From NCBI GenBank assembly GCA_019801415.1, contig JAHVJD010000003.1:186001-250000 (forward strand): DNA of 64,000 bases, written 5' to 3'. The notes under the pieces were generated by a model. The model worked only from the letters and a program-made list of their open reading frames with translations. It ran no database searches and was not told where the DNA came from. This document shows positions 1 through 64,000 of this stretch, in pieces. Made by a program: the position numbers and the translations under genes. Each line of letters begins with the position of its first letter. Position 1 is the stretch's first letter. Source of the stretch: Nocardioides marinus. Its GTDB lineage: Bacteria; Pseudomonadota; Alphaproteobacteria; Rhodobacterales; Rhodobacteraceae.

Positions 1-989
1 GGGTCTTTCATGGTTCCCGCAGTCTCGCCGGCGGCATCGCCAGTTCCGACAAATATATCGGCACGCTGCGCGCCCTTGATGGCGGAACCGGTGTCCTGCG
101 CGATCATCAGGCGGCGCAGCGGCATCTCTCCGTCCTTTTCCACCCAGACCGGCGCCCCAAGAGGCGTGTAGGCCGGATCAGCCGCGATACTGCGCATCGG
201 CGTGACAGAGCGGTTCATTGCCCCCAGCGGCCCCTTGGAGGCGGCCACCCTACGAACCTCGCGAAAGAAGACGTAGGAGGGGTTGTGATACAGCAGCTCG
301 CGCCCCTCCACGGGGTTGCGGCGCACCCAGGACTTGATCACCTGCGCGCTGACCTGGTGCAGGTTGTAGATGCCGCGGCGGACCAGCTCCTGTCCGATGG
401 ATCGATAGGGGTGGCCATTGGCCCCGCCGTAGCCGACCCGGATCATCGAACCGTCCGGCAGGCGGATACGGCCGGAGCCCTGGATCTGCAGGAAGAACAG
501 CTCCACCGGGTCATCCACCCAGGCAATTTCCAACCCGCGCCCTTCCATGACGCCGCTTTCCAGGATCTCGCGCCGGCTGAGCCACTGGTCCTTGCCGCGG
601 GCCTCTGGCGGCATCCGGTAGACCGGATAGCGATAGCGTGCGCTGCGGTGCCGTGCGCCGTTCAACTCGGGCTCGAAATAGCCGGTAAAGAGGGCAGGGG
701 AACCATCCTCGACCATGACCGGCCGGAAGAACAGCTCAAAAAAAGACCGCGCACCTTCGGGAGGCTGCGCTCGCGCGGCCTTGCACAACGCCTTCCAGTC
801 GGGATCCTTCAGATCGCCACAGGTGCCCAGAAAGGTCTTCAGGGCAGCGGCGTGGTCATCTTCGGCCCAGCCATCCAGTTGCGAGAAGTCGAGGATGCTG
901 TACACGGTGTCGGACTGCGCCTCGGAGGCGGTCATCGCGGCCGCTGCCACGGCAGCGACCCCAAGTGCCCCACGAAGCGCCGCAATCAT
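1..989 (-). CDS. mltA: Membrane-bound lytic murein transglycosylase A (MltA), C-terminus cut by window edge
   Basis: Cleaves the glycan strands of peptidoglycan, leaving 1,6-anhydro-muramyl ends. 329 codons are visible, starting from an ATG that overlaps the stop of the upstream Tim44-like gene by 4 bases (ATGA). An alanine-rich signal peptide covers about residues 1-25. The MltA domain is clear (ALFTGYFEPELNG, FLQIQGSGRI, GYGGANGHPYRSIG), followed by the 3D-like barrel with VWVEKDGEMPLRRLMIAQD and the Asp-bearing RADIFVGTG. By family length only a few tens of C-terminal residues lie beyond base 1. The tight coupling with the Tim44-like gene implies one transcript. Confidence 0.93.
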   Translation of the reverse strand, partial: MIAALRGALGVAAVAAAAMTASEAQSDTVYSILDFSQLDGWAEDDHAAALKTFLGTCGDLKDPDWKALCKAARAQPPEGARSFFELFFRPVMVEDGSPALFTGYFEPELNGARHRSARYRYPVYRMPPEARGKDQWLSRREILESGVMEGRGLEIAWVDDPVELFFLQIQGSGRIRLPDGSMIRVGYGGANGHPYRSIGQELVRRGIYNLHQVSAQVIKSWVRRNPVEGRELLYHNPSYVFFREVRRVAASKGPLGAMNRSVTPMRSIAADPAYTPLGAPVWVEKDGEMPLRRLMIAQDTGSAIKGAQRADIFVGTGDAAGETAGTMKD

Positions 990-1642
990 GCGTCCGTCGC
1001 AACCAGTTGCCAGTTGGGATCGTCGCTGCCCATGTCACGGGCAAAGACCCAGGTGTCCTTCTGGCGCTTCACGGCCTTCGGATCGCCTTCAACGATATTG
1101 CCGCTGCGATCCCGCACGACCGAGGTCAGCTCGGCCACGAAGCGCATGGTGATTTCCGCACGCCCGGTCTGGGCGTCAAACTGGGCATCCGCCAGGGTGG
1201 TTTCCCGCACGCCGATGAATTCTGCCTCGATCTTCAGGCCCTTGTCTTCCCGCTGGGCGACAGCCTCGACGAAGCTGTCAAAGACATCCTCGGCCAGGAA
1301 GGGCTGAATGCTGTCGAGGTCGCCATGTTCAAAGCCCATCACGATCATCTCGTAGGCACCGCGGGCCCCCTGCACGAAGTCCTGCACCTGGAACGAAGGT
1401 TCGGCGCGTTTCATCTCGGCCAGAGCCTGGGCCTGCGGGCTGCCTTCCGCTACGTAATCGGTGATGTCACGGTCGGGTCCGCCCTCGATCACTTCCAGAT
1501 CAGGGCGTCGGCTGCGCGCCTCGGACTGGGGCACAGGTGGCTTTTCAAAGCCCTCGCGTGTTCCCAACACGCTTTTCAAGCGCAGGATCAGAAACACGGC
1601 AATTCCTGCCAGAACCAAAAGCTGAATCACAGGCGACTCCAT
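986..1642 (-). CDS. Tim44/TimA-family membrane-anchored protein
   Basis: 218 residues. An N-terminal membrane segment (about residues 5-22, PVIQLLVLAGIAVFLIL) is followed by a charged linker and a Tim44-like domain (about 70-215) with the family pattern FVQGARGAYEMIVMGFEHGD and ends TWVFARDMGS.NWQLVATDA. Bacterial Tim44-like proteins are inner-membrane anchored with the domain in the cytoplasm or periplasm, and their exact role is not settled. The start has GAGG six bases upstream. It is translationally coupled to mltA, and its position next to fxsA and secB is the usual alphaproteobacterial arrangement. It is divergent from fxsA. Confidence 0.88.
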   Translation of the reverse strand: MESPVIQLLVLAGIAVFLILRLKSVLGTREGFEKPPVPQSEARSRRPDLEVIEGGPDRDITDYVAEGSPQAQALAEMKRAEPSFQVQDFVQGARGAYEMIVMGFEHGDLDSIQPFLAEDVFDSFVEAVAQREDKGLKIEAEFIGVRETTLADAQFDAQTGRAEITMRFVAELTSVVRDRSGNIVEGDPKAVKRQKDTWVFARDMGSDDPNWQLVATDA

Positions 1643-1756
1643 GGAAACCTCATGCTAGGCGTTCGTGCTTTGTTTGAAACCAAAGCGTTCAGACCTTATG
1701 TAGGTGACGGGCGGGGGCAAGTCTACCGCTCCGGCGAATGATCTCAAGGAAAGCCA

Positions 1757-2266
1757 ATGTATCTATTTCTTGCGTTTCTGATGGTTCCCATCATTGAAAT
1801 CGCCCTGTTCATTCAGGTTGGCGGCGCCATCGGTTTGTGGCCGACCCTGGCCATCGTGGTGTTGACCGCGGTGCTGGGCACCTGGCTGGTGAAAACGCAA
1901 GGGCGGCTGGCGATGGGGCAGTTGAGGTCTTCGTTCCAGCAGCTGTCGGACCCGGCCGAGCCGCTGGCCCATGGCGCGATGATCCTGTTTGCCGGCGCGC
2001 TGCTGCTGACGCCGGGCTTCTTCACCGATGCCGTCGGCTTTGCCCTGCTGATGCCGCCGGTGCGCCTCGCGATGTTCCGTTACCTGCGCTCCAAGATCAC
2101 CGTGGCGCAGTTTCAGATGGGACCGGGCAGCATGCAGGGCCGCCACTATCCGGGCGGCTCCGCCCATCCCCGCGGTCGCGGAGAGGTGATCGATGGCGAC
2201 TACGAGGACGTGACGCCCGGTAAGCGCCGCGACGGCCCTTCGGGCTGGGTCGACGGCCCCCGTTGA
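1757..2266 (+). CDS. fxsA: FxsA family cytoplasmic membrane protein
   Basis: 169 residues. The hydrophobic N-terminal half opens MYLFLAFLMVPIIEIALFIQ with the family's conserved PIIEI, then about three further membrane segments near residues 27-45, 72-98 and 90-110. The C-terminal third is Gly/Pro/Arg-rich and looks disordered. FxsA is known in E. coli for relieving exclusion of phage T7 by F, but its cellular job is unknown. The start has AAGGAA five bases upstream. It sits between the divergent Tim44-like gene and secB. Confidence 0.9.
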   Translation: MYLFLAFLMVPIIEIALFIQVGGAIGLWPTLAIVVLTAVLGTWLVKTQGRLAMGQLRSSFQQLSDPAEPLAHGAMILFAGALLLTPGFFTDAVGFALLMPPVRLAMFRYLRSKITVAQFQMGPGSMQGRHYPGGSAHPRGRGEVIDGDYEDVTPGKRRDGPSGWVDGPR

Positions 2267-2324
2267 GATAGCCGAACCAAGCTGCTAAGCACGGGCAAAA
2301 GAATTTATTTGCAGGAGCAACTCC

Positions 2325-2813
2325 ATGGCCGAAAACGGCGAAGCCCAACAGCAGCCTCAGGTCCAGATGAACATTCTGGGCCAATTCATCCGCGACATGT
2401 CGTTCGAAAACGTCATGGCGCAAAAAGGCTCCGGCGGTGAAGTGCAGCCCGACGTCAGCGTTCAGGTGAACCTGGACGCCAAGAAGCGCTCGGTCGAAAA
2501 CCAGTATGAGGTGATCACCAAGCTGACCGTCGAGTCCAAGAACAAGGACGGCGGCCAGGTGCTGTTCATCCTGGAACTGGAATATGTCGGCGTCTTCAAC
2601 ATCGTCGGCGTGCCGGACGACCAGCTGCACCCGTTCCTGCTGATCGAATGCCCGCGCCAGACCTTCCCGTTCCTGCGCCGCATCGTGTCGGACGTGACCC
2701 GCGATGGTGGCTTCCCGCCGCTGAACCTCGACAACATCGATTTCGTGGCAATCTATCGCAACGAGCTGGCCCGTCGCCAGTCCGAGGCCGCCGCGGCAGC
2801 GCAGACCCAGTAA
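2325..2813 (+). CDS. secB: Protein-export chaperone SecB
   Basis: 162 residues, the normal size for a SecB subunit. It binds unfolded preproteins in the cytosol as a tetramer and delivers them to SecA. The N-terminus MAENGEAQQQPQVQMNILGQ and core motifs FVAIYRNELARR, CPRQTFPFLRRIVSD and DGGFPPLNLDNIDF are characteristic. GCAGGAG precedes the start. A strong intrinsic terminator follows directly. SecA is encoded in the same window at 61.8 kb. Confidence 0.97.
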   Translation: MAENGEAQQQPQVQMNILGQFIRDMSFENVMAQKGSGGEVQPDVSVQVNLDAKKRSVENQYEVITKLTVESKNKDGGQVLFILELEYVGVFNIVGVPDDQLHPFLLIECPRQTFPFLRRIVSDVTRDGGFPPLNLDNIDFVAIYRNELARRQSEAAAAAQTQ

Positions 2814-2842
2814 GGTCGTCGCATTTAAGGTCGCAAGACAGG

Positions 2843-2872
2843 AAACGCCGCTGCACCCCAGCGGCGTTTTTT
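2843..2872 (+). terminator. Rho-independent terminator of secB
   Basis: An 11-bp perfect stem (AAACGCCGCTG / CAGCGGCGTTT) with the 5-base loop CACCC runs into a T tract. It begins 29 bases after the secB stop. Confidence 0.9.
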
Positions 2873-2931
2873 ATGGTCGGCCCACGCGCGTGCAGGCCGC
2901 GTACTGGCAACCTGGCACGGGCGCCATCAGG

Positions 2932-3660
2932 TCAGCTTGACTGGTTCCACAGCGCGTCGTCACCCAGCTTGGCGACGAATTCCGCATGGGCTGCCTGCTC
3001 TTCGGCGGTCAGCCGAGACGGCAGCGGCGCGGGGCGAGGTTGCGGGCGCCAGTCGTCTTCGACCTCGACCGATTTGGACGAAGTCTGGGTGGACAGGCCG
3101 AAATCCGGCTGCCGGCCGCCGATCAACTCCAGGTAGACATCGGCAAGGATCTCGGAGTCGAGCAACGCGCCGTGCAACGTCCGGTTCGAGTTGTCGATAT
3201 TGAAGCGGCGACACAGCGCATCCAGCGTCGCCGGCGAGCCGGGAAACCGCTGCCGCGCCATCGCCAGCGTGTCCACCGCCTGTTCCATCGGCAATTTGGG
3301 CAGGCCCATACGCTCCAGCTCGAAGTTCAGGAACTTCATGTCGAAGCTGGCATTGTGGATGATCAGCTTGGAATCCTGGACGAAATCCAGAAACTTCTGA
3401 CCGATCTTGGCAAACACCGGCTTGTCGCGCAGGGTCACGGCACCCGGTTCGGGTTTCTGCGGCGGCTCCAGCAGGTCGGGGCCGATACCGTGCACGGCAA
3501 AGGCCTCTGCCGGCATGGACCGCTCCGGGTTCATGTACTCGTGAAAGGTGTTTCCCGTGGGCATGTGGTTCAGCAGCTCCACGGCACCGATTTCGACGAT
3601 GCGGTCGCCGGAGAACGGGTCGAACCCGGTGGTTTCCGTATCGAGAACGATTTCACGCAT
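2932..3660 (-). CDS. dnaQ: DNA polymerase III epsilon subunit (3'-5' proofreading exonuclease)
   Basis: 242 residues. A DEDDh exonuclease that proofreads for the replicative polymerase. ExoI is D7-T-E9 (LDTETTGFDP), ExoII is HNASFDMKFLNFEL, and ExoIII is HGALLDSEILADVYLEL with the catalytic His and Asp five residues apart. The C-terminal tail after about residue 185 is Pro/Arg-rich and likely carries the contact to the alpha subunit. The start overlaps the coaE stop by 8 bases. This is the last gene of the leftward maf-aroE-coaE-dnaQ group that runs away from the candidate origin. Confidence 0.96.
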   Translation of the reverse strand: MREIVLDTETTGFDPFSGDRIVEIGAVELLNHMPTGNTFHEYMNPERSMPAEAFAVHGIGPDLLEPPQKPEPGAVTLRDKPVFAKIGQKFLDFVQDSKLIIHNASFDMKFLNFELERMGLPKLPMEQAVDTLAMARQRFPGSPATLDALCRRFNIDNSNRTLHGALLDSEILADVYLELIGGRQPDFGLSTQTSSKSVEVEDDWRPQPRPAPLPSRLTAEEQAAHAEFVAKLGDDALWNQSS

Positions 3661-4246
3661 GGCTCAGGCGGCTCCTGATGTCGGCAAGGATCTGTGCCAC
3701 CTGGGCGGCGGCGTGGTCCGGGGTATCGGTTTCGATCAGGTAATCGGCGCGGGCGCGCTTTTCCTCGATCGGCATCTGTTTGCGCAGGATATGTTCAAAC
3801 TGCTCGGATGTCATGGTGCCACGCGCCAACACGCGCCGGCGCTGGGTTTCCGCATCGGTGGTCACACAGGCCACTGCATCCATTTCGGCATCGCTGCCGG
3901 TCTCGAACAGCAGTGGAATGTCGAACACCAGGATGTCGCTGGCGGCCGTCGCGCGAAACTGCGCCCGGTCTGCGGCCACCAGCGGATGCACGATGGCCTC
4001 GATCCGTCGCAGGGCATCGGGATCCTGCGCGATGATGCGCTTCAGGGCAGGGCGGCTGACCGCGCCATCCTCGATGGCGCCGGGAAAGCTCGCCTGCATC
4101 GGCGCAACCGCCGCACCGCCGGCGGCATAGAGCTGATGAACGGCAGCATCGGCATCCCACACGGCGCAGCCCTGCGCCGCGAACAGCTGCGCGGTGGCCG
4201 TCTTGCCCATTCCGATGGAGCCGGTGAGACCAAGGCTGAAACTCAT
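3653..4246 (-). CDS. coaE: Dephospho-CoA kinase
   Basis: 197 residues. Phosphorylates the 3'-hydroxyl of dephospho-CoA, the last step of CoA synthesis. The P-loop GSIGMGKT lies at residues 9-16. Other family marks are DADAAVHQLYAAGGAAV, the substrate region HPLVAADRAQF, and DIPLLFETGSDAEMDAV. The start overlaps the aroE stop by 4 bases (ATGA), and the 3' end overlaps dnaQ, so aroE-coaE-dnaQ are translationally coupled. Confidence 0.96.
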   Translation of the reverse strand: MSFSLGLTGSIGMGKTATAQLFAAQGCAVWDADAAVHQLYAAGGAAVAPMQASFPGAIEDGAVSRPALKRIIAQDPDALRRIEAIVHPLVAADRAQFRATAASDILVFDIPLLFETGSDAEMDAVACVTTDAETQRRRVLARGTMTSEQFEHILRKQMPIEEKRARADYLIETDTPDHAAAQVAQILADIRSRLSHA

Positions 4247-5076
4247 GCCAGAAGCGCGGCGCGCGTGTCGGCGTCGACCTCCGGGCGCACTCCGAACCAG
4301 CGTTCAAAGCCCGGAACTGCCTGGTGCAGCAGCATGCCCAGCCCGTCGACCACGGTGCAGCCGACCTCTTCGGCATAGGACAGGAGCTCGGTCTTGAGCG
4401 GCGCATAGATCAGGTCCGTCACCACGGCGTCCTGGCGCAGGCCGTCCAGCGGCACCCGCAGCCGGGGATTGCCGGTCATGCCGAGGGATGTCGTGTTGAC
4501 CACCAGCGCGCCCTCCTCGATGATATTTCCGGCCTGAATCCAGTCTTCGACCCGGATGCGGTCGCCGAATTCGCTGCGCAGTTGCTCGGCCCGCTCGCGC
4601 GTGCGGTTGGTCAGCAGGATCTCGGGGACCCCCGCCTCCAGCAAGGATGCAACAACCGCGCGACAGGCGCCGCCGGCCCCCAGAACCACGGCCGGCCCGG
4701 ATTGCGGGTCCCAGTTCGGCGCGCCCTGATGGAGATTGGTGATAAAGCCATAGCCATCAGTGTTGTCAGCCAGAATGCTGCCGTCCTCGCGGAAGATCAA
4801 AGTGTTGGCGGCACCGATCACCTTGGCGCGGTCGGTCACCTGATCGGCAATGTCCATCACCGCTTCCTTGTGCGGGATCGTCACATTGGCCCCCACAAAG
4901 CCCATCTTGGGCATCATCCGGATGGCGTCTGCTAGATCCTCTGGCTCCACGTGCATGGGTATGTAATGGCCGGCGATGCCATGCTGCTGCAACCAGTGCC
5001 GGTGCAACTGTGGCGACTTGGACTGTGCAATCGGACAGCCGATCACGCCGGCGAGCGGTATTTTGGTCATGGTCAT
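4243..5076 (-). CDS. aroE: Shikimate dehydrogenase (NADP+)
   Basis: 277 residues. Reduces 3-dehydroshikimate to shikimate in the aromatic amino acid pathway. The shikimate-binding QSKSPQLH is near residue 20, the catalytic Lys is in NVTIPHKEAV, and Asn-Thr-Asp is in ILADNTDGYGF. The nucleotide-binding GAGGACRAVVASLLEAG and the NADP-recognition NRTRERAEQL match AroE rather than the quinate enzyme YdiB. Two in-frame ATGs lie at the start (MTM); the outer one overlaps the maf stop by 4 bases. Confidence 0.96.
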   Translation of the reverse strand: MTMTKIPLAGVIGCPIAQSKSPQLHRHWLQQHGIAGHYIPMHVEPEDLADAIRMMPKMGFVGANVTIPHKEAVMDIADQVTDRAKVIGAANTLIFREDGSILADNTDGYGFITNLHQGAPNWDPQSGPAVVLGAGGACRAVVASLLEAGVPEILLTNRTRERAEQLRSEFGDRIRVEDWIQAGNIIEEGALVVNTTSLGMTGNPRLRVPLDGLRQDAVVTDLIYAPLKTELLSYAEEVGCTVVDGLGMLLHQAVPGFERWFGVRPEVDADTRAALLA

Positions 5077-5672
5077 TGGTCGATCACCCCTTGCAGCCCG
5101 AGGTAGCTGATAAGCTCCATCAGCGGTAAACCCAAGACGTTGAAGTAATTTCCGTCGATACTGGCAAACAGTCGCACACCTTCTTCTTCCAGCTTGTACG
5201 CCCCAACCGCATGGCGAATGCTGTCCCAGTTGCGCTCGACATAATCGGCCAGGTAGGCGTCCGAGGATTTGCGCATCAGCAGCCGAACCTGCCCGACATG
5301 ACGCCAGATTGGCTGGCCATCCCGGTAGATCACCGCCGCCGACAGCAACATGTGGCGTTTGCCGCGCATTTCCTTCAACTGCTCGAACGCTTCAGCGGCG
5401 CTGGTGGGTTTCGACAACAGGCGGCCTTCGAAATCCAGCACCTGGTCACAGCCCAGCACCAGCCGGCCCGGGTGGCGCATGCTGATCTTGCGGGCCTTCG
5501 CCTCGGCCAGCGCGTCAGCGATATCGCGCGGCGGCGCTTCCTCCGCCAGCAGGGCGGCCTTGATCGCGGCCTCGTCCATTCGGGGCACATCGACGTCGAA
5601 AGCCACCCCCGCCTGACGCAGCAAATGCGCGCGGATTTCGGAACCGGATGCCAGAACGATGTGGGCAGTCAT
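5073..5672 (-). CDS. maf: Maf-family nucleoside triphosphate pyrophosphatase
   Basis: 199 residues. Maf proteins hydrolyse non-canonical or methylated NTPs to monophosphates (house-cleaning). The N-terminal active-site loop reads LASGSEIRAHLL instead of the classical S-x-S-P-R-R, as in many alphaproteobacterial origin-proximal Maf proteins. The later motifs are typical: VLGCDQVLDFEGRLLSKP and KLEEEGVRLFASIDGNYFNVLGLPL. It is the first gene of the leftward maf-aroE-coaE-dnaQ group. The 407-base gap upstream holds the candidate origin. Substrate specificity cannot be told from the sequence. Confidence 0.92.
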   Translation of the reverse strand: MTAHIVLASGSEIRAHLLRQAGVAFDVDVPRMDEAAIKAALLAEEAPPRDIADALAEAKARKISMRHPGRLVLGCDQVLDFEGRLLSKPTSAAEAFEQLKEMRGKRHMLLSAAVIYRDGQPIWRHVGQVRLLMRKSSDAYLADYVERNWDSIRHAVGAYKLEEEGVRLFASIDGNYFNVLGLPLMELISYLGLQGVIDQ

Positions 5673-6079
5673 GTGGAAAACCCCGTGGGAAAGACGCTGA
5701 AGAGTGCAGGACGTTTTGTATGGTTTTCCGCGCCCAAGTAAAGACTCGAGGGCTTGACGCGAACCTCAGGATTCAGCCGGCTGAGTCGTCCTTTGTGAAT
5801 CTGGATAACTTGAAATCCGTGGATATCCCGGTTTTCCCGGTTCTTCCCACGGTTATCCCCAACGCCATAAAGACGGCACACTCCTTAACCGCCCTTAAAT
5901 TTATGGCGCCGGCGGATTTTTCCCCGGACTGGTCCCGCAGTGCTGGAAACTTATCCCTACTGGGGATAAGCGGAGGAAGAGTCACTTATCCACTGGATTC
6001 AATGCACCCTACAAAAACATCATCCTTCTAATATTCATTTAATTATTAGGGTGGTCCGATCAGACCGGGGAGAACACCG
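5673..6079 (+). other. Candidate chromosomal replication origin (oriC) in the maf-hemJ divergent gap
   Basis: A 407-base gap between leftward maf and rightward hemJ with no convincing gene. It holds clustered DnaA-box-like 9-mers (consensus TTATCCACA). One-mismatch copies are at 5800-5808 (minus, TTATCCAGA), 5853-5861 (plus, TTATCCCCA), 5961-5969 (minus, TTATCCCCA) and 5986-5994 (plus, TTATCCACT). A two-mismatch copy is at 5951-5959 (plus, TTATCCCTA). An AT-rich stretch at 6027-6048 could be the unwinding element. Gene order matches the Caulobacter origin region, where maf, aroE, coaE and dnaQ lie on one side and rho, mnmE, mnmG and parAB on the other. The gap must also carry the maf and hemJ promoters. 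Seen: boxes and AT-rich patch. Inferred: origin function. Confidence 0.68.
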
Positions 6080-6535
6080 ATGGACCTGAGCAACCTGATG
6101 TTCACGCTCTACCCATACGCCAAGTCGCTGCACATCATGGCGGTGCTCAGCTGGATGGCCGGGCTGTTCTATCTGCCCCGTCTGTTCGTCTATCACGTGG
6201 AGCAGGCAGAGAAGGTTCAGGATGCACCTGCAATCTTCCTGACGATGGAGGACAAGCTGCTGCGTCTCATCATGCGTCCGGCCATGCATGTGGCCTGGGC
6301 TGCGGGGCTGTTCATCGTGCTGACCCCCGGTGTGGTCGACTGGAGCTATGTCTGGCCCTGGACCAAGGGTGTTTCGGTGATCGCGATGACCTGGTTTCAC
6401 CATTGGCTCCTTCTGCGGCACCGTGACTTCCGCGCCGGGCAGAACCGGCTGACCGGGCGGCAGTACAGATTGATGAACGAAGTGCCGACGCTGCTGATGG
6501 TGGTGATCGTGGTCTCCGTAATCTTCAAATTCTGA
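6080..6535 (+). CDS. hemJ: HemJ-type protoporphyrinogen IX oxidase
   Basis: 151 residues with about four membrane segments. HemJ oxidises protoporphyrinogen IX to protoporphyrin IX in the inner membrane and replaces HemG/HemY in most alphaproteobacteria. The conserved His is in YAKSLHIMAVLSWMAGLFYLP, and further family marks are RLFVYHVE and MRPAMHVAWAAGLF. GGGGAGA lies seven bases before the ATG. It is the first rightward gene from the candidate origin, and ferrochelatase (hemH) is elsewhere in the window. Confidence 0.93.
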   Translation: MDLSNLMFTLYPYAKSLHIMAVLSWMAGLFYLPRLFVYHVEQAEKVQDAPAIFLTMEDKLLRLIMRPAMHVAWAAGLFIVLTPGVVDWSYVWPWTKGVSVIAMTWFHHWLLLRHRDFRAGQNRLTGRQYRLMNEVPTLLMVVIVVSVIFKF

Positions 6536-6587
6536 CGCAGCGCGGCGCAGAGGTGGGCTGTGGCGGCGAAGCTGACGCAGCCGGCGT

Positions 6588-6616
6588 TTGACTCGCCCGG
6601 AACGAGTCCCTATGTA
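6588..6616 (+). promoter_or_regulatory. Candidate sigma-70-type promoter for rho
   Basis: TTGACT (6588-6593), a 17-base spacer, then TATGTA (6611-6616), about 95 bases before the rho start. The match and spacing are good, but this is inference from consensus only. Confidence 0.45.
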
Positions 6617-6709
6617 TGGGCCGCAACGCGCCCGTCCGGGCATCCGTGTTTTCCTAACCTGTCGTCTGACAAACCCTCGGTTAAGCGGGGGAGTAGAGGC
6701 CGTATCTAT

Positions 6710-7981
6710 ATGACCGTGCAATCCCTCAATCTGTCCGATCTGAAAGCAAAAAGCCCCAAAGCCCTGCTGGCGATGGCGGAAGAGCTGGAGATCGAAAACG
6801 CCTCCACCATGCGCAAGGGCGAAATGATGTTCCAGATCCTGCGCGAACGCGCAGACGAAGGCTGGGAAATCGGCGGCGACGGCGTGCTGGAAGTGCTGCA
6901 GGATGGATTCGGCTTCCTGCGCTCGCCCGAGGCAAACTACCTGCCGGGCCCAGATGACATCTATGTCTCGCCCGACATGATCCGTCAGTACAGCCTGCGC
7001 ACCGGCGATACGGTCGAAGGTCAGATCAAGGCACCGCTGGACAGCGAGCGCTATTTTGCCCTGACCAATGTCACCAAGATCAACTTCGAGGAGCCGGAAA
7101 AGGCGCGTCACAAGATCGCCTTCGACAACCTGACACCGCTGTATCCCGACGAGCGCCTGAAGATGGAGATCGAGGATCCCACCATCAAGGACCGTTCGGC
7201 CCGCGTGATCGACCTGGTGGCCCCCATCGGTAAAGGTCAGCGGTCGCTGATCGTGGCGCCGCCGCGCACCGGTAAGACGGTGATCCTGCAGAACATCGCC
7301 CATTCGATCGAGAAGAACCACCCCGAGTGCTACCTGATCGTGCTGCTGATCGACGAACGCCCGGAAGAGGTGACCGACATGCAGCGCTCGGTGAAGGGGG
7401 AGGTCGTCTCCTCCACCTTCGACGAGCCGGCGACGCGCCACGTGGCCGTGTCGGAAATGGTCATCGAAAAGGCCAAGCGCCTGGTGGAACATAAACGAGA
7501 TGTTGTGATCCTCCTCGATTCGATCACAAGACTTGGTAGAGCATTCAACACCGTCGTGCCGTCGTCCGGCAAGGTTCTGACCGGTGGTGTCGACGCAAAC
7601 GCCCTGCAGCGGCCGAAACGCTTCTTTGGTGCGGCCCGGAACATCGAAGAGGGCGGCTCGCTCACCATCATCGCCACCGCGCTGATCGACACCGGCAGCC
7701 GGATGGACGAGGTGATCTTTGAAGAATTCAAGGGCACCGGTAACTCGGAAATCGTGCTCGACCGCAAGATTGCCGACAAACGCGTGTTCCCGGCGATCGA
7801 CATCCTCAAATCCGGCACCCGGAAAGAGGATCTGCTGGTCGACAAGGGCGATCTGGCGAAGACCTTTGTGCTGCGTCGTATCCTGAACCCGATGGGCACC
7901 ACCGATGCGATTGAGTTCTTGCTGTCGAAGCTGAAGCAGACCAAGACAAACTCCGAATTCTTCGATTCTATGAACACCTGA
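6710..7981 (+). CDS. rho: Transcription termination factor Rho
   Basis: 423 residues, the normal Rho length. A hexameric RNA helicase that ends transcription. The N-terminal domain has the Rho_N helix-extended fold ([20 protein letters not shown]) and the cold-shock-like RNA-binding region ([19 protein letters not shown]). The ATPase core has Walker A APPRTGKT near residue 183, Walker [17 protein letters not shown] and the Q/R-loop region. The in-frame reading can be extended upstream to 6560, but I chose the ATG at 6710 because [12 protein letters not shown] is the conserved N-terminus and the 5' extension has unrelated composition. Confidence 0.96.
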
Positions 7982-8009
7982 CCGGGCCGGCAGAAAGAAA
8001 GGCCACCTC

Positions 8010-9296
8010 ATGGACACGATCTTTGCGCTGGCCTCTGCCCAAGGGAAAGCCGGTGTTGCGGTGATCCGCGTATCTGGACCGCAGGCGCTCGCCGCCGGCG
8101 CGGAGCTTTGCGGTCGGACCTTGCCGGCGCGGGGCATGACGCTTTGCACGCTACGCGACGCAGCAGGCGATCCGCTGGACCAGGCGCTTGTGCTCAGTTT
8201 TACTGCACCACAGAGCTTCACTGGCGAAGATGTTGTTGAATTTCAAACACATGGCAGCACCGCGGTTGTCTCTGCGGTGCTGAATGCCTTGCAGGAGGTA
8301 CAAGGGCTGCGAATGGCGGAGCCGGGTGAATTCACCCGCCGCGCCCTGGAAAATGGCCACCTGGACCTCGCGCAGGTTGAGGGCCTGGCCGATCTGATCG
8401 ATGCAGAAACCGAAGCCCAGCGAAAGCAGGCACAGGTTATCCTCGCCGGCGGGTTGGGGAAACTGGCCGAATCCTGGCGGGAGAAGCTCATCCGCGCGGC
8501 CTCCTTGATCGAAGTCACCATCGATTTTGCCGACGAGGAGGTCCCGGTTGATGTGACGCCCGATGTTACCGCCCTGCTGTCCGACGTTCAGAAGGATCTG
8601 GAAAGCGAAACGGCCGCCGTCAAAATTGCCGAGCGTATCCGATCCGGTTTCGAGGTGGCCATTGTCGGCGCACCAAACGTCGGAAAGTCGACCTTGCTGA
8701 ACGCGCTTGCCGGCAGAGAGGCGGCCATCACTTCCGAATATGCCGGCACAACCCGCGACATCATCGAAGTTCGAATGGATCTTGCGGGGTTGCCGGTGAC
8801 ACTGCTGGATACGGCCGGCCTTCGCGAGACGGACGATCATGTTGAGGGGATTGGCATCGCCCTTGCCCGCCGGCGCGCGGAGGAGGCGGACCTTCGAGTG
8901 TTCCTGGCAGAGGATGATGAAATCCTTGATGTCGAATTGCGCGAGGGTGATATCCGGCTGCGTCCCAAGGCGGATTTACGCAGTGATCCGGACGGCGCGA
9001 TCTCTGGTCGGTCGGGACAGGGGATGGATGCGCTCATCGCTCATGTGTCCAAGGTTCTGACCAATCGCAGCGCCCAGGCCGGCATTGCCACCCGGGCGCG
9101 CCATCGCGATGCGATGCTGACTGCGCTGGAGAGTTTGACGGAAGCGCAAAAAATCTTGCAGCGCGGCCCCGAGTTCTATGATATTGCTGCCGAGGAAATG
9201 CGATCAGCCATTCGGGCGCTCGAACTTCTGGTCGGCCGTATCGGCGTAGAAAATCTTCTGGATGAGATTTTCTCAAGTTTCTGCCTTGGAAAGTAA
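8010..9296 (+). CDS. mnmE: tRNA uridine-5-carboxymethylaminomethyl modification GTPase MnmE
   Basis: 428 residues. With MnmG it installs the cmnm5 group on U34 of certain tRNAs. The N-terminal folate-binding domain (1-120) carries [13 protein letters not shown]. The G domain has G1 GAPNVGKST from residue 220, the G2 region TTRDIIEV and G3 DTAGLRET. The G4 position reads PKAD at 319-322, where NKxD is usual. The protein ends CLGK, a variant of the C-terminal CIGK box whose Cys is needed for the reaction. The mnmG reading frame begins shortly after. Confidence 0.95.
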
Positions 9297-9301
9297 AGGA
9301 G

Positions 9302-9317
9302 TGTTTCACGTGAAACA
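9302..9317. promoter_or_regulatory. parS: parS centromere site 1 (perfect 16-bp palindrome)
   Basis: TGTTTCACGTGAAACA is the exact consensus ParB-binding site. It lies over the mnmG translation start, just after the AAAGGAG ribosome-binding sequence, and encodes FHVKH when read in the mnmG frame. parA and parB are 2.5 kb downstream. Confidence 0.95.
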
Positions 9318-11184
9318 TCCCGCGTTTGATGTAGTTGTCGTCGGAGGCGGTCACGCCGGCACCGAAGCGGCGCATGCGGCCGCGCGTATGGGCGCAAAAA
9401 CGGCTTTGGTCACCCTCAGCAAGGAGGGCATCGGGGTGATGTCCTGTAACCCGGCGATTGGCGGGTTGGGCAAGGGACACCTGGTCCGGGAAATCGACGC
9501 GCTGGACGGGGTGATGGGTCGTGTCGCCGATATGGCCGGCCTGCAATTCCGTCTGCTGAACCGGCGCAAGGGGCCGGCGGTGCAGGGACCCCGGGCGCAG
9601 TCGGACCGCCAGGTCTATCGGCGGGAGATGCTGAAGCTGACGGAAGCGCAGGCCAACCTCCAGATCGTTGAGGGCGAGGTTGTCGACTTTCTGATGGACA
9701 ACGGCAGCGTCGTTGGCGTGCGCCTGGCTGATGACAGCGAGATCTCCTGTCGCTCTGTCGTGCTTACCTCGGGCACCTTCCTGCGTGGGGTCATCCATAT
9801 CGGGGATGAATCCCGCCCCGGTGGCCGTATGGGCGACAACCCTTCGGTGCGCCTGGCTGAACGCCTTGATGACTTTGCACTGCCGTTGGGACGTCTGAAG
9901 ACCGGCACTCCGCCGCGATTGGATGGGCGCACGATCAACTGGTCCATCCTTGATGAGCAACCGGGCGATGACGATCCGGTGTTCTTCTCATTTCTGAGCA
10001 AAAGTACCAATATCCCGCAGCTGTCCTGCGGGATCACCCATACCAATTCAAAAACGCACGAGATCATCCGGGATAATCTGGATCGCTCGGCCATGTACGG
10101 CGGTCATATCGAAGGTGTCGGTCCACGCTATTGCCCATCGATCGAGGATAAGATCGTCCGATTTGCCGACAAGGACTCGCATCAGATATTTCTGGAGCCG
10201 GAAGGTGTATCGGACCATACGGTCTATCCCAATGGCATCTCCACCAGCCTGCCGATCGACGTGCAGGAAGCCTATGTAAATTCCATCCTTGGTCTGGAAG
10301 AGGCCCAGATCCTGCAACCGGGATACGCGATTGAATATGACTACGTAGACCCTCGAGCACTGTCTCTGGAACTTGCCGTCAAGGATGTCCCGGGGCTGTA
10401 CCTGGCCGGGCAGATCAACGGGACCACCGGTTATGAAGAGGCTGCGGCACAAGGGATGGTGGCAGGGCTGAATGCCGCCTTACGTAGTTTCGGGAAAGAT
10501 CCGATCATCTTCGGGCGCTCGAACAGCTACATCGGGGTTATGATCGACGATCTGACCACAAACGGAGTGAGCGAACCCTATCGCATGTTCACCTCTCGGG
10601 CTGAATTTCGGTTGTCCCTGAGGGCTGACAATGCCGATCAGAGACTAACACCCCTTGCCCTTGAGCTAGGCTGCGTCAGTGAGAGCCGGAAGCAGGCGTT
10701 TCTGGACAAGCAAGAGAAGCTGTCGGCCGCGCGAGATGCTCTGGAGAGCCAGACGTTCACGCCCAAGCAAATTTCCGAAGCTGGCATTCGGGTCAATCAG
10801 GACGGCAACAAACGGAGCGGCCTGGATGTATTGGCATTCCCGGACGTAAATTTTGAGGATGTCGTGCGTCTACTGCCGGCGCTGGGAGATGTGTCTGAGG
10901 ATATCCGTCGGCAGGTCGAACGCGACGCGCTCTATGCGAATTACATCGCAAGGCAGGAGCGGGAAGTCTCTGCACTGAAGCGGGACGAAGGGTATGCCAT
11001 TCCCAAGGACTTCTCCTTCGAAGGGATTGAAGGCCTGTCTTGGGAATTGCAACAGAAGCTGAGCCAGGTTCGACCGGAGACGCTCGCACAAGCGGCCCGA
11101 ATTGACGGCATGACTCCGGCGGCGCTGGCGCTTCTTCTGGCGCGGCTGCGGAAACCGGTTCGAAAGCAAGGCCGCAGAGCATGA
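9310..11184 (+). CDS. mnmG: tRNA uridine-5-carboxymethylaminomethyl modification enzyme MnmG (GidA)
   Basis: 624 residues from this start. The FAD- and NADH-dependent partner of MnmE. The FAD-binding [16 protein letters not shown] is at the N-terminus, followed by [20 protein letters not shown], the Cys-bearing MnmG motifs [14 protein letters not shown] and [12 protein letters not shown], and [22 protein letters not shown] prefer GTG at 9310 because AAAGGAG (9295-9301) lies eight bases upstream and the protein then starts MKHPAFDV. GTG at 9301 (MFHVKH) is the alternative, directly abutting that sequence. parS site 1 covers this start region. Its stop overlaps rsmG. Confidence 0.95.
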
Positions 11185-11798
11185 TGGATAAACAGTTGTT
11201 GGAGCAGCTCCATGTTTCACGTGAAACATTAGAGCGGCTTGAAATGTTTGACGCTGTCATCCGGAAATGGAATCCGCGGATCAACCTCGTCTCCCGTGCG
11301 AGCCTGGACGCGCTTTGGACCCGGCATATCGCCGATTCCGTTCAGGTTTTTCGCTGCGTCGAACCTGCTGAAAAGTGGGTTGATATCGGCAGTGGGGGTG
11401 GCTTCCCAGGCTTGATCATTGCGATCCTGGCGGCGGACGAGGCGCCGGATATGACTGTGACCTTGATCGAAAGCGATCAACGAAAATCGGCCTTCCTGCG
11501 CACGGCAGCCAGAGAATGCGGGGCAAAAGTCACCGTTCTGACAGAGCGCATCGAAAAGGCAGCGCCGCAGAACGCTGATGTCCTGTCGGCCCGGGCTTTG
11601 GCGGATCTATCCCTGCTGCTCGGGTTTTCCGAGCGCCATCTGAAGGCTGACGGCATCGCGCTGTTCCCTAAGGGCGAGCAGTGGAAAAAAGAAGTGGATA
11701 ACGCGCGTGAGCAATGGCGGTTTGAAGCTGAACCCGTTAAAAGTTTGACAGAACCAGAAGCAGTAATCCTGAACATCAGGGGAGTGGTACGTGTCTGA
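11181..11798 (+). CDS. rsmG: 16S rRNA (guanine527-N7)-methyltransferase RsmG (GidB)
   Basis: 205 residues. Uses SAM to methylate G527 of 16S rRNA. The Rossmann motif [36 protein letters not shown] and the late [14 protein letters not shown] are all family marks. ATG 11181 overlaps the mnmG stop (ATGA), and a second ATG follows at once at 11184; either could serve. Codons 11-16 coincide with the second parS site. Its 3' end overlaps parA by 8 bases. Confidence 0.95.
11213..11228. promoter_or_regulatory. parS: parS centromere site 2 (perfect 16-bp palindrome inside rsmG)
   Basis: A second exact TGTTTCACGTGAAACA, 1.9 kb from the first, read as part of the rsmG codons for HVSRET. It lies about 560 bases upstream of parA. 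Confidence 0.95.
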
Positions 11799-12600
11799 TT
11801 TTTTGCGTCCTGACGGGCCTCGGATCATCGCCATTGCAAATCAAAAAGGGGGGGTCGGGAAGACAACAACGACCATCAACCTGGCGGCGGCCATGGTGGA
11901 ATGCGGGCTCCGCGTATTGGTCGTTGATCTGGACCCCCAGGGCAACGCGTCCACTGGGTTGGGCATAGAAGCAACCGATCGAGAGCTCACCACTTATGAT
12001 CTTCTGGTTGAAGATGCGGACCTGAAGGACGTGATCCGGGCAACGGATATCGAAGATCTTTGCATCATTCCCGCCACTGTCGATCTGAGCTCGGCAGACA
12101 TCGAACTTTTCACCAACGAAAAGCGCAGCTTTCTTTTGCATGATGCCCTGCGGCAGACCGCGATGGATGAGTATGAGTGGGATTACGTCCTGATTGACTG
12201 CCCGCCATCCCTGAACCTCCTGACGGTGAATGCGATGGTGGCAGCGCATTCTGTCCTGGTTCCCTTGCAAAGCGAGTTCTTTGCGTTGGAGGGGGTGACG
12301 CAGCTGATGCTGACCATCCGAGAGGTGCGGCAGTCCGCCAATCCGAACCTGCGGATCGAGGGGGTGGTGCTGACGATGTACGATCGGCGCAATAACCTGT
12401 CCCAGCAGGTTGAACTCGACGCGCGGGAAAACCTTGGCGATCTGGTGTTCCGGACCAAGATCCCACGCAACGTACGGGTCAGCGAGGCCCCTTCCTACGC
12501 GCAACCGGTTCTCCAGTACGATAGCAATTCTCTGGGGGCCAAGGCGTATCGGGCGCTGGCCGAGGAAATCCTGAATAAACATCACAAGATAGCGGCATAA
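11791..12600 (+). CDS. parA: Chromosome-partitioning ATPase ParA
   Basis: 269 residues. DNA-binding ATPase that moves ParB-parS complexes apart. The deviant Walker [14 protein letters not shown] is near residue 12-24, followed by [14 protein letters not shown], Walker B-like [18 protein letters not shown] and the DNA-binding region [17 protein letters not shown]. The start overlaps rsmG by 8 bases. parB follows after 25 bases, so both are one transcript. Length and lack of an N-terminal HTH mark it as a chromosomal (type Ib-like/Soj) ParA. Confidence 0.97.
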
Positions 12601-12625
12601 TGAAAGAAGAATACCGGAGGCACCA

Positions 12626-13519
12626 ATGGCAGATAAAAAGGCAAAACCGCGTGGTCTGGGCCGAGGATTGTCAGCCTTGATGGCGGATGTGAACCCCGAG
12701 CCGGTGAGCACCCAGGCGGAAGCTCCGCGCAACGCAGAGATCCTGGTTCCCATCGAGAAAATCGTTGCCAACCCGAACCAGCCGCGTCGGCAGTTCCTGC
12801 AGGAAGATCTTGATGATCTGACGGCATCGATCAAGGAAAAGGGTGTTTTGCAGCCGCTCATCGTGCGGCCGACATCCGATGGCAAGTACGAGATCGTTGC
12901 AGGTGAACGGCGCTGGCGCGCGTCACAGGCAGCGCAGCTGCACGAAGTACCGGTCCTGATTCGGGACTACTCGGATCTTGAGATGATGGAAGTGGCCATC
13001 ATCGAAAACATCCAGCGCTCGGATCTCAACGCCATGGAAGAGGCGCAGAGTTACAAGCAGCTCATGGATAAGTTCGGCCACACCCAGGAAAAGATGGCGG
13101 AAGCACTCGGCAAAAGCCGCAGCCACATCGCCAACCTAGTCCGGCTTCTGCATTTGCCTGAGGACGTGCAGCAGCTTGTGCAGGAGCGAAAGCTGTCTGC
13201 CGGCCATGCCCGTGCGCTGATCACCTCGGACAACGCATCGGAACTTGCCGCGAAGATCGTAAAAGGTGGGCTGTCCGTGCGCGCTACCGAAGCGCTGGTC
13301 AAGAAGGCCGCCGCAGGCGGAAGCATCAAGCCAGCCCGCAAGTCGAAGAAGTCCGAGGAAAAGGACGCAGATACGCGGGCCCTGGAAGGTGATCTGTCTG
13401 CGGTTCTGAAAATGAAGGTCTCCATCGATCACAAGCCGGGCGGAGAAGCGGGCTCGGTGACGATCAGCTACGAAACCCTGGACCAGCTCGACGAGCTCTG
13501 CAATATCCTCAGCCGCTAG
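12626..13519 (+). CDS. parB: Chromosome-partitioning protein ParB
   Basis: 297 residues. Binds the parS sites seen at 9.3 and 11.2 kb, spreads along DNA and stimulates ParA. The N-terminal ParB/Srx domain has the CTP-binding GERRWRA (from residue 93) and [15 protein letters not shown]. The HTH that reads parS is [20 protein letters not shown] (about 157-176). A basic linker rich in Lys and Ala near 235 precedes the C-terminal dimerisation domain. The stop overlaps the convergent DUF454 gene by 11 bases. Confidence 0.97.
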
Positions 13520-13862
13520 GCCGGGACCAGATAAAGATAAGCACGGCCGTAAGAACCAAGGCTTGGATACCGATCACATAGCCTGGCGCCTGCAGTGCGA
13601 TGGAAATCAGAAAGACGGCGGCAATCGACACGGTTGCCGCCTTTTTTGCGGCTGGTCGGATGGCGCCGTGCTCCTGCCAGTCAACGATCATCGGGCCGAA
13701 CACCGTGTGGTCCAACAGCCAGCCATGCAAACGCCTTGATGAATTGGCAAAGCAGAAGGCTGCGAGCAGCAGGAAGGGGACGGTGGGGAGCAGGGGAAGC
13801 ACTACGCCGATGACGGCCAGGGCAACGCTGAGGAGTCCAAGGCCGGCATAGACAAGGCGCAT
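13509..13862 (-). CDS. DUF454 (YbaN-like) small inner-membrane protein
   Basis: 117 residues with about three membrane segments (4-38 as a hairpin, 75-92, 95-112). The family opening GLGLLSVALAVIGVVLPLLP and the loop FCFANSSRRLHGWLLDH are clear. Function is unknown. It is convergent with parB and overlaps its last 11 bases. It lies 4 bases after the hemW stop on the same strand, so it is probably the last gene of the rph-rdgB-hemW transcript. Confidence 0.85.
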   Translation of the reverse strand: MRLVYAGLGLLSVALAVIGVVLPLLPTVPFLLLAAFCFANSSRRLHGWLLDHTVFGPMIVDWQEHGAIRPAAKKAATVSIAAVFLISIALQAPGYVIGIQALVLTAVLIFIWSRPSG

Positions 13863-13866
13863 GTTT

Positions 13867-15021
13867 CTAATCCACCAGGAGCTCGCGGAGAACCGCGTTT
13901 AATAGAGCACGGCCCTGCAGGGTCGCGCAAAGCCTGTTGTCTGAGATAGTCACCATACCCAGCTCTACAAGGTCTTGCAGCCGATCTTGGGGCAATTCCT
14001 GACCCGATAGCTGGGCATATCGTGCCATATCCAGACCTTCGGCGAGGCGCATCCCCATCATCAGGTATTCGGCTGCAGCATCTTGATTGGATAGCGGGTC
14101 GCGGAGGGATTCCCCTTTGCCGGCGGCAACAGCCTGCAACCAGGCGCCCGGAGCGAGATGGGTCTCGGTAGCGTGGCGGACGCCATTCAATGTCAGCCGC
14201 CCATGCGCGCCGGGGCCGATGCCCGCATAGTCGCCATAGCGCCAGTAGATCTGGTTATGTCGGGATTCCGCGCCGGGCTTGGCGTGGTTGGAAATCTCGT
14301 AGCCGTGCATGCCGTATTGGGCGCAGATCTCCTGCGTGGCGTGGTACATGTCCGCGGCGGTGTCATCGGCGGGAAGGTCGCGCAACTTGCCGCGGGCATA
14401 GCGGTCGCCAAAGGCGGTGCCGTCCTCGATCGTGAGTTGGTACAGCGACAAATGGTCGATCGCCATCGACAGCGCCTCGTGCAGTTCTGCCTGCCAGGCG
14501 TCGAGGGTTTGACCCTGTCGCGCATAAATCAGATCAAAGCTGACGCGGTCGAAACAGGTGCGGGCGATATCGAAAGCGGCACGGGCTTCGGCGACGCTGT
14601 GGATGCGGCCAAGACGGCGCAGATCCGTGTCGTTCAGAGCCTGAATTCCCATCGAGACCCTATTCACGCCGGCGTCGCGATACCCGGCGAAGCGTCCAGC
14701 CTCGACAGAGCCTGGGTTCGCTTCAAGAGAGATCTCTATATCATTGGCAAAAGGCCAGATTTCACGTGCGCGTTCGATGATTACCGCAACGGTGTCTGGC
14801 TGCATCAGCGATGGGGTGCCGCCGCCGAAGAAGATCGAGTTCAGAACCCGGCCGGAAAGCTGTTCCGAGAGTCTGTCGAGTTCTGCCAAATAGGCTCTAG
14901 CCCATGCTTTCTGGTCTATGTTGGCAGAGACATGGCTGTTGAAGTCGCAATAGGGGCATTTGGCTTGGCAAAAGGGCCAATGCACGTAGAGGCCAAAGCC
15001 CCCGTTGCGCCAGTCATCCAC
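13867..15021 (-). CDS. hemW: Radical SAM haem chaperone HemW
   Basis: 384 residues. Formerly annotated as oxygen-independent coproporphyrinogen oxidase; HemW binds haem and delivers it to respiratory proteins. The [4Fe-4S] motif is C18-x3-C22-x2-C25 in HWPFCQAKCPYCDFNSH. The extra Cys found in true HemN (CxxxCxxCxC) is replaced by Phe, which supports HemW. GGGTPSLM, GIQALNDTDLRRLGR and the C-terminal wing domain follow. The GTG at 15021 gives the family length and overlaps rdgB by 8 bases; a longer in-frame extension has no family match. Confidence 0.92.
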   Translation of the reverse strand: MDDWRNGGFGLYVHWPFCQAKCPYCDFNSHVSANIDQKAWARAYLAELDRLSEQLSGRVLNSIFFGGGTPSLMQPDTVAVIIERAREIWPFANDIEISLEANPGSVEAGRFAGYRDAGVNRVSMGIQALNDTDLRRLGRIHSVAEARAAFDIARTCFDRVSFDLIYARQGQTLDAWQAELHEALSMAIDHLSLYQLTIEDGTAFGDRYARGKLRDLPADDTAADMYHATQEICAQYGMHGYEISNHAKPGAESRHNQIYWRYGDYAGIGPGAHGRLTLNGVRHATETHLAPGAWLQAVAAGKGESLRDPLSNQDAAAEYLMMGMRLAEGLDMARYAQLSGQELPQDRLQDLVELGMVTISDNRLCATLQGRALLNAVLRELLVD

Positions 15022-15628
15022 TGAAACAGCCCTCCACGAACTTTGCCAGAGCCTTGCCGCGGTGGCTGATCCTGTGCTTTTCGGCCGGATCCATTTCCGC
15101 GCAGGTGAGATCGTGCCCATCAGGCATGAACATCGGATCGTAGCCAAAGCCATGTTCGCCCCTGATGGGCCAGATCAGCTGCCCGGGCATGACCCCCTCG
15201 AACACCTCGTCGTGACCGTCTGGCCAGGCGATCACCAGCGTGCAGCGGAACTGCGCGGTGCGCGGAGCCTCGGCGCCGACGGCGTTCAGCTCGTCATTGG
15301 CGCGGGTCATCGCCTGCATGAAATCGCGGCCATTCGGGGTTTCGGCCCAATCGGCGGTATAGACGCCGGGCGCGCCATTCAGCGCGTCGATGGTGATGCC
15401 GGAATCGTCCGACAGGGCAGGGAGGCCGGTGGCCTGCGCCGCCGCGTGGGCCTTGATCCGGGCGTTGCCGACAAAGGTGTCCTCGGTTTCCTCGGGCTCG
15501 GGCAGATCCATTTCCGCGGCGCCGATCACGCTGACGCCGTAAGGCGCCAGGATCTCGGTGATCTCGGCCAGCTTGCCCTTGTTGTGGGTGGCGACAAGCA
15601 GCTTGCCGCCTTCCAGTTTGCGGGTCAT
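15014..15628 (-). CDS. rdgB: XTP/dITP diphosphatase RdgB (Ham1 family)
   Basis: 204 residues. Hydrolyses dITP, dXTP and their ribo forms to monophosphates so that they are not built into DNA. The N-terminal [15 protein letters not shown], the acidic [24 protein letters not shown] and [20 protein letters not shown] are characteristic. Its start overlaps the rph stop by 4 bases and its end overlaps hemW, as in the conserved rph-rdgB-hemW cluster of alphaproteobacteria. Confidence 0.96.
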
Positions 15629-16338
15629 GCGCAGGCAGCCTTCTGCATCTCGGCCAGCTCGGCGGTGCCCTTGGCGGCCAGGTCCATCAGCTCGTTCATC
15701 TGGTCGCGGGAGAACAGCGCGCCTTCGGCGGACATCTGCACTTCGATCAACTTGCCGGAGCCGGTCATGATGAAGTTGCCGTCGACGCCGGCCTCGGAGT
15801 CCTCGGGGTAGTCCAGATCCAGCACCGGCTGGCCCGCGTAGATGCCGCAGGAAACGGCCGAAACCGGATCCAGCAGCGGGTCGATCTTGACGTCGCCGGC
15901 CTTCATCAGCTTGTTCACCGCCAGGCGCAGTGCAACCCAGCCGCCGGTGATCGAGGCACAGCGGGTGCCGCCGTCGGCCTGCAGCACGTCACAGTCGACG
16001 GTGATCTGGCGCTCGCCCAGGGCAACACGGTCGACGCCGGCGCGCAGGGCGCGGCCGATCAGGCGCTGGATCTCAACGGTGCGACCGCCCTGTTTGCCCG
16101 AGGCCGCCTCGCGGCGCATGCGGGTGTTGGTGGCGCGGGGCAGCATGCCGTATTCGGCGGTGACCCAGCCGAGGCCCGTGCCCTTGATGAAGGGAGGTAC
16201 GCGATCTTCGATGGTGGCGGTGCACAGCACGTGGGTGTCGCCTACCTTGATCAGGCAGGAGCCCTCTGCGTGTTTGGTAAAGCCGGTCTCGATCGAAACC
16301 GGGCGCATCTCATTCAGGTTTCTTCCAGAGGGTCGCAT
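15625..16338 (-). CDS. rph: Ribonuclease PH
   Basis: 237 residues. Phosphorolytic 3'-5' exoribonuclease that trims tRNA 3' ends. The start MRPSGR is the family signature, followed by [32 protein letters not shown], the phosphate-binding RRVA-like [21 protein letters not shown] and [20 protein letters not shown]. First gene of rph-rdgB-hemW. Divergent from hrcA across 143 bases. Confidence 0.97.
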
Positions 16339-16399
16339 GTCATTTCCTTTTTCTGTTGGCTTGGGGATAGCGCCCTGACCAACGGCGATGCAAGCCCGA

Positions 16400-16428
16400 T
16401 TGACCTTTTGGACATCTGCTCTTTAATG
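16400..16428 (+). promoter_or_regulatory. Candidate promoter for hrcA-grpE
   Basis: TTGACC (16400-16405), a 17-base spacer, then TTAATG (16423-16428), about 54 bases before the hrcA start. No CIRCE inverted repeat is visible in the rph-hrcA gap, so HrcA autoregulation is not apparent here. Confidence 0.4.
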
Positions 16429-16481
16429 ACATTCCGATACCGGGTTCCTATGTTTAGAACGGATTTAGCGCAGGAAGACCG

Positions 16482-17546
16482 ATGAGTGAGCCGAACAACA
16501 TTCTGGAGGATCTGAACGACCGTTCCCGGGAGGTGTTCCGGACGGTGGTCGAGACGTATCTGGAGAGCGGCGACCCGGTGGGAAGCCGCACGCTGAGCCG
16601 ATCGCTGAGCGAGAAGGTCAGCGCCGCAACAATCCGAAACGTGATGCAGGATCTGGAGTTCATGGGTCTGCTGGACAGCCCGCATGTCAGCGCCGGCCGG
16701 GTGCCGACGCAGCTGGGCCTGCGGATGTTCGTCGACGGGTTGTTGGAGGTCGAGGACCTTGCGGTCGACGATCGCGAAAAGATCGATGCCACGTTGGGGC
16801 GCAACGCCGGCGACGTGGGCAGCATGCTGGATCGTGTCGGGGCGGCCCTGTCCGGGGTGACCCGAGGCGCCTCGCTGGTTCTGACGCCCAAGCATGAGGC
16901 GGAGATTCGCCACATCGAATTCGTGTCCTTGGCCCATGATCGGGCCTTGGTGGTGCTGGTGTTTTCCGATGGTCACGTGGAAAATCGCCTGTTCAAGCCA
17001 CCACCGGGCCAGACCCCCAGCTCGATGAGGGAGGCCGCGAATTTCCTGAACTCGTTGATCGAGGGGCGCACGCTAAGCGACGTTCAGCGCCAGATTCAGC
17101 GCGAGATCTCGGCCCGGCGGCAGGAGATCGACAGCCTTGCGCATGAGATGATCGAAAGCGGCCTGGCGGCCTGGGAGGATGACGGCAGCGATCGTGCGCG
17201 GCTGATCGTGCGCGGCCGGTCGAATCTGCTGGCTGACACCGGTGCGGCCGAGGAGTTGGAGCGCATTCGGACCCTGTTCGACGATCTGGAACGTAAGCGG
17301 GACATTGCCGAATTCCTGGAACTGACCGAGGACGGTGAGGGTGTTCGCATTTTTATCGGCTCGGAGAACAAACTTTTCTCACTTTCGGGTTCCTCTTTGG
17401 TGGTGTCTCCCTATATGAACGCGGATCGAAAGATCATCGGTGCGGTGGGTGTCATTGGCCCGACGCGCCTGAATTACGGACGGATTGTGCCGATCGTGGA
17501 CTACACGGCACAACTGGTCGGCAAGCTGTTGTCCGACCGGAGTTAG
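16482..17546 (+). CDS. hrcA: Heat-inducible transcription repressor HrcA
   Basis: 354 residues. Dimeric repressor that binds CIRCE elements, usually in front of groESL in this group. The N-terminal winged helix has SRTLSRSLSEKVSAATIRNV and DLEFMGLLDSPHVSAGRVPT. The central domain carries FVSLAHDRALVVLVFSDGHV, and the C-terminal IFIGSENKLFSLSGSSLVVS and GVIGPTRLNYGRIVPIVDY are strong family marks. grpE follows nine bases after the stop. Confidence 0.96.
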   Translation: MSEPNNILEDLNDRSREVFRTVVETYLESGDPVGSRTLSRSLSEKVSAATIRNVMQDLEFMGLLDSPHVSAGRVPTQLGLRMFVDGLLEVEDLAVDDREKIDATLGRNAGDVGSMLDRVGAALSGVTRGASLVLTPKHEAEIRHIEFVSLAHDRALVVLVFSDGHVENRLFKPPPGQTPSSMREAANFLNSLIEGRTLSDVQRQIQREISARRQEIDSLAHEMIESGLAAWEDDGSDRARLIVRGRSNLLADTGAAEELERIRTLFDDLERKRDIAEFLELTEDGEGVRIFIGSENKLFSLSGSSLVVSPYMNADRKIIGAVGVIGPTRLNYGRIVPIVDYTAQLVGKLLSDRS

Positions 17547-17555
17547 AGGTGAAAC

Positions 17556-18119
17556 ATGGCAGAGCTCAAGGACGAAGACTTTCTGGATGACATCGCCGCC
17601 GCCGAGGCGGAGGAGATGGCGGCGCAAACGGAGGAGTTTGATGACGCCTCGCTGGAAATCGACGCGCTCCGGGCAGAGCGGGATGAGCTGAAAGACCGGT
17701 TCATGCGAGCCTTGGCAGATGCCGAAAATGCTCGCAAGCGTGGCGACAAGGCACGCCGTGAAGCGGAGAATTACGGTGGCTCGAAACTGGCCCGCGATAT
17801 GCTGCCTGTCTACGACAACATGAAACGGGCCATTGAATCGGCGACCGACGAGCAGCGCGAAGTGGCTGCAGCGCTGATCGAAGGTGTCGAACTGACCATG
17901 CGCTCGTTGCTGGGCGTGTTTGAAAAGCACGGCATCCGCATCGTTTCGCCGGAGGTCGGCGACAAGTTCGACCCGCAGCTGCATGAAGCGATGTTCGAGG
18001 CTCCGGTGCCGGGGACCAAGGCGGGGGAGATCATCCAGGTTTCCGCCGAAGGTTTCATGTTGCACGACCGGCTGCTGCGCGCCGCGCAGGTTGGGGTGTC
18101 GTCGACACCGGACAGCTGA
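17556..18119 (+). CDS. grpE: Nucleotide exchange factor GrpE
   Basis: 187 residues. Releases ADP from DnaK. An acidic N-terminus precedes a long helix (about 20-85) with ELKDRFMRALADAENARKR, then the beta wing containing GVELTMRSLLGVFEKHGIRI, GDKFDPQLHEAMFEAPVPG and GYMLHDRLLR-type sequence (GFMLHDRLLRAAQVGVS). The start has AGAGGTGAA upstream. It is co-transcribed with hrcA and ends at a terminator shared with convergent mutS. dnaK and dnaJ are not in the window. Confidence 0.95.
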   Translation: MAELKDEDFLDDIAAAEAEEMAAQTEEFDDASLEIDALRAERDELKDRFMRALADAENARKRGDKARREAENYGGSKLARDMLPVYDNMKRAIESATDEQREVAAALIEGVELTMRSLLGVFEKHGIRIVSPEVGDKFDPQLHEAMFEAPVPGTKAGEIIQVSAEGFMLHDRLLRAAQVGVSSTPDS

Positions 18120-18191
18120 TCCCGACCCGGCAGGCGTTGAGGCCCTGGCGGGCCTGCGCCTCCGGCGGGAGTATTTTTGGAAAGATGAAGG

Positions 18192-18216
18192 AGCGGTCCC
18201 CGAGGGGGCCGCTTTT
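18192..18216. terminator. Terminator between convergent grpE and mutS
   Basis: A 9-bp stem (AGCGGTCCC / GGGGCCGCT, one G-U pair) with loop CGAG, followed by TTTTGTTTT on the plus strand. It ends 4 bases from the mutS stop. Confidence 0.75.
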
Positions 18217-18219
18217 GTT

Positions 18220-20850
18220 TTACCTGGCGGCTTCCTTGAGCTTGTAGAGCGCTTCCAGTGCTTCACGCGGGGACAGATCGTCCGGATGGATGCCGTCCAG
18301 GAGTTCCAGCACCGGCGACGGCGCAGCGCTTGGCTTGGGCTGTGGTGGTGGCGCGGCGGCAAACAGCGGCAGGTCGTCGATTTGCACCTTGCCGCCACCC
18401 TCCCGGCTGCCTTTTTCCAGCATGTCCAGCACGTCGCGGGCGCGCGCCACGACCGAGGCCGGCAGCCCGGCCAGCTGCGCCACCTGCACGCCATAGGAGC
18501 GATCGGCTGCGCCCTTGCGGACCTCGTGCAGGAAGATGACCTCACCTTCCCACTCTTTGACCGCAACGGTGGCGTTGTCGACGCCCTCCAGCTTGGCAGC
18601 AAGTTGGGTCAATTCGTGGTAATGGGTGGCAAACAGGGCGCGGGACCGGTTCACCTCATGCAGGTGTTCCAGGGTCGCCCAGGCGATCGACAAGCCGTCG
18701 TAGGTCGCGGTGCCGCGGCCGATTTCATCGAGGATCACCAGCGCCCGATCGTCCGCCTGGTTCAGGATGGCGGCGGTTTCGACCATTTCCACCATGAAGG
18801 TGGAGCGCCCGCGCGCGAGGTCGTCCGAGGCGCCGACGCGGCTGAACAACTGGCTGACGATGCCGATATGCGCGCGCTCCGCCGGCACGTAGCTGCCCAT
18901 CTGCGCCAGCAGGGCAATCAGCGCGTTCTGCCGCAGGAAGGTCGATTTACCCGCCATGTTCGGGCCGGTCAGCAACCAGACCGCGGCCCCGTCATCGGCG
19001 CTGAGATCACAGTCGTTGGCGACGAAGGTCTCGCCGCCCTGCTGGCGCAGGGCTTGCTCGACCACCGGATGACGGCCGCCTTCCACGTGGAACGCGCGGC
19101 TGTTGTCGACCTGCGGGCGGGTCCAGCCTTCGCCGCGGGCCAGATCGGCCAGCGCGGTCAGAAGATCCAGTTCGGCAAGGGCGCGGGCGGCGGTATTCAA
19201 CTGCGGGGCTGACGCCAGAATTGCGTCTGTCAGCCTTTTGTAGAGCCGCTTTTCAATCTCCAGAGCCAGGTTGCCCGCGTTCAGGATGCGGGTCTCGATC
19301 TCGCTCAGCTCCACGGTGGTGAAGCGCACCTGGTTGGCGGTTGTCTGGCGGTGGATGAAGGTCTCGTTCAGCGGCGGCGACATCATCTTGTCCGCATGGG
19401 TCGCGGTGGTTTCGATGAAATAGCCCAGCACGTTGTTGTGCTTGATCTTCAGCGAGGCAACGCCAGCCTGTTCGGCATATTTCTGCTGCATCGCCGCGAT
19501 GACGCCCCGCCCTTCGTCGCGCAGGGTGCGAGCCTCGTCCAGCTCCGGATCATATCCTGCGGCGATGAAGCCGCCATCGCGCGCCAGCAGCGGCGGGTCG
19601 GCGATCAGGGCGGCGTCCAGAAGGGAGAGCAGATCATCAAACCCTTGCAGGTCGGCAATCGCCGCGCTCATCAGCTGTGGCAGGTCCTGGTCCCTGCAGC
19701 GGTCGACGATCTGTTCCGCCTGCGCGAGGCCGTTGCGGATGGCGGCAAGGTCGCGGGGACCGCCACGTTCCAGTGCCAGTCGCGACAGGGCGCGATCCAG
19801 GTCCGGGGTCTTGCGCAATGCATCGCGAAGATCCCGGGCCAGCTGGCTGTGCTCCACCACGTGGTCCAATGCGGACAGGCGTCGGTGGATGACATCCTGG
19901 TTGCGCGAAGGGCTGGACAGCCGTTGCTCCAGCAGTCTGGCGCCACCGGGAGTGACGGTGCGGTCCACCACGGACAGCAGCGAGCCGGCACGGCCACCGG
20001 AGAGTGATTTCGTCAACTCAAGGTTGCGACGGGTTGCTGCGTCGATCTGCACCACCCGGTCCTGCGCCTCCTGCTGCGGCGGTTGCAGCAGCGGCAGTTT
20101 GCCCTTCTGGGTGATCTCCAGGTAATCGATCAGGGCCCCCATTGCGGACACTTCGGCGCGGGTAAACGTGCCGAAGCCATCCAGCGCGCTGACGTTGAAC
20201 AGCGTACAGATGCGCTTCTCGGCCGCGGTGCTGTCAAAGCTGGCCTTGCCCAGCGGCGTGAGGGGGATCTTGTATTCATTCGCCAGCGGGCGGACCGTAT
20301 CCAGTGCAGGCCCGTCGGCGACCAGCAGCTCGGACGGGGCCAGTCGTGCAAGCTCGGGGGAGAGGCGCACGCGGGCGATCGGCATCACGTGAAATGCGCC
20401 GGTCGAAATATCCGCCCAAGCCAGCGCGGCTTCCTCGCGCAGCTCGGCATAGGCGACCAGAAAGTTGTGGCTGCGGGCCTCCAGCAGGGAGTCTTCGGTC
20501 AGGGTGCCCGGGGTTACCAACCGCACCACGTCGCGCTTTACGACCGATTTAGACCCGCGTTTCTTGGCTTCTGCGGGGCTTTCCAGCTGTTCCCCGACCG
20601 CCACCCGGAACCCTTTGCGGATCAGCGTCAGCAGGTAGCCTTCGGCGGCGTGGACCGGCACGCCGCACATGGGGATGTCCTCCCCGTTGTGTTTGCCACG
20701 TTTGGTCAGGGCGATGTCCAGCGCCTCGGCGGCGTTGATGGCATCGTCAAAGAACATCTCGTAGAAATCGCCCATCCGATAGAACAGCAACGCATCCGAA
20801 TGCGCTGCCTTGATTTCGAGATACTGCGCCATCATGGGCGTAACGGTCAT
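18220..20850 (-). CDS. mutS: DNA mismatch repair protein MutS
   Basis: 876 residues, full length. Recognises mispairs and recruits MutL. The mismatch-reading F29-Y-E31 lies in RMGDFYEMFFDDA. The connector and clamp domains follow. The ABC-type ATPase has Walker A GPNMAGKSTFLRQNALIALL near residue 626, Walker B ALVILDEIGRGTATYDGLSI and the signature STFMVEMVETAAIL. The C-terminus ends ALYKLKEAAR. The 263-base gap upstream separates it from divergent maeB. Confidence 0.97.
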   Translation of the reverse strand: MTVTPMMAQYLEIKAAHSDALLFYRMGDFYEMFFDDAINAAEALDIALTKRGKHNGEDIPMCGVPVHAAEGYLLTLIRKGFRVAVGEQLESPAEAKKRGSKSVVKRDVVRLVTPGTLTEDSLLEARSHNFLVAYAELREEAALAWADISTGAFHVMPIARVRLSPELARLAPSELLVADGPALDTVRPLANEYKIPLTPLGKASFDSTAAEKRICTLFNVSALDGFGTFTRAEVSAMGALIDYLEITQKGKLPLLQPPQQEAQDRVVQIDAATRRNLELTKSLSGGRAGSLLSVVDRTVTPGGARLLEQRLSSPSRNQDVIHRRLSALDHVVEHSQLARDLRDALRKTPDLDRALSRLALERGGPRDLAAIRNGLAQAEQIVDRCRDQDLPQLMSAAIADLQGFDDLLSLLDAALIADPPLLARDGGFIAAGYDPELDEARTLRDEGRGVIAAMQQKYAEQAGVASLKIKHNNVLGYFIETTATHADKMMSPPLNETFIHRQTTANQVRFTTVELSEIETRILNAGNLALEIEKRLYKRLTDAILASAPQLNTAARALAELDLLTALADLARGEGWTRPQVDNSRAFHVEGGRHPVVEQALRQQGGETFVANDCDLSADDGAAVWLLTGPNMAGKSTFLRQNALIALLAQMGSYVPAERAHIGIVSQLFSRVGASDDLARGRSTFMVEMVETAAILNQADDRALVILDEIGRGTATYDGLSIAWATLEHLHEVNRSRALFATHYHELTQLAAKLEGVDNATVAVKEWEGEVIFLHEVRKGAADRSYGVQVAQLAGLPASVVARARDVLDMLEKGSREGGGKVQIDDLPLFAAAPPPQPKPSAAPSPVLELLDGIHPDDLSPREALEALYKLKEAAR

Positions 20851-21113
20851 GCAAATTCCCCCGGTCCGTCTTTGCCCGACTTCTACAATGCAGGCAGGCC
20901 GAGGAAAACCCGGATGTGCGGGTGCGCAGACGCGGCAAGGAGGGTGGCGAATGACGGTGGATGGAGACGGAACTGCGGCAAAAAAGCAGGAAAATTCACA
21001 GGAGTTTCGCTGTTTTTATCTGAATTCCGAAGATAGAGATTCTTGAAACCCCGGATTGAGAGGCGCCCGACGCTGGGGTAAGACGAGGGCGTTGCGAAGA
21101 GGACTAGGACCAA

Positions 21114-23369
21114 ATGCCCAAAACAAAGATCACCGACGCAGAAGCACTGGCGTTTCACCTGGAACCGTCTCCCGGCAAATGGGAGATAAACGCAACTGTC
21201 CCGATGACCACCCAGCGCGACCTGTCGCTGGCCTACAGCCCTGGCGTTGCAGTTCCCTGTGAAGCGATCGCGGCCAATCCGGAGACCGCCTACGACTACA
21301 CCAACAAGGGCAATCTGGTCGCCGTGATCTCGAACGGCACCGCGGTTCTGGGGCTTGGCAACCTCGGCGCGCTCGGCTCTAAGCCGGTGATGGAGGGCAA
21401 GTCGGTCCTGTTCAAACGCTTTGCCGACGTGAACTCGATCGACATCGAGCTGGATACCGAGGACCCGGACAAATTCATCGAGGCCGTCAAGCTGATGGGG
21501 CCGACCTTTGGCGGCATCAACCTTGAGGACATCAAGGCGCCGGAATGTTTCATCATCGAGCAGCGTCTCAAGGAAGAGATGGACATCCCGGTGTTTCACG
21601 ACGACCAGCACGGCACCGCGGTGATCTGTGCGGCCGGCCTGATCAATGCGCTGCACCTGTCGGGCAAGAAGATCGAGGACGTTAAGATCGTCCTGAACGG
21701 TGCGGGTGCCGCCGGCATTGCCTGCATCGAACTGTTGAAGGCCATGGGGGCGCGGCACGAAAACTGCATCGTCTGTGATACCAAGGGCGTGATCTACCAG
21801 GGCCGCACCGAGGGCATGAACCAGTGGAAATCGGCCCATGCCATCACCACCGAGCTGCGCACGCTGGAAGAGGCAATGCGCGGTGCGGACGTCTTCCTGG
21901 GGGTGTCGGTCAAGGGGGCCGTGACGCAGGAAATGGTGAAATCCATGGCCGACAACCCGGTGATCTTTGCCATGGCCAACCCGGATCCGGAAATCACCCC
22001 GGAGGAAGCCCACGAGGTGCGCGTCGATGCCATCGTCGCCACCGGCCGGTCGGATTATCCGAACCAGGTCAACAACGTGCTGGGCTTTCCCTACCTGTTC
22101 CGCGGCGCGCTCGACATTCATGCCCGCGCCATCAATGACGAAATGAAGATCGCCTGCGCCCATGCGCTGGCCGCGCTGGCGCGTGAGGATGTGCCGGATG
22201 AGGTGGCGCTGGCCTATGGCAAGTCGCTGTCGTTCGGGCGTGACTACATCATCCCGACGCCGTTCGACCCGCGTCTGATCCACCGCATCCCGCCGGCGGT
22301 GGCCAAGGCGGGGATGGACACCGGCGCTGCGCGCCGTCCGATCGTGGACATGGATGCCTATGAACATGGTCTGCGCGGCCGCATGGACCCCACGCAATCG
22401 GTGCTGCGCGGCCTGAACGCACGGGCGCGGGCTGCCCAGTCCCGGATGATCTTTGCCGAGGGCGACGACCCGCGGGTGCTGCGCGCGGCGGTGATGTATC
22501 AGCGCTCCGGCTTCGGCAAGGCGCTGGTTGTCGGCCGGCCCGACGACGTGAAGGCCAAACTCGAGGAAGCCGGTCTGGGTGATGCTGCGCGCGAGCTGGA
22601 GGTGGTGAACGCTGCCAACACGCAGCATTTCGAGACCTACAAGGACTTCCTGTACGACCGGCTGAATCGCAGGGGTCACGACCGCAAGGACATTCACCGC
22701 CTGGTCGGCCGCGACCGGCATGTGTTCTCGGCGCTGATGCTGGCGCATGGGCATGGCGATGGCCTGGTGACCGGGGCAACCCGCAAGTCGGCGCATGTGC
22801 TGGACCGCATCAACCATGTCTTTGACGCCGACGCCGCGCATGGCGCTGCCGGGGTCACCGCGCTGCTGCACAAGGGCCGCATCGTGCTGATCGGCGATAC
22901 GCTGGTGCATGAATGGCCGGACGAGAACGATCTGGCCAACATCGCTGAACGGGCTGCCGGCGTCGCCCGCCACATGGGTCTGGAGCCGCGGGTTGCCTTC
23001 GTCAGCTTCTCGACCTTCGGCTACCCGGTGTCGGAGCGGGCCGAGAAGATGCACCGTGCGCCTGCGGTGCTGGATCAGCGCGGGGTGGATTTCGAGTATG
23101 AAGGCGAGATGACCGTGGATGTGGCGCTGAACGCCGCCGCGCAGGAGGCCTACCCCTTCCAGCGCCTGACCGGTCCTGCCAACATTCTGATCGTGCCGGC
23201 CCGGCACTCGGCCTCGATCTCGGTCAAGCTGATGCAGGAGATGGGCGGTGCCACGGTGGTCGGTCCGATCCTGTCAGGCATCGACAAGCCGATTCAGATT
23301 TGCTCGACGACCTCGACCGCAAATGACATCCTGAACATGGCGGTTCTGGCCGCCTGCAACATCGGGTGA
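21114..23369 (+). CDS. maeB: NADP-dependent malic enzyme (malic/phosphotransacetylase-like fusion)
   Basis: 751 residues. Decarboxylates malate to pyruvate and gives NADPH. The malic-enzyme half (1-430) has YSPGVAVPCEAIAANP, the metal- and substrate-binding FHDDQHGTAVICAAGLINAL and GAGAAGIACIELLKAMG. The second half (about 430-751) is a phosphate acetyl/butyryltransferase-like domain (FAEGDDPRVLRAAVMYQ, GVTALLHKGRIVLIGDTLVH). In characterised MaeB proteins this domain binds acetyl-CoA for regulation and is not an active transferase. AGGAC lies upstream of the ATG. The PfkB kinase gene follows after 6 bases. Confidence 0.95.
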   Translation: MPKTKITDAEALAFHLEPSPGKWEINATVPMTTQRDLSLAYSPGVAVPCEAIAANPETAYDYTNKGNLVAVISNGTAVLGLGNLGALGSKPVMEGKSVLFKRFADVNSIDIELDTEDPDKFIEAVKLMGPTFGGINLEDIKAPECFIIEQRLKEEMDIPVFHDDQHGTAVICAAGLINALHLSGKKIEDVKIVLNGAGAAGIACIELLKAMGARHENCIVCDTKGVIYQGRTEGMNQWKSAHAITTELRTLEEAMRGADVFLGVSVKGAVTQEMVKSMADNPVIFAMANPDPEITPEEAHEVRVDAIVATGRSDYPNQVNNVLGFPYLFRGALDIHARAINDEMKIACAHALAALAREDVPDEVALAYGKSLSFGRDYIIPTPFDPRLIHRIPPAVAKAGMDTGAARRPIVDMDAYEHGLRGRMDPTQSVLRGLNARARAAQSRMIFAEGDDPRVLRAAVMYQRSGFGKALVVGRPDDVKAKLEEAGLGDAARELEVVNAANTQHFETYKDFLYDRLNRRGHDRKDIHRLVGRDRHVFSALMLAHGHGDGLVTGATRKSAHVLDRINHVFDADAAHGAAGVTALLHKGRIVLIGDTLVHEWPDENDLANIAERAAGVARHMGLEPRVAFVSFSTFGYPVSERAEKMHRAPAVLDQRGVDFEYEGEMTVDVALNAAAQEAYPFQRLTGPANILIVPARHSASISVKLMQEMGGATVVGPILSGIDKPIQICSTTSTANDILNMAVLAACNIG

Positions 23370-23375
23370 TCCGGC

Positions 23376-24248
23376 ATGGCCCTCTTGAACCTGGGATCGA
23401 TCAACGCGGACATGGTCTATGCCATGCCGCATCTGCCGGCGCCGGGGGAAACCCTGGCCGCCGGTGGCTTGCAGAAGTTCCTGGGGGGCAAGGGGGCCAA
23501 TATGTCAGTGGCCGCCGCCCGCGCCGGCAGCGAGGTAAAGCACATCGGCGCGGTCGGGGCGGATGGTGTCTGGGCGGTTGAGCGGCTGGCCGACTATGGC
23601 GTGGATGTGGAGCATGTCGCCCGGCTGGATACGCCAACCGGCCATGCGATCATCGCGGTGGACCGGGACGGCGAGAACCTGATCATCCTCTATCCCGGGG
23701 CCAACCGGGAGCTGACCATGGCGCAGCTGGACCGCGCCTTTGCCCAGGCGGCGCCCGGTGACATCCTGGTCTTGCAGAACGAGACAAACCTGCAGGCCGA
23801 GGCGGCCGAGCGCGGCAAGGCGCAGGGACTGCGGGTCTGCTATGCGGCAGCACCTTTTGATGCGGCGGCGGTGCAGGCAGTATTGCCCCATCTCGACTTC
23901 CTGATCCTGAACGAGGTCGAGGCGGAACAGCTGCGGCAGGCCACCGGCAAGACGCCGGCCGACCTGGGGGTGCGCGACGTGATCATCACGCTGGGCGCCA
24001 AGGGCGCGCGGCATATCGACGGGGCCAGCGGCGCGGTGCTGGATGTGCCGGCCCTGCCGGTCACCGCGGTTGACACAACCGGCGCCGGCGACACCTTTAC
24101 CGGCTATGTTCTGTCGGCACTGGACCGGGGGCTTTCAATGGCCGACGCCATGGCAGAGGCCGCGCGCGCCGGCGCGCTGATGGTCACGCGGCGCGGCACC
24201 GCGGATGTGATCCCGACCCGTCAGGAAGTCGCCGACGCGCCGTTCTGA
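23376..24248 (+). CDS. PfkB-family carbohydrate kinase (ribokinase-like)
   Basis: 290 residues. Phosphorylates a sugar or nucleoside with ATP. The N-terminal sugar-binding GSINADMVYAMPHLPAPGET and GGKGANMSVAAARAG, and the C-terminal anion hole with catalytic Asp (AVDTTGAGDTFTGYVLSALD), are intact. The GAKGARHIDG region also fits ribokinase. Ribose is the likeliest substrate, but no ribose transporter or rbs regulator is nearby, so the substrate is open. It lies 6 bases after maeB. Confidence 0.88.
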   Translation: MALLNLGSINADMVYAMPHLPAPGETLAAGGLQKFLGGKGANMSVAAARAGSEVKHIGAVGADGVWAVERLADYGVDVEHVARLDTPTGHAIIAVDRDGENLIILYPGANRELTMAQLDRAFAQAAPGDILVLQNETNLQAEAAERGKAQGLRVCYAAAPFDAAAVQAVLPHLDFLILNEVEAEQLRQATGKTPADLGVRDVIITLGAKGARHIDGASGAVLDVPALPVTAVDTTGAGDTFTGYVLSALDRGLSMADAMAEAARAGALMVTRRGTADVIPTRQEVADAPF

Positions 24249-24311
24249 GCCGCAGATCCGCTCTTTTCTGGCTGTATGAAGATTGAAAGTTTTGGCCTCA
24301 CCTCATGGGGG

Positions 24312-24340
24312 CCTTTGCCGTCAATACCCACCGGCAAAGG
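24312..24340 (-). terminator. Hairpin at the msrA stop between convergent genes
   Basis: A perfect 9-bp stem (CCTTTGCCG / CGGCAAAGG) with an 11-base loop that includes the msrA stop codon. There is no T tract, so it is either a weak terminator or an mRNA-end stabiliser. Confidence 0.35.
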
Positions 24341-24986
24341 GGGCCGCGTCGCCCCACAGCTGGCGCACCCGTTGATCGCGCCCGCAGGCCTGGCGATAGC
24401 GTTTGTAGGCCGCAGCCTGCCGTTTCGGGCCAAAGCGGGTGAAGACTAGGCTGTCGCCCTTGTAATAGTCCTGATGATAGTCTTCGGCCCGGTAGAACCG
24501 GCTGCTGTCCAGAACGGGGGTGACGATCTTTTGCCCCAGTTCCGCCTGCGCCTGCGCGATCACCTCCTGCACCAAAGCCTTTTCAGCCTTGTTAGAGACG
24601 AATATAGCGGTGCGGTAGCTGTCGCCGCGGTCGCAGAACTGGCCGCCCGCGTCGGTGGGATCGACAGAGCGCAGGAACATCTGCAGCAGCTGTCGACGTG
24701 AGACTTTCGACGGATCAAACCTGATCTGAACCGCCTCGTAGTGACCGGTGTTGCCACCGGTCACGGATTTGTAGGTCGGGTTCTTGGTGCTGCCGCCGGT
24801 ATAGCCAGACACGGCCTCGGTCACGCCACGCACCGATTCAAAATCACTTTCGACGCACCAGAAACAGCCGCCGGCGACGGTCAGCGTCTGAGTCTCCTGC
24901 GCCTGCACGGGATGCGCCCGCGCCACGCAGCCCAGCACGATCAGACCCACCAGGGCCACGGATTTTATCTGGTTCAGAAACCGCAT
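24321..24986 (-). CDS. msrA: Peptide-methionine (S)-S-oxide reductase MsrA, exported
   Basis: 221 residues. Repairs oxidised methionine. The catalytic Cys41 lies in AGGCFWCVESDFE, with GYTGGSTKNPTYKSVTGGNTG and HYEAVQIRFDP typical of the family. A hydrophobic N-terminus (residues 8-29, ending HPVQAQ) marks export. VLGC at 17-20 is lipobox-like, so it may be a periplasmic lipoprotein or be cleaved after AQA. The resolving Cys is probably the one in YRQACGRDQRVRQLW. Convergent with the PfkB kinase. Confidence 0.93.
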   Translation of the reverse strand: MRFLNQIKSVALVGLIVLGCVARAHPVQAQETQTLTVAGGCFWCVESDFESVRGVTEAVSGYTGGSTKNPTYKSVTGGNTGHYEAVQIRFDPSKVSRRQLLQMFLRSVDPTDAGGQFCDRGDSYRTAIFVSNKAEKALVQEVIAQAQAELGQKIVTPVLDSSRFYRAEDYHQDYYKGDSLVFTRFGPKRQAAAYKRYRQACGRDQRVRQLWGDAAPFAGGY

Positions 24987-25093
24987 TCTTGCCTCCAGCT
25001 CCGGTTGCGGCCAGCCTGCCTGCGGGGGGCGGCGGGCTCAAGCCTCGGGCGGGGGGAGTCACCGATTGGTGATCGCAAGTGACCGGTGTCGGA

Positions 25094-25372
25094 TCAGCCG
25101 ATCAGCTTGCTGAGTTTCAGCGCCACGCCCATGTCGCCGGACAGCTTGATCTTGCCCATCATCACCGCGGTGGCCGGGTTCAGCTTGCCGGTCAGAAGCT
25201 TGGTCAGGTTCTCCGGGCTGAGCCGCAGGGTGCAATCGGTGTCGCGGTCTTCGGTGCTGGCGGTGCCATCGGCGAGAACAATCACCCCGTCGGCGCCGCA
25301 GTCAAATTTCAGCGAGCCGTCAAAGGGACGGTTTTGCAGATTCTTGCGGATGTCGGCTGCGATCTCTTCCAT
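25094..25372 (-). CDS. SCP2 sterol-binding domain protein
   Basis: 92 residues made of one SCP2-like lipid-binding domain: FDGSLKFDCGADGVIVLADG, DCTLRLSPENLTKLLTGKLN and the ending AVMMGKIKLSGDMGVALKLS. The fold binds lipids or acyl-CoA, but the partner is unknown in bacteria. The start is the ATG at 25372, chosen because GGGAGG lies eight bases upstream and the domain begins at once; an in-frame ATG further upstream lacks such a site. Confidence 0.85.
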   Translation of the reverse strand: MEEIAADIRKNLQNRPFDGSLKFDCGADGVIVLADGTASTEDRDTDCTLRLSPENLTKLLTGKLNPATAVMMGKIKLSGDMGVALKLSKLIG

Positions 25373-25454
25373 GCCCTGTACCTCCCTTGGCTGCAGCAAG
25401 GGTTAGGCAGGCTTGATACGCCGCTCAATCCTGACCCAGCGGGAGTTTCGCGGG

Positions 25455-25919
25455 TTACGTTGCGGAAAGAGCGTCTTGGGTCAGCGGGCAGGGCGCGCCG
25501 CCATAAAATGCATCCAGAACCTGGCTGCACTCGCCCGGCGCATCGGGCACGGCTGCAAACAGCGTCATGGAGGAGCGCAGCTTCTTCGCGTCCACCGCGC
25601 CGAGAACGGCAGCGGGATCACTGTCGGCGTGGGCCAGCATCAGCTGACAGACTTCCTGAAGCCGCGCGCGCAAAAGGTCGTGGTCGAGATAGGCCTTGGC
25701 CTCCGCGAGATCTTCGATCCCGTAGAGTTGTGCCATGTGGGATTTGCCCAGTTCGGCCAGCTGGGGAAAGACGAACCACATCCAGTGGCTCGTCTTTTTG
25801 CCGACGGCAAGTTCGCTCAGGACATCTGACCAGACAGTGTCCTGAGCCTCGACGAACATCTCCAGCTCTTCCGCGAAATCATCCTCGAAATCGCCGTCTA
25901 TGTCGTCGTACTCGCTCAC
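25455..25919 (-). CDS. DUF1810 family protein coupled to argG
   Basis: 154 residues. An acidic N-terminus (D/E-rich to about residue 20) precedes the DUF1810 domain with [41 protein letters not shown] and [13 protein letters not shown]. The function is unknown. The start overlaps the argG stop by 4 bases (ATGA), so it is translated with argG. Confidence 0.85.
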
Positions 25920-27142
25920 TTCTTGATCCGGCGCTCGCGGGCGGCCAGCAGTTTCAGGCGCAGCGCGTTCAGCTGGATGAAGCCTGCCGCGTCCTTCTGG
26001 TCGTAGGCGCCTGCGTCTTCCTCAAAGGTCACATGGGCCTCGGAGTACAGCGAGTTGTCGGACCAGCGGCCAACGGTGTTGGCAGAGCCCTTGTACAGTT
26101 TCACCCGCACGGTGCCGGACACATGGGTCTGGCTGGCGTCGATCGCGGCCTGCAGCATTTCGCGCTCGGGCGAGTACCAGAAGCCGTTGTAGATCAGCTC
26201 TGCGTACTGGGGCATCAGCTGGTCTTTCAGGTGCATCGCGCCACGGTCCATAGTGATGGATTCGATGCCGCGGTGTGCTTCCAGCAGGATGGTGCCGCCC
26301 GGGGTTTCATAGATGCCGCGGGATTTCATGCCGACAAAGCGGCCCTCGACCAGATCCAGGCGGCCGATGCCGTGCTTGCGGCCGTACTCATTGAGCTCGG
26401 TCAGGATGGTTGCCGGCGACATTGCCTCGCCATTGATGGCGACCGGATCACCCTTCTCGAAAGTGATCTCGATGAATTCCGGCTTGTCGGGTGCGTCCTC
26501 GGGGTGGACGGTGCGCTGGTAGACGTAATCGGGCGCCATTTCCGCCGGGTCTTCCAGAACTTTGCCTTCCGAGGAGGTATGCAGCAGGTTGGCATCGACC
26601 GAGAAGGGGGCCTCGCCGCGCTTGTCCTTGGCGATCGGGATCTGATGCGCCTCGGCGAATTCCAGCAGCTTGGTGCGCGAGGTGAGGTCCCACTCGCGCC
26701 AGGGCGCGATGACCTTGATGTCGGGGTTCAGCGCGTAGGCCGCCAGTTCGAAGCGGACCTGGTCGTTGCCTTTGCCGGTGGCGCCATGGGCGACCGCATC
26801 GGCACCGGTGGCTTCGGCAATTTCGACCAGGCGCTTGGAGATCAGCGGGCGGGCAATCGAGGTGCCCAGCAGGTACAGACCTTCGTAAACCGCATTGGCG
26901 CGGAACATCGGGAAGACGAAGTCGCGGACGAATTCCTCGCGCACATCTTCGATGAAGATGTTTTCCGGCTTGATGCCCAGCATTTCCGCTTTCTTGCGGG
27001 CGGGCTCCAGCTCTTCCCCCTGGCCGAGATCGGCGGTGAAGGTGACAACTTCGCAGCCGTATTCGGTTTGCAGCCACTTGAGGATGATCGAGGTGTCGAG
27101 GCCGCCGGAATAGGCGAGCACAACTTTCTTGGGCGCGGACAT
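25916..27142 (-). CDS. argG: Argininosuccinate synthase
   Basis: 408 residues. Joins citrulline and aspartate with ATP in arginine synthesis. The PP-loop is [17 protein letters not shown] at residues 8-24. [15 protein letters not shown] binds citrulline and aspartate, and [20 protein letters not shown] and the C-terminal [19 protein letters not shown] complete the family pattern. DUF1810 is coupled downstream. argJ, a second arginine gene, is at 59.6 kb in a different operon. Confidence 0.97.
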
Positions 27143-27278
27143 GGAATTCCCTCTCAGGTCAGAACGACTGGGGCGTAGCGGGTTTTGGCTGAAAGAGCAA
27201 GGTTGTCCGGGGTTTTCTACCCCATGCGCTGCGTCTAGGGTGCGGACGATAGAAATTAATCATTTGGAGACGGCCGTA

Positions 27279-28052
27279 ATGAAAGGCTGGACTATTTTTA
27301 CGCATTCGGTGCGCATGGTGATGCGGAATTTGAATTACGCGGTCCGGATTGCTGCCGGGCCGGTGCTGATCGGGCTCGCGGTAGTGTACGCAATGCTGGC
27401 AAGCGCGGGGCTGCCGCTGACGCTAATCGCCGATCAGCAGGCGCTGTCGCAGGCGCTGGCGGCGGGCGGCTTTGGCCTGACGCTGCTGGTGGTGGTTCTA
27501 ATTGTTTTTGCGGTGCAGATCTGGGTGTTCGTGTCCTGGCACCGTTTTGTGCTGCTGGAGGAATACCCCAGCGGCCTGCTGCCAGCGTTCCGCGGGGACC
27601 GAATGCTGGCCTATTTCGGCAATGCGCTGCTACTTTTTCTTGTTGGCATGGCATTCTTGATTCCGGTCGCGGGCACTGCAGTGCTGGCCGCTGGAATCCT
27701 AGGCGAAAGCGGCGCAGCGGTAAGTGTGCTGGTCGCCATTCTGTTTTGCTTGTTTATGGCGGTGGCGATCTACCGTCTGACACCCATTCTGCCGGCAGCG
27801 GCAATCGGACAGCCGCTGAAGCTGCGCGATGCCTGGGACAAGACGCGGGGCACCACCACCACAATCGTGATGCTGGTGGTTCTTCTGGCGGTGTTCAACG
27901 TTCTGCTGCAAGTGGTTGTCGATCTGTCGATGGCGGTGTTTGCGCCGCTTGGAATCCTGTTCATGATCCTGGCAACGCTGGTCGCAACGCTGGTCAACGT
28001 CAGCGTCGTCACCACCTTCTATGGCCACTACGTGGAGGGGCGCCCGATCTGA
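27279..28052 (+). CDS. Uncharacterised six-span membrane protein
   Basis: 257 residues with about six hydrophobic spans (near 21-45, 64-88, 112-135, 138-160, 186-210 and 212-245). Between spans 4 and 5 lies the polar loop LPAAAIGQPLKLRDAWDKTRG, a pattern also seen in the membrane domains of YIP1/GDPD-type proteins. I do not recognise a named family with confidence. The ATG at 27279 has TTGGAGA upstream; the in-frame extension towards argG is not credible. Divergent from argG, and upstream of ilvA on the same strand. Confidence 0.8.
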   Translation: MKGWTIFTHSVRMVMRNLNYAVRIAAGPVLIGLAVVYAMLASAGLPLTLIADQQALSQALAAGGFGLTLLVVVLIVFAVQIWVFVSWHRFVLLEEYPSGLLPAFRGDRMLAYFGNALLLFLVGMAFLIPVAGTAVLAAGILGESGAAVSVLVAILFCLFMAVAIYRLTPILPAAAIGQPLKLRDAWDKTRGTTTTIVMLVVLLAVFNVLLQVVVDLSMAVFAPLGILFMILATLVATLVNVSVVTTFYGHYVEGRPI

Positions 28053-28136
28053 CCGGCGCTCCTGCTGACGGTATTCTTATGTATGCTTTAACCTCGCCCC
28101 TTGCCTTGGGGGCGGGCTTGCGCCACTGAATGGCGC

Positions 28137-29363
28137 ATGAGCGATTTCAAGACCCAGGCCAGAGAGGCCGAGGCGGCGATGCGCGATGTGTTCCCGCCCA
28201 CGCCGCTTCAACGCAATGTGCACCTGTCGGAGCGCTTTGGCGCCGACATCTACCTGAAGCGCGAAGACCTGAGCCCGGTGCGCTCCTACAAGATCCGCGG
28301 CGCGCTGAATGCGATGCGCAAGCAGCCGGATCAGGAGCTGTTCGTCTGCGCCTCGGCCGGCAACCATGCGCAGGGCGTGGCCTACATGTGCCGCCACATG
28401 GGCAAGCGCGGGGTGATCTTCATGCCGGTGACGACGCCGCAGCAGAAGATCCAGAAAACCCGGATGTTCGGCGGCGACAACATCGAGATCCACCTGGTCG
28501 GCGACTATTTCGACATCTGCCTGGCCGCCGCGCAGGAGTGGTGCGCGCAGGAAGGCGGCCACTTCCTGTCCCCCTTCGACGATGCCGATGTGATCGAAGG
28601 CCAGGCGTCGATCGCGGTCGAGATTGAGGAGCAACTGGGCGAGGTGCCCGATCACGTGATCCTGCCGGTGGGCGGCGGCGGCATGTCGGCGGGGGTCTAT
28701 TCGTGGTTCGGCGACGCGGTGCACAGCCTGTTCGTCGAGCCCGATGGCGGCGCCTGCCTGCGGGCGGCGCTGAAGGCGGGCAAGCCGGTGCCGTTGGAGC
28801 GGGTCGACACTTTCGTCGACGGTGCCGCGGTGGGGCGGATCGGTGAACAGCCCTTTGACATCCTGAAGGACGTGCCGCTGCCGGATGTGTTGAGCGTTGC
28901 AGAGGACCGGATCTGTGCCACCATCATCGAGATGCTGAACGTCGAGGGCATCGTGCTGGAGCCGGCCGGGGCGCTTTCGGTCGAGGCCTTGCAGGATGTG
29001 CGCTCCTGGATCCGGGGCAAGACCGTGGTCTGCGTGACGTCTGGCGGCAACTTCGATTTTGAACGCCTGCCGGAGGTGAAAGAACGTGCGCAGCGCTATT
29101 CCGGGGTAAAGAAATACTTCCTGTTGCGGTTGCCGCAGCGGCCCGGCGCGCTGAAAGAGTTCCTTGGCATTCTGGGGCCGGAGGATGACATTGCCCGCTT
29201 TGAATACATGAAGAAGTCGGCGCGCAATTTCGGCTCGGTTCTGATCGGGATCGAAACCAAGAGACCGGAGAATTTCGAGCAATTGTTTGCACGGCTGGAT
29301 GCGGCCGGGATGACGTATACGGACATCACCCGGGATGAGACGCTGGCCCAGTTCGTGATCTGA
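28137..29363 (+). CDS. ilvA: Threonine ammonia-lyase (threonine deaminase)
   Basis: 408 residues. PLP enzyme that turns threonine into 2-oxobutanoate, the first step to isoleucine. The PLP Lys is K52 in SPVRSYKIRGA, the phosphate loop is LPVGGGGMSAGVYSWF and the cofactor-binding SAGNHAQGVAYMCR is intact. One C-terminal ACT-like domain (about 325-408, KYFLLRLPQRPGALKEFLG) gives the short IlvA form. The ATG at 28137 is at the conserved N-terminus; an earlier in-frame ATG at 28101 is less likely. Confidence 0.93.
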   Translation: MSDFKTQAREAEAAMRDVFPPTPLQRNVHLSERFGADIYLKREDLSPVRSYKIRGALNAMRKQPDQELFVCASAGNHAQGVAYMCRHMGKRGVIFMPVTTPQQKIQKTRMFGGDNIEIHLVGDYFDICLAAAQEWCAQEGGHFLSPFDDADVIEGQASIAVEIEEQLGEVPDHVILPVGGGGMSAGVYSWFGDAVHSLFVEPDGGACLRAALKAGKPVPLERVDTFVDGAAVGRIGEQPFDILKDVPLPDVLSVAEDRICATIIEMLNVEGIVLEPAGALSVEALQDVRSWIRGKTVVCVTSGGNFDFERLPEVKERAQRYSGVKKYFLLRLPQRPGALKEFLGILGPEDDIARFEYMKKSARNFGSVLIGIETKRPENFEQLFARLDAAGMTYTDITRDETLAQFVI

Positions 29364-29378
29364 GCGCCTCTCGGCGGG

Positions 29379-29702
29379 TCAGAACTTTTCGTTCAACCCG
29401 CTGAGAAAGCTGGATTTGGAGGTCTGGTAGCTGGCGATGATGGCGGCGACATCAACATTGCCCGCCTGGCCGTCTGCCGCCTTGCGCTCTCCGTCGAGGC
29501 AGAGGCCGGAAAATTCCTCGAACCCCAGGTTCAGCGCACTGCCTTTCAGGAAGTGTAGGTCCTGCTCCAGCTGGCCATGATCGCCCCCGGCCAGTTTGTT
29601 GATGACGCCTTCCACTTCCTCCAGAAAGATTTCAACCACTTCATCAAAATCTTCAGCGCCAACTTCTTCGCGCAGCTCGCTTACGCGCGGCCAGTCAATC
29701 AT
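29379..29702 (-). CDS. Stand-alone histidine phosphotransfer (Hpt) protein
   Basis: 107 residues forming one Hpt four-helix bundle. The phosphorylatable His50 lies in the family motif DLHFLKGSALNLGFEEFS. It has no kinase or receiver domain, so it must shuttle phosphate between other proteins. It is divergent from the receiver/phosphatase gene across 160 bases, which makes that protein the likely partner (inference). The N-terminus MIDWPRVSELREEVGAEDF is acidic. Confidence 0.88.
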   Translation of the reverse strand: MIDWPRVSELREEVGAEDFDEVVEIFLEEVEGVINKLAGGDHGQLEQDLHFLKGSALNLGFEEFSGLCLDGERKAADGQAGNVDVAAIIASYQTSKSSFLSGLNEKF

Positions 29703-29871
29703 GTTTCTGTTCCCAAAAGTCCGTTCCCAGGTGCGGATTCTTAAGTTGATTGTAGTAAAAAGATAGTGAAAGAAAGGGCACTACTTAAATTTTAGGCTTC
29801 ACCGCCTGTTAAAGTTCTGACCCGATAGTATCACGAGATCTTCTGATTTTGCCATTTGTGAGGTGCCTTCG

Positions 29872-31143
29872 GTGCTGCCAGAACGTTCGATCGACGACGA
29901 GGACCACACAGTGGCCGGATCCATACGCCGTGTGCTGGTTGTCGACGACAGCCGACTGCAAAGACGCATTCTTGTGGCTTCCCTCAAGAAGTGGGGGTTC
30001 GACGTCGTCGAGGCGGACAGTGGCGAATCGGCAATGGAAATCTGCCAGGCGGAAACGCCGGATCTTATTCTCAGCGACTGGATGATGCCGGGCATGAACG
30101 GGTTGGAGTTCTGCCGCGCCTTTCGCGCCAGCTCCAGCACCGAATACGCCTATTTCATCCTGTTGACCTCGAAGAGCGAAAAGAACGAGGTGGCGGAAGG
30201 GCTGGACGCCGGCGCCGATGATTTCCTGACCAAGCCGGTCAGCTCCGATGAGCTGCGGGCGCGGATTTCAGCCGGCGAGCGTATCCTGCGGATGCAGCGC
30301 GAGCTGTCCGAAAAGAACCGCATTGTCTCGGAAACGCTGGGGGAACTGCAGCGTGTCTACGACGCCATCGACAAGGACCTGATCCAGGCGCGCAAGATCC
30401 AGGAATCGCTGGTGCCGGAACTGTCAAAATCCTTTGGCTCTTCCACCGTCAGCCTGCTGTTGAAGCCCTGTGGCCATATCGGCGGCGACCTGGTGGGGAT
30501 GTTCTCGCCCGGCGTCAACCGGATCGGTTTCTATTCTATCGACGTGTCCGGCCACGGCATTACCTCGGCGATGATGACAGCGCGTCTGGGCGGCTATCTG
30601 TCCTCGAATTATTTTGACCAGAACGTGGGCATGGAAAAGCGGTTCAACCGGTTCTACGCCTTGCGCCAGCCCGAGGAGGTCGCCAGTCTTCTGAATGCCC
30701 GGCTGATCGCCGATACCGGTATCGAAGAATATTTTACCATGGCTTACTGCATCGCCGACTTGCGCAGCGGCTTGGTCAAGATGGTGCAGGCGGGCCATCC
30801 GCATCCGTTGCTGATCCGCCAGAGCGGTGAAATGGAATTCATCGGCAAGGGGGGCGTGCCGGTGGGGCTGGTGCCCGATATCGGCTACACCCAGGAAGAA
30901 TTCGTCATGGAGAAGGGCGATCGCCTGCTGTTGTTCTCGGACGGCTTCACCGAGGCGCGGCTTGAGGACGGGTCCATGCTGGAGCCTGAAGGTCTGCTGG
31001 AGCTCGTCGGCAAATGCAGCCCGGACCAGGGCGGCAAGGAGTTTCTGGACGATCTCTACTGGCACCTGACCCAGGTGATGAGCAAGGAACACGGTCTGGA
31101 GGACGATGTCTCCGCCACCCTGTTCGACTACCAGGGGCCGTAA
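29872..31143 (+). CDS. Receiver-domain PP2C/SpoIIE-type serine phosphatase (RbaY-like)
   Basis: About 423 residues. The N-terminal receiver has the acidic pair VLVVDDSRLQRR, phospho-acceptor Asp in LILSDWMMPGMNG and Lys in FLTKPVSSDEL. A helical linker (about 130-180, IQESLVPEL) leads into a SpoIIE-type PP2C domain with GGDLVGMFSPG, IDVSGHGITSAMMTARL, MVQAGHPHPLLI and LFSDGFTEAR. Such proteins dephosphorylate anti-sigma-factor antagonists; RbaY of Rhodobacter capsulatus has this layout. GTG 29872 has GAGG eight bases upstream. GTG 29863 and GTG 29911 are alternatives. Confidence 0.9.
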   Translation: MLPERSIDDEDHTVAGSIRRVLVVDDSRLQRRILVASLKKWGFDVVEADSGESAMEICQAETPDLILSDWMMPGMNGLEFCRAFRASSSTEYAYFILLTSKSEKNEVAEGLDAGADDFLTKPVSSDELRARISAGERILRMQRELSEKNRIVSETLGELQRVYDAIDKDLIQARKIQESLVPELSKSFGSSTVSLLLKPCGHIGGDLVGMFSPGVNRIGFYSIDVSGHGITSAMMTARLGGYLSSNYFDQNVGMEKRFNRFYALRQPEEVASLLNARLIADTGIEEYFTMAYCIADLRSGLVKMVQAGHPHPLLIRQSGEMEFIGKGGVPVGLVPDIGYTQEEFVMEKGDRLLLFSDGFTEARLEDGSMLEPEGLLELVGKCSPDQGGKEFLDDLYWHLTQVMSKEHGLEDDVSATLFDYQGP

Positions 31144-31158
31144 CCCGGCCCGCCAAGC

Positions 31159-31602
31159 CTAGAGCTGATCGGCCAACAGGGTGGCGAAATGGCGATCGCC
31201 AGCATTGCCCAGCTCTTGTATCGCCTGTTCCGGGTCCATCCACAGTGCCTGATGTGTCGGCTCCAGCGGCGGGCCCACCTTGCGCAGGGGGCGCGCGATG
31301 TAGATATGGCAGATCTTTTCCGCCCACAGGTCATATTCCGGCATATAGGCAAAGCGACGGAACACACCCAGTTTTCGGGGAAAGGCGATTTTCCAGCCGG
31401 TTTCCTCGTGCACTTCCCGGTGCAGCGCGGGCAGGGGCGATTCGCCGGGGTCGATGCCGCCGCCGGGCAACTGGATATCCGGCCCCGGATCATGCTGGCA
31501 GGTGACCAGCAAACGACCATTGCGCGGCAGCAGCGCATAGACGCCCGGCCTTCTGGAATAGGTTCGTCCTTTTTCAGGAGTGTTGCCAAATCGCCGGATC
31601 AC
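31159..31602 (-). CDS. Nudix hydrolase
   Basis: 147 residues. The full Nudix box GGGIDPGESPLPALHREVHEETGW fits G-x5-E-x7-R-E-U-x-E-E-x-G-U. The N-terminal RPGVYALLPRNGRLLVTCQ is MutT/8-oxo-dGTPase-like, but the substrate cannot be read from the sequence. Convergent with the phosphatase gene, divergent from hslO. Confidence 0.88.
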   Translation of the reverse strand: MIRRFGNTPEKGRTYSRRPGVYALLPRNGRLLVTCQHDPGPDIQLPGGGIDPGESPLPALHREVHEETGWKIAFPRKLGVFRRFAYMPEYDLWAEKICHIYIARPLRKVGPPLEPTHQALWMDPEQAIQELGNAGDRHFATLLADQL

Positions 31603-31678
31603 GGGCTCGCCCCTTCACTCTGCCGCCGTTTTTCCTATATAGCCCGGTATGCCAATCCCCGGCGCGTAAGGAAACCCC

Positions 31679-32665
31679 ATGACTCTTGGTTCGAAAATCG
31701 CGTGGGACGACACCGTCCTGCCCTTCCAGCTTGATGCCTCGGATATGCGCGGCCGCGTTGCGCGGCTGGATGGCGTGCTGGATGGTATCCTGAAACAACA
31801 TGACTACCCGCCGCAGGTCGAAGCGCTGGTTGCCGAGATGGCCCTGCTCACTGCGCTGATCGGCCAGACCATTTCGCTGCGCTGGAAGCTGTCGCTGCAG
31901 GTGCAGTCCAAGGGCGCGGTGCGGATGATCGCCACCGACTATTACGCCCCGCAGAAGGAAGGCGAGATCGGCCAGATCCGCGCCTATGCCAGCTTTGACC
32001 GTGACCGCCTGACCGACGGCGATCCTTTTGAACAGGTGGGCGAGGGCTATTTCGCGATCCTGATCGATCAGGGCAATGGCACGCAGCCCTATCAGGGCAT
32101 CACGCCTTTGGCCCAAGGGTCTCTCAGTGCCTGCGCGGAAACCTATTTTGCCCAGTCCGAGCAATTGCCGACGATGTTCAAGCTCAGCTTTGGAAAATCG
32201 GCGGAGCCGGGTGTGGCGGAGCACTGGCGCGCCGGCGGCGTGATGCTGCAGCATATGCCCAAGGCCTCGCCCTTCGCGGCGCAGGGCGAGGGCACGGGTG
32301 AAGCCTTGCAGGCTGGTGATCTGGTGTCCGGTGATCAGGAGGAAAACTGGAACCGCGTGACCATGCTGTTGAACACGGTGGAAGACCTTGAATTGATTGG
32401 TCCTTCCGTCACTCCGGCTGATCTTCTGGTGCGATTGTTTCACGAGGAACAACCGCGGGTCTATGACTTCCAGCCGGTGCGTTTCGGCTGCACCTGCTCT
32501 GAGGAGCGCGTCAGACAGAGCCTGTCGATCTATTCGGCCAAGGACATCGAGAAGATGACCACCGACGACGGCCGGGTCACTGCAGACTGCCAGTTCTGTG
32601 GCGCCCATTACGATCTGGACCCGGCATCGCTGGGCTTTGATGCGGATCAGTCGCCCAGTGCCTGA
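31679..32665 (+). CDS. hslO: Redox-regulated chaperone Hsp33
   Basis: 328 residues. A holdase activated when its zinc centre is oxidised. The four redox-switch cysteines are in RFGCTCSEERV and DCQFCGAHYDLD (C-x-C and C-x2-C). The N-terminal domain holds LTALIGQTISLRWKLSLQVQ and the conserved MLKDA-like region. The ATG at 31679 follows AAGGAAACC. A 14/16 parS-like sequence lies inside the gene at 32436-32451. The Nudix CoA pyrophosphatase gene overlaps its 3' end. Confidence 0.95.
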   Translation: MTLGSKIAWDDTVLPFQLDASDMRGRVARLDGVLDGILKQHDYPPQVEALVAEMALLTALIGQTISLRWKLSLQVQSKGAVRMIATDYYAPQKEGEIGQIRAYASFDRDRLTDGDPFEQVGEGYFAILIDQGNGTQPYQGITPLAQGSLSACAETYFAQSEQLPTMFKLSFGKSAEPGVAEHWRAGGVMLQHMPKASPFAAQGEGTGEALQAGDLVSGDQEENWNRVTMLLNTVEDLELIGPSVTPADLLVRLFHEEQPRVYDFQPVRFGCTCSEERVRQSLSIYSAKDIEKMTTDDGRVTADCQFCGAHYDLDPASLGFDADQSPSA

Positions 32666-33263
32666 TGCGGCACGAAATCTTGCCGACAGGTTGGCTGCGG
32701 CCCTGGCGACCCAGGGCCGTGGCTCATCCGATTTCGATTTGAACCCGGGCACGGTATTGCCCGAGGGGCGCAAGCTGCGCCCTGCCGGGGTTCTGGTGCC
32801 GATTTCACTGACAAGCGGTGCGCCTCGCCTGATCCTGACGAAACGGTCTTCAGCGCTGAAGCACCATCCCGGGCAGATCGCCTTTCCCGGCGGCAAGGTC
32901 GATCCGGGTGATCGCGACGAAACAGCCGCCGCCCTGCGCGAGGCCTGGGAGGAAATCGGCCTGCCGCAGGATTTGCCGCAGGTGATCGGGTGTTTGCCCC
33001 CGCATGAGACGGTGACAGGTTTTGCCGTCACGCCGGTGGTTGGCTTGATCCACGAGCCGTTCTCTCCGCGCCCCGAGGAGGGCGAGGTTGCCGAGGTGTT
33101 TTCCGTCCCGCTTGAGCATGTGCTGGACCCGCGCAACTATGTCGTGGAATCCCGCCGTTGGCGGGGCAGTCGCCGCCGCTACTATGTGGTGCCCTATGGC
33201 CCCTACTACATCTGGGGTGCCACCGCGCGGATGCTGCGCAGTCTGGCGGAGCGGATGCAGTGA
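32640..33263 (+). CDS. CoA pyrophosphatase (Nudix, NUDT7/8-like)
   Basis: 207 residues. Splits CoA into phosphopantetheine and 3',5'-ADP. The CoA-specific signature upstream of the Nudix box is present (LILTKRSSALKHHPGQIAFP), followed by the box GGKVDPGDRDETAAALREAWEEIG, where Asp takes the place of the first Glu. I chose the ATG at 32640, which overlaps hslO by 26 bases. GTG 32658 (MPDAARNLADRL) is a good alternative. The CCA gene starts almost at its stop. Confidence 0.87.
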   Translation: MRISRPVPDAARNLADRLAAALATQGRGSSDFDLNPGTVLPEGRKLRPAGVLVPISLTSGAPRLILTKRSSALKHHPGQIAFPGGKVDPGDRDETAAALREAWEEIGLPQDLPQVIGCLPPHETVTGFAVTPVVGLIHEPFSPRPEEGEVAEVFSVPLEHVLDPRNYVVESRRWRGSRRRYYVVPYGPYYIWGATARMLRSLAERMQ

Positions 33264-33265
33264 GT

Positions 33266-34417
33266 ATGCGGATTGATCAGCCTTGGTTGCATCGCTCGGC
33301 CACGCAGGCCGTCTGCGCGGCGGTCGCGGCCGAGGGCGCCCAGGTCTTCTTCGTCGGAGGCTGCGTGCGCAACGCGCTGTTGGGGGAACCGGTGTCGGAT
33401 ATGGATATCGCCACCGATGCCACCCCGGAGCAGGTGCTGGCGCTGGCCAAGCGGGCGGGCATCAAGGCGGTGCCGACCGGCATCGACCACGGCACGGTGA
33501 CGCTGATCCGCGACGGCATCCCGCATGAGATCACCACCTTCCGCAAGGATGTCGCCACAGACGGTCGCCGCGCGGTGGTGGCCTTTGCCAGCGATATTGT
33601 CGAGGATGCGCGTCGTCGCGACTTCACCATGAATGCGATCTATGCCCGCCCTGACGGCGAGGTGGTTGATCCGCTGGGCGGCATGGCGGATCTGACCCGC
33701 CGCCGGGTGCGTTTCATCGGCACTGCCGAAAACCGCATCCGCGAGGATTACCTGCGTTCGCTGCGCTTCTTCCGTTTTCATGCCTGGTACGGCGACCCCG
33801 AGCAGGGATTTGACGCCGATGCGCTGGCGGCGATCGCGGCCAATCTGGACGGGCTGCAGAGCCTGTCGCGCGAACGCATCGGTGCGGAGATGCTGAAGCT
33901 GCTGGGCGCGCCCGATCCCGCGCCGGCAGTTGCGGCCATGCGGCAGGCCGGTGTTCTGGCGCAGATCCTGCCCGGCACCGACGACCGCGCGCTGGCGCCC
34001 CTGGTGCATCTGGAAGGCGCGCGGCCGACCTCGGCGCTGCGGCGGCTGGCGGCGCTGGGCGGTGAAAACCTGCAGGACGCGCTGCGGCTCAGCAAGGCGC
34101 AAGCAGCCCATCTGGCCCGAATCCGGGAGGCCGCCGTGGATACGGCCGGTGCGGCTGAGCTGGGCTACCGGCTGGGCGCCAAGGCGGCGCTGGACGCGAT
34201 GCTGCTGCGGGCAGCGCTGCTGGAACAACCCGTTTCGCCCAAGTTAGAGACTGATATCGCAACGGGTGCCGCGGCGGTCTTCCCGGTGCGGGCGCAGGAT
34301 CTGTTGCCCGATCTGAAAGGGCCGGCGCTGGGACGCGCATTGAAACAGCTGGAAGTGGATTGGGTCGCTTCGGGTTTCCGTCTCAGCCGTGAGGAGCTGC
34401 TACGGTCGCTTGGCTGA
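33266..34417 (+). CDS. cca: CCA tRNA nucleotidyltransferase / poly(A) polymerase family
   Basis: 383 residues. Adds or repairs the 3' CCA of tRNAs. The head domain has VFFVGGCVRNALLGEPVSDMDIAT with the catalytic DMD pair, then TGIDHGTVTLIRDGIPHEITTFR, RRRDFTMNAIY and IREDYLRSLRFFRFHAWYG. The start is the ATG at 33266, three bases after the Nudix stop; GTG 33260 overlaps that stop and is also possible. Class II enzymes that add CCA and those that add poly(A) cannot be told apart by eye, but the alphaproteobacterial context favours CCA addition. Confidence 0.9.
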   Translation: MRIDQPWLHRSATQAVCAAVAAEGAQVFFVGGCVRNALLGEPVSDMDIATDATPEQVLALAKRAGIKAVPTGIDHGTVTLIRDGIPHEITTFRKDVATDGRRAVVAFASDIVEDARRRDFTMNAIYARPDGEVVDPLGGMADLTRRRVRFIGTAENRIREDYLRSLRFFRFHAWYGDPEQGFDADALAAIAANLDGLQSLSRERIGAEMLKLLGAPDPAPAVAAMRQAGVLAQILPGTDDRALAPLVHLEGARPTSALRRLAALGGENLQDALRLSKAQAAHLARIREAAVDTAGAAELGYRLGAKAALDAMLLRAALLEQPVSPKLETDIATGAAAVFPVRAQDLLPDLKGPALGRALKQLEVDWVASGFRLSREELLRSLG

Positions 34418-34505
34418 AGCGGGTGCGGTTGTGGCATGCAACCTTTTGGGGTGACAAAACGGCATTTATTGCGTAGGCATGACGCAGCCACCACATGACG
34501 GAGGG

Positions 34506-34538
34506 ATGCTGATGTATTACGGGATCTGGTTTCTTTAA
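34506..34538 (+). CDS. Possible 8-10 codon leader ORF before the ABC exporter pair
   Basis: ATG at 34506 or 34512 reads MLMYYGIWFL or MYYGIWFL and stops at 34538. GGAGGG lies six bases before the second ATG, a stronger ribosome-binding sequence than that of the exporter gene itself. It sits about 90 bases upstream of that gene. The peptide is too short to assign. It may be a translated leader or chance. Confidence 0.25.
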   Translation: MLMYYGIWFL

Positions 34539-34629
34539 CGCCTGAGACCTGCCCCGTTCGACGTGGGAGCCTTGGGCTGTCCACTGTCTGCATCCGTATT
34601 CCATTTTGCTCAATCTCTGGAGCATCCGC

Positions 34630-36468
34630 ATGTTTCGCTTTTTCGAGAACCTGATTGACCCTTATTGCAGCTATGCTGAAACCGACACGCCGCCGACCCG
34701 GCTGTGGCCGTTCCTGCGCGAATATTCGAAGCCGTTCAAAACCGTCTTTGTGCTGACCGCGCTGATGTCGGTCGTCGTCGCCGCGATCGAGGTCGGGCTG
34801 ATCTACTACATGGGGCGGGTGGTCGACATCATGTCGGGCACCCCCGCCGAGGTCTGGGAGACCTACGGCACCGAGCTGATCCTTGTCGGCCTGTTCATCC
34901 TGGTGTTGCGACCTGTGTTGCAGCTGCTGGATGTGATGCTGCTGAACAACGCGATCCTGCCGAATTTTGGCACGTTGATCCGCTGGCGGGCGCATAAACA
35001 CGTTCTGCGGCAGTCGGTCGGCTGGTTCGAGAACGATTTTGCCGGCCGCATTGCCAACCGCATCATGCAGACCCCGCCCGCCGCCGGCGAGGTTATCTTT
35101 CAGGTGTTCGATGCCATCACCTTTTCGCTGGCCTATCTGGTTGGCGCGGCGGTGCTGTTGATGGTGGCGGACGTGCGGCTGATGCTGCCGCTGGCGATCT
35201 GGTTCGCGCTTTATGCGCTGCTGGTGGTGTGGACGGTCAGACGGGTGGGGCCCGCCAGCCAGGCGTCGTCGGACGCGCGCTCGACTGTGACGGGGCGGGT
35301 GGTGGATGCCTATTCCAACATCCATTCGGTCAAGATGTTTGCCCATCACGATCATGAGCTGACCTATGCCCGCGACGCGATCGAGGACACCCGCAAGACG
35401 TTCCAGGCCGAGATGCGGATCTTCACCATCATGGATGCGGCGCTGGTGACGCTGAACGGCATGCTGATCGTGGGTGTGGTCGGCTGGGCGGTGATGCTGT
35501 GGATGCAGGGCAGCGCCTCGGTCGGGGTGGTGGCGGCGGCCACCGCGCTGACGCTGCGGCTGAACGCGATGACCGGCTGGATCATGTGGGCGCTGACTTC
35601 CTTTTTCCGCCAACTGGGCGTGGTGGCCGAGGGGATGGAGACCATTGCCCAGCCCATCGACCTGGTGGATGCGGCCAATGCGCAGCCGCTGCGCCTGACC
35701 CGTGGCGAAATAGAGCTGCGCAACCTGTCACATCATTACGGTCGGGAAGGCGGTGGTCTGGATGGAATCAATCTTCTCATCCGTCCGGGCGAGAAGATCG
35801 GCCTGATTGGCCGCTCTGGCGCGGGCAAGTCGACTTTGGTCAAGCTGTTGTTGCGGTTCTACGACGCCGAAAAGGGGCAGATCCTGATCGACGGTCAGGA
35901 TATCCGCACCGTGACCCAGGACAGCCTGCGGCTGAACATCGGCATGGTGCAGCAGGACAGCGCGCTGATGCACCGCTCAGTGCGTGACAACCTGCTGTAT
36001 GGCCGTCCCGACGCCACCGAAGAGGACATGATCGCCGCCGCCAAACAGGCACAGGCGCATGACTTTATCCTCGACCTCCAGGATCCGCAGGGCCGTCGCG
36101 GCTATGATGCCCATGTGGGCGAGCGCGGGGTGAAACTGTCTGGCGGCCAGCGCCAGCGGGTGACGCTGGCGCGGGTGATCCTGAAGGATGCTCCGATCCT
36201 GATCCTGGACGAGGCGACCTCGGCCCTGGATTCCGAGGTCGAGGCCGCCATCCAGGAGACGCTGTATGGCATGATGCAGGGCAAGACGGTGATCGCCATC
36301 GCACACCGGCTGTCCACCATCGCGCAGATGGACCGTATCCTGGTGATGGATCAGGGCCGTATAGTTGAAGAGGGCAGCCACGACGCGCTATTGCAGGCGC
36401 AGGGGCTTTATGCCCAGCTCTGGGCGCGCCAGTCTGGCGGGTTCCTGAACATCGAGGCCGCAGAATGA
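34630..36468 (+). CDS. ABC exporter half-transporter A (permease + ATPase)
   Basis: 612 residues. Six membrane spans (about 35-335) with the type IV exporter fold, then an ATPase: Walker A IGRSGAGKST near residue 396, Q-loop NIGMVQQDSALMHRSV, signature KLSGGQRQRVTLA, Walker B PILILDEATSALDSE and the switch His in VIAIAHRLSTIAQMD. The ATG at 34630 gives MFRFFENLIDPY; the in-frame ATG at 34606 lacks a ribosome site. Its 3' end overlaps the second half-transporter by 4 bases. A heterodimeric lipid, peptide or drug exporter is likely, but the substrate is unknown. Confidence 0.92.
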   Translation: MFRFFENLIDPYCSYAETDTPPTRLWPFLREYSKPFKTVFVLTALMSVVVAAIEVGLIYYMGRVVDIMSGTPAEVWETYGTELILVGLFILVLRPVLQLLDVMLLNNAILPNFGTLIRWRAHKHVLRQSVGWFENDFAGRIANRIMQTPPAAGEVIFQVFDAITFSLAYLVGAAVLLMVADVRLMLPLAIWFALYALLVVWTVRRVGPASQASSDARSTVTGRVVDAYSNIHSVKMFAHHDHELTYARDAIEDTRKTFQAEMRIFTIMDAALVTLNGMLIVGVVGWAVMLWMQGSASVGVVAAATALTLRLNAMTGWIMWALTSFFRQLGVVAEGMETIAQPIDLVDAANAQPLRLTRGEIELRNLSHHYGREGGGLDGINLLIRPGEKIGLIGRSGAGKSTLVKLLLRFYDAEKGQILIDGQDIRTVTQDSLRLNIGMVQQDSALMHRSVRDNLLYGRPDATEEDMIAAAKQAQAHDFILDLQDPQGRRGYDAHVGERGVKLSGGQRQRVTLARVILKDAPILILDEATSALDSEVEAAIQETLYGMMQGKTVIAIAHRLSTIAQMDRILVMDQGRIVEEGSHDALLQAQGLYAQLWARQSGGFLNIEAAE

Positions 36469-38312
36469 ACATTGGCAACCTGATCGACGCCTTCCGCCCT
36501 GCTGACGGGCCGCCGCCGCGGCAGCTGGGCGGCTTCCTGCGCTGGTGTCTGTCCGGTGCCTGGCCGATGCTGTGGCTGGCGGCGGGGTTCTCGGCACTGG
36601 CCGGCGCGATGGAGGCGGGCACCGCCTATATTCTGGGACTGGTGATCGACACCGCGATAGACAGCGGGCCAGAGCGGTTCTTCTCGGCGGAAAACCTGGC
36701 GGTGATTGCCTTGGCGCTGGGCTTCTTCCTGCTGGTGAGGCCCGCGTTGTTCGGCCTGTCGGCGGCCTCCAACGCGATCATCGTCGGGCCCAACGTCAAC
36801 CCCTTGGTGCTGTCGCGGCTTAACCGCTGGACGCTGGGCCAGTCGGTGCGCTTCTTCGACGAGGATTTTGCCGGCCGGATTGCCCAGAAACAGATGCAGA
36901 CCGCCAATGCCGTGACCTCGGTGGTCACCGAGATGATCAACGTGGTGGCCTTTGCGCTGGCGTCACTGGCGGGGTCTTTGGCCTTGTTAGGCTCTATTGA
37001 TCTGCGCATCACGGCGGTGTTTCTGGTTTGGTTGCTGGGGTATTTCGCGCTGATCCGCTGGTATCTGCCGCGCATCCGCAAACGCTCCGGGGCGCGGGCC
37101 GGGGCGCGGGCGATGGTCACCGGGCAGGTTGTGGATTCGATCACCAACATCAAGACGGTGAAGTTGTTCGCCCATGCCGATCATGAGGAACGCACCGCCC
37201 AGGATGCGATGGTGACGTTTCGGGACAAGGCGCTGCAATTCGGGTATCTGGCGGCCAGCTTCCGTTTCTGCCTGATGTGCCTGGCCGGTGTTCTGCCGGT
37301 CCTGCTGATCGGCGCCACGCTGCTGCTGTGGCGCGGTGGCATGGCCAGCGAGGGTGACATCGTCGCTGCCGGCGCGGTGTCGATCCGGATTGCGCAGATG
37401 ACCGGCTGGGTCAGCTTCACGCTGATGGCGATCTATTCGAACATCGGCGAGGTCGAGAACGGCATGAAGACCCTGTCGGTGCACGACCGGGTTGAGGACG
37501 CGCCGGATGCCAAGCCCCTTCAGGTGACCAAGGGCGAGATCGTCTTTGACGATGTGGAATTTGCCTATGGCGGCGATGTCGGTGGTGTGCGCGGCGTCAG
37601 CCTGACCATCAAGCCGGGGGAAAAGCTGGGTATCGTCGGCGCCTCCGGGGCCGGGAAGTCCACCTTGGTTTCGCTGCTATTGCGGCTCTATGACGGCGAA
37701 AAAGGCCAGATCCGCATCGATGGGCAGGACATCTCCAAGGTGACGCAGGATTCCCTGCGCAGCCAGATCGGCATGGTCACCCAGGAAACCGCCATGTTCA
37801 ACCGCTCGGCGCGCGAGAACATTCTCTATGGTCGCCCGGATGCCAGCGACGAAGAAATGAAGGCCGCAGCCGCCAAGGCCGAGGCCCATGCCTTCATCGC
37901 CGCGCTGGAGGATGGCGAGGGCCGCAGTGGGTATGATGCCTTTCTGGGGGAGCGCGGGGTAAAGCTGTCCGGCGGTCAGCGCCAACGCATCGCCCTTGCC
38001 CGTGCCATCGTCAAGGACGCGCCGATCCTGGTACTGGACGAGGCCACCTCGGCGCTGGATTCCGAGGTTGAGGCCGCGATTCAGGCTGCGTTGCACCGGG
38101 TGATGGAGGGCAAGACGGTGCTGGCCATTGCCCACCGGCTGTCAACGCTGAGCGAGATGGATCGCATCGTCGTGATGGAGAAGGGGCGGATCGTCGAAAG
38201 CGGCAGTCACGAAGAGTTGCTGGCGCAGGGTGGGCTGTACGCGGCCTTCTGGGCGAGACAGTCGGGCGGCTTCATTGGCACCGATGAGGAGCAGACCGCT
38301 GCCGCCGAATGA
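36465..38312 (+). CDS. ABC exporter half-transporter B (permease + ATPase)
   Basis: 615 residues with the same layout as its upstream neighbour: membrane domain (about 30-330), Walker A VGASGAGKST near residue 395, signature KLSGGQRQRIALA, Walker B PILVLDEATSALDSE and switch His in VLAIAHRLSTLSEMD. The ATGA overlap with the first gene shows that the two are made together. The two ATPase halves are close paralogues and both look catalytically complete, unlike heterodimers with one degenerate site. Confidence 0.92.
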   Translation: MNIGNLIDAFRPADGPPPRQLGGFLRWCLSGAWPMLWLAAGFSALAGAMEAGTAYILGLVIDTAIDSGPERFFSAENLAVIALALGFFLLVRPALFGLSAASNAIIVGPNVNPLVLSRLNRWTLGQSVRFFDEDFAGRIAQKQMQTANAVTSVVTEMINVVAFALASLAGSLALLGSIDLRITAVFLVWLLGYFALIRWYLPRIRKRSGARAGARAMVTGQVVDSITNIKTVKLFAHADHEERTAQDAMVTFRDKALQFGYLAASFRFCLMCLAGVLPVLLIGATLLLWRGGMASEGDIVAAGAVSIRIAQMTGWVSFTLMAIYSNIGEVENGMKTLSVHDRVEDAPDAKPLQVTKGEIVFDDVEFAYGGDVGGVRGVSLTIKPGEKLGIVGASGAGKSTLVSLLLRLYDGEKGQIRIDGQDISKVTQDSLRSQIGMVTQETAMFNRSARENILYGRPDASDEEMKAAAAKAEAHAFIAALEDGEGRSGYDAFLGERGVKLSGGQRQRIALARAIVKDAPILVLDEATSALDSEVEAAIQAALHRVMEGKTVLAIAHRLSTLSEMDRIVVMEKGRIVESGSHEELLAQGGLYAAFWARQSGGFIGTDEEQTAAAE

Positions 38313-38367
38313 TCGGTTTGGGCGTATTTCGCTTTTTCTGCGCGGTCCGGCGCGGTAATGAGCACCC

Positions 38368-39615
38368 ATGACTGATGCAGCCAGAACCACAGCAACGATC
38401 AGCCGTTTGGGCCACCAGGGTGACGGTGTCGCCGATGGCCCGCTTTTCGTCCCACGCAGCCTGCCCGGCGAGACCGTCTCCGGGGTCGTCGAAGGCGACC
38501 GGTTGACCGACGTCCGGATCGAAACCCCAAGCGAACACCGGGTGCAGCCGCCGTGTCGCCACTACAAATCCTGCGGCGGCTGCCAATTGCAGCATGCCAG
38601 CGACGCCTTCGTGGCCGACTGGAAGACGGATGTGGTGCGCAATGCCTTGCAGGCGCAGGGGCTGGAGACGGTTTTCCACCCGATCCACACATCGCCTTCA
38701 CGGTCGCGGCGACGGGCGACCTTCGCGGTGCGCCGCACCAAGAAAGGGGCGCTGGCGGGGTTCCATGGCCGTGCCTCCGGGGTGATCACCGAAATCCCGG
38801 AGTGCCAGCTGCTGGAGCCGACCCTGCTTGCGGCGCTTCCGGTGGCCGAGGCTCTGGCGCTGGCGGGGGCCAGCCGCAAGACACCTCTGGCAGTGACCGT
38901 GACCATGTCCGACGCCGGGCTGGATATCCTGGTGCGCCAGGGCAAACCCCTGGATGGCCCGCTCCGCATCGCGCTGGCCCAGCTGGCCGAGCAGCACAAC
39001 ATTGCCCGGCTGACATGGGATGATGAACCCGTGGCGATGGAACAGCCGCCCGCCCAGACCTTTGGGCCAGCCCAGGTCTGCCCGCCTCCCGGCAGCTTTC
39101 TGCAGGCCACCCGTGATGGCGAGGCTGCGCTGCTGGCGGCGGTGCAGGAAATCACCCACGGTGCGCGCCGCATCGTCGATCTGTTCGCGGGGTGCGGCAC
39201 GTTTTCGCTGCCCTTGGCGCGACAGGCAGAGGTGCATGCGGTCGAGGGCGAGCGCGACATGGTGACGGCGCTGGATGCCGGATGGCGGCGCGCCACCGGC
39301 GTGAAGAAAGTCACCACAGAAGCGCGGGATCTGTTCCGCAATCCATTGCTCCCCGAGGATCTCAATCCTTTTGGTGCGGCCTTTGACGCCGCAGTGATTG
39401 ACCCGCCGCGCGCCGGCGCCGAGGCGCAGACGGCCGAGCTGGCCAAGGCACGGACCCCGGTGATTGCCTATGTATCGTGCAATCCTGTTACCTTTGCCCG
39501 TGACGCAAAGACGCTGGTGGCAGCGGGCTACAGCCTTGATTGGGTGCAGGTTGTTGACCAGTTCCGCTGGTCTGCCCATATCGAGCTCGCCGCGAAATTC
39601 ACCCTGAAAGACTGA
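38368..39615 (+). CDS. TrmA/RlmD-family RNA (uracil-5-)methyltransferase
   Basis: 415 residues. An N-terminal TRAM-like domain (1-60) is followed by iron-sulfur cysteines in CRHYKSCGGCQLQH and, as probable fourth ligand, the Cys in EIPECQLLEP. The SAM-binding motif is RIVDLFAGCGTFSLPLA, and the catalytic Cys is in IAYVSCNPVTFARD, with the general base in FRWSAHIELAAKF. The family methylates U54 of tRNA or U747/U1939 of 23S rRNA; the exact site cannot be told here. Confidence 0.9.
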   Translation: MTDAARTTATISRLGHQGDGVADGPLFVPRSLPGETVSGVVEGDRLTDVRIETPSEHRVQPPCRHYKSCGGCQLQHASDAFVADWKTDVVRNALQAQGLETVFHPIHTSPSRSRRRATFAVRRTKKGALAGFHGRASGVITEIPECQLLEPTLLAALPVAEALALAGASRKTPLAVTVTMSDAGLDILVRQGKPLDGPLRIALAQLAEQHNIARLTWDDEPVAMEQPPAQTFGPAQVCPPPGSFLQATRDGEAALLAAVQEITHGARRIVDLFAGCGTFSLPLARQAEVHAVEGERDMVTALDAGWRRATGVKKVTTEARDLFRNPLLPEDLNPFGAAFDAAVIDPPRAGAEAQTAELAKARTPVIAYVSCNPVTFARDAKTLVAAGYSLDWVQVVDQFRWSAHIELAAKFTLKD

Positions 39616-39616
39616 G

Positions 39617-40426
39617 ATGACCGATACCCACTCGATGACACCGACACGCCGTCTTGCCGCCCTTCTCGACAGTGAGATGTTTGGCCGTTTCATCACCGCC
39701 GTGATTTTGGTGAATGCCGTCACGCTGGGCCTGGAAACCGCCCCGGTTGTGATGGAGAAGGCCGGCGCGTTGATCCATCTGATCGACTACCTGTGCCTGT
39801 CGATCTTCGTGGTGGAGATCCTGGCCAAACTATATGTTCGCCGGTTGCGGTTCTTTACCAGTGGCTGGAACGTGTTTGATTTCGTGATCGTGGGCATTGC
39901 ACTTGTCCCCAGTGGGCAGGGGCTTTCGGTGCTGCGCGCGCTGCGGATCCTGCGGGTTCTTCGGGTGATCTCGGTGGCGCCGCGGCTGCGTCGCGTGGTG
40001 GAGGGCTTCATCACCGCGCTGCCGGGAATGGGATCGGTCTTCTTGCTGATGACGATCATTTTCTACATCGGGGCGGTGATCGCCACCAAGCTGTTCGGCA
40101 ATGATTTTCCCGAGTGGTTCGGCGGCCTGGGCCGCAGCGCCTATTCCTTGTTCCAGATCATGACGCTGGAAAGCTGGTCGATGGGCATCGTGCGCCCGGT
40201 GATGGAAGTCTACCCCTACGCCTGGGCGTTCTTTGTCCCCTTCATCATGGTCACGACCTTTGCGGTGGTTAACCTGCTGGTGGGTTTGATCGTGAACTCG
40301 ATGCAGGATGCCCATGGTGCCGAGGAAGGCGTGCGCACCGATGCCTACCGGGACGAAGTGCTGCACCGGCTCGACGCGATCGAGCAGAAGATCAACCGCC
40401 TCGGAGACGGTGACCGGAAATTGTGA
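39617..40426 (+). CDS. Bacterial voltage-gated sodium channel (NaChBac/NavBac family)
   Basis: 269 residues, one six-span subunit that works as a tetramer. S1-S3 cover about 17-110. The S4 voltage sensor has Arg at every third position (SVLRALRILRVLRV, then RLRRVV). The pore selectivity filter TLESWSM is the NaChBac signature, and the S6 segment is MVTTFAVVNLLVGLIVNSMQD. A charged C-terminal helix (about 230-265, with EQKINRL heptads) fits the tetramerising coiled coil. ATG 39617 lies two bases after the methyltransferase stop. In marine bacteria these channels are linked to flagellar sodium use and pH homeostasis. Confidence 0.92.
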   Translation: MTDTHSMTPTRRLAALLDSEMFGRFITAVILVNAVTLGLETAPVVMEKAGALIHLIDYLCLSIFVVEILAKLYVRRLRFFTSGWNVFDFVIVGIALVPSGQGLSVLRALRILRVLRVISVAPRLRRVVEGFITALPGMGSVFLLMTIIFYIGAVIATKLFGNDFPEWFGGLGRSAYSLFQIMTLESWSMGIVRPVMEVYPYAWAFFVPFIMVTTFAVVNLLVGLIVNSMQDAHGAEEGVRTDAYRDEVLHRLDAIEQKINRLGDGDRKL

Positions 40427-40493
40427 ATTTCCTTACGGCCGGTTTCGCGCTATTGCCTGAAGTGAGGCAAATAAGAAAACAGGCTCAATACAG

Positions 40494-41021
40494 ATGGACA
40501 GACGGGCATTCGGACTCGGCGCCGTTGCCAGCCTTGGGTTGGCCGGTTGCAGCGTCGGTGGCGCACGGGTCGGCAGGTTCAAGACCTATGATGGCCCCGA
40601 GGTGACTTCGATCGTGGTCAACAAGGGCGCGCGAACGATGTATCTGCTGCATCACGACACGGTGCTGCGGGAATACAAGGTTGATCTCGGCTTCGCGCCA
40701 CTTGGACACAAGCAGTTCGAGGGCGACGGCAAAACGCCGGAAGGCACCTACGTGATCGACCGCCGCAATCCGAACAGCCGCTATCACTTGTCCGTCGGGA
40801 TTTCCTACCCCAACGCCAGTGACCGCGCGCGGGCCGCGGCGCAGGGAAAACGGCCGGGGGGCGATATCTTCATCCACGGTGAACCCATCGATCGCAAGGA
40901 GCGTCGCCGGGCTGCCCGCGTTGATGACTGGACCGCCGGCTGTATTGCGGTGTCCAACGACGAGATCGAGGAAATCTACGCGATGGTGAATGAAGGCACG
41001 ACCATCGCGCTGCGCCCTTGA
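40494..41021 (+). CDS. L,D-transpeptidase (YkuD) lipoprotein
   Basis: 175 residues. YkuD enzymes make 3-3 crosslinks in peptidoglycan or attach proteins to it. The signal sequence ends in the lipobox LAGC (Cys19), and RR at 3-4 could allow Tat export. The YkuD domain has TMYLLHHDTVLREYKVDLG, GDGKTPEGTYVIDRRNP and the catalytic region IFIHGEP with AGCIAVSNDEIEEIY, including the His and nucleophilic Cys. Confidence 0.9.
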   Translation: MDRRAFGLGAVASLGLAGCSVGGARVGRFKTYDGPEVTSIVVNKGARTMYLLHHDTVLREYKVDLGFAPLGHKQFEGDGKTPEGTYVIDRRNPNSRYHLSVGISYPNASDRARAAAQGKRPGGDIFIHGEPIDRKERRRAARVDDWTAGCIAVSNDEIEEIYAMVNEGTTIALRP

Positions 41022-41054
41022 TCCGGCCGCGCCTGCCTGTCACGCACTGAAACC

Positions 41055-41095
41055 AAAAACTGCGCAACCGCTGGCTGCGCAGATTGAGCTTTTTT
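41055..41095. terminator. Bidirectional terminator between the YkuD and CAP genes
   Basis: A 7-bp stem (CTGCGCA / TGCGCAG) with a 9-base loop. An A tract lies on the left, giving a direct T tract on the minus strand, and a T tract follows on the right after 7 bases. It works best for the leftward CAP gene. Confidence 0.7.
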
Positions 41096-41140
41096 AGACA
41101 CCTGACTGTTTCAGTGCCCGGACTGGCCGGGCATCTGATG

Positions 41141-41623
41141 TCAGTTTGCCATCACCAGCGTCCACCAGATCTTGCCGCCGGGTTCCTGGAACCAGGAGAA
41201 GCCCATGTTCACGGCCTTGGGGTCCAGAATGACTGCACGGGTTGCAGGCTCTTCCAGCCAGGCAGCGAGGGTCTGCTGCTCGTTTTCATAGGTTTCGGAG
41301 ATGTTTTCGCCCAGAAGCGTGCCGTTGTAACCGGCGCGGGTGATCCGATCCAGCGGCGAGGAGCCGTCGGAACCGAAATGCCAGGGGCGGTTCTGCACCG
41401 ACATGTCGCGCGAATGGGTGGCAGCGGCGGCGTTCAATTCGGCGTTCAGCTGAACGGCCGGGGCGCCGGCGGCAGCGCGCAGGGCGTTGACCGAATCGAG
41501 CATCCTCAGCTGCACCTTGTCAGGATTGCGGATGCGATAGGCACCACTGGTGTCGGTTACCGGTGTACAAGCCGCGACCGCGGTCAGGATTGCAGCCGCC
41601 ATCAGCAGAAAAACGCGGGTCAT
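41141..41623 (-). CDS. CAP/SCP-domain lipoprotein
   Basis: 160 residues. A signal sequence ends in the lipobox VAAC (Cys19). The CAP domain has LDSVNALRAAAGAPAVQLNA, HSRDMSVQNRPWHFGSDG, RITRAGYNGTLLGENISE, a putative His/Glu pair, and the ending FSWFQEPGGKIWWTLVMAN. The function of bacterial CAP proteins is not settled. The start with the signal peptide (41623) is preferred over an upstream in-frame ATG. It lies between two YkuD genes. Confidence 0.87.
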   Translation of the reverse strand: MTRVFLLMAAAILTAVAACTPVTDTSGAYRIRNPDKVQLRMLDSVNALRAAAGAPAVQLNAELNAAAATHSRDMSVQNRPWHFGSDGSSPLDRITRAGYNGTLLGENISETYENEQQTLAAWLEEPATRAVILDPKAVNMGFSWFQEPGGKIWWTLVMAN

Positions 41624-41794
41624 GTGGCACTCTCGTTCTGTCAGTTGCTCGTTGCACTTAGCCTTCCTGTGGCGCGGGTGCAAATGGCGCAGCAGAAATA
41701 TGCGACCCGGACCGGCGGATTGATTTGCGACTGCGGCTTTCCGGCCATAAAATACCCAGATCCCGGAACCCGATCGCGTAAATTGGATAGAGTC

Positions 41795-42406
41795 ATGCCC
41801 CGCAAATCATTTGATACACTTGGCAGGCGGCAATTTCTTGCCGGTAGCGCTGCCCTGATCTCCACCTCGGCCCTGGCACAGAACACGGATGGGCAGCCGG
41901 CCTATGACCCCCTGCGTCCGCCGCCAGAGCCGGAACCGCCGGTGCAGCGCAATATCTCGGCGTTTCGTGCCAAGTCCTGGCAGCCCTATTTCGACAATCT
42001 GCGCCGGGGCGCGATCCTGGTGGATATCGATAGCCGCGCCTTGCACTACTGGTCCGAGGATCAGACGATTTACAGGCTGTTCCCGTCTTCGGTGCCGCTG
42101 TCAGAAGATCTGACCCGCCGGGGGCGCACCAAGGTCACCCGCAAGGTCGAAGGTCCGGGCTGGGCGCCGACACCCAATATGCGCAAGCGCAACCCGGAAT
42201 GGCCGGCCTACATCCCGCCGGGTCCGGACAACCCGCTCGGCACTCATGCATTGTACCTCAGCTGGAAGTATTACCGCATCCACGGGACCCATGACACGCG
42301 CAAGATCGGGCGCAAATCTTCGAATGGATGCATCGGGTTGTACAACGAACACGTGGCCGAGCTGTTCGACCTGGTCAAGGTGGGCACGCAGGTGTTGCTA
42401 ATTTGA
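41795..42406 (+). CDS. L,D-transpeptidase (YkuD), Tat-exported
   Basis: 203 residues. A twin-arginine signal (GRRQFLAGSAALISTSALAQ, Arg11-Arg12) directs export of a folded enzyme. The YkuD domain has GAILVDIDSRALHYWSED, the long loop NPLGTHALYLSWKYYRIHGTH, and the catalytic Cys in SSNGCIGLYNEHVAEL. A Pro-rich stretch (about 35-50) links signal and domain. The reading frame is open far upstream, but the ATG at 41795 begins the signal peptide. It is only 30% or so alike by eye to the YkuD lipoprotein 1.3 kb upstream. Confidence 0.9.
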   Translation: MPRKSFDTLGRRQFLAGSAALISTSALAQNTDGQPAYDPLRPPPEPEPPVQRNISAFRAKSWQPYFDNLRRGAILVDIDSRALHYWSEDQTIYRLFPSSVPLSEDLTRRGRTKVTRKVEGPGWAPTPNMRKRNPEWPAYIPPGPDNPLGTHALYLSWKYYRIHGTHDTRKIGRKSSNGCIGLYNEHVAELFDLVKVGTQVLLI

Positions 42407-42544
42407 CGACAGCGGCGTCAGCGCAAGGGCTGCAGTGATAACAAGCAATTGCAATCCCCCGAATTTGCTGGTTAGAAAAAAATACGAGGTAAGTCTTGGT
42501 TGCGTGGTTCAGATCGTTGGGCCGCGCGAATTCTGGAGGTTAAC

Positions 42545-42727
42545 ATGAAAAAACTCGTTATCGCCGCTGCGCTGACCGCTGCCGCTTCCACCGCCACTGC
42601 AGGCAACCTGGCCGAGCCGGTTGTTGAACCGCCGGTCATCGTTGAAGAATCCCAGGGTTCTTCCAGCGGCATCGTTCTGCCGCTGCTGCTGCTGGTCCTG
42701 GTTGGCGCAGCTGTTGCATCGAACTAA
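42545..42727 (+). CDS. Small exported protein with C-terminal membrane segment
   Basis: 60 residues. A signal peptide MKKLVIAAALTAAASTATAG (1-20), a short acidic proline-rich stretch with EPVVEPPVIVEES, then a hydrophobic segment (about 40-57) ending VASN. TGGAGG precedes the ATG by six bases and a strong terminator follows, so this is a self-contained, probably well expressed gene. I know of no function. Similar short proteins occur widely in Rhodobacteraceae. Confidence 0.82.
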   Translation: MKKLVIAAALTAAASTATAGNLAEPVVEPPVIVEESQGSSSGIVLPLLLLVLVGAAVASN

Positions 42728-42749
42728 GTTTCGATACTCAGTTACGGAA

Positions 42750-42777
42750 AAGGCGGTGGTTCTCCACCGCCTTTTTT
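42750..42777 (+). terminator. Terminator of the 60-residue protein gene
   Basis: A perfect 10-bp stem (AAGGCGGTGG / CCACCGCCTT) with loop TTCT and a T tract, 22 bases after the stop. Confidence 0.92.
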
Positions 42778-42820
42778 GTTGCCTGCTGCATGGCGGGCAG
42801 AGTCGGTGCGGGAGGGGCCG

Positions 42821-45800
42821 TCAGGCCGCCTCCACTTCGCGCAGGATCTTGCCGAGGGTGGCGAGAATCATCTGCACATCCTCCGCCTCGATGGTCAGCG
42901 GCGGGCGGATTTTCAGGATATTGTCCTTGGGCCCTTCGCTCCCGATCAGGATGCGATGGTCGCGCATACGGTTCTTGACGTAGGAACAGATCTCCGTTGC
43001 CTCGGAGCCGTCGGGGCGGATCAGCTCCAGCCCCAGAAACAGCCCCATGCCGCGCACGTCACCGACGCAAGGATGCACCGCCTGCAGCTGTTTCAGCCCG
43101 TCCAGCAGCAGTGTGCCCATGGCTTTGGCATTGTCCTGCAGCCCTTCGTCATCGACGATGTCCAGCACCTCCTTGCCCATGCGGCAGGACAGGGTGGAGC
43201 CGCCGAAGGTCGAGAAGAACTCGATGCCGTTGTCAAAGCTGGCGGCGATCTCGCGGGTGGTGACCAGCACGCCGAGGGGGTGGCCGTTGCCGATGGGCTT
43301 GCCCATCACCACGATGTCGGGCAGCGCGCCCTGGTGTTCGAAGCCAAAGTAGTAGTCGCCCAGTCGGCCCAGCCCGGTCTGCACCTCATCCGCGATGCAG
43401 ACGCCGCCCGCCGCGCGGATTTTTTCATAGACCGCAGGCAGGTAACCTTTGGGCGGGATGATCTGGCCGCCGACGGACGGAAACGTCTCGGCGATGAAGC
43501 CGGCGATGCCGTGGCCGCGGTCCTGTAGGGCGCGGATGGCGGGATCGACCAGATCGGCAAATTTCTGTGCGCGGTCGGGATCATCCCGGCGGAACGATCC
43601 ACGGTAGTCGTCGGCGACCTCCACCAGTTCGACCCAGTCCACCTTGCCGCTGCCGCCGGGCTTGTTGAACTTGTAGGCAGACAGGTCGATCGCCCCCGTG
43701 GTGTTGCCGTGATAGCCGTGATCGGGGGTGACCATGCCCTTGGCGCCGGTGTGGGCGCGGGCGAGGCGCAGCGCCAGCTCATTGGCCTCGGTGCCGGAGT
43801 TGACGAAGAAGCAGACCTCGAAATGGTCGGGCATCTTCGACAGGATCTTGTCGGCAAAGGCGGTCTGGGCCGGGTGCAGGTAGCGGGTGTTGGAGTTCAT
43901 CCGCTTGAGCTGGTCCGCCGCCACCGCCTGAATGCGCGGATGCGCGTGGCCGACGTGCGGGACGTTGTTGTAGGCGTCCAGATAGGGGCGGCCCCATTCG
44001 TCGAACAGGTGATGCTTCCAGCCGCGCAGCAGCATCACCGGGTCGTTGTAGGTCAGACTGAGGTTGCCGCCGAAATGCGCCTTGCGCCCCTGCAGCACCG
44101 CGGACTTGTCCGTGGGCGCATAGCAGACCTTGTCATCGGGCAGGTTCAGCAGGGCGGCGGGGTTCGGGCAGAGCGCGCGCCACAGGTACATCTCGTCCGG
44201 GTCGCCGACGCCGGGCCAGTCGGCCTCGATACCGTCGGTGGACAGGGCGAGCTGGAAATGCACATGCGGGGCCCAGCCGCCGTTTTGCTCGGGCGCGCCG
44301 AGCCGGCAGAACTCCGCGCCTTGCTCCACCACGTCGCCGGGCTTCAAACGATCCAGGAACTCCGGGTCGAGATGGCCGTACAGCGTATAGAAGGGATCAC
44401 CAGCTGGGGTTTCATGGCGCAGGATGATGACGCCGCCGTAATCCAGATGGCCGCTGCGGTTCTCCGCCACGAAAACTTCACCGCGCAGCGGGGCGTACAT
44501 CGGGGTGCCCGCCGGCGCAAAGGCATCGACCGCCAGATGCACGGTGCGGCGGTTGCTGGCCTTCCACGGGCCTTTGCGAAACGCGGGTTCCGCGTAGATC
44601 AGCCGCGGCTCGTGGTAGTAGCCCAGCCAGATGCGGCCCTGATCCTCGTATTCCTCGCCGACACGGGCGGCTTCGTCCAGCGGCATGTGGAACGGGTTTT
44701 GCGGCCAGGTCGACTCCTCCACCGACAGCGCGCCCATCGGGGCATCGTTTAGATCCTGCCCCATCAGCGGGGCAAAGCTGCCACGGTTTTCTTGCAGCCA
44801 GGCCATCACCCGATCGGCGCCGTCCACTACCGGCAGGTCGCAGGCTGCACGCAAGCGGGCACGGAGCAGACCGGGGTGCAGGTTGCAGCCCTCCAGGAAG
44901 CGCCAGGCGGGGGCCTGTGAAATGGTGACATAAGGGTCATCCGGGTTTTCCGCCGCCATCAGGGTAGAGTTCACCACGCTGACCGCCAGCCGCGCGCGCA
45001 AGAGCGGCCAGAGCATGTCCAGCTCCGCCGCCGTCAGCGGATTGGCGGCGTGATACCCGGCCACCAGCGCGGCCAGTGCGGCCTCCGACTCGGGGTGGTC
45101 GAGCACGATATAGGCGGCGGCAATGGCAAGGTCGCAGATCCGCGGCGCGGCGCACATGTCGCCGAGGTCGATCAGCCCGGACACATGGCGCGGTTCGGTC
45201 AGGTGTCCCGTCACCATGATGTTGTAGTCATTGGCGTCATTGTGGATCGCCTGTTTCGGCAGGGCGGCCAAATCAGGCTCTAACTTGGCGAAATCACCAG
45301 CGATTTCCTCCAGCAGCGCGCGCCGGGCGGGGTCTGCGATGCAATCCAGCTGATCGCTGATCCAGCCTGCCTGCATAAGGTCCCATTTGAAATCACGGTC
45401 CAGACCGGGGTGCTGAAAATCGGCCAGCGCCGCTGCCGTACCGCCCAGCACTGCGCCGACCTCATGGATCAGCGCATCGCTTTTGGGCTTGGCTTTGGCG
45501 TAGCAGCGCCCGGGCAGGCGGCTCAGCACCCAGACGAGCCGGTCCTGTCCATCTTCGTCCGCAAGCGTCACGAGGTTCGCACCATCGGTGGCGGTGATGA
45601 CCCGCGGGCAGGGCAGATCCGGCTGGCGCGCGGCGATATGGGCGAAGGCCTTGACCTGCATGTCGACCAGCCAATGCGCACAGCCAGGGCGCATGGCTTT
45701 CAGGATATAGCCCTGCCCATCGGCGGCCTCGGCCAGAAAATTCAGGTCATATTCGCCGTCAAGGCGGCTCAGCTCCGCCTTGATTCCCCAATGCCGTTCA

Positions 45801-45829
45801 AGGGCATCCGCCCAATGCGCAAGCGTCAT
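42821..45829 (-). CDS. Kinase / M23 peptidase / class III aminotransferase three-domain protein
   Basis: 1002 residues. Domain 1 (about 1-330) is an aminoglycoside-phosphotransferase-type kinase with AIHNDANDYNIMVTG (HxDxxxxN, near 192) and LIDLGDMC. Domain 2 (about 425-560) is LytM/M23-like with zinc ligands in HLAVD (near 430) and HVHFQL (near 524). Domain 3 (about 600-1002) is a PLP aminotransferase fold with FFVNSGTEANELALRLAR, DEVQTGLGR and the Lys of VVMGKPIGNGHPLG (near 841). Domains 1 and 3 resemble human hydroxylysine kinase and the ethanolamine-phosphate/phosphohydroxylysine phospho-lyases. A kinase plus phospho-lyase acting on an amino alcohol is likely; the role of the M23 domain is unclear. 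Confidence 0.9.
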   Translation of the reverse strand: MTLAHWADALERHWGIKAELSRLDGEYDLNFLAEAADGQGYILKAMRPGCAHWLVDMQVKAFAHIAARQPDLPCPRVITATDGANLVTLADEDGQDRLVWVLSRLPGRCYAKAKPKSDALIHEVGAVLGGTAAALADFQHPGLDRDFKWDLMQAGWISDQLDCIADPARRALLEEIAGDFAKLEPDLAALPKQAIHNDANDYNIMVTGHLTEPRHVSGLIDLGDMCAAPRICDLAIAAAYIVLDHPESEAALAALVAGYHAANPLTAAELDMLWPLLRARLAVSVVNSTLMAAENPDDPYVTISQAPAWRFLEGCNLHPGLLRARLRAACDLPVVDGADRVMAWLQENRGSFAPLMGQDLNDAPMGALSVEESTWPQNPFHMPLDEAARVGEEYEDQGRIWLGYYHEPRLIYAEPAFRKGPWKASNRRTVHLAVDAFAPAGTPMYAPLRGEVFVAENRSGHLDYGGVIILRHETPAGDPFYTLYGHLDPEFLDRLKPGDVVEQGAEFCRLGAPEQNGGWAPHVHFQLALSTDGIEADWPGVGDPDEMYLWRALCPNPAALLNLPDDKVCYAPTDKSAVLQGRKAHFGGNLSLTYNDPVMLLRGWKHHLFDEWGRPYLDAYNNVPHVGHAHPRIQAVAADQLKRMNSNTRYLHPAQTAFADKILSKMPDHFEVCFFVNSGTEANELALRLARAHTGAKGMVTPDHGYHGNTTGAIDLSAYKFNKPGGSGKVDWVELVEVADDYRGSFRRDDPDRAQKFADLVDPAIRALQDRGHGIAGFIAETFPSVGGQIIPPKGYLPAVYEKIRAAGGVCIADEVQTGLGRLGDYYFGFEHQGALPDIVVMGKPIGNGHPLGVLVTTREIAASFDNGIEFFSTFGGSTLSCRMGKEVLDIVDDEGLQDNAKAMGTLLLDGLKQLQAVHPCVGDVRGMGLFLGLELIRPDGSEATEICSYVKNRMRDHRILIGSEGPKDNILKIRPPLTIEAEDVQMILATLGKILREVEAA

Positions 45830-45863
45830 TAAAAACTCTCCCCGGTCTGCCGCATTTTGCGGC

Positions 45864-45879
45864 GATCCAATATTGGATC
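45864..45879. promoter_or_regulatory. Perfect 16-bp palindrome, possible operator
   Basis: GATCCAATATTGGATC lies 35 bases upstream of the three-domain gene start, in the 73-base gap after hemH. A hairpin GCCGC-ATTTT-GCGGC (45850-45864) lies next to it. The position suits a repressor or activator site. No regulator gene is adjacent. Confidence 0.4.
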
Positions 45880-45902
45880 CTATTTGGACCGAGGAAAGCG
45901 GA

Positions 45903-46964
45903 TTAGTCCAGCCAGCCTTTCAGATTCTGCTCGATTACCCCGGCGAGTGCGGCGATATGATCCGCATCGTCGTTGAGACAGGGGATATAGAGGAAGTCCT
46001 CGCCGCCGGCCTCTTCAAAGCTTTCCTTGATCTCTTCGTTGATCTCTTCCAGCGTCTCGATGCAGTCGGCAGAGAAGGCGGGCGCGATTACGGCGATGTT
46101 CTTCTTGCCCTCTTTGGCGAGCGTGGCGACGTGGTCGACGGTATAGGGCTTTAGCCATTCCTCCGGCCCGAAGACCGACTGGAAGGTGGTGGTGATCTCG
46201 GTGTCTTCCCAGCCCAGCCGCTCTTTCAGCAGGCGCGTCGTTTTCTGGCACTGGCAATGGTAGGGGTCGCCCTGCATCAGGTAGCGTTTCGGCATCCCGT
46301 GGTAGGAGACCACCAGAATGTCGGGGCGCTTTTCGGCCTTGGCGTAGGCTTCCTCGACCGAGCGCGCCAGTGCGTCGATATAGGCGGGCTCGTCGAAATA
46401 GGGCGCGATGGTGCGGGCCGCGGGTTGCCAGGTTTCCTCCATCAGCGCGCGGAAGAACTGGTCGTTGGCGGTGGCGGAGGTGGCGCCGGCATATTGCGGA
46501 TAGAGCGGCACGAACAGGATCTTCTGGCAGCCGGCCGCGACCATGGCGCGGACCTTGGACTTGGTCGACGGGTTGCCGTAGCGCATGCAGAAATCAACCA
46601 TCACCCGGTCGCCGTAACGCGCGGTCAGCACCTCGGCCATCTTGGCGGCCTGGTCCTTGGTGATGGTCATCAGCGGACTTTCGCCCTTGTCGTGGTTCCA
46701 GATCGATTTGTAGGCCGCGCCCGAGGCGAAGGGCCGCTTGGCCAAGATGATCAGCTGCAACAGCGGCTGCCACTTCCAGGCGGGATAGTCGATCACCCGC
46801 TTGTCCGACAAAAACTCGCTCAGGTAACGGCGCATGGGCCAGTAGGTGTAGTCGTCAGGAGTGCCGAGATTGGCCAGCAGGATGCCGACCTTTTCATCTG
46901 CGACCGGGGGGTGGTCGGCAGGGGCGTGGGCGGGGCATTTGGCGGTCCGGGCGGCGTCCAGCAT
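45903..46964 (-). CDS. hemH: Ferrochelatase
   Basis: 353 residues. Inserts Fe2+ into protoporphyrin IX, the last step of haem synthesis, at the inner face of the membrane. VGILLANLGTPDDYTYWPMRRYLSEFLSD opens the domain. The active-site His is in ILVVSYHGMPKRYLMQGDPYHCQC, and the second conserved site is APAFSADCIETLEEI. The N-terminal 25 residues before EKVGILL are variable. HemJ and HemW are also in the window. Confidence 0.95.
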   Translation of the reverse strand: MLDAARTAKCPAHAPADHPPVADEKVGILLANLGTPDDYTYWPMRRYLSEFLSDKRVIDYPAWKWQPLLQLIILAKRPFASGAAYKSIWNHDKGESPLMTITKDQAAKMAEVLTARYGDRVMVDFCMRYGNPSTKSKVRAMVAAGCQKILFVPLYPQYAGATSATANDQFFRALMEETWQPAARTIAPYFDEPAYIDALARSVEEAYAKAEKRPDILVVSYHGMPKRYLMQGDPYHCQCQKTTRLLKERLGWEDTEITTTFQSVFGPEEWLKPYTVDHVATLAKEGKKNIAVIAPAFSADCIETLEEINEEIKESFEEAGGEDFLYIPCLNDDADHIAALAGVIEQNLKGWLD

Positions 46965-47070
46965 GAGGCAGGTCCTGTGGGGTTTGGAAGTGGTTGAACA
47001 GGCGGAAGGTACTGTCTTTACGTACGAAAGGCCAATCGGATCAAATTGGGGCAGCCATAAAGGGATCCTA

Positions 47071-47892
47071 TCAAGGGTCGAGCTTGCCTTCGGGTACTTT
47101 CAACGCATCCGCCAGCCGCATCTTGGCCGAGCCCGGGGGCAGGGGTTTCTGTTGCGTATCCGACGGGGTCCATCCCGTCAGGCAGACCAGTTCAAAGGTG
47201 GCGGGCAGGCGGCCTTCGGCGGTGGCAAAGTGGGTGCGGTAAATGTGATCGGCCAGCTGGAACAGCGACCGCGGCACGGGCCGCTTGAGGCGCTGGGCCA
47301 TCGCGTTGGTTTCGCCCATGGCGCGCAGATCGTGGATCAAGTGGGTGAGGTCGCGATACTCGGCCGTCAGCGGCACCACGTCCGCGACAGGCAAGGCAAA
47401 CCCCGCTCGTTGCAGCAGCCCGCCGAGGTCACGGATTTCTCCCATCGGGGCGACACGGGGTGACAGGCCCCCCAATACCGCGGCTTCGGCCTCGGCCATG
47501 GCGGCGCGCAATTGGTGCAGCGTCTGGCCGCCAAGGGTGAGCACCAGCAGCAGGCCGTCTTCCCGCAAGGCCCTTCGGCATTGGATCAGCTGACCGACCG
47601 GATCATTGGCCCAGTGCAGTCCCATGGCGTGGATCACGACATCATGCGCGCCGGGGGCGAGGGCGAGCAACTCGTCGTCGGGGACCAGTTTTACGCCGGG
47701 CAGAAAACCCTCCCAGACGGCGGGAAACGGGCAGACTACGGCGGGTGCCGTAAAGGTTCTGTTAACCAAGCTCAGGCGATCCTCGGCTTCATCGCGGGCC
47801 AGTTGGTGCAGGAAAAGCGCCTCTGGACGGTGCCGGGCGCGGCGTGCCGCCAGGGTTTCGCGGTCGAAGATCTGCGTGGGTGCTTGTGTCAT
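47071..47892 (-). CDS. NDUFAF5/BioC-like methyltransferase-fold protein
   Basis: 273 residues. The opening IFDRETLAARRARHRPEALFLHQLARDE and the second half (DVVIHAMGLHWANDPVGQLIQCRRALREDGLLL, FQLADHIYRTHF) match the family of human complex I assembly factor NDUFAF5. The glycine-rich SAM motif I is not recognisable: between residues 38 and 70 the sequence lacks a D/ExGxG. It may not be a methyltransferase; NDUFAF5 itself hydroxylates an arginine of a complex I subunit. Divergent from comF across 13 bases. Confidence 0.8.
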   Translation of the reverse strand: MTQAPTQIFDRETLAARRARHRPEALFLHQLARDEAEDRLSLVNRTFTAPAVVCPFPAVWEGFLPGVKLVPDDELLALAPGAHDVVIHAMGLHWANDPVGQLIQCRRALREDGLLLVLTLGGQTLHQLRAAMAEAEAAVLGGLSPRVAPMGEIRDLGGLLQRAGFALPVADVVPLTAEYRDLTHLIHDLRAMGETNAMAQRLKRPVPRSLFQLADHIYRTHFATAEGRLPATFELVCLTGWTPSDTQQKPLPPGSAKMRLADALKVPEGKLDP

Positions 47893-47905
47893 GAGGGCTG
47901 TTTAG

Positions 47906-48634
47906 ATGCTGATGCGCGGAATTCAAACTGCTGTTTCTTTGTTCTACCCAGCAAGGTGCATCGGCTGTGGTGGTCTGGTGGACAGTGACTTTGGCCTGTG
48001 CGGCGCCTGTTGGTCCGAGGTGCATTTTGTGGTCGGCACCGCCTGCGAGAGCTGCGGTCTTCCCCTGCCCGGAGAGGCCGACGGGTTTCGCATTGATTGC
48101 GACAGCTGTCTGCGGACCCCGCCGCCATGGCGACAGGGCCGTGCGGCATTGCTGTACGAGGGGCAGGGGCGCAGGTTGGTCCTGGCGCTGAAGCATGGCG
48201 ACCGCACCGAGATCGCACCGGTCGCGGGGGCGTGGCTGGAACGTGCTGCGCGTCCGCTTTTGCGAAATCAGCCACTGGTTTGCCCGGTACCCCTTCACTG
48301 GAGCCGCTTGATGCGGCGCAAGTACAACCAGTCAGCGCTCCTGTCTGCGGCATTGGCGCATCGTGCAGAGTTGCCCCATTGCCCGGACTTATTGCGCCGG
48401 ACACGCCGGACCCCGGCGCTGGAGGGCAAGACCCGAGAAGAACGCTATCGCATTCTTGGCGATGCGATCGCGGTTCACCCGGCGCGCGCGGCGCAGCTGC
48501 AGGGGCGCAACGTGTTAATCGTGGATGACGTCATGACCTCAGGTGCCACGCTGAGCGCCTGTGCCGATGCCTGCCTGCAGGCTGGCGCCGCCGAAGTGCG
48601 CGTGGCGGTTCTGGCGCGGGTCACGCACGCGTGA
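47906..48634 (+). CDS. ComF family protein (double zinc ribbon + phosphoribosyltransferase)
   Basis: 242 residues. Two CxxC-type zinc-ribbon pairs lie in CIGCGG, CGACW, CESCGLPL and CDSCLR (residues 17-70). The phosphoribosyltransferase-like domain ends with the PRPP loop NVLIVDDVMTSGATLSACAD, and MRRKYNQSALLSAALA and RTRRTPALEGKTREER are ComF marks. In naturally competent bacteria ComF helps DNA uptake; in this group the role is less sure. Glutaredoxin follows 83 bases after the stop. Confidence 0.9.
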   Translation: MLMRGIQTAVSLFYPARCIGCGGLVDSDFGLCGACWSEVHFVVGTACESCGLPLPGEADGFRIDCDSCLRTPPPWRQGRAALLYEGQGRRLVLALKHGDRTEIAPVAGAWLERAARPLLRNQPLVCPVPLHWSRLMRRKYNQSALLSAALAHRAELPHCPDLLRRTRRTPALEGKTREERYRILGDAIAVHPARAAQLQGRNVLIVDDVMTSGATLSACADACLQAGAAEVRVAVLARVTHA

Positions 48635-48717
48635 GCCGGTGGCGGGCACTCTGGCAATTGTTGCAAAGGATACCCAATTCCTCCACAAGCATCGCCAATC
48701 AGATCAAGGAAGCGCGA

Positions 48718-48975
48718 ATGAAACCGGTTGAAATCTATACGTCTCCGCTGTGCGGCTATTGCCATGCGGCCAAACGGCTGCTGGACCAGAAAGGCGTGAC
48801 CTATTCCGAGGTCAACGTGCTGGAAGAGCCAGAGCGCAAAGCGGAGATGATCCAGCGGGCCAACGGTGGCCGTACAGTGCCGCAGATCTTTATTGGAGAC
48901 ACCCATGTGGGCGGCTGCGACGACCTTTATGCGCTGGAAGAGGCGGGCAAGCTTGACCCGTTGCTGAGGGCCTGA
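48718..48975 (+). CDS. grxC: Glutaredoxin 3 (GrxC-like)
   Basis: 85 residues, standard for GrxC. Reduces disulfides with glutathione. The active site reads CGYC (residues 11-14) instead of the usual CPYC. The cis-Pro in RTVPQIFIGDTHVGGCDDLY and the GG binding loop are intact. AAGGA lies seven bases before the ATG; an in-frame upstream extension overlapping comF is not supported. The nitrilase-family gene follows after 16 bases. Confidence 0.93.
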   Translation: MKPVEIYTSPLCGYCHAAKRLLDQKGVTYSEVNVLEEPERKAEMIQRANGGRTVPQIFIGDTHVGGCDDLYALEEAGKLDPLLRA

Positions 48976-48991
48976 GAACGGAGAACCTGCC

Positions 48992-49822
48992 ATGCGTACG
49001 GCGCTGCTACAGATGACGTCATCCGATGATCCGGCTGAGAACCTGAAAACGGTGCAGCGGATGATGGCGGAGGCCGTCGCATCGGGGGCAGGTTTCGTAC
49101 TGACGCCCGAGGTGACCAATTGCCTGTCAGGCAGTCGTACGCATCAGCAACAGGTGTTGCGCCTCGAGGAGGAGGACCCCACGCTGGCCGCCCTGCGTGA
49201 CGCGGCGGCGCGGCATGGCGTGTGGCTGCTTCTGGGGTCATTGGGCGTCAAGACCCATGATGCCGATGGTCGCTTTGCCAATCGCCAGTTCCTGATCTCC
49301 CCCGAGGGCGACGTGGTGGCGCGGTACGACAAGATCCACATGTTCGATGTTGAGGTCTCGGCCGAGGAAACCTACCGCGAATCGGATGGCTACCGGCCGG
49401 GAACGCGGGCGGTGGTGGCGACAACGCCATTTGCGAAAATCGGCATGTCGATCTGCTACGATGTGCGTTTTGCCTACCTGCACAGGGCACTGGCCAAGGC
49501 GGGCGCGCAGATCCTGACGGTTCCCGCTGCGTTTTCGCATGTGACCGGCGCGGCGCATTGGCATGCGCTCTTGCGTGCCCGTGCGATCGAAACGGGGTGT
49601 TTCGTCCTGGCGCCGGCGCAAACCGGAACGCATCCCGCCAGTCGCGGTCCCAGCCGCCGGACCTATGGTCACTCGCTTGCGGTGGCGCCCTGGGGGGAGG
49701 TGCTGGCGGATGCTGGCACCGATCCGGGTGTATGCATCGTTGATCTCGATCTTGAAAAGGTGGAAGAAGCGCGCAAACGCGTGCCTTCCTTGACCCATGA
49801 CCGGGAGTTCGACGGACCCTGA
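48992..49822 (+). CDS. Carbon-nitrogen hydrolase (Nit1/Nit2-like amidase)
   Basis: 276 residues. The Glu-Lys-Cys triad is visible: Glu in FVLTPEVTNCL, Lys in YDKIHMFDVEV, and the nucleophile Cys in IGMSICYDVRFAYLHRAL. The closest described enzymes are Nit1/Nit2, which remove ammonia from deaminated glutathione or 2-oxoglutaramate. Linkage to glutaredoxin fits a glutathione-repair role (inference). The MarR gene starts on the last base of its stop codon. Confidence 0.9.
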   Translation: MRTALLQMTSSDDPAENLKTVQRMMAEAVASGAGFVLTPEVTNCLSGSRTHQQQVLRLEEEDPTLAALRDAAARHGVWLLLGSLGVKTHDADGRFANRQFLISPEGDVVARYDKIHMFDVEVSAEETYRESDGYRPGTRAVVATTPFAKIGMSICYDVRFAYLHRALAKAGAQILTVPAAFSHVTGAAHWHALLRARAIETGCFVLAPAQTGTHPASRGPSRRTYGHSLAVAPWGEVLADAGTDPGVCIVDLDLEKVEEARKRVPSLTHDREFDGP

Positions 49823-50262
49823 TGGACGAAAACCATTCCCTGGCAGTCTCATTGTTCAGCGAAATCCTGATGGCTGATCAGCTCGCCCGTGCCCGGTTGA
49901 GCAAGGTGCTCCCCAAGGGGATGGAGCTGTCGCATTTTTCGGTGCTGAACCATCTGGGCCGGGCCGGGTTGGAACGTTCGCCCGCGCAGCTGGCCAAGGC
50001 GTTTCACGTGACACGCGGTGCCATGACTAACACGCTGAACAAGCTGGAGGTGGCGGGCTATATCCACGTGCGGCCTGATTGGGATGACGCCCGGCGCAAG
50101 ATGGTGGCGATCAGCCCGGCGGGCAAGCAGGCCCGGGATGCGGCGCTGGCGGGGATTATCCCGGTGATTTCCGAGGTGGTCGATGAACTTGGCAGCGACA
50201 AGGTGCGCGCCACCCTGCCGATCCTTCGGGAACTGCGCGGAAAGCTGGAAGACACCGGCTGA
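49822..50262 (+). CDS. MarR-family transcriptional regulator
   Basis: 146 residues. A winged helix (about 35-100) with SHFSVLNHLGRAGLERSPAQ, LAKAFHVTRGAMTNTLNKLE as recognition helix, and the wing HVRPDWDDARRKMVAISPAG (DxRxK-type). Flanking helices form the dimer interface. The ATG overlaps the amidase stop by one base (TGATG), so the two are co-translated. Its ligand and targets are unknown. A strong terminator follows 32 bases on. Confidence 0.9.
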   Translation: MDENHSLAVSLFSEILMADQLARARLSKVLPKGMELSHFSVLNHLGRAGLERSPAQLAKAFHVTRGAMTNTLNKLEVAGYIHVRPDWDDARRKMVAISPAGKQARDAALAGIIPVISEVVDELGSDKVRATLPILRELRGKLEDTG

Positions 50263-50294
50263 CGCCGCAGAGGTGGAAAGTCTGTCCAGATGCC

Positions 50295-50324
50295 AAAAGG
50301 GCGCCCCAGGAAGGGCGCCCTTTT
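50295..50324 (+). terminator. Terminator of the grx-amidase-marR group
   Basis: AAAAGGGCGCCC / GGGCGCCCTTTT gives an 8-bp GC stem extended by four A-T pairs, loop CAGGAA. Symmetry makes it usable on both strands. Confidence 0.88.
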
Positions 50325-50576
50325 CCCCGTCGGTCCCCCATCAATCCGTGAGTGGCGGTTTGATAACCGTGGGGCAATCCGCCGATTGCGGATCCGGTCT
50401 TTATGGAGCGGGAGGAATATCCTCCGGGTGGAGCGAAATCTAATTCGATCTCGCAATCACAGATTACCAAAGGATGCCGGTCCGCCAAAGAGAGCATAGG
50501 GATTACTACCTATCCGATGGGATAGGGGGATGGGATGTGGGAAACGGGCAGGCCGTTCTTGGTGCAGTTTCCCGCG
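50325..50576. other. Hairpin-rich gap without a gene
   Basis: No credible ORF lies between the terminator and the ubiG stop. It holds a series of inverted repeats: CGGTT-4-AACCG (50356-50369), GCAAT-6-ATTGC (50374-50389), GGAGGA-3-TCCTCC (50411-50425), an imperfect 22-bp palindrome (50433-50454) and CCTATCC-4-GGATAGG (50509-50526). This may be a structured RNA or a regulator-binding region, or simply the 3' end of ubiG. Confidence 0.4.
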
Positions 50577-51323
50577 TCAGCGCGGCTTGGTGCTGGCGGT
50601 GACGTAATTCACCGACAGGTCACGATCCGAGATGGACCAGCTCCAGGTGATCGGATTGAACACGAACCCCTTGCGGTCCACCGGCGTCAGCCCGGCCTTG
50701 CGCAGCAACTCGAACAGCTCATCCGGGGTGATGAACTTGGCCCAGACATGGGTGCCGCGCGGCAGCCAGCGCATGATCACCTCGGCACCGACAATGGCCA
50801 TGGCATAGCTTTTGGCGTTGCGGTTGATGGTCGAACAGATCTGCAGCCCACCCGGTTTCAGCAGCGCCTGTGTCGCGCTCAGATAGCTTTGCGGGTCGGC
50901 TACATGCTCGACCACTTCCATGTTCAGCACCACGTCGAACTGCTCGCCCGCCTCTGCCAGCGCTTCGGCGGTGACATGGCGGTAGTCGATCTCCAGCCCG
51001 GATTGCGCGGCATGAATGCGGGCGACCGGGAGGTTGCCCTCGGCGGCGTCGGCGCCGACGACGGTGGCGCCCAGCCGCGCCATCGGTTCGCTCAGCAGCC
51101 CGCCGCCGCAGCCGATGTCCAGCAGGCGCAGCCCTTCAAACGGGGTCTGTGACGTCAGGTCGCGGCCGAACTCGCCGGCGATCTGGCGGGTGATATAATC
51201 CAGACGGCAGGGATTCAGCATGTGCAGCGGTTTGAACTTGCCATTTGGATCCCACCATTCCGCGGCCATCGCCTCGAATTTTGCGATCTCCGCAGGGTCG
51301 ACCGTGGACTGATGCGCTTGCAT
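50577..51323 (-). CDS. ubiG: Ubiquinone biosynthesis O-methyltransferase
   Basis: 248 residues. Does both O-methylations of the ubiquinone ring. The N-terminal [20 protein letters not shown] and [14 protein letters not shown] are UbiG-specific. SAM motif I is [20 protein letters not shown], followed by [30 protein letters not shown] and [20 protein letters not shown]. The ATG at 51323 is preferred over an upstream in-frame ATG because the family N-terminus begins there. Divergent from the aminopeptidase gene. Confidence 0.95.
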
Positions 51324-51373
51324 TCCTGTCTCCGTGTGCTCTTTTGTAGTCTGACGTCTCACTAAGGTCAGTA

Positions 51374-52354
51374 ATGGATAGATACCCCGACCAAAAGCGC
51401 GCAGTGCATTATCTTTACCCGCCGGTCGAAGCTTTTGACCAGCGCATGATCGACGCAGGCCAGGGCCACCGCATCTATGTCGAGCAGAGCGGCAACCCGA
51501 ATGGCATCCCCGTCGTCGTGTGCCACGGCGGCCCCGGCGGTGGCAGCAGCCCGGCGATGCGGCGCTACTTCGATCCGGATGTCTACCGCATCGTGCTGTT
51601 CGACCAGCGCGGCTGTGGCCGGTCGCGCCCGCATGCGTCCTGCGAGGACAACACCACCTGGCACCTCGTGGCCGACATGGAGCTGATTCGCCGTCAGCTG
51701 GGAATTGAGAGCTGGATCCTGTTTGGTGGCAGCTGGGGGGCGACCCTGGCGCTGGTCTATGCCCAGGCGCATCCCGACCGTGTCAGCCATATCGTGCTGC
51801 GCGGCGTGTTCCTGATGACGCAGGGCGAACTGGACTGGTTCTACGGCGGTGGCGCAGGTAAGTTCTGGCCGGAAAACTGGGCTCGCTTCGTCGCGCTGGT
51901 GCCGGACCATGAGCGGGGCGACATGATCGGCGCCTACAACAAGCGGCTTTTCTCCGGAAACCTCGAGGAAGAGGTCCGCTTTGGTCGTGCCTGGTCGGCT
52001 TGGGAAAACGCGCTGGCCTCGGTGCATTCCAATGGTCACAGCGGCGAAAGCCCCGGCGACTATGCCCGCGCTTTTGCCCGCCTTGAGAACCATTATTTCA
52101 TCAACAAGGGCTTCCTGGATTACGATGGGCAGATCCTCGCCAACATGGGGCGCATCTCGCATATCCCGGGCATTATCGTGCAGGGGCGTTATGACATGAT
52201 CTGCCCGCCGTCCTCAGCCTGGCGATTGAATGAGCTGTGGCCAAATGCAGAGTTGAAGATGGTGCGCAATGCGGGCCATGCTTTGTCAGAACCCGGAATC
52301 AGCGCTGAGCTGGTCCGGGCCATGGACCGGATCGCAGGAGAGCTTGTGTCATGA
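51374..52354 (+). CDS. pip: Prolyl aminopeptidase
   Basis: 326 residues. An alpha/beta hydrolase that removes N-terminal proline. [21 protein letters not shown] opens the family, with the oxyanion-hole [18 protein letters not shown] and [13 protein letters not shown]. The nucleophile Ser is in [19 protein letters not shown], the acid Asp in [11 protein letters not shown] and the His in [11 protein letters not shown]. Its stop overlaps the next gene by 4 bases, which couples peptide breakdown with a solute-binding-like protein. Confidence 0.94.
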
Positions 52355-53196
52355 CGCGCATCGACCGCCGCGCGCTGTTCACCTCGGGTGCTGCGGCCGC
52401 CTTGCTGGCGGCGGCGGGCGGTTCCGTCGATGCGGCCCCCAAGGCGGGCGGCACCCTGCGGCTGGCGGTCCCGCGCGAGGGTGGCCTGCTGGAGCAGGCG
52501 GCGCGCGGTGCGGTCTATGACAGCCTGACCGAGATTGGCCCCGACGGGCTGCTGCGCGGCGAGCTGGCCACCGCCTGGCAATCGGCTTCGGATGCGCGCA
52601 GCTGGACCTTCGAATTGCGCCAGGGCGTTGCCTTCCATGATGGCCGCGCGCTGAGCGCCGATGACGCGGCCGCCTCGTTACGGGCGCAGGGCATCGCAGG
52701 GGCCGAGTTGCGGGATGCCACGGCGCTGGGCAGCCACCGCCTGCTGGTGGAACTGGCTGAGCCGAACCCGCATCTTCCGTATCTTCTGGCCGCTGCGGAT
52801 CAGGTGATCGCGCCGGGTGGCGATCTGCCCGCGGCGCTGGGCGCTGTCCCGGGCACGGGCTGCTACCGGGTGGAGCGCGTGCAGGAGGGGCGTCATTTCC
52901 GCGCGTCGAAAGTGGCGGATCACTACAAGGCCGGTACTGCGGGCTGGGCTGACGCGGTGGAGATCATCGTGATCCCCGATGCAAAAGTGCGGGCCGAGGC
53001 GCTGCGCGAGGGCTACGTCGATGTCGCGGCCCTGCCAGAACCGCGCGGATTGCTGAAACGGGGCGAGTTTCTGTACCACCCGTCGGCCAGCGACATGGCG
53101 CTGGCGGCGCGCCACAACGTCGGCCTGCCGCGTCGGATCGGCCAGCGCGCACCGCTGGACGATGGCCGCATCGCGGAACGCTGGTGGCTCGCCTGA
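52351..53196 (+). CDS. Half-length family 5 solute-binding protein (DppA/OppA-like)
   Basis: 281 residues, against about 500 for the family. A Tat-like signal (DRRALFTSGAAAALLAAAGG) leads into the SBP_bac_5 pattern GGTLRLAVPREGG, AVYDSLTEIGPDGLLRGELA, WTFELRQGVAFHDGRALSADD, then the lobe ending with GTGCYRVERV and a short tail. The C-terminal lobe of normal peptide-binding proteins is largely missing, with no frameshifted remainder in the 181 bases downstream. No permease or ATPase genes are adjacent. It may be a compact receptor or a decayed remnant, but codon usage and the coupling with pip suggest it is expressed. Confidence 0.82.
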   Translation: MTRIDRRALFTSGAAAALLAAAGGSVDAAPKAGGTLRLAVPREGGLLEQAARGAVYDSLTEIGPDGLLRGELATAWQSASDARSWTFELRQGVAFHDGRALSADDAAASLRAQGIAGAELRDATALGSHRLLVELAEPNPHLPYLLAAADQVIAPGGDLPAALGAVPGTGCYRVERVQEGRHFRASKVADHYKAGTAGWADAVEIIVIPDAKVRAEALREGYVDVAALPEPRGLLKRGEFLYHPSASDMALAARHNVGLPRRIGQRAPLDDGRIAERWWLA

Positions 53197-53228
53197 GCGG
53201 CCCGGACCGGGGCGCGAACAAGACAAGC

Positions 53229-53257
53229 CTTGCAGTTTTTCCCGATAGCCCCTATAT
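53229..53257 (+). promoter_or_regulatory. Promoter candidate for rimP-nusA-infB
   Basis: CTTGCA (53229-53234), a 17-base spacer, then CTATAT (53252-53257). Transcription would start near 53264 and leave a leader of about 114 bases. Confidence 0.55.
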
Positions 53258-53280
53258 GCCTTTGACAACAGCGGCGCGTT

Positions 53281-53357
53281 GAACCCTGGTTCAAGGCTCC
53301 ACCGGGAATATCGACGGGCCGCGCGCCCGTTTTTTTGTGCTTGCAGGAGGGCTCCTG
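53281..53357 (+). promoter_or_regulatory. Structured rimP leader with an intrinsic-terminator-like hairpin
   Basis: Three hairpins follow in order. GAACC-2-GGTTC spans 53281-53292. ACGGGC-5-GCCCGT spans 53314-53330 with a run of T through 53336, which is a full terminator. GCAGGA-4-TCCTGC lies at 53343-53358 near the ribosome-binding region. A terminator inside the leader of the nusA operon suggests attenuation, possibly NusA feedback (inference). Confidence 0.5.
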
Positions 53358-53377
53358 CGACCCCAAGTGGAGGTCAG

Positions 53378-53968
53378 ATGACCAACGACCTTATAGCCAA
53401 AGCTGCCATTGATCGGCGCCTGGCCGAGATCGTCACTCCGGTGATTGAGGATCTGGGTTACGAGTTGGTGCGCATCCGGCTGATGTCCGGAAAGTCGACG
53501 ACGCTGCAGATCATGGCGGAAAAGCCTGAAGGTGGCATCGAGGTGGACGATTGCGCCCAGATCTCGAACGCAGTCAGCGCTGTGCTGGATGTCGAGGATC
53601 CGATCCTCGATGCCTACGCGCTGGAGGTGTCCAGCCCCGGCATCGACCGTCCGCTGACGCGGATGAAGGACTTCGAGATGTTCGAAGGTTACGAAGCCAA
53701 GCTGGAAACCGCCGAGCTGGTCGACGGCCGCCGCCGCTTCAAGGGTGAGCTGGCAGGCACCGAAGGGGACGAGGTCCTGATCAACATCGACGATCAGGGC
53801 GAGACGGTGACCATCGGTTTGAAGTTTGACTGGCTGAGCGATGCCAAGCTGGTGCTGACCGATGAACTGATCAAGGAAATGCTGCGCCAGCGCAAAGAGG
53901 CCGGCACGCTGAACGAAGACGCATTCGACGAAATCGAGACCGAAGAGTCTGACGAGGAGAACAAGTAA
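53378..53968 (+). CDS. rimP: Ribosome maturation factor RimP
   Basis: 196 residues. Needed for 30S assembly. The N-terminal [26 protein letters not shown], the acidic [41 protein letters not shown] and the C-terminal SH3-like domain match the family. The tail is highly acidic ([13 protein letters not shown]). GTGGAGG lies before the ATG at 53378; upstream in-frame extension would run through the leader hairpins. The stop overlaps nusA by one base (TAATG). Confidence 0.96.
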
Positions 53969-55587
53969 TGGCTATCACCTCTGCAAACCAGCTGGAGCTG
54001 TTGCAAACCGCCGAGGCCGTGGCACGCGAAAAGATGATCGACCCCGGTCTGGTGATCGAGGCGATGGAAGAGAGCCTGTCGCGCGCAGCCAAAAGCCGTT
54101 ACGGCGCCGAGATGGACATTCGGGTGTCGATTGATCGCAAGACCGGTCGCGCCACCTTTACCCGCGTGCGCACCGTGGTCGCGGACGAGGATCTGGAAAA
54201 CTACCAGGCCGAGATGACCGTCGAGCAGGCGCGTCAGTACATGGCTGATCCCAAGGTCGGTGACACCTACGTCGAGGAAGTGCCGCCGGTCGAGATGGGC
54301 CGGATCGCGGCCCAGTCGGCCAAGCAGGTGATTCTGCAGAAGGTCCGCGAAGCCGAACGCGACCGCCAGTATGAAGAGTTCAAGGACCGTGCCGGCACCA
54401 TCATCAACGGCTTGGTCAAGCGCGAGGAATACGGCAACGTCATCGTCGACGTGGGTGCCGGCGAAGCAATCCTGCGCCGCAACGAGAAGATCGGCCGCGA
54501 AAGCTACCGCCCGAACGACCGCGTGCGCTGCTACATCAAGGATGTGCGCCGCGAGCCGCGCGGCCCGCAGATCTTCCTGTCGCGCACCGCGCCCGAGTTC
54601 ATGGCCGAGCTGTTCAAGATGGAAGTGCCGGAAATCTATGACGGCATCATCGAGATCAAGGCCGTGGCCCGGGACCCCGGTTCGCGCGCGAAGATCGCCG
54701 TGATTTCCTATGACGGCTCGATCGACCCGGTCGGCGCCTGTGTCGGTATGCGCGGCTCCCGCGTGCAGGCCGTGGTGAACGAGCTGCAGGGCGAGAAGAT
54801 CGACATCATCCCGTGGAACGAGGATCAGCCGACCTTCCTGGTGAACGCGCTGCAGCCCGCCGAGGTGACCAAGGTGGTGCTGGACGAGGAAGCCGGCAAG
54901 ATCGAAGTCGTGGTGCCGGAAGAGCAGCTGTCGCTCGCCATCGGCCGCCGCGGCCAGAACGTGCGTCTGGCGTCGCAGCTGACCGGTCTCGATATCGACA
55001 TCATGACCGAAGAAGAAGAGTCGGCCCGCCGTCAGAAGGAATTCGAGGCCCGCACCAAGCTGTTCATCGAGACCCTGGATCTGGACGAGTTCTTCGCCCA
55101 GCTGCTGGTCTCCGAGGGCTTTACCAACCTCGAGGAAGTGGCCTATGTCGAGCTGGACGAGCTTCTCGTCATTGACGGTGTCGACGAAGGAACCGCCGAG
55201 GAGCTGCAGGCCCGGGCCCGCGACTACCTCGAAGCGCAGGCCAAGGCTGCCCTGGATGCCGCTCGGGAGCTGGGCGCAGAAGAGAGCCTGATCCAGTTCG
55301 AGGGGTTGACCCCGCAGATGGTCGAGGCCCTGGCCAAGGACGACGTCAAGACGCTGGAAGATTTCGCCACCTGCGCGGATTGGGAACTGGCCGGTGGTTG
55401 GACCAACAATGGCGGTGAGCGGGTCAAGGATGACGGTATCCTCGAGCCCTTCGGCATGACGCTGGAAGAAGCTCAGGATCTGGTGATGACCGCCCGTATC
55501 GCGCTGGGCTGGGTCGATCCGGCAGAGCTGGAAGCCGAAGCCGAGGGCGACGACGGCGAAACTGGCGAAGAGGAAGGCGAAGCCTGA
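53968..55587 (+). CDS. nusA: Transcription termination/antitermination factor NusA
   Basis: 539 residues. Binds RNA polymerase and modulates pausing and termination. The N-terminal domain (1-125) is followed by S1 (GTIINGLVKREEYGNVIVD), then KH1 and KH2 (DPVGACVGMRGSRVQAVVNE, SLAIGRRGQNVRLASQLTG). Two C-terminal acidic helix-hairpin-helix repeats follow (FFAQLLVSEGFTNLEEVAY and MVEALAKDDVKTLEDFA). The acidic tail is rich in Glu. Second gene of rimP-nusA-ylxR-infB, the canonical order. Confidence 0.97.
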   Translation: MAITSANQLELLQTAEAVAREKMIDPGLVIEAMEESLSRAAKSRYGAEMDIRVSIDRKTGRATFTRVRTVVADEDLENYQAEMTVEQARQYMADPKVGDTYVEEVPPVEMGRIAAQSAKQVILQKVREAERDRQYEEFKDRAGTIINGLVKREEYGNVIVDVGAGEAILRRNEKIGRESYRPNDRVRCYIKDVRREPRGPQIFLSRTAPEFMAELFKMEVPEIYDGIIEIKAVARDPGSRAKIAVISYDGSIDPVGACVGMRGSRVQAVVNELQGEKIDIIPWNEDQPTFLVNALQPAEVTKVVLDEEAGKIEVVVPEEQLSLAIGRRGQNVRLASQLTGLDIDIMTEEEESARRQKEFEARTKLFIETLDLDEFFAQLLVSEGFTNLEEVAYVELDELLVIDGVDEGTAEELQARARDYLEAQAKAALDAARELGAEESLIQFEGLTPQMVEALAKDDVKTLEDFATCADWELAGGWTNNGGERVKDDGILEPFGMTLEEAQDLVMTARIALGWVDPAELEAEAEGDDGETGEEEGEA

Positions 55588-55611
55588 TCGGGTTTCGTAC
55601 GGGAGTACTGA

Positions 55612-56232
55612 ATGACACGCGGTGGCGCACAGAAAGACCGGTCTGAAGGAAGCGAACGCAAATGCATCGCGACCGGAGAGACGGAACCCAAGCAGGGTCT
55701 CATCCGTTTTGTGATGGGCCCTGACGGGCAGGTCGTGCCGGACGTCCTGGGCAAGCTGCCGGGCCGCGGTGTGTATGTCTCCTCCAGCCGCGCGGCCTTG
55801 TCTGCCGCGGTGAAGAAGAAACTGTTTGCCCGCGGTTTCAAGGCGCAGGTCCAGGTACCTGAAAACCTGGAGCAGGAGGTCGAGCGGCAGATCGTGCGGC
55901 GCCTGGTCGAACTCCTGAGCCTGGCCCGCAAGTCCGGCGACGCGGTCGCTGGCTATGAAAAGGTCAAGGATTGGCTGTCCAAGGAAGAGGCCCGGGTTCT
56001 GATCCAGGCCTCGGACGGCTCCGGGCGCGGAAAGTCGAAGCTGAGCACCCCTTACAAGGGTAAATTCATCGGCTGCCTCACGGCGGACGAGCTGGGAATG
56101 GCATTTGGGCGCCAAACTGTGATACATGCAGCCCTCGCCTCTGGCGGACTCAGCAAACGTGTTGTAGATGAGGCGCAGCGATTGCAAGGTTTGCGCGAAA
56201 TGGTGGGCGGCAAGGGCCGCACGGAAGGATAA
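55612..56232 (+). CDS. YlxR/DUF448 + L7Ae-like RNA-binding protein
   Basis: 206 residues. The N-terminal YlxR domain (15-90) has [20 protein letters not shown] and [20 protein letters not shown]. The C-terminal L7Ae/L30e-like domain (about 100-200) has [20 protein letters not shown] and [20 protein letters not shown]. Alphaproteobacteria often fuse the two, which are separate ylxR and ylxQ genes in Bacillus. It lies between nusA and infB; the proposed role is RNA binding linked to transcription-translation or RNase P. Confidence 0.92.
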
Positions 56233-56240
56233 GTAGCTTT

Positions 56241-58715
56241 ATGAGCGATAGTGACGGCAAAAAGACACTGGGTCTGCGTGGGAGTTCCCGTCCGGGGAAC
56301 GTGAAACAGAGTTTCAGCCATGGACGGACCAAGAATGTCGTGGTGGAAACCAAGCGCAAACGCGTCGTGGTTCCCAAGCCGGGTGCGGCCAAGGGCGGCA
56401 GCGGTGCCGTGCCTGCCGGCTCCGGAGGGCGTCGGCCTGCCGGCATCAGCGACGCAGAGATGGAACGCCGCCTGAAAGCCCTTCAGGCCGCCAAGGCCCG
56501 CGAAGCCGAGGAAGCCGCGCAGCGCGAAGCCGAGGAAAAGGCCCGCGCCGAAGAGCGTGAGCGCCGCCGCGCCGAAGCGGAAGCCAAGGAGCGTGAACAG
56601 CGGGAAGCTGAAGAACGCGCCCGTCAAAAGGCCGAGGAAGAAGAGCGCAAGCGTCGCGAGGAAGAGGAAGCCGCCAAGCGTGCCGCTGCAGCCCCGGCTG
56701 CTGCGCCCAAGGCCGAGCGCCCCGCGCCGAGCAAGCCTGCGCCGTCCTCCACCCCGCGTAAAGCCGACCGTGACCGCGAGCAACGCCCTGCCCGTGGCAA
56801 GGGCCGCGATGACAACCGTCGTTCCGGCAAGCTGACACTCAGCCAGGCCACCGGCGGCGAAGGTGGACGCCACCGTTCTGTTGCGGCGATGAAGCGCAAG
56901 CAGGAACGCGCCCGTCAAAAGGCGATGGGTGGCTCGGTTGAGCGTGAAAAGGTTATCCGCGACGTCCAGCTGCCCGAGGCCATCGTGGTCTCCGAGCTGG
57001 CGAACCGGATGGCGGAACGCGTGGCCGACGTGGTCAAGGAGCTCATGAAAATGGGCATGATGGTCACGCAGAACCAGACCATCGACGCCGACACCGCCGA
57101 GCTGATCATTCAGGAATTCGGCCACAACGTGGTGCGGGTTTCCGACGCCGACGTCGAAGACGTGATTTCGGATGTGGAAGACAAGGACGAGGACATGGTT
57201 CCGCGTCCGCCGGTCATCACCATCATGGGCCACGTTGACCACGGCAAGACCTCGCTGCTCGACGCGATCCGCGACGCCAAGGTCGTGGCGGGTGAAGCCG
57301 GCGGCATCACCCAGCACATCGGTGCCTACCAGGTGCAGACCGATGACGGCGTGACGCTCAGCTTCCTCGATACTCCGGGCCACGCGGCCTTTACCTCGAT
57401 GCGTTCGCGCGGTGCGCAGGTGACGGACATCGTGGTGCTGGTTGTTGCGGCGGATGATTCGGTCATGCCGCAGACGGTCGAAGCCATCAACCACGCCAAG
57501 GCGGCTGGTGTGCCGATGATCGTTGCTATCAACAAGATCGACAAACCGGCGGCCGACCCCAACAAGGTGCGGGCCGAACTGCTGCAGCACGAGGTGGTCG
57601 TGGAAGCGATGTCCGGCGATGTTCAGGATGTCGAAGTCTCCGCAGTCACCGGCCAGGGTCTCGACGACCTGCTGGAAGCCATTGCGCTGCAAGCGGAAAT
57701 TCTGGAACTGAAAGCCAACCCCGACCGCGCCGCCCAAGGTGCCGTGATCGAGGCGCAGCTGGATGTGGGCCGTGGCCCCGTGGCAACCGTTCTGGTTCAG
57801 AAAGGTACGCTGCGCCAGGGCGACATCTTTGTTGTGGGTGAGCAGTACGGTAAGGTCCGTGCGCTGATCAACGACAAGGGTGAGCGCGTCCAGGAAGCCG
57901 GCCCGTCGGTTCCGGTCGAGGTCCTCGGCCTGAACGGCACGCCGGAAGCCGGTGACGTTCTGAATGTGACCGAGACCGAGGCCCAGGCCCGCGAGATCGC
58001 GGAATACCGCGAGCAGGCCGCCAAAGACAAACGCGCCGCTGCCGGTGCTGCGACCACGCTGGAACAGCTGATGGCCAAGGCCAAGGAAGACGAAAACGTC
58101 TCCGAGCTGCCGATCCTGGTCAAGGCTGACGTGCAGGGTTCCGCCGAAGCCATCGTTCAGGCGATGGAGAAGATCGGCAACGACGAGGTGCGTGTCCGGG
58201 TGCTGCATTCGGGCGTTGGTGCCATCACCGAAACCGATGTCGGCCTTGCCGAAGCCTCGGGCGCACCCATTATGGGCTTCAACGTCCGTGCCAACGCGTC
58301 GGCGCGCAACACCGCCAACCAGAAGGGCGTGGAGATCCGTTATTACTCGGTGATCTATGACCTGGTGGATGACGTGAAGGCGGCGGCTTCGGGCCTGTTG
58401 TCGGCGGAGATCCGCGAGAACTTCATCGGCTACGCGCAGATCAAGGAAGTCTTCAAGGTCACCGGCGTTGGCAAAGTTGCCGGCTGTCTGGTCACCGAAG
58501 GCGTTGCCCGCCGCTCGGCCGGCGTGCGTCTGCTGCGCGACAACGTGGTCATCCACGAAGGCACGCTGAAGACCCTGAAGCGTTTCAAGGACGAGGTGGC
58601 AGAGGTTCAGTCGGGTCAGGAATGCGGTATGGCGTTCGAGAACTACGACGATATCCGCCCCAATGACGTGATCGAAATCTTCGAGCGCGAAGAAGTGACC
58701 CGCACGCTGGATTGA
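56241..58715 (+). CDS. infB: Translation initiation factor IF-2
   Basis: 824 residues. A GTPase that brings initiator tRNA to the 30S subunit. The N-terminal third (to about 220) is charged, with a long E/A/R/K coiled stretch (70-150). The IF2-N domain follows ([20 protein letters not shown]). The G domain starts near 325: [35 protein letters not shown] and AINKIDKP. The C-terminal beta-barrel and C1/C2 domains end [13 protein letters not shown]. The end of the rimP operon, followed by a strong terminator. Confidence 0.97.
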
Positions 58716-58740
58716 TCTCTCTCCGCGAGCGAAAGTTTGA

Positions 58741-58769
58741 AGCCCCGGCAGGTCCTGCCGGGGCTTTTT
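58741..58769 (+). terminator. Terminator of the rimP-nusA-infB operon
   Basis: An 11-bp perfect stem (AGCCCCGGCAG / CTGCCGGGGCT), loop GTC, then TTTT, 25 bases after the infB stop. Confidence 0.93.
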
Positions 58770-58874
58770 CGTAACTCGGGAAGTTGAAGCAACAAGGGTT
58801 CTGGCCTCTGGCGGTCTTTGAAAACGCATTGGCTGTTGGGCATGCCATGCAGACAGGAATTGAGACGTGACACG

Positions 58875-58902
58875 AAAAAAGGGCAGCCCCGGTAGGCTGC
58901 CC
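58875..58902 (-). terminator. Terminator-like hairpin facing left
   Basis: An 8-bp stem (GGGCAGCC / GGCTGCCC) with loop CCGGTA. The A tract at 58875-58880 becomes a T tract on the minus strand. It lies about 300 bases downstream of mutT and could end the ppiC-argJ-mutT transcript. Confidence 0.6.
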
Positions 58903-59142
58903 TTCTTGCCTGGGAAGCGTGAGTGGCGGCTCAGGCGAAGGGTGCGTCGTAACCGTGTGCCACATGCGGCCCGCACCTTGTGATCCCGCGTAATAGGGAT
59001 GCCTGTATGAAACTCCGCAGAGCCTTGAATTGTTCCCGGATCAAGGTCGCTGCGGTTAGATGTGCCTCTTTGTCCTTGTCTGCTCTACGGTCAAATTTCG
59101 GACAAATTGGTTAATAATTGGTTCATGGCCGTCGAGTTGATG

Positions 59143-59193
59143 CCATTGGTGCCAGGTCAGATGCGTTTTATCACCCGGCCATGGCACCAATGG
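59143..59193. repeat. Perfect 12-bp inverted repeat next to the mutT stop
   Basis: CCATTGGTGCCA (59143-59154) and its exact reverse complement (59182-59193) are separated by 27 bases. It starts 5 bases after the mutT stop on the minus strand. No T tract follows, so it is more like an mRNA 3'-end hairpin than an intrinsic terminator. Confidence 0.6.
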
Positions 59194-59197
59194 GATC

Positions 59198-59596
59198 TTA
59201 TAGCCAATCCCGCAGTATCGGGATCAGCGGGATGTCGGCGGGCGGCATCGGGTAGTCGCGCAGATCCTGCGGCCGCACCCATTTCAGGGTCTGGCCTTCC
59301 TTGGCCTGCGGGATGCCCTCCCATTTTCGGCAGGCAAACAGCGGCATCAGCAGGTGAAAGGTCTCGTAGGAGTGGCTGGCAAAGGTGAGCGGTGCGAGGC
59401 AGGACGCCCAAGTGTCGATCCCCAGCTCCTCCTGCAATTCCCGCACCAGCGCGGCCTCGGGCGTTTCGCCGGGCTCGATCTTGCCGCCAGGAAACTCCCA
59501 AAGACCGGCCATGGATTTCCCTTCGGGGCGCTGTGCCAGAAGCACACGCCCGTCAGGGTCGATCAGAGCGACCGCGGAAACCAGAACCGTCTTCAT
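59198..59596 (-). CDS. mutT: 8-oxo-dGTP diphosphatase MutT
   Basis: 132 residues. Removes oxidised dGTP from the pool. KTVLVSAVALIDPDGRVLLAQRPEGK opens the protein, and the Nudix box GGKIEPGETPEAALVRELQEELGI fits the full pattern. LWEFPGGK and the ending WVRPQDLRDYPMPPADIPLI are typical of MutT. The start overlaps the argJ stop by 4 bases. Third gene of ppiC-argJ-mutT. Confidence 0.94.
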   Translation of the reverse strand: MKTVLVSAVALIDPDGRVLLAQRPEGKSMAGLWEFPGGKIEPGETPEAALVRELQEELGIDTWASCLAPLTFASHSYETFHLLMPLFACRKWEGIPQAKEGQTLKWVRPQDLRDYPMPPADIPLIPILRDWL

Positions 59597-60822
59597 GACC
59601 GGTAGTCTGCATTGATGGAGATATACTGATGGGTCAGATCACAGGTCCAGACGGTCGCCGTGCCGGTACCTAGGCCGAGATCGACCTTGATGGTGATCTC
59701 CTCCTTCTTCATTTCGGCGGCGCCCAGCTCTTCCCGATAGTTGGGCGAGACCCAGCCCTTTTCTGCCACCAGAGCGTCGCCGAAGGAAATCGACAGCAGA
59801 TCCCTGTCTGCTGCGGCACCGGATTTGCCGATCGCCATCACCACCCGCCCCCAGTTGGGGTCTTCGCCTGCAATGGCCGTCTTGACGAGCGGGGAGTTGG
59901 CAATCGCCATGCCGTGCACCTTGGCGTCCTGGTCAGTTGCAGCGCCGGTGATCTGGATCTCGACGAACTTGGTCGCGCCTTCGCCATCACGTACGACCTG
60001 ATGGGCGAGGTCCAGCATGACCGTTTCCAACGCTTGGGCAAAGGCGGCATTGCCGGTGGCATCCACCCCCGACGCGCCGGTTGCGCAGAGCATGAGACTG
60101 TCCGAGGTCGAGGTGTCGCTGTCGACGGTGATGCAGTTGAAGCTGCGATCGCAAATCTCGCTGAGCAGCGCCTGAAGGGCTGCCTGCTCGACGCGTGCGT
60201 CGGTGAAGATGTAGACCAGCATCGTCGCCATGTCCGGCGCAATCATGCCCGAGCCCTTGGCGATACCCGCGATCTTCACGGTCTTGCCGTCGATCTCCAC
60301 CGTGGCGCTGGCCCCCTTGGCAAAGGTGTCCGTGGTCATGATCGCCTTGGCGGCCCCTTCGAGTGCCGTCGGATCCAGCCCGGCAGTAAGTTCGGAGATC
60401 TTTGCAATGATGCGGTCATGCGGCAAGGGTTCGCCGATGACGCCGGTCGAGGCGGTAAAGACACGCTCGGCCGGGAGTCCCGTGGCATCAGCGACCGCAG
60501 CGGAGATTTCTGCCACGGAAGTTTGCCCGTAGTGCCCGGTGAAAGCGTTGGAATTACCGGAGTTCACCAAGATGGCAGCACCGGCGCTGGCGTCACCGCC
60601 AAGTTTCTCCTGGCAATCCAGTACAGGCGCCGAGCGGGTCTTGGACCGTGTGAAGACCCCGGCCACCGAGGTGCCCGGATCCATCACCGCCAGCATCACA
60701 TCGGTGCGGCCCTGGTATTTGACCCCGGCCGCGGCCGTGGCAAAGCGCACGCCCTCGATCTTGGGGAGGTCGGGGAAACTGGCCGGGGCCAGCGGTGAAA
60801 CGGGAAGGTTTTTTGCCATCAT
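59593..60822 (-). CDS. argJ: Bifunctional glutamate N-acetyltransferase / amino-acid acetyltransferase ArgJ
   Basis: 409 residues. Recycles the acetyl group in arginine synthesis. The precursor cuts itself before the nucleophile Thr in GMIAPDMATMLVYIFTDA. AILVNSGNSNAFTG, FTASTGVIGEPLP and AIMTTDTFAKGAS line the active site, and the ending DLTHQYISINADYRS is the family C-terminus. The ATG at 60822 shares a base with the isomerase stop (TGATG). Coupled downstream to mutT. Confidence 0.96.
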   Translation of the reverse strand: MMAKNLPVSPLAPASFPDLPKIEGVRFATAAAGVKYQGRTDVMLAVMDPGTSVAGVFTRSKTRSAPVLDCQEKLGGDASAGAAILVNSGNSNAFTGHYGQTSVAEISAAVADATGLPAERVFTASTGVIGEPLPHDRIIAKISELTAGLDPTALEGAAKAIMTTDTFAKGASATVEIDGKTVKIAGIAKGSGMIAPDMATMLVYIFTDARVEQAALQALLSEICDRSFNCITVDSDTSTSDSLMLCATGASGVDATGNAAFAQALETVMLDLAHQVVRDGEGATKFVEIQITGAATDQDAKVHGMAIANSPLVKTAIAGEDPNWGRVVMAIGKSGAAADRDLLSISFGDALVAEKGWVSPNYREELGAAEMKKEEITIKVDLGLGTGTATVWTCDLTHQYISINADYRS

Positions 60823-61682
60823 CAGTTCCTAATCAGGCTCAGATCCTTGAGGATCGCGGGGTCCAGATCGTCGATCTCGGGGCGGTCGATCTCGGCCGCG
60901 GCGGTCAGCTCGTTCACGCGGTCTTCCACGGCGGCCTGGCTCAGTTCATCCGCCAGCTGCCCGCGCACCTCCTCGAATTCGGGGGCTTCGGTCTTGCGGC
61001 GATCGTTCAGCAGGATCACGTGCCAGCCGAACTGCGTTTTCACCGGGTCGGAGACCTCGCCAGACTTCAGCGCCAGCACGGCCTCTTCGAACTCGGGTAC
61101 CATGCGTCCGGTGGTGAACCAGCCCAGGTCGCCGCCGTTCGGCCCGGTCGGCCCGGTGGAGCGCTCCTTGGCAAGTGTGGCGAAGTCGGCGCCGGCATCC
61201 AGCTCTTTCTTGACGTCAATGGCGTCTTCTTCGCTTTCGACAAGGATATGGGCCGCGTGGAATTCGTCACCCCCGTCGCCGGTCGCATACTTGGCGTCAT
61301 AGGCGGCGCGGAGCTTGTCGTCGGTGACGGCCTTTTCCATGATCATCTGGATGACGTCGGCGGCCAGCATCGCGCGCTCTTCGTTGTCGAGCGACAGCTG
61401 CACGTATTTCGGCACGGCGCCATGCAATTGCTGCTTCAGCGCGGTCTGCTGCACCAGCTGGTCAAGGATGGCGTTATACAACACGTCATCGGGCAGTTGC
61501 TTGTACTGGGTCGGCAGGTTTTCGCGGGCCATGACCATATGGCCAATGGTGATGTCTTCGCCGTTGACGCTTGCCACCACGGTATTCGCATGCGGTTCCG
61601 CAAGCGCGGGCAGGGGGAGCGCCATGGAGGCGGCCAGCGTCATGCCCCGCAGAAAAGTGAGACCTTTGCGCATTGAATTCAT
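60822..61682 (-). CDS. Exported parvulin-type peptidylprolyl isomerase
   Basis: 286 residues. A signal peptide (about 1-29, ending PLPALA) leads to a SurA-like helical region (30-130) and one parvulin domain (about 135-235) with HAAHILVESEEDAIDVKKEL, GPNGGDLGWFTTGRMVPEFE and VKTQFGWHVILLNDRR. It helps outer-membrane or periplasmic proteins fold. ATG 61682 has AAGGA six bases upstream. The open frame runs on far upstream, antisense to secA, but only this start gives a signal peptide. Confidence 0.93.
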   Translation of the reverse strand: MNSMRKGLTFLRGMTLAASMALPLPALAEPHANTVVASVNGEDITIGHMVMARENLPTQYKQLPDDVLYNAILDQLVQQTALKQQLHGAVPKYVQLSLDNEERAMLAADVIQMIMEKAVTDDKLRAAYDAKYATGDGGDEFHAAHILVESEEDAIDVKKELDAGADFATLAKERSTGPTGPNGGDLGWFTTGRMVPEFEEAVLALKSGEVSDPVKTQFGWHVILLNDRRKTEAPEFEEVRGQLADELSQAAVEDRVNELTAAAEIDRPEIDDLDPAILKDLSLIRN

Positions 61683-61850
61683 CCTATTCCTTGGCCGCAG
61701 CGGGGCGCGGCGTTGACACTCTATACCCTGCCGCTTACATCGCTTTGAGGCCATCGGCAGGACCGTCTTTCCACCATTGTTTATGGGTTGCGGACACGGG
61801 CGGCAAGCCTGCCGGATGCAAAGGCCGGACATAGGATCGCTGGAGAAAAA

Positions 61851-64000
<2,150 letters not shown>

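Follow-up and report, generated by a model that had tools for sequence, protein, structure and literature searches.

The 407-bp gap between maf and hemJ, at positions 5673-6079 of the window (the whole stretch of 64,000 nucleotides that was analysed), is very probably the chromosomal replication origin (oriC), as judged from its sequence and from those of related genomes. The origin is an ordinary and well conserved one, and was correctly spotted in the preliminary description of this DNA, which placed it between these two genes; its DnaA boxes, its AT-rich tract, the nearby parS sites and parAB genes, and the GC skew of relatives all support that placement. What is new is a conserved block, CCCTACAAAAACATCATCCT, situated where the gap is best conserved. 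In this way the start site of chromosome replication in a marine bacterial group can be pinned to one 400-bp gap, with an anatomy that is readable from the sequence. The locus is made up as follows.

5073-5672, minus strand: maf (NCBIfam Maf family model at or above cut-off)
5673..6079, no strand: putative oriC region, the maf-hemJ gap, 407 bp
6080-6535, plus strand: hemJ (HemJ model 118.4 bits, under its cut-off of 138.05)
9302..9317, plus strand: exact parS, in the start of mnmG
11213..11228, plus strand: exact parS, in the start of the frame at 11181-11798, which we take to be rsmG from the gene order
11791-12600, plus strand: parA (only related ParA-like models, all under cut-off)
12626-13519, plus strand: parB (ParB domain model above cut-off)

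The genes dnaQ, coaE, aroE, rho, mnmE and mnmG, and the ParB domain, were named by NCBIfam models at or above cut-off. In the list of open reading frames maf and hemJ point apart, and the divergence of the flanking genes that had been described was thus confirmed.

The elements recognized in the gap are listed below. Counts of aligned gaps refer to an alignment of 79 rows, with the window as reference.

5672-5680: fifth one-mismatch DnaA box TTTTCCACA, spanning the maf start
5743, 5770, 5783, 5797, 5979 and 5996 (span 5743..6000), no strand: six GANTC, the CcrM methylation motif
5800..5808, minus strand: DnaA box TTATCCAGA, 1 mismatch
5818..5826, minus strand: weak DnaA box ATATCCACG, 2 mismatches; at most 2 in 38/79 aligned gaps
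5853..5861, plus strand: DnaA box TTATCCCCA, 1 mismatch; at most 1 in 67/79 and at most 2 in 70/79
5951..5959, plus strand: weak DnaA box TTATCCCTA, 2 mismatches; at most 2 in only 24/79
5961..5969, minus strand: DnaA box TTATCCCCA, 1 mismatch; at most 1 in 40/79 and at most 2 in 70/79
5986..5994, plus strand: last DnaA box TTATCCACT, beside the putative opening region, 1 mismatch; at most 1 in 34/79 and at most 2 in 78/79
6007..6026, plus strand: conserved block CCCTACAAAAACATCATCCT, candidate opening element, with the top-identity 20-mers of the gap
6027..6048, no strand: AT-rich tract, candidate DNA unwinding element, 2 G/C of 22

The box cluster reported previously stands, with a corrected count: six DnaA-box-like 9-mers, rather than five, were found in 195 bp, and the four said to carry a single mismatch (5800, 5853, 5961 and 5986) were recovered. 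The box at 5800 retains a TTATCC core in 67/79 aligned gaps, with at most one mismatch in only 8/79 and at most two in 51/79. Four one-mismatch boxes in the gap compare with a mean of 0.08 after dinucleotide shuffling of its sequence; the largest value in 4000 shuffles was 2, and none reached four. In the 410 kb of the contig that contains the window (C3), the gap is the densest cluster of such boxes, with four in 300 bp against two at the next separate place. When up to two mismatches are allowed, six boxes lie wholly inside the gap (shuffled mean 1.0; 0/1000 gap shuffles reach six), although here the contrast with the contig is weaker, seven in 400 bp at the gap versus six in 400 bp at C3:322616. 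The 64-kb window as a whole holds seven one-mismatch boxes, an unremarkable number (15/100 shuffles reach it), five of which touch or lie in the gap. No genome-wide enrichment of TTATCCMCA was observed (22 matches versus 21 for the reversed control); its matches include a pair at the origin and seven, at least 10 kb apart, on contig C7. Exact TTATCCACA was absent from the 410 kb of C3. It is the clustering of close box matches that carries the weight. That cluster, beyond chance when compared with the shuffles and with the 410 kb, is one mark of an oriC. An AT-rich element beside the boxes is another, and on composition it is present: the patch noted earlier at 6027-6048 was borne out, and the 410 kb has just 3 places with a 22-mer as poor in G/C.

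A hemJ scan of the genome collection was used to find related loci, and the best 80 of 233 were taken as relatives. By title these are members of roseobacter genera or carry just the label Rhodobacteraceae, Rhodobacterales or Alphaproteobacteria bacterium. Leisingera accounts for the first seven, at 83-87% identity, which makes the window probably Leisingera or a near neighbour of it. A maf gene was on the contig in 78 of these best 80 loci (L032 and L059, which have none, were left out of the gap counts), and in all 78 it adjoins hemJ in the same orientation, across 396-446 bp. The gap holds one or more one-mismatch boxes in 77 of the 78 relatives, the exception being L063. Together the 79 gaps contain 190 such boxes, against a shuffled mean of 8.7 and 14 in the largest of 60 shuffles.

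It is apparent from the 79-row alignment that the block is conserved at least as well as the boxes. Mean identity to the window is highest in the gap, at 0.91, for the two 20-mers that begin at 6007 and 6008 (median 0.56); averaged over its columns, the box at 5853 as a whole reaches 0.89 and that at 5986 reaches 0.84. The block is thus slightly above these two boxes in conservation, and the box cores are equally well kept. The block is not itself a DnaA box. In 77 of the 79 gaps both the last box and the CTAC (or CAAC) of the block could be located by pattern, and in 73 of these 77 their starts are 22 or 23 bp apart.

GC skew was examined in relatives and in the 410 kb of the window's own contig, because the draft assembly of the window genome is split into 20 contigs. 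The relatives, MED193, G184 (of the same genus as the window genome), G008 and G150, have contigs of 3.65-4.25 Mb; minima were taken over the fetched 180-400 kb, and the rest of each contig was sampled. The skew minimum anticipated at the maf-hemJ junction was found there in 4/4 of these long-contig relatives, the local minimum being no more than 450 bp from the conserved block of the gap. Minima were located at 2286019 over 400 kb in MED193 (gap 2285551-2285962, block 2285889), at 4108610 over 240 kb in G184 (block 4108765), at 3523143 over 180 kb in G008 (block 3523581) and at 128026 over 240 kb in G150 (block 127905). One-step fits gave 3-lnL ranges of 2285.5-2288.0 kb for MED193, 4106.5-4109.5 kb for G184, 3523.0-3525.5 kb for G008 and 127.5-129.5 kb for G150, each of which contains all or part of the gap. 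In all four, the sampled stretches show a second sign change roughly half a contig away. Thirty-eight stretches of the 4.12-Mb MED193 contig placed the sign changes at the junction and between 0.23 and 0.42 Mb. Eight distant samples from G184 were weak (0.062 to -0.084), with positive values as far as 1.5 Mb and negative ones beginning at 2.0 Mb. In G008 the sign changes between 1.6 Mb, the end of the positive samples, and 2.0 Mb, where the negative ones begin, and the samples of G150 were positive to 2.0 Mb (0.004 there) and negative from 2.4 Mb. A single 20-kb left-arm stretch of G150 (28001) had the wrong sign, with a skew of 0.014.

On the window's own contig the result depends on the stretch considered. 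The minimum within the 64-kb window is at 6136, 56 bp inside hemJ, but the absolute minimum of the 410 kb is at C3:160360, approximately 32 kb to the left of the gap, with a skew of -4487 against -4413 at C3:192136 (window 6136). An active origin at C3:160-163 kb, near hemD and tsaD, with the maf-hemJ gap a disused ancestral origin, would explain this, and other data point the same way. In a one-step fit the change falls at 160.0-163.0 kb, and 192 kb fares worse by 3.5 lnL. Strand-separated third-position skew of C3 160-192 kb, for genes from a simple composition-based caller, is nearer to the right arm than to the left and so leans toward 160 kb. The parS-like sequence TTTCACGTGAAG at C3:160419, inside the hemD frame, is 59 bp from the absolute minimum, with 0.01 such sites expected by chance in 20 kb. 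Nevertheless, just 74 skew units separate the two troughs, out of an amplitude of approximately 6300, and the profile stays flat from 160 to 192 kb. The absolute minimum falls inside the hemD frame, which matches Pfam HEM4 at 91.4 bits and has tsaD (302.7 bits) as its neighbour; 800 bp there contain one two-mismatch box and no box cluster. Moreover, the 160-192 kb segment is collinear in MED193 and G184, both of which have their minimum at maf-hemJ. A leftward origin is for these reasons very improbable, and the flat stretch is read here as noise or local rearrangement history rather than a second origin.

The two parS sites described previously as lying within 6 kb were verified as exact 16-mers at 9302 and 11213, 3.2 and 5.1 kb from the gap. 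The 12-bp parS core was found at just 3 places in the 3.89-Mb genome. In four relatives (G001-G004) the exact core occurs at 2 places each, all 8 of them within the fetched range of the hemJ locus. The third exact core of the window genome is at C3:105973, approximately 86 kb left of the gap, and degenerate parS-like 16-mers are present at window positions 32436 and 50000, with 2 and 3 mismatches. Nearly all the alphaproteobacterial genomes analysed in one study have parAB near ori, and the Rhodobacterales are among the groups with exceptions (PMC8116508).

Under a second alternative, the gap would serve maf and hemJ-rho as a divergent regulatory region and not as an origin, with DnaA in the role of a transcription factor and the block as a hemJ-rho promoter or operator. 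The divergence of the flanking genes is consistent with this, and two genomes bear on it directly. G150 (L160/L230) and G039 (L234) have no hemJ between maf and rho, and the sole hemJ-like genes found in them are 28-32% identical, situated elsewhere and without the block in the fetched surroundings. Their junctions nonetheless keep the boxes and the block, with boxes at -22 and -47 (the G039 box at -47 having two mismatches). The block is thereby freed from hemJ, but still not from rho, upstream of which it continues to lie, and this leaves room for a promoter role. Against the regulatory reading is the skew sign change at this place in four relatives, since a promoter would not cause one. In addition, a scan for one promoter type found no sigma-70-like promoter in 5600-6200, and the 18-position pattern derived from the block has a single match in the window's own genome. 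The probability that the gap is merely regulatory is judged to be very small. The one terminator-like stem, at 5770-5787, is within shuffled expectation. A structured RNA in the gap region was rejected, there being no Rfam match at gathering scores in 5000-7000.

With the gap taken as an origin, the role of the block can be considered. It is a candidate DnaA-dependent opening element on sequence grounds, and a testable lead, short enough for direct test by mutation. By the published DnaA-trio rule (PMC8287927), a box should have three or more trios no farther than 16 bp away. Downstream of the window's last box, that number of NAN trios was not found within this distance, and a standard DnaA-trio array at that box was ruled out by this formal spacing rule. 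The only trio candidate in the window's gap consists of three trios that face upstream. The rule holds at the last box in 17/79 gaps, and anywhere in the gap in 73/79, a result too permissive to mean much. The arrangement resembles the basal unwinding system of Bacillus subtilis and others (PMC8287927) in its succession of last box, short spacer, conserved sequence and AT tract, and differs from it in that the window's last box has no trios at the published spacing. On the plus strand, seven consecutive NTN triplets begin 24 bp after that box. Triplet runs average 5.1 versus 2.9 in shuffles, a difference among related sequences that is not readable as a probability, and this comparison leaves out the 10/79 gaps without ATCATC.

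Tentatively, then, CCCTACAAAA(A/C)CATCATCC might be an origin-opening element of the Rhodobacteraceae's own, read by DnaA or by a lineage-specific partner and directing the melting of the T-rich tract that lies behind it; as part of the same somewhat doubtful proposal, the block would replace a standard DnaA-trio array. No account of how alphaproteobacterial origins with off-consensus boxes and without CtrA sites are opened was found in the portions of the literature examined.

The 18-position pattern matched in 91/195 genomes. Among 30 pattern loci looked at, 13 were at the maf/hemJ/rho junction and 17 elsewhere, and many of the latter resemble coding repeats in our reading. For that reason the pattern alone marks no origin, and its use as an order-wide origin marker was rejected. 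Further matches in G075, G045, G010 and G039 were at the junction in 4/4 cases, which is not a fair rate because these four were picked for their AT-rich look; the G010 junction was placed by aroE, hemJ and rho, with no maf match shown. In G195 the contig stops approximately 150 bp past the block, which would fit a record that was cut at the origin.

In the mechanism proposed, DnaA would load on the boxes at 5800-5861 and 5951-5994 and extend from the box at 5986, the last one, over the block at 6007-6026. The AT tract at 6027-6048 would be opened for helicase loading, and forks would then depart in both directions. ParB-parS would move the new origins apart, and the GANTC sites could let CcrM methylation influence timing or nearby transcription.

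The six GANTC in the gap compare with a contig mean of 0.51 per 407 bp; six or more per 407 bp occur at 3 places in 410 kb, and 22/3000 gap shuffles reach six. Over the 79 gaps there are 256 GANTC, against a shuffled mean of 150 and 173 in the largest of 60 shuffles. The motif is absent from 8/79 gaps and recurs at 5783 in 45/79 and at 5979 in 39/79. The enrichment is moderate, and other AT-rich palindromes are enriched in the gaps too. GANTC-rich origins of the repABC type are noted in a review (PMC6090056).

In comparison with Caulobacter crescentus, the order of genes at the junction matches the flanks of Cori, which we take to be dnaQ-coaE-aroE-maf on one side and rho-mnmE-mnmG-parAB on the other. 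The Caulobacter origin is presumably also flanked by hemE and ppsR; in the window genome hemE is on contig C10 and not at the maf-hemJ junction, ppsR has no match, and the ppsR/hemE type of alphaproteobacterial origin junction was not found here. CtrA sites have the motif TTAA-N7-TTAA, which was not found in the window's gap and occurs once in 15/79 gaps. One TTAA-N6-TTAA, at 5885, is present in 5/79 gaps. Control of the window's origin by CtrA was ruled out on the lack of this N7 motif, in contrast to Cori, which has five CtrA sites (PMC4468827). As in Cori, the boxes of the gap are off consensus rather than perfect, but the weak boxes of Caulobacter are of another type, with a T to G change (PMC4468827).

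An origin in the Rhodobacteraceae is itself no novelty, because oriC was predicted in 101 strains of the family by Ori-Finder (PMC6699656). Those origins and this one share the family and the criteria applied (DnaA boxes, skew minimum and parAB nearby), and are likened by criteria, not by coordinates. The database origin of D. shibae is described as next to Dshi_3484/3485 (PMC6473078), and a marker-frequency study includes C. sphaeroides and Paracoccus in its strain list (PMC13342612). The combination of maf and hemJ as an origin junction was named in no title or abstract found in a literature search, which is no proof of absence.

Two further places on C3 deserve mention for their boxes. The second densest place for two-mismatch boxes in the 410 kb, C3:322616, has an inverted TTATCCCCC pair. 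A copy of TTATCCCCA at C3:67463 flanks dnaA (domain at C3:66192-66677, minus strand) on its upstream side, approximately 125 kb away from the gap, and suggests a possible self-regulation of dnaA.
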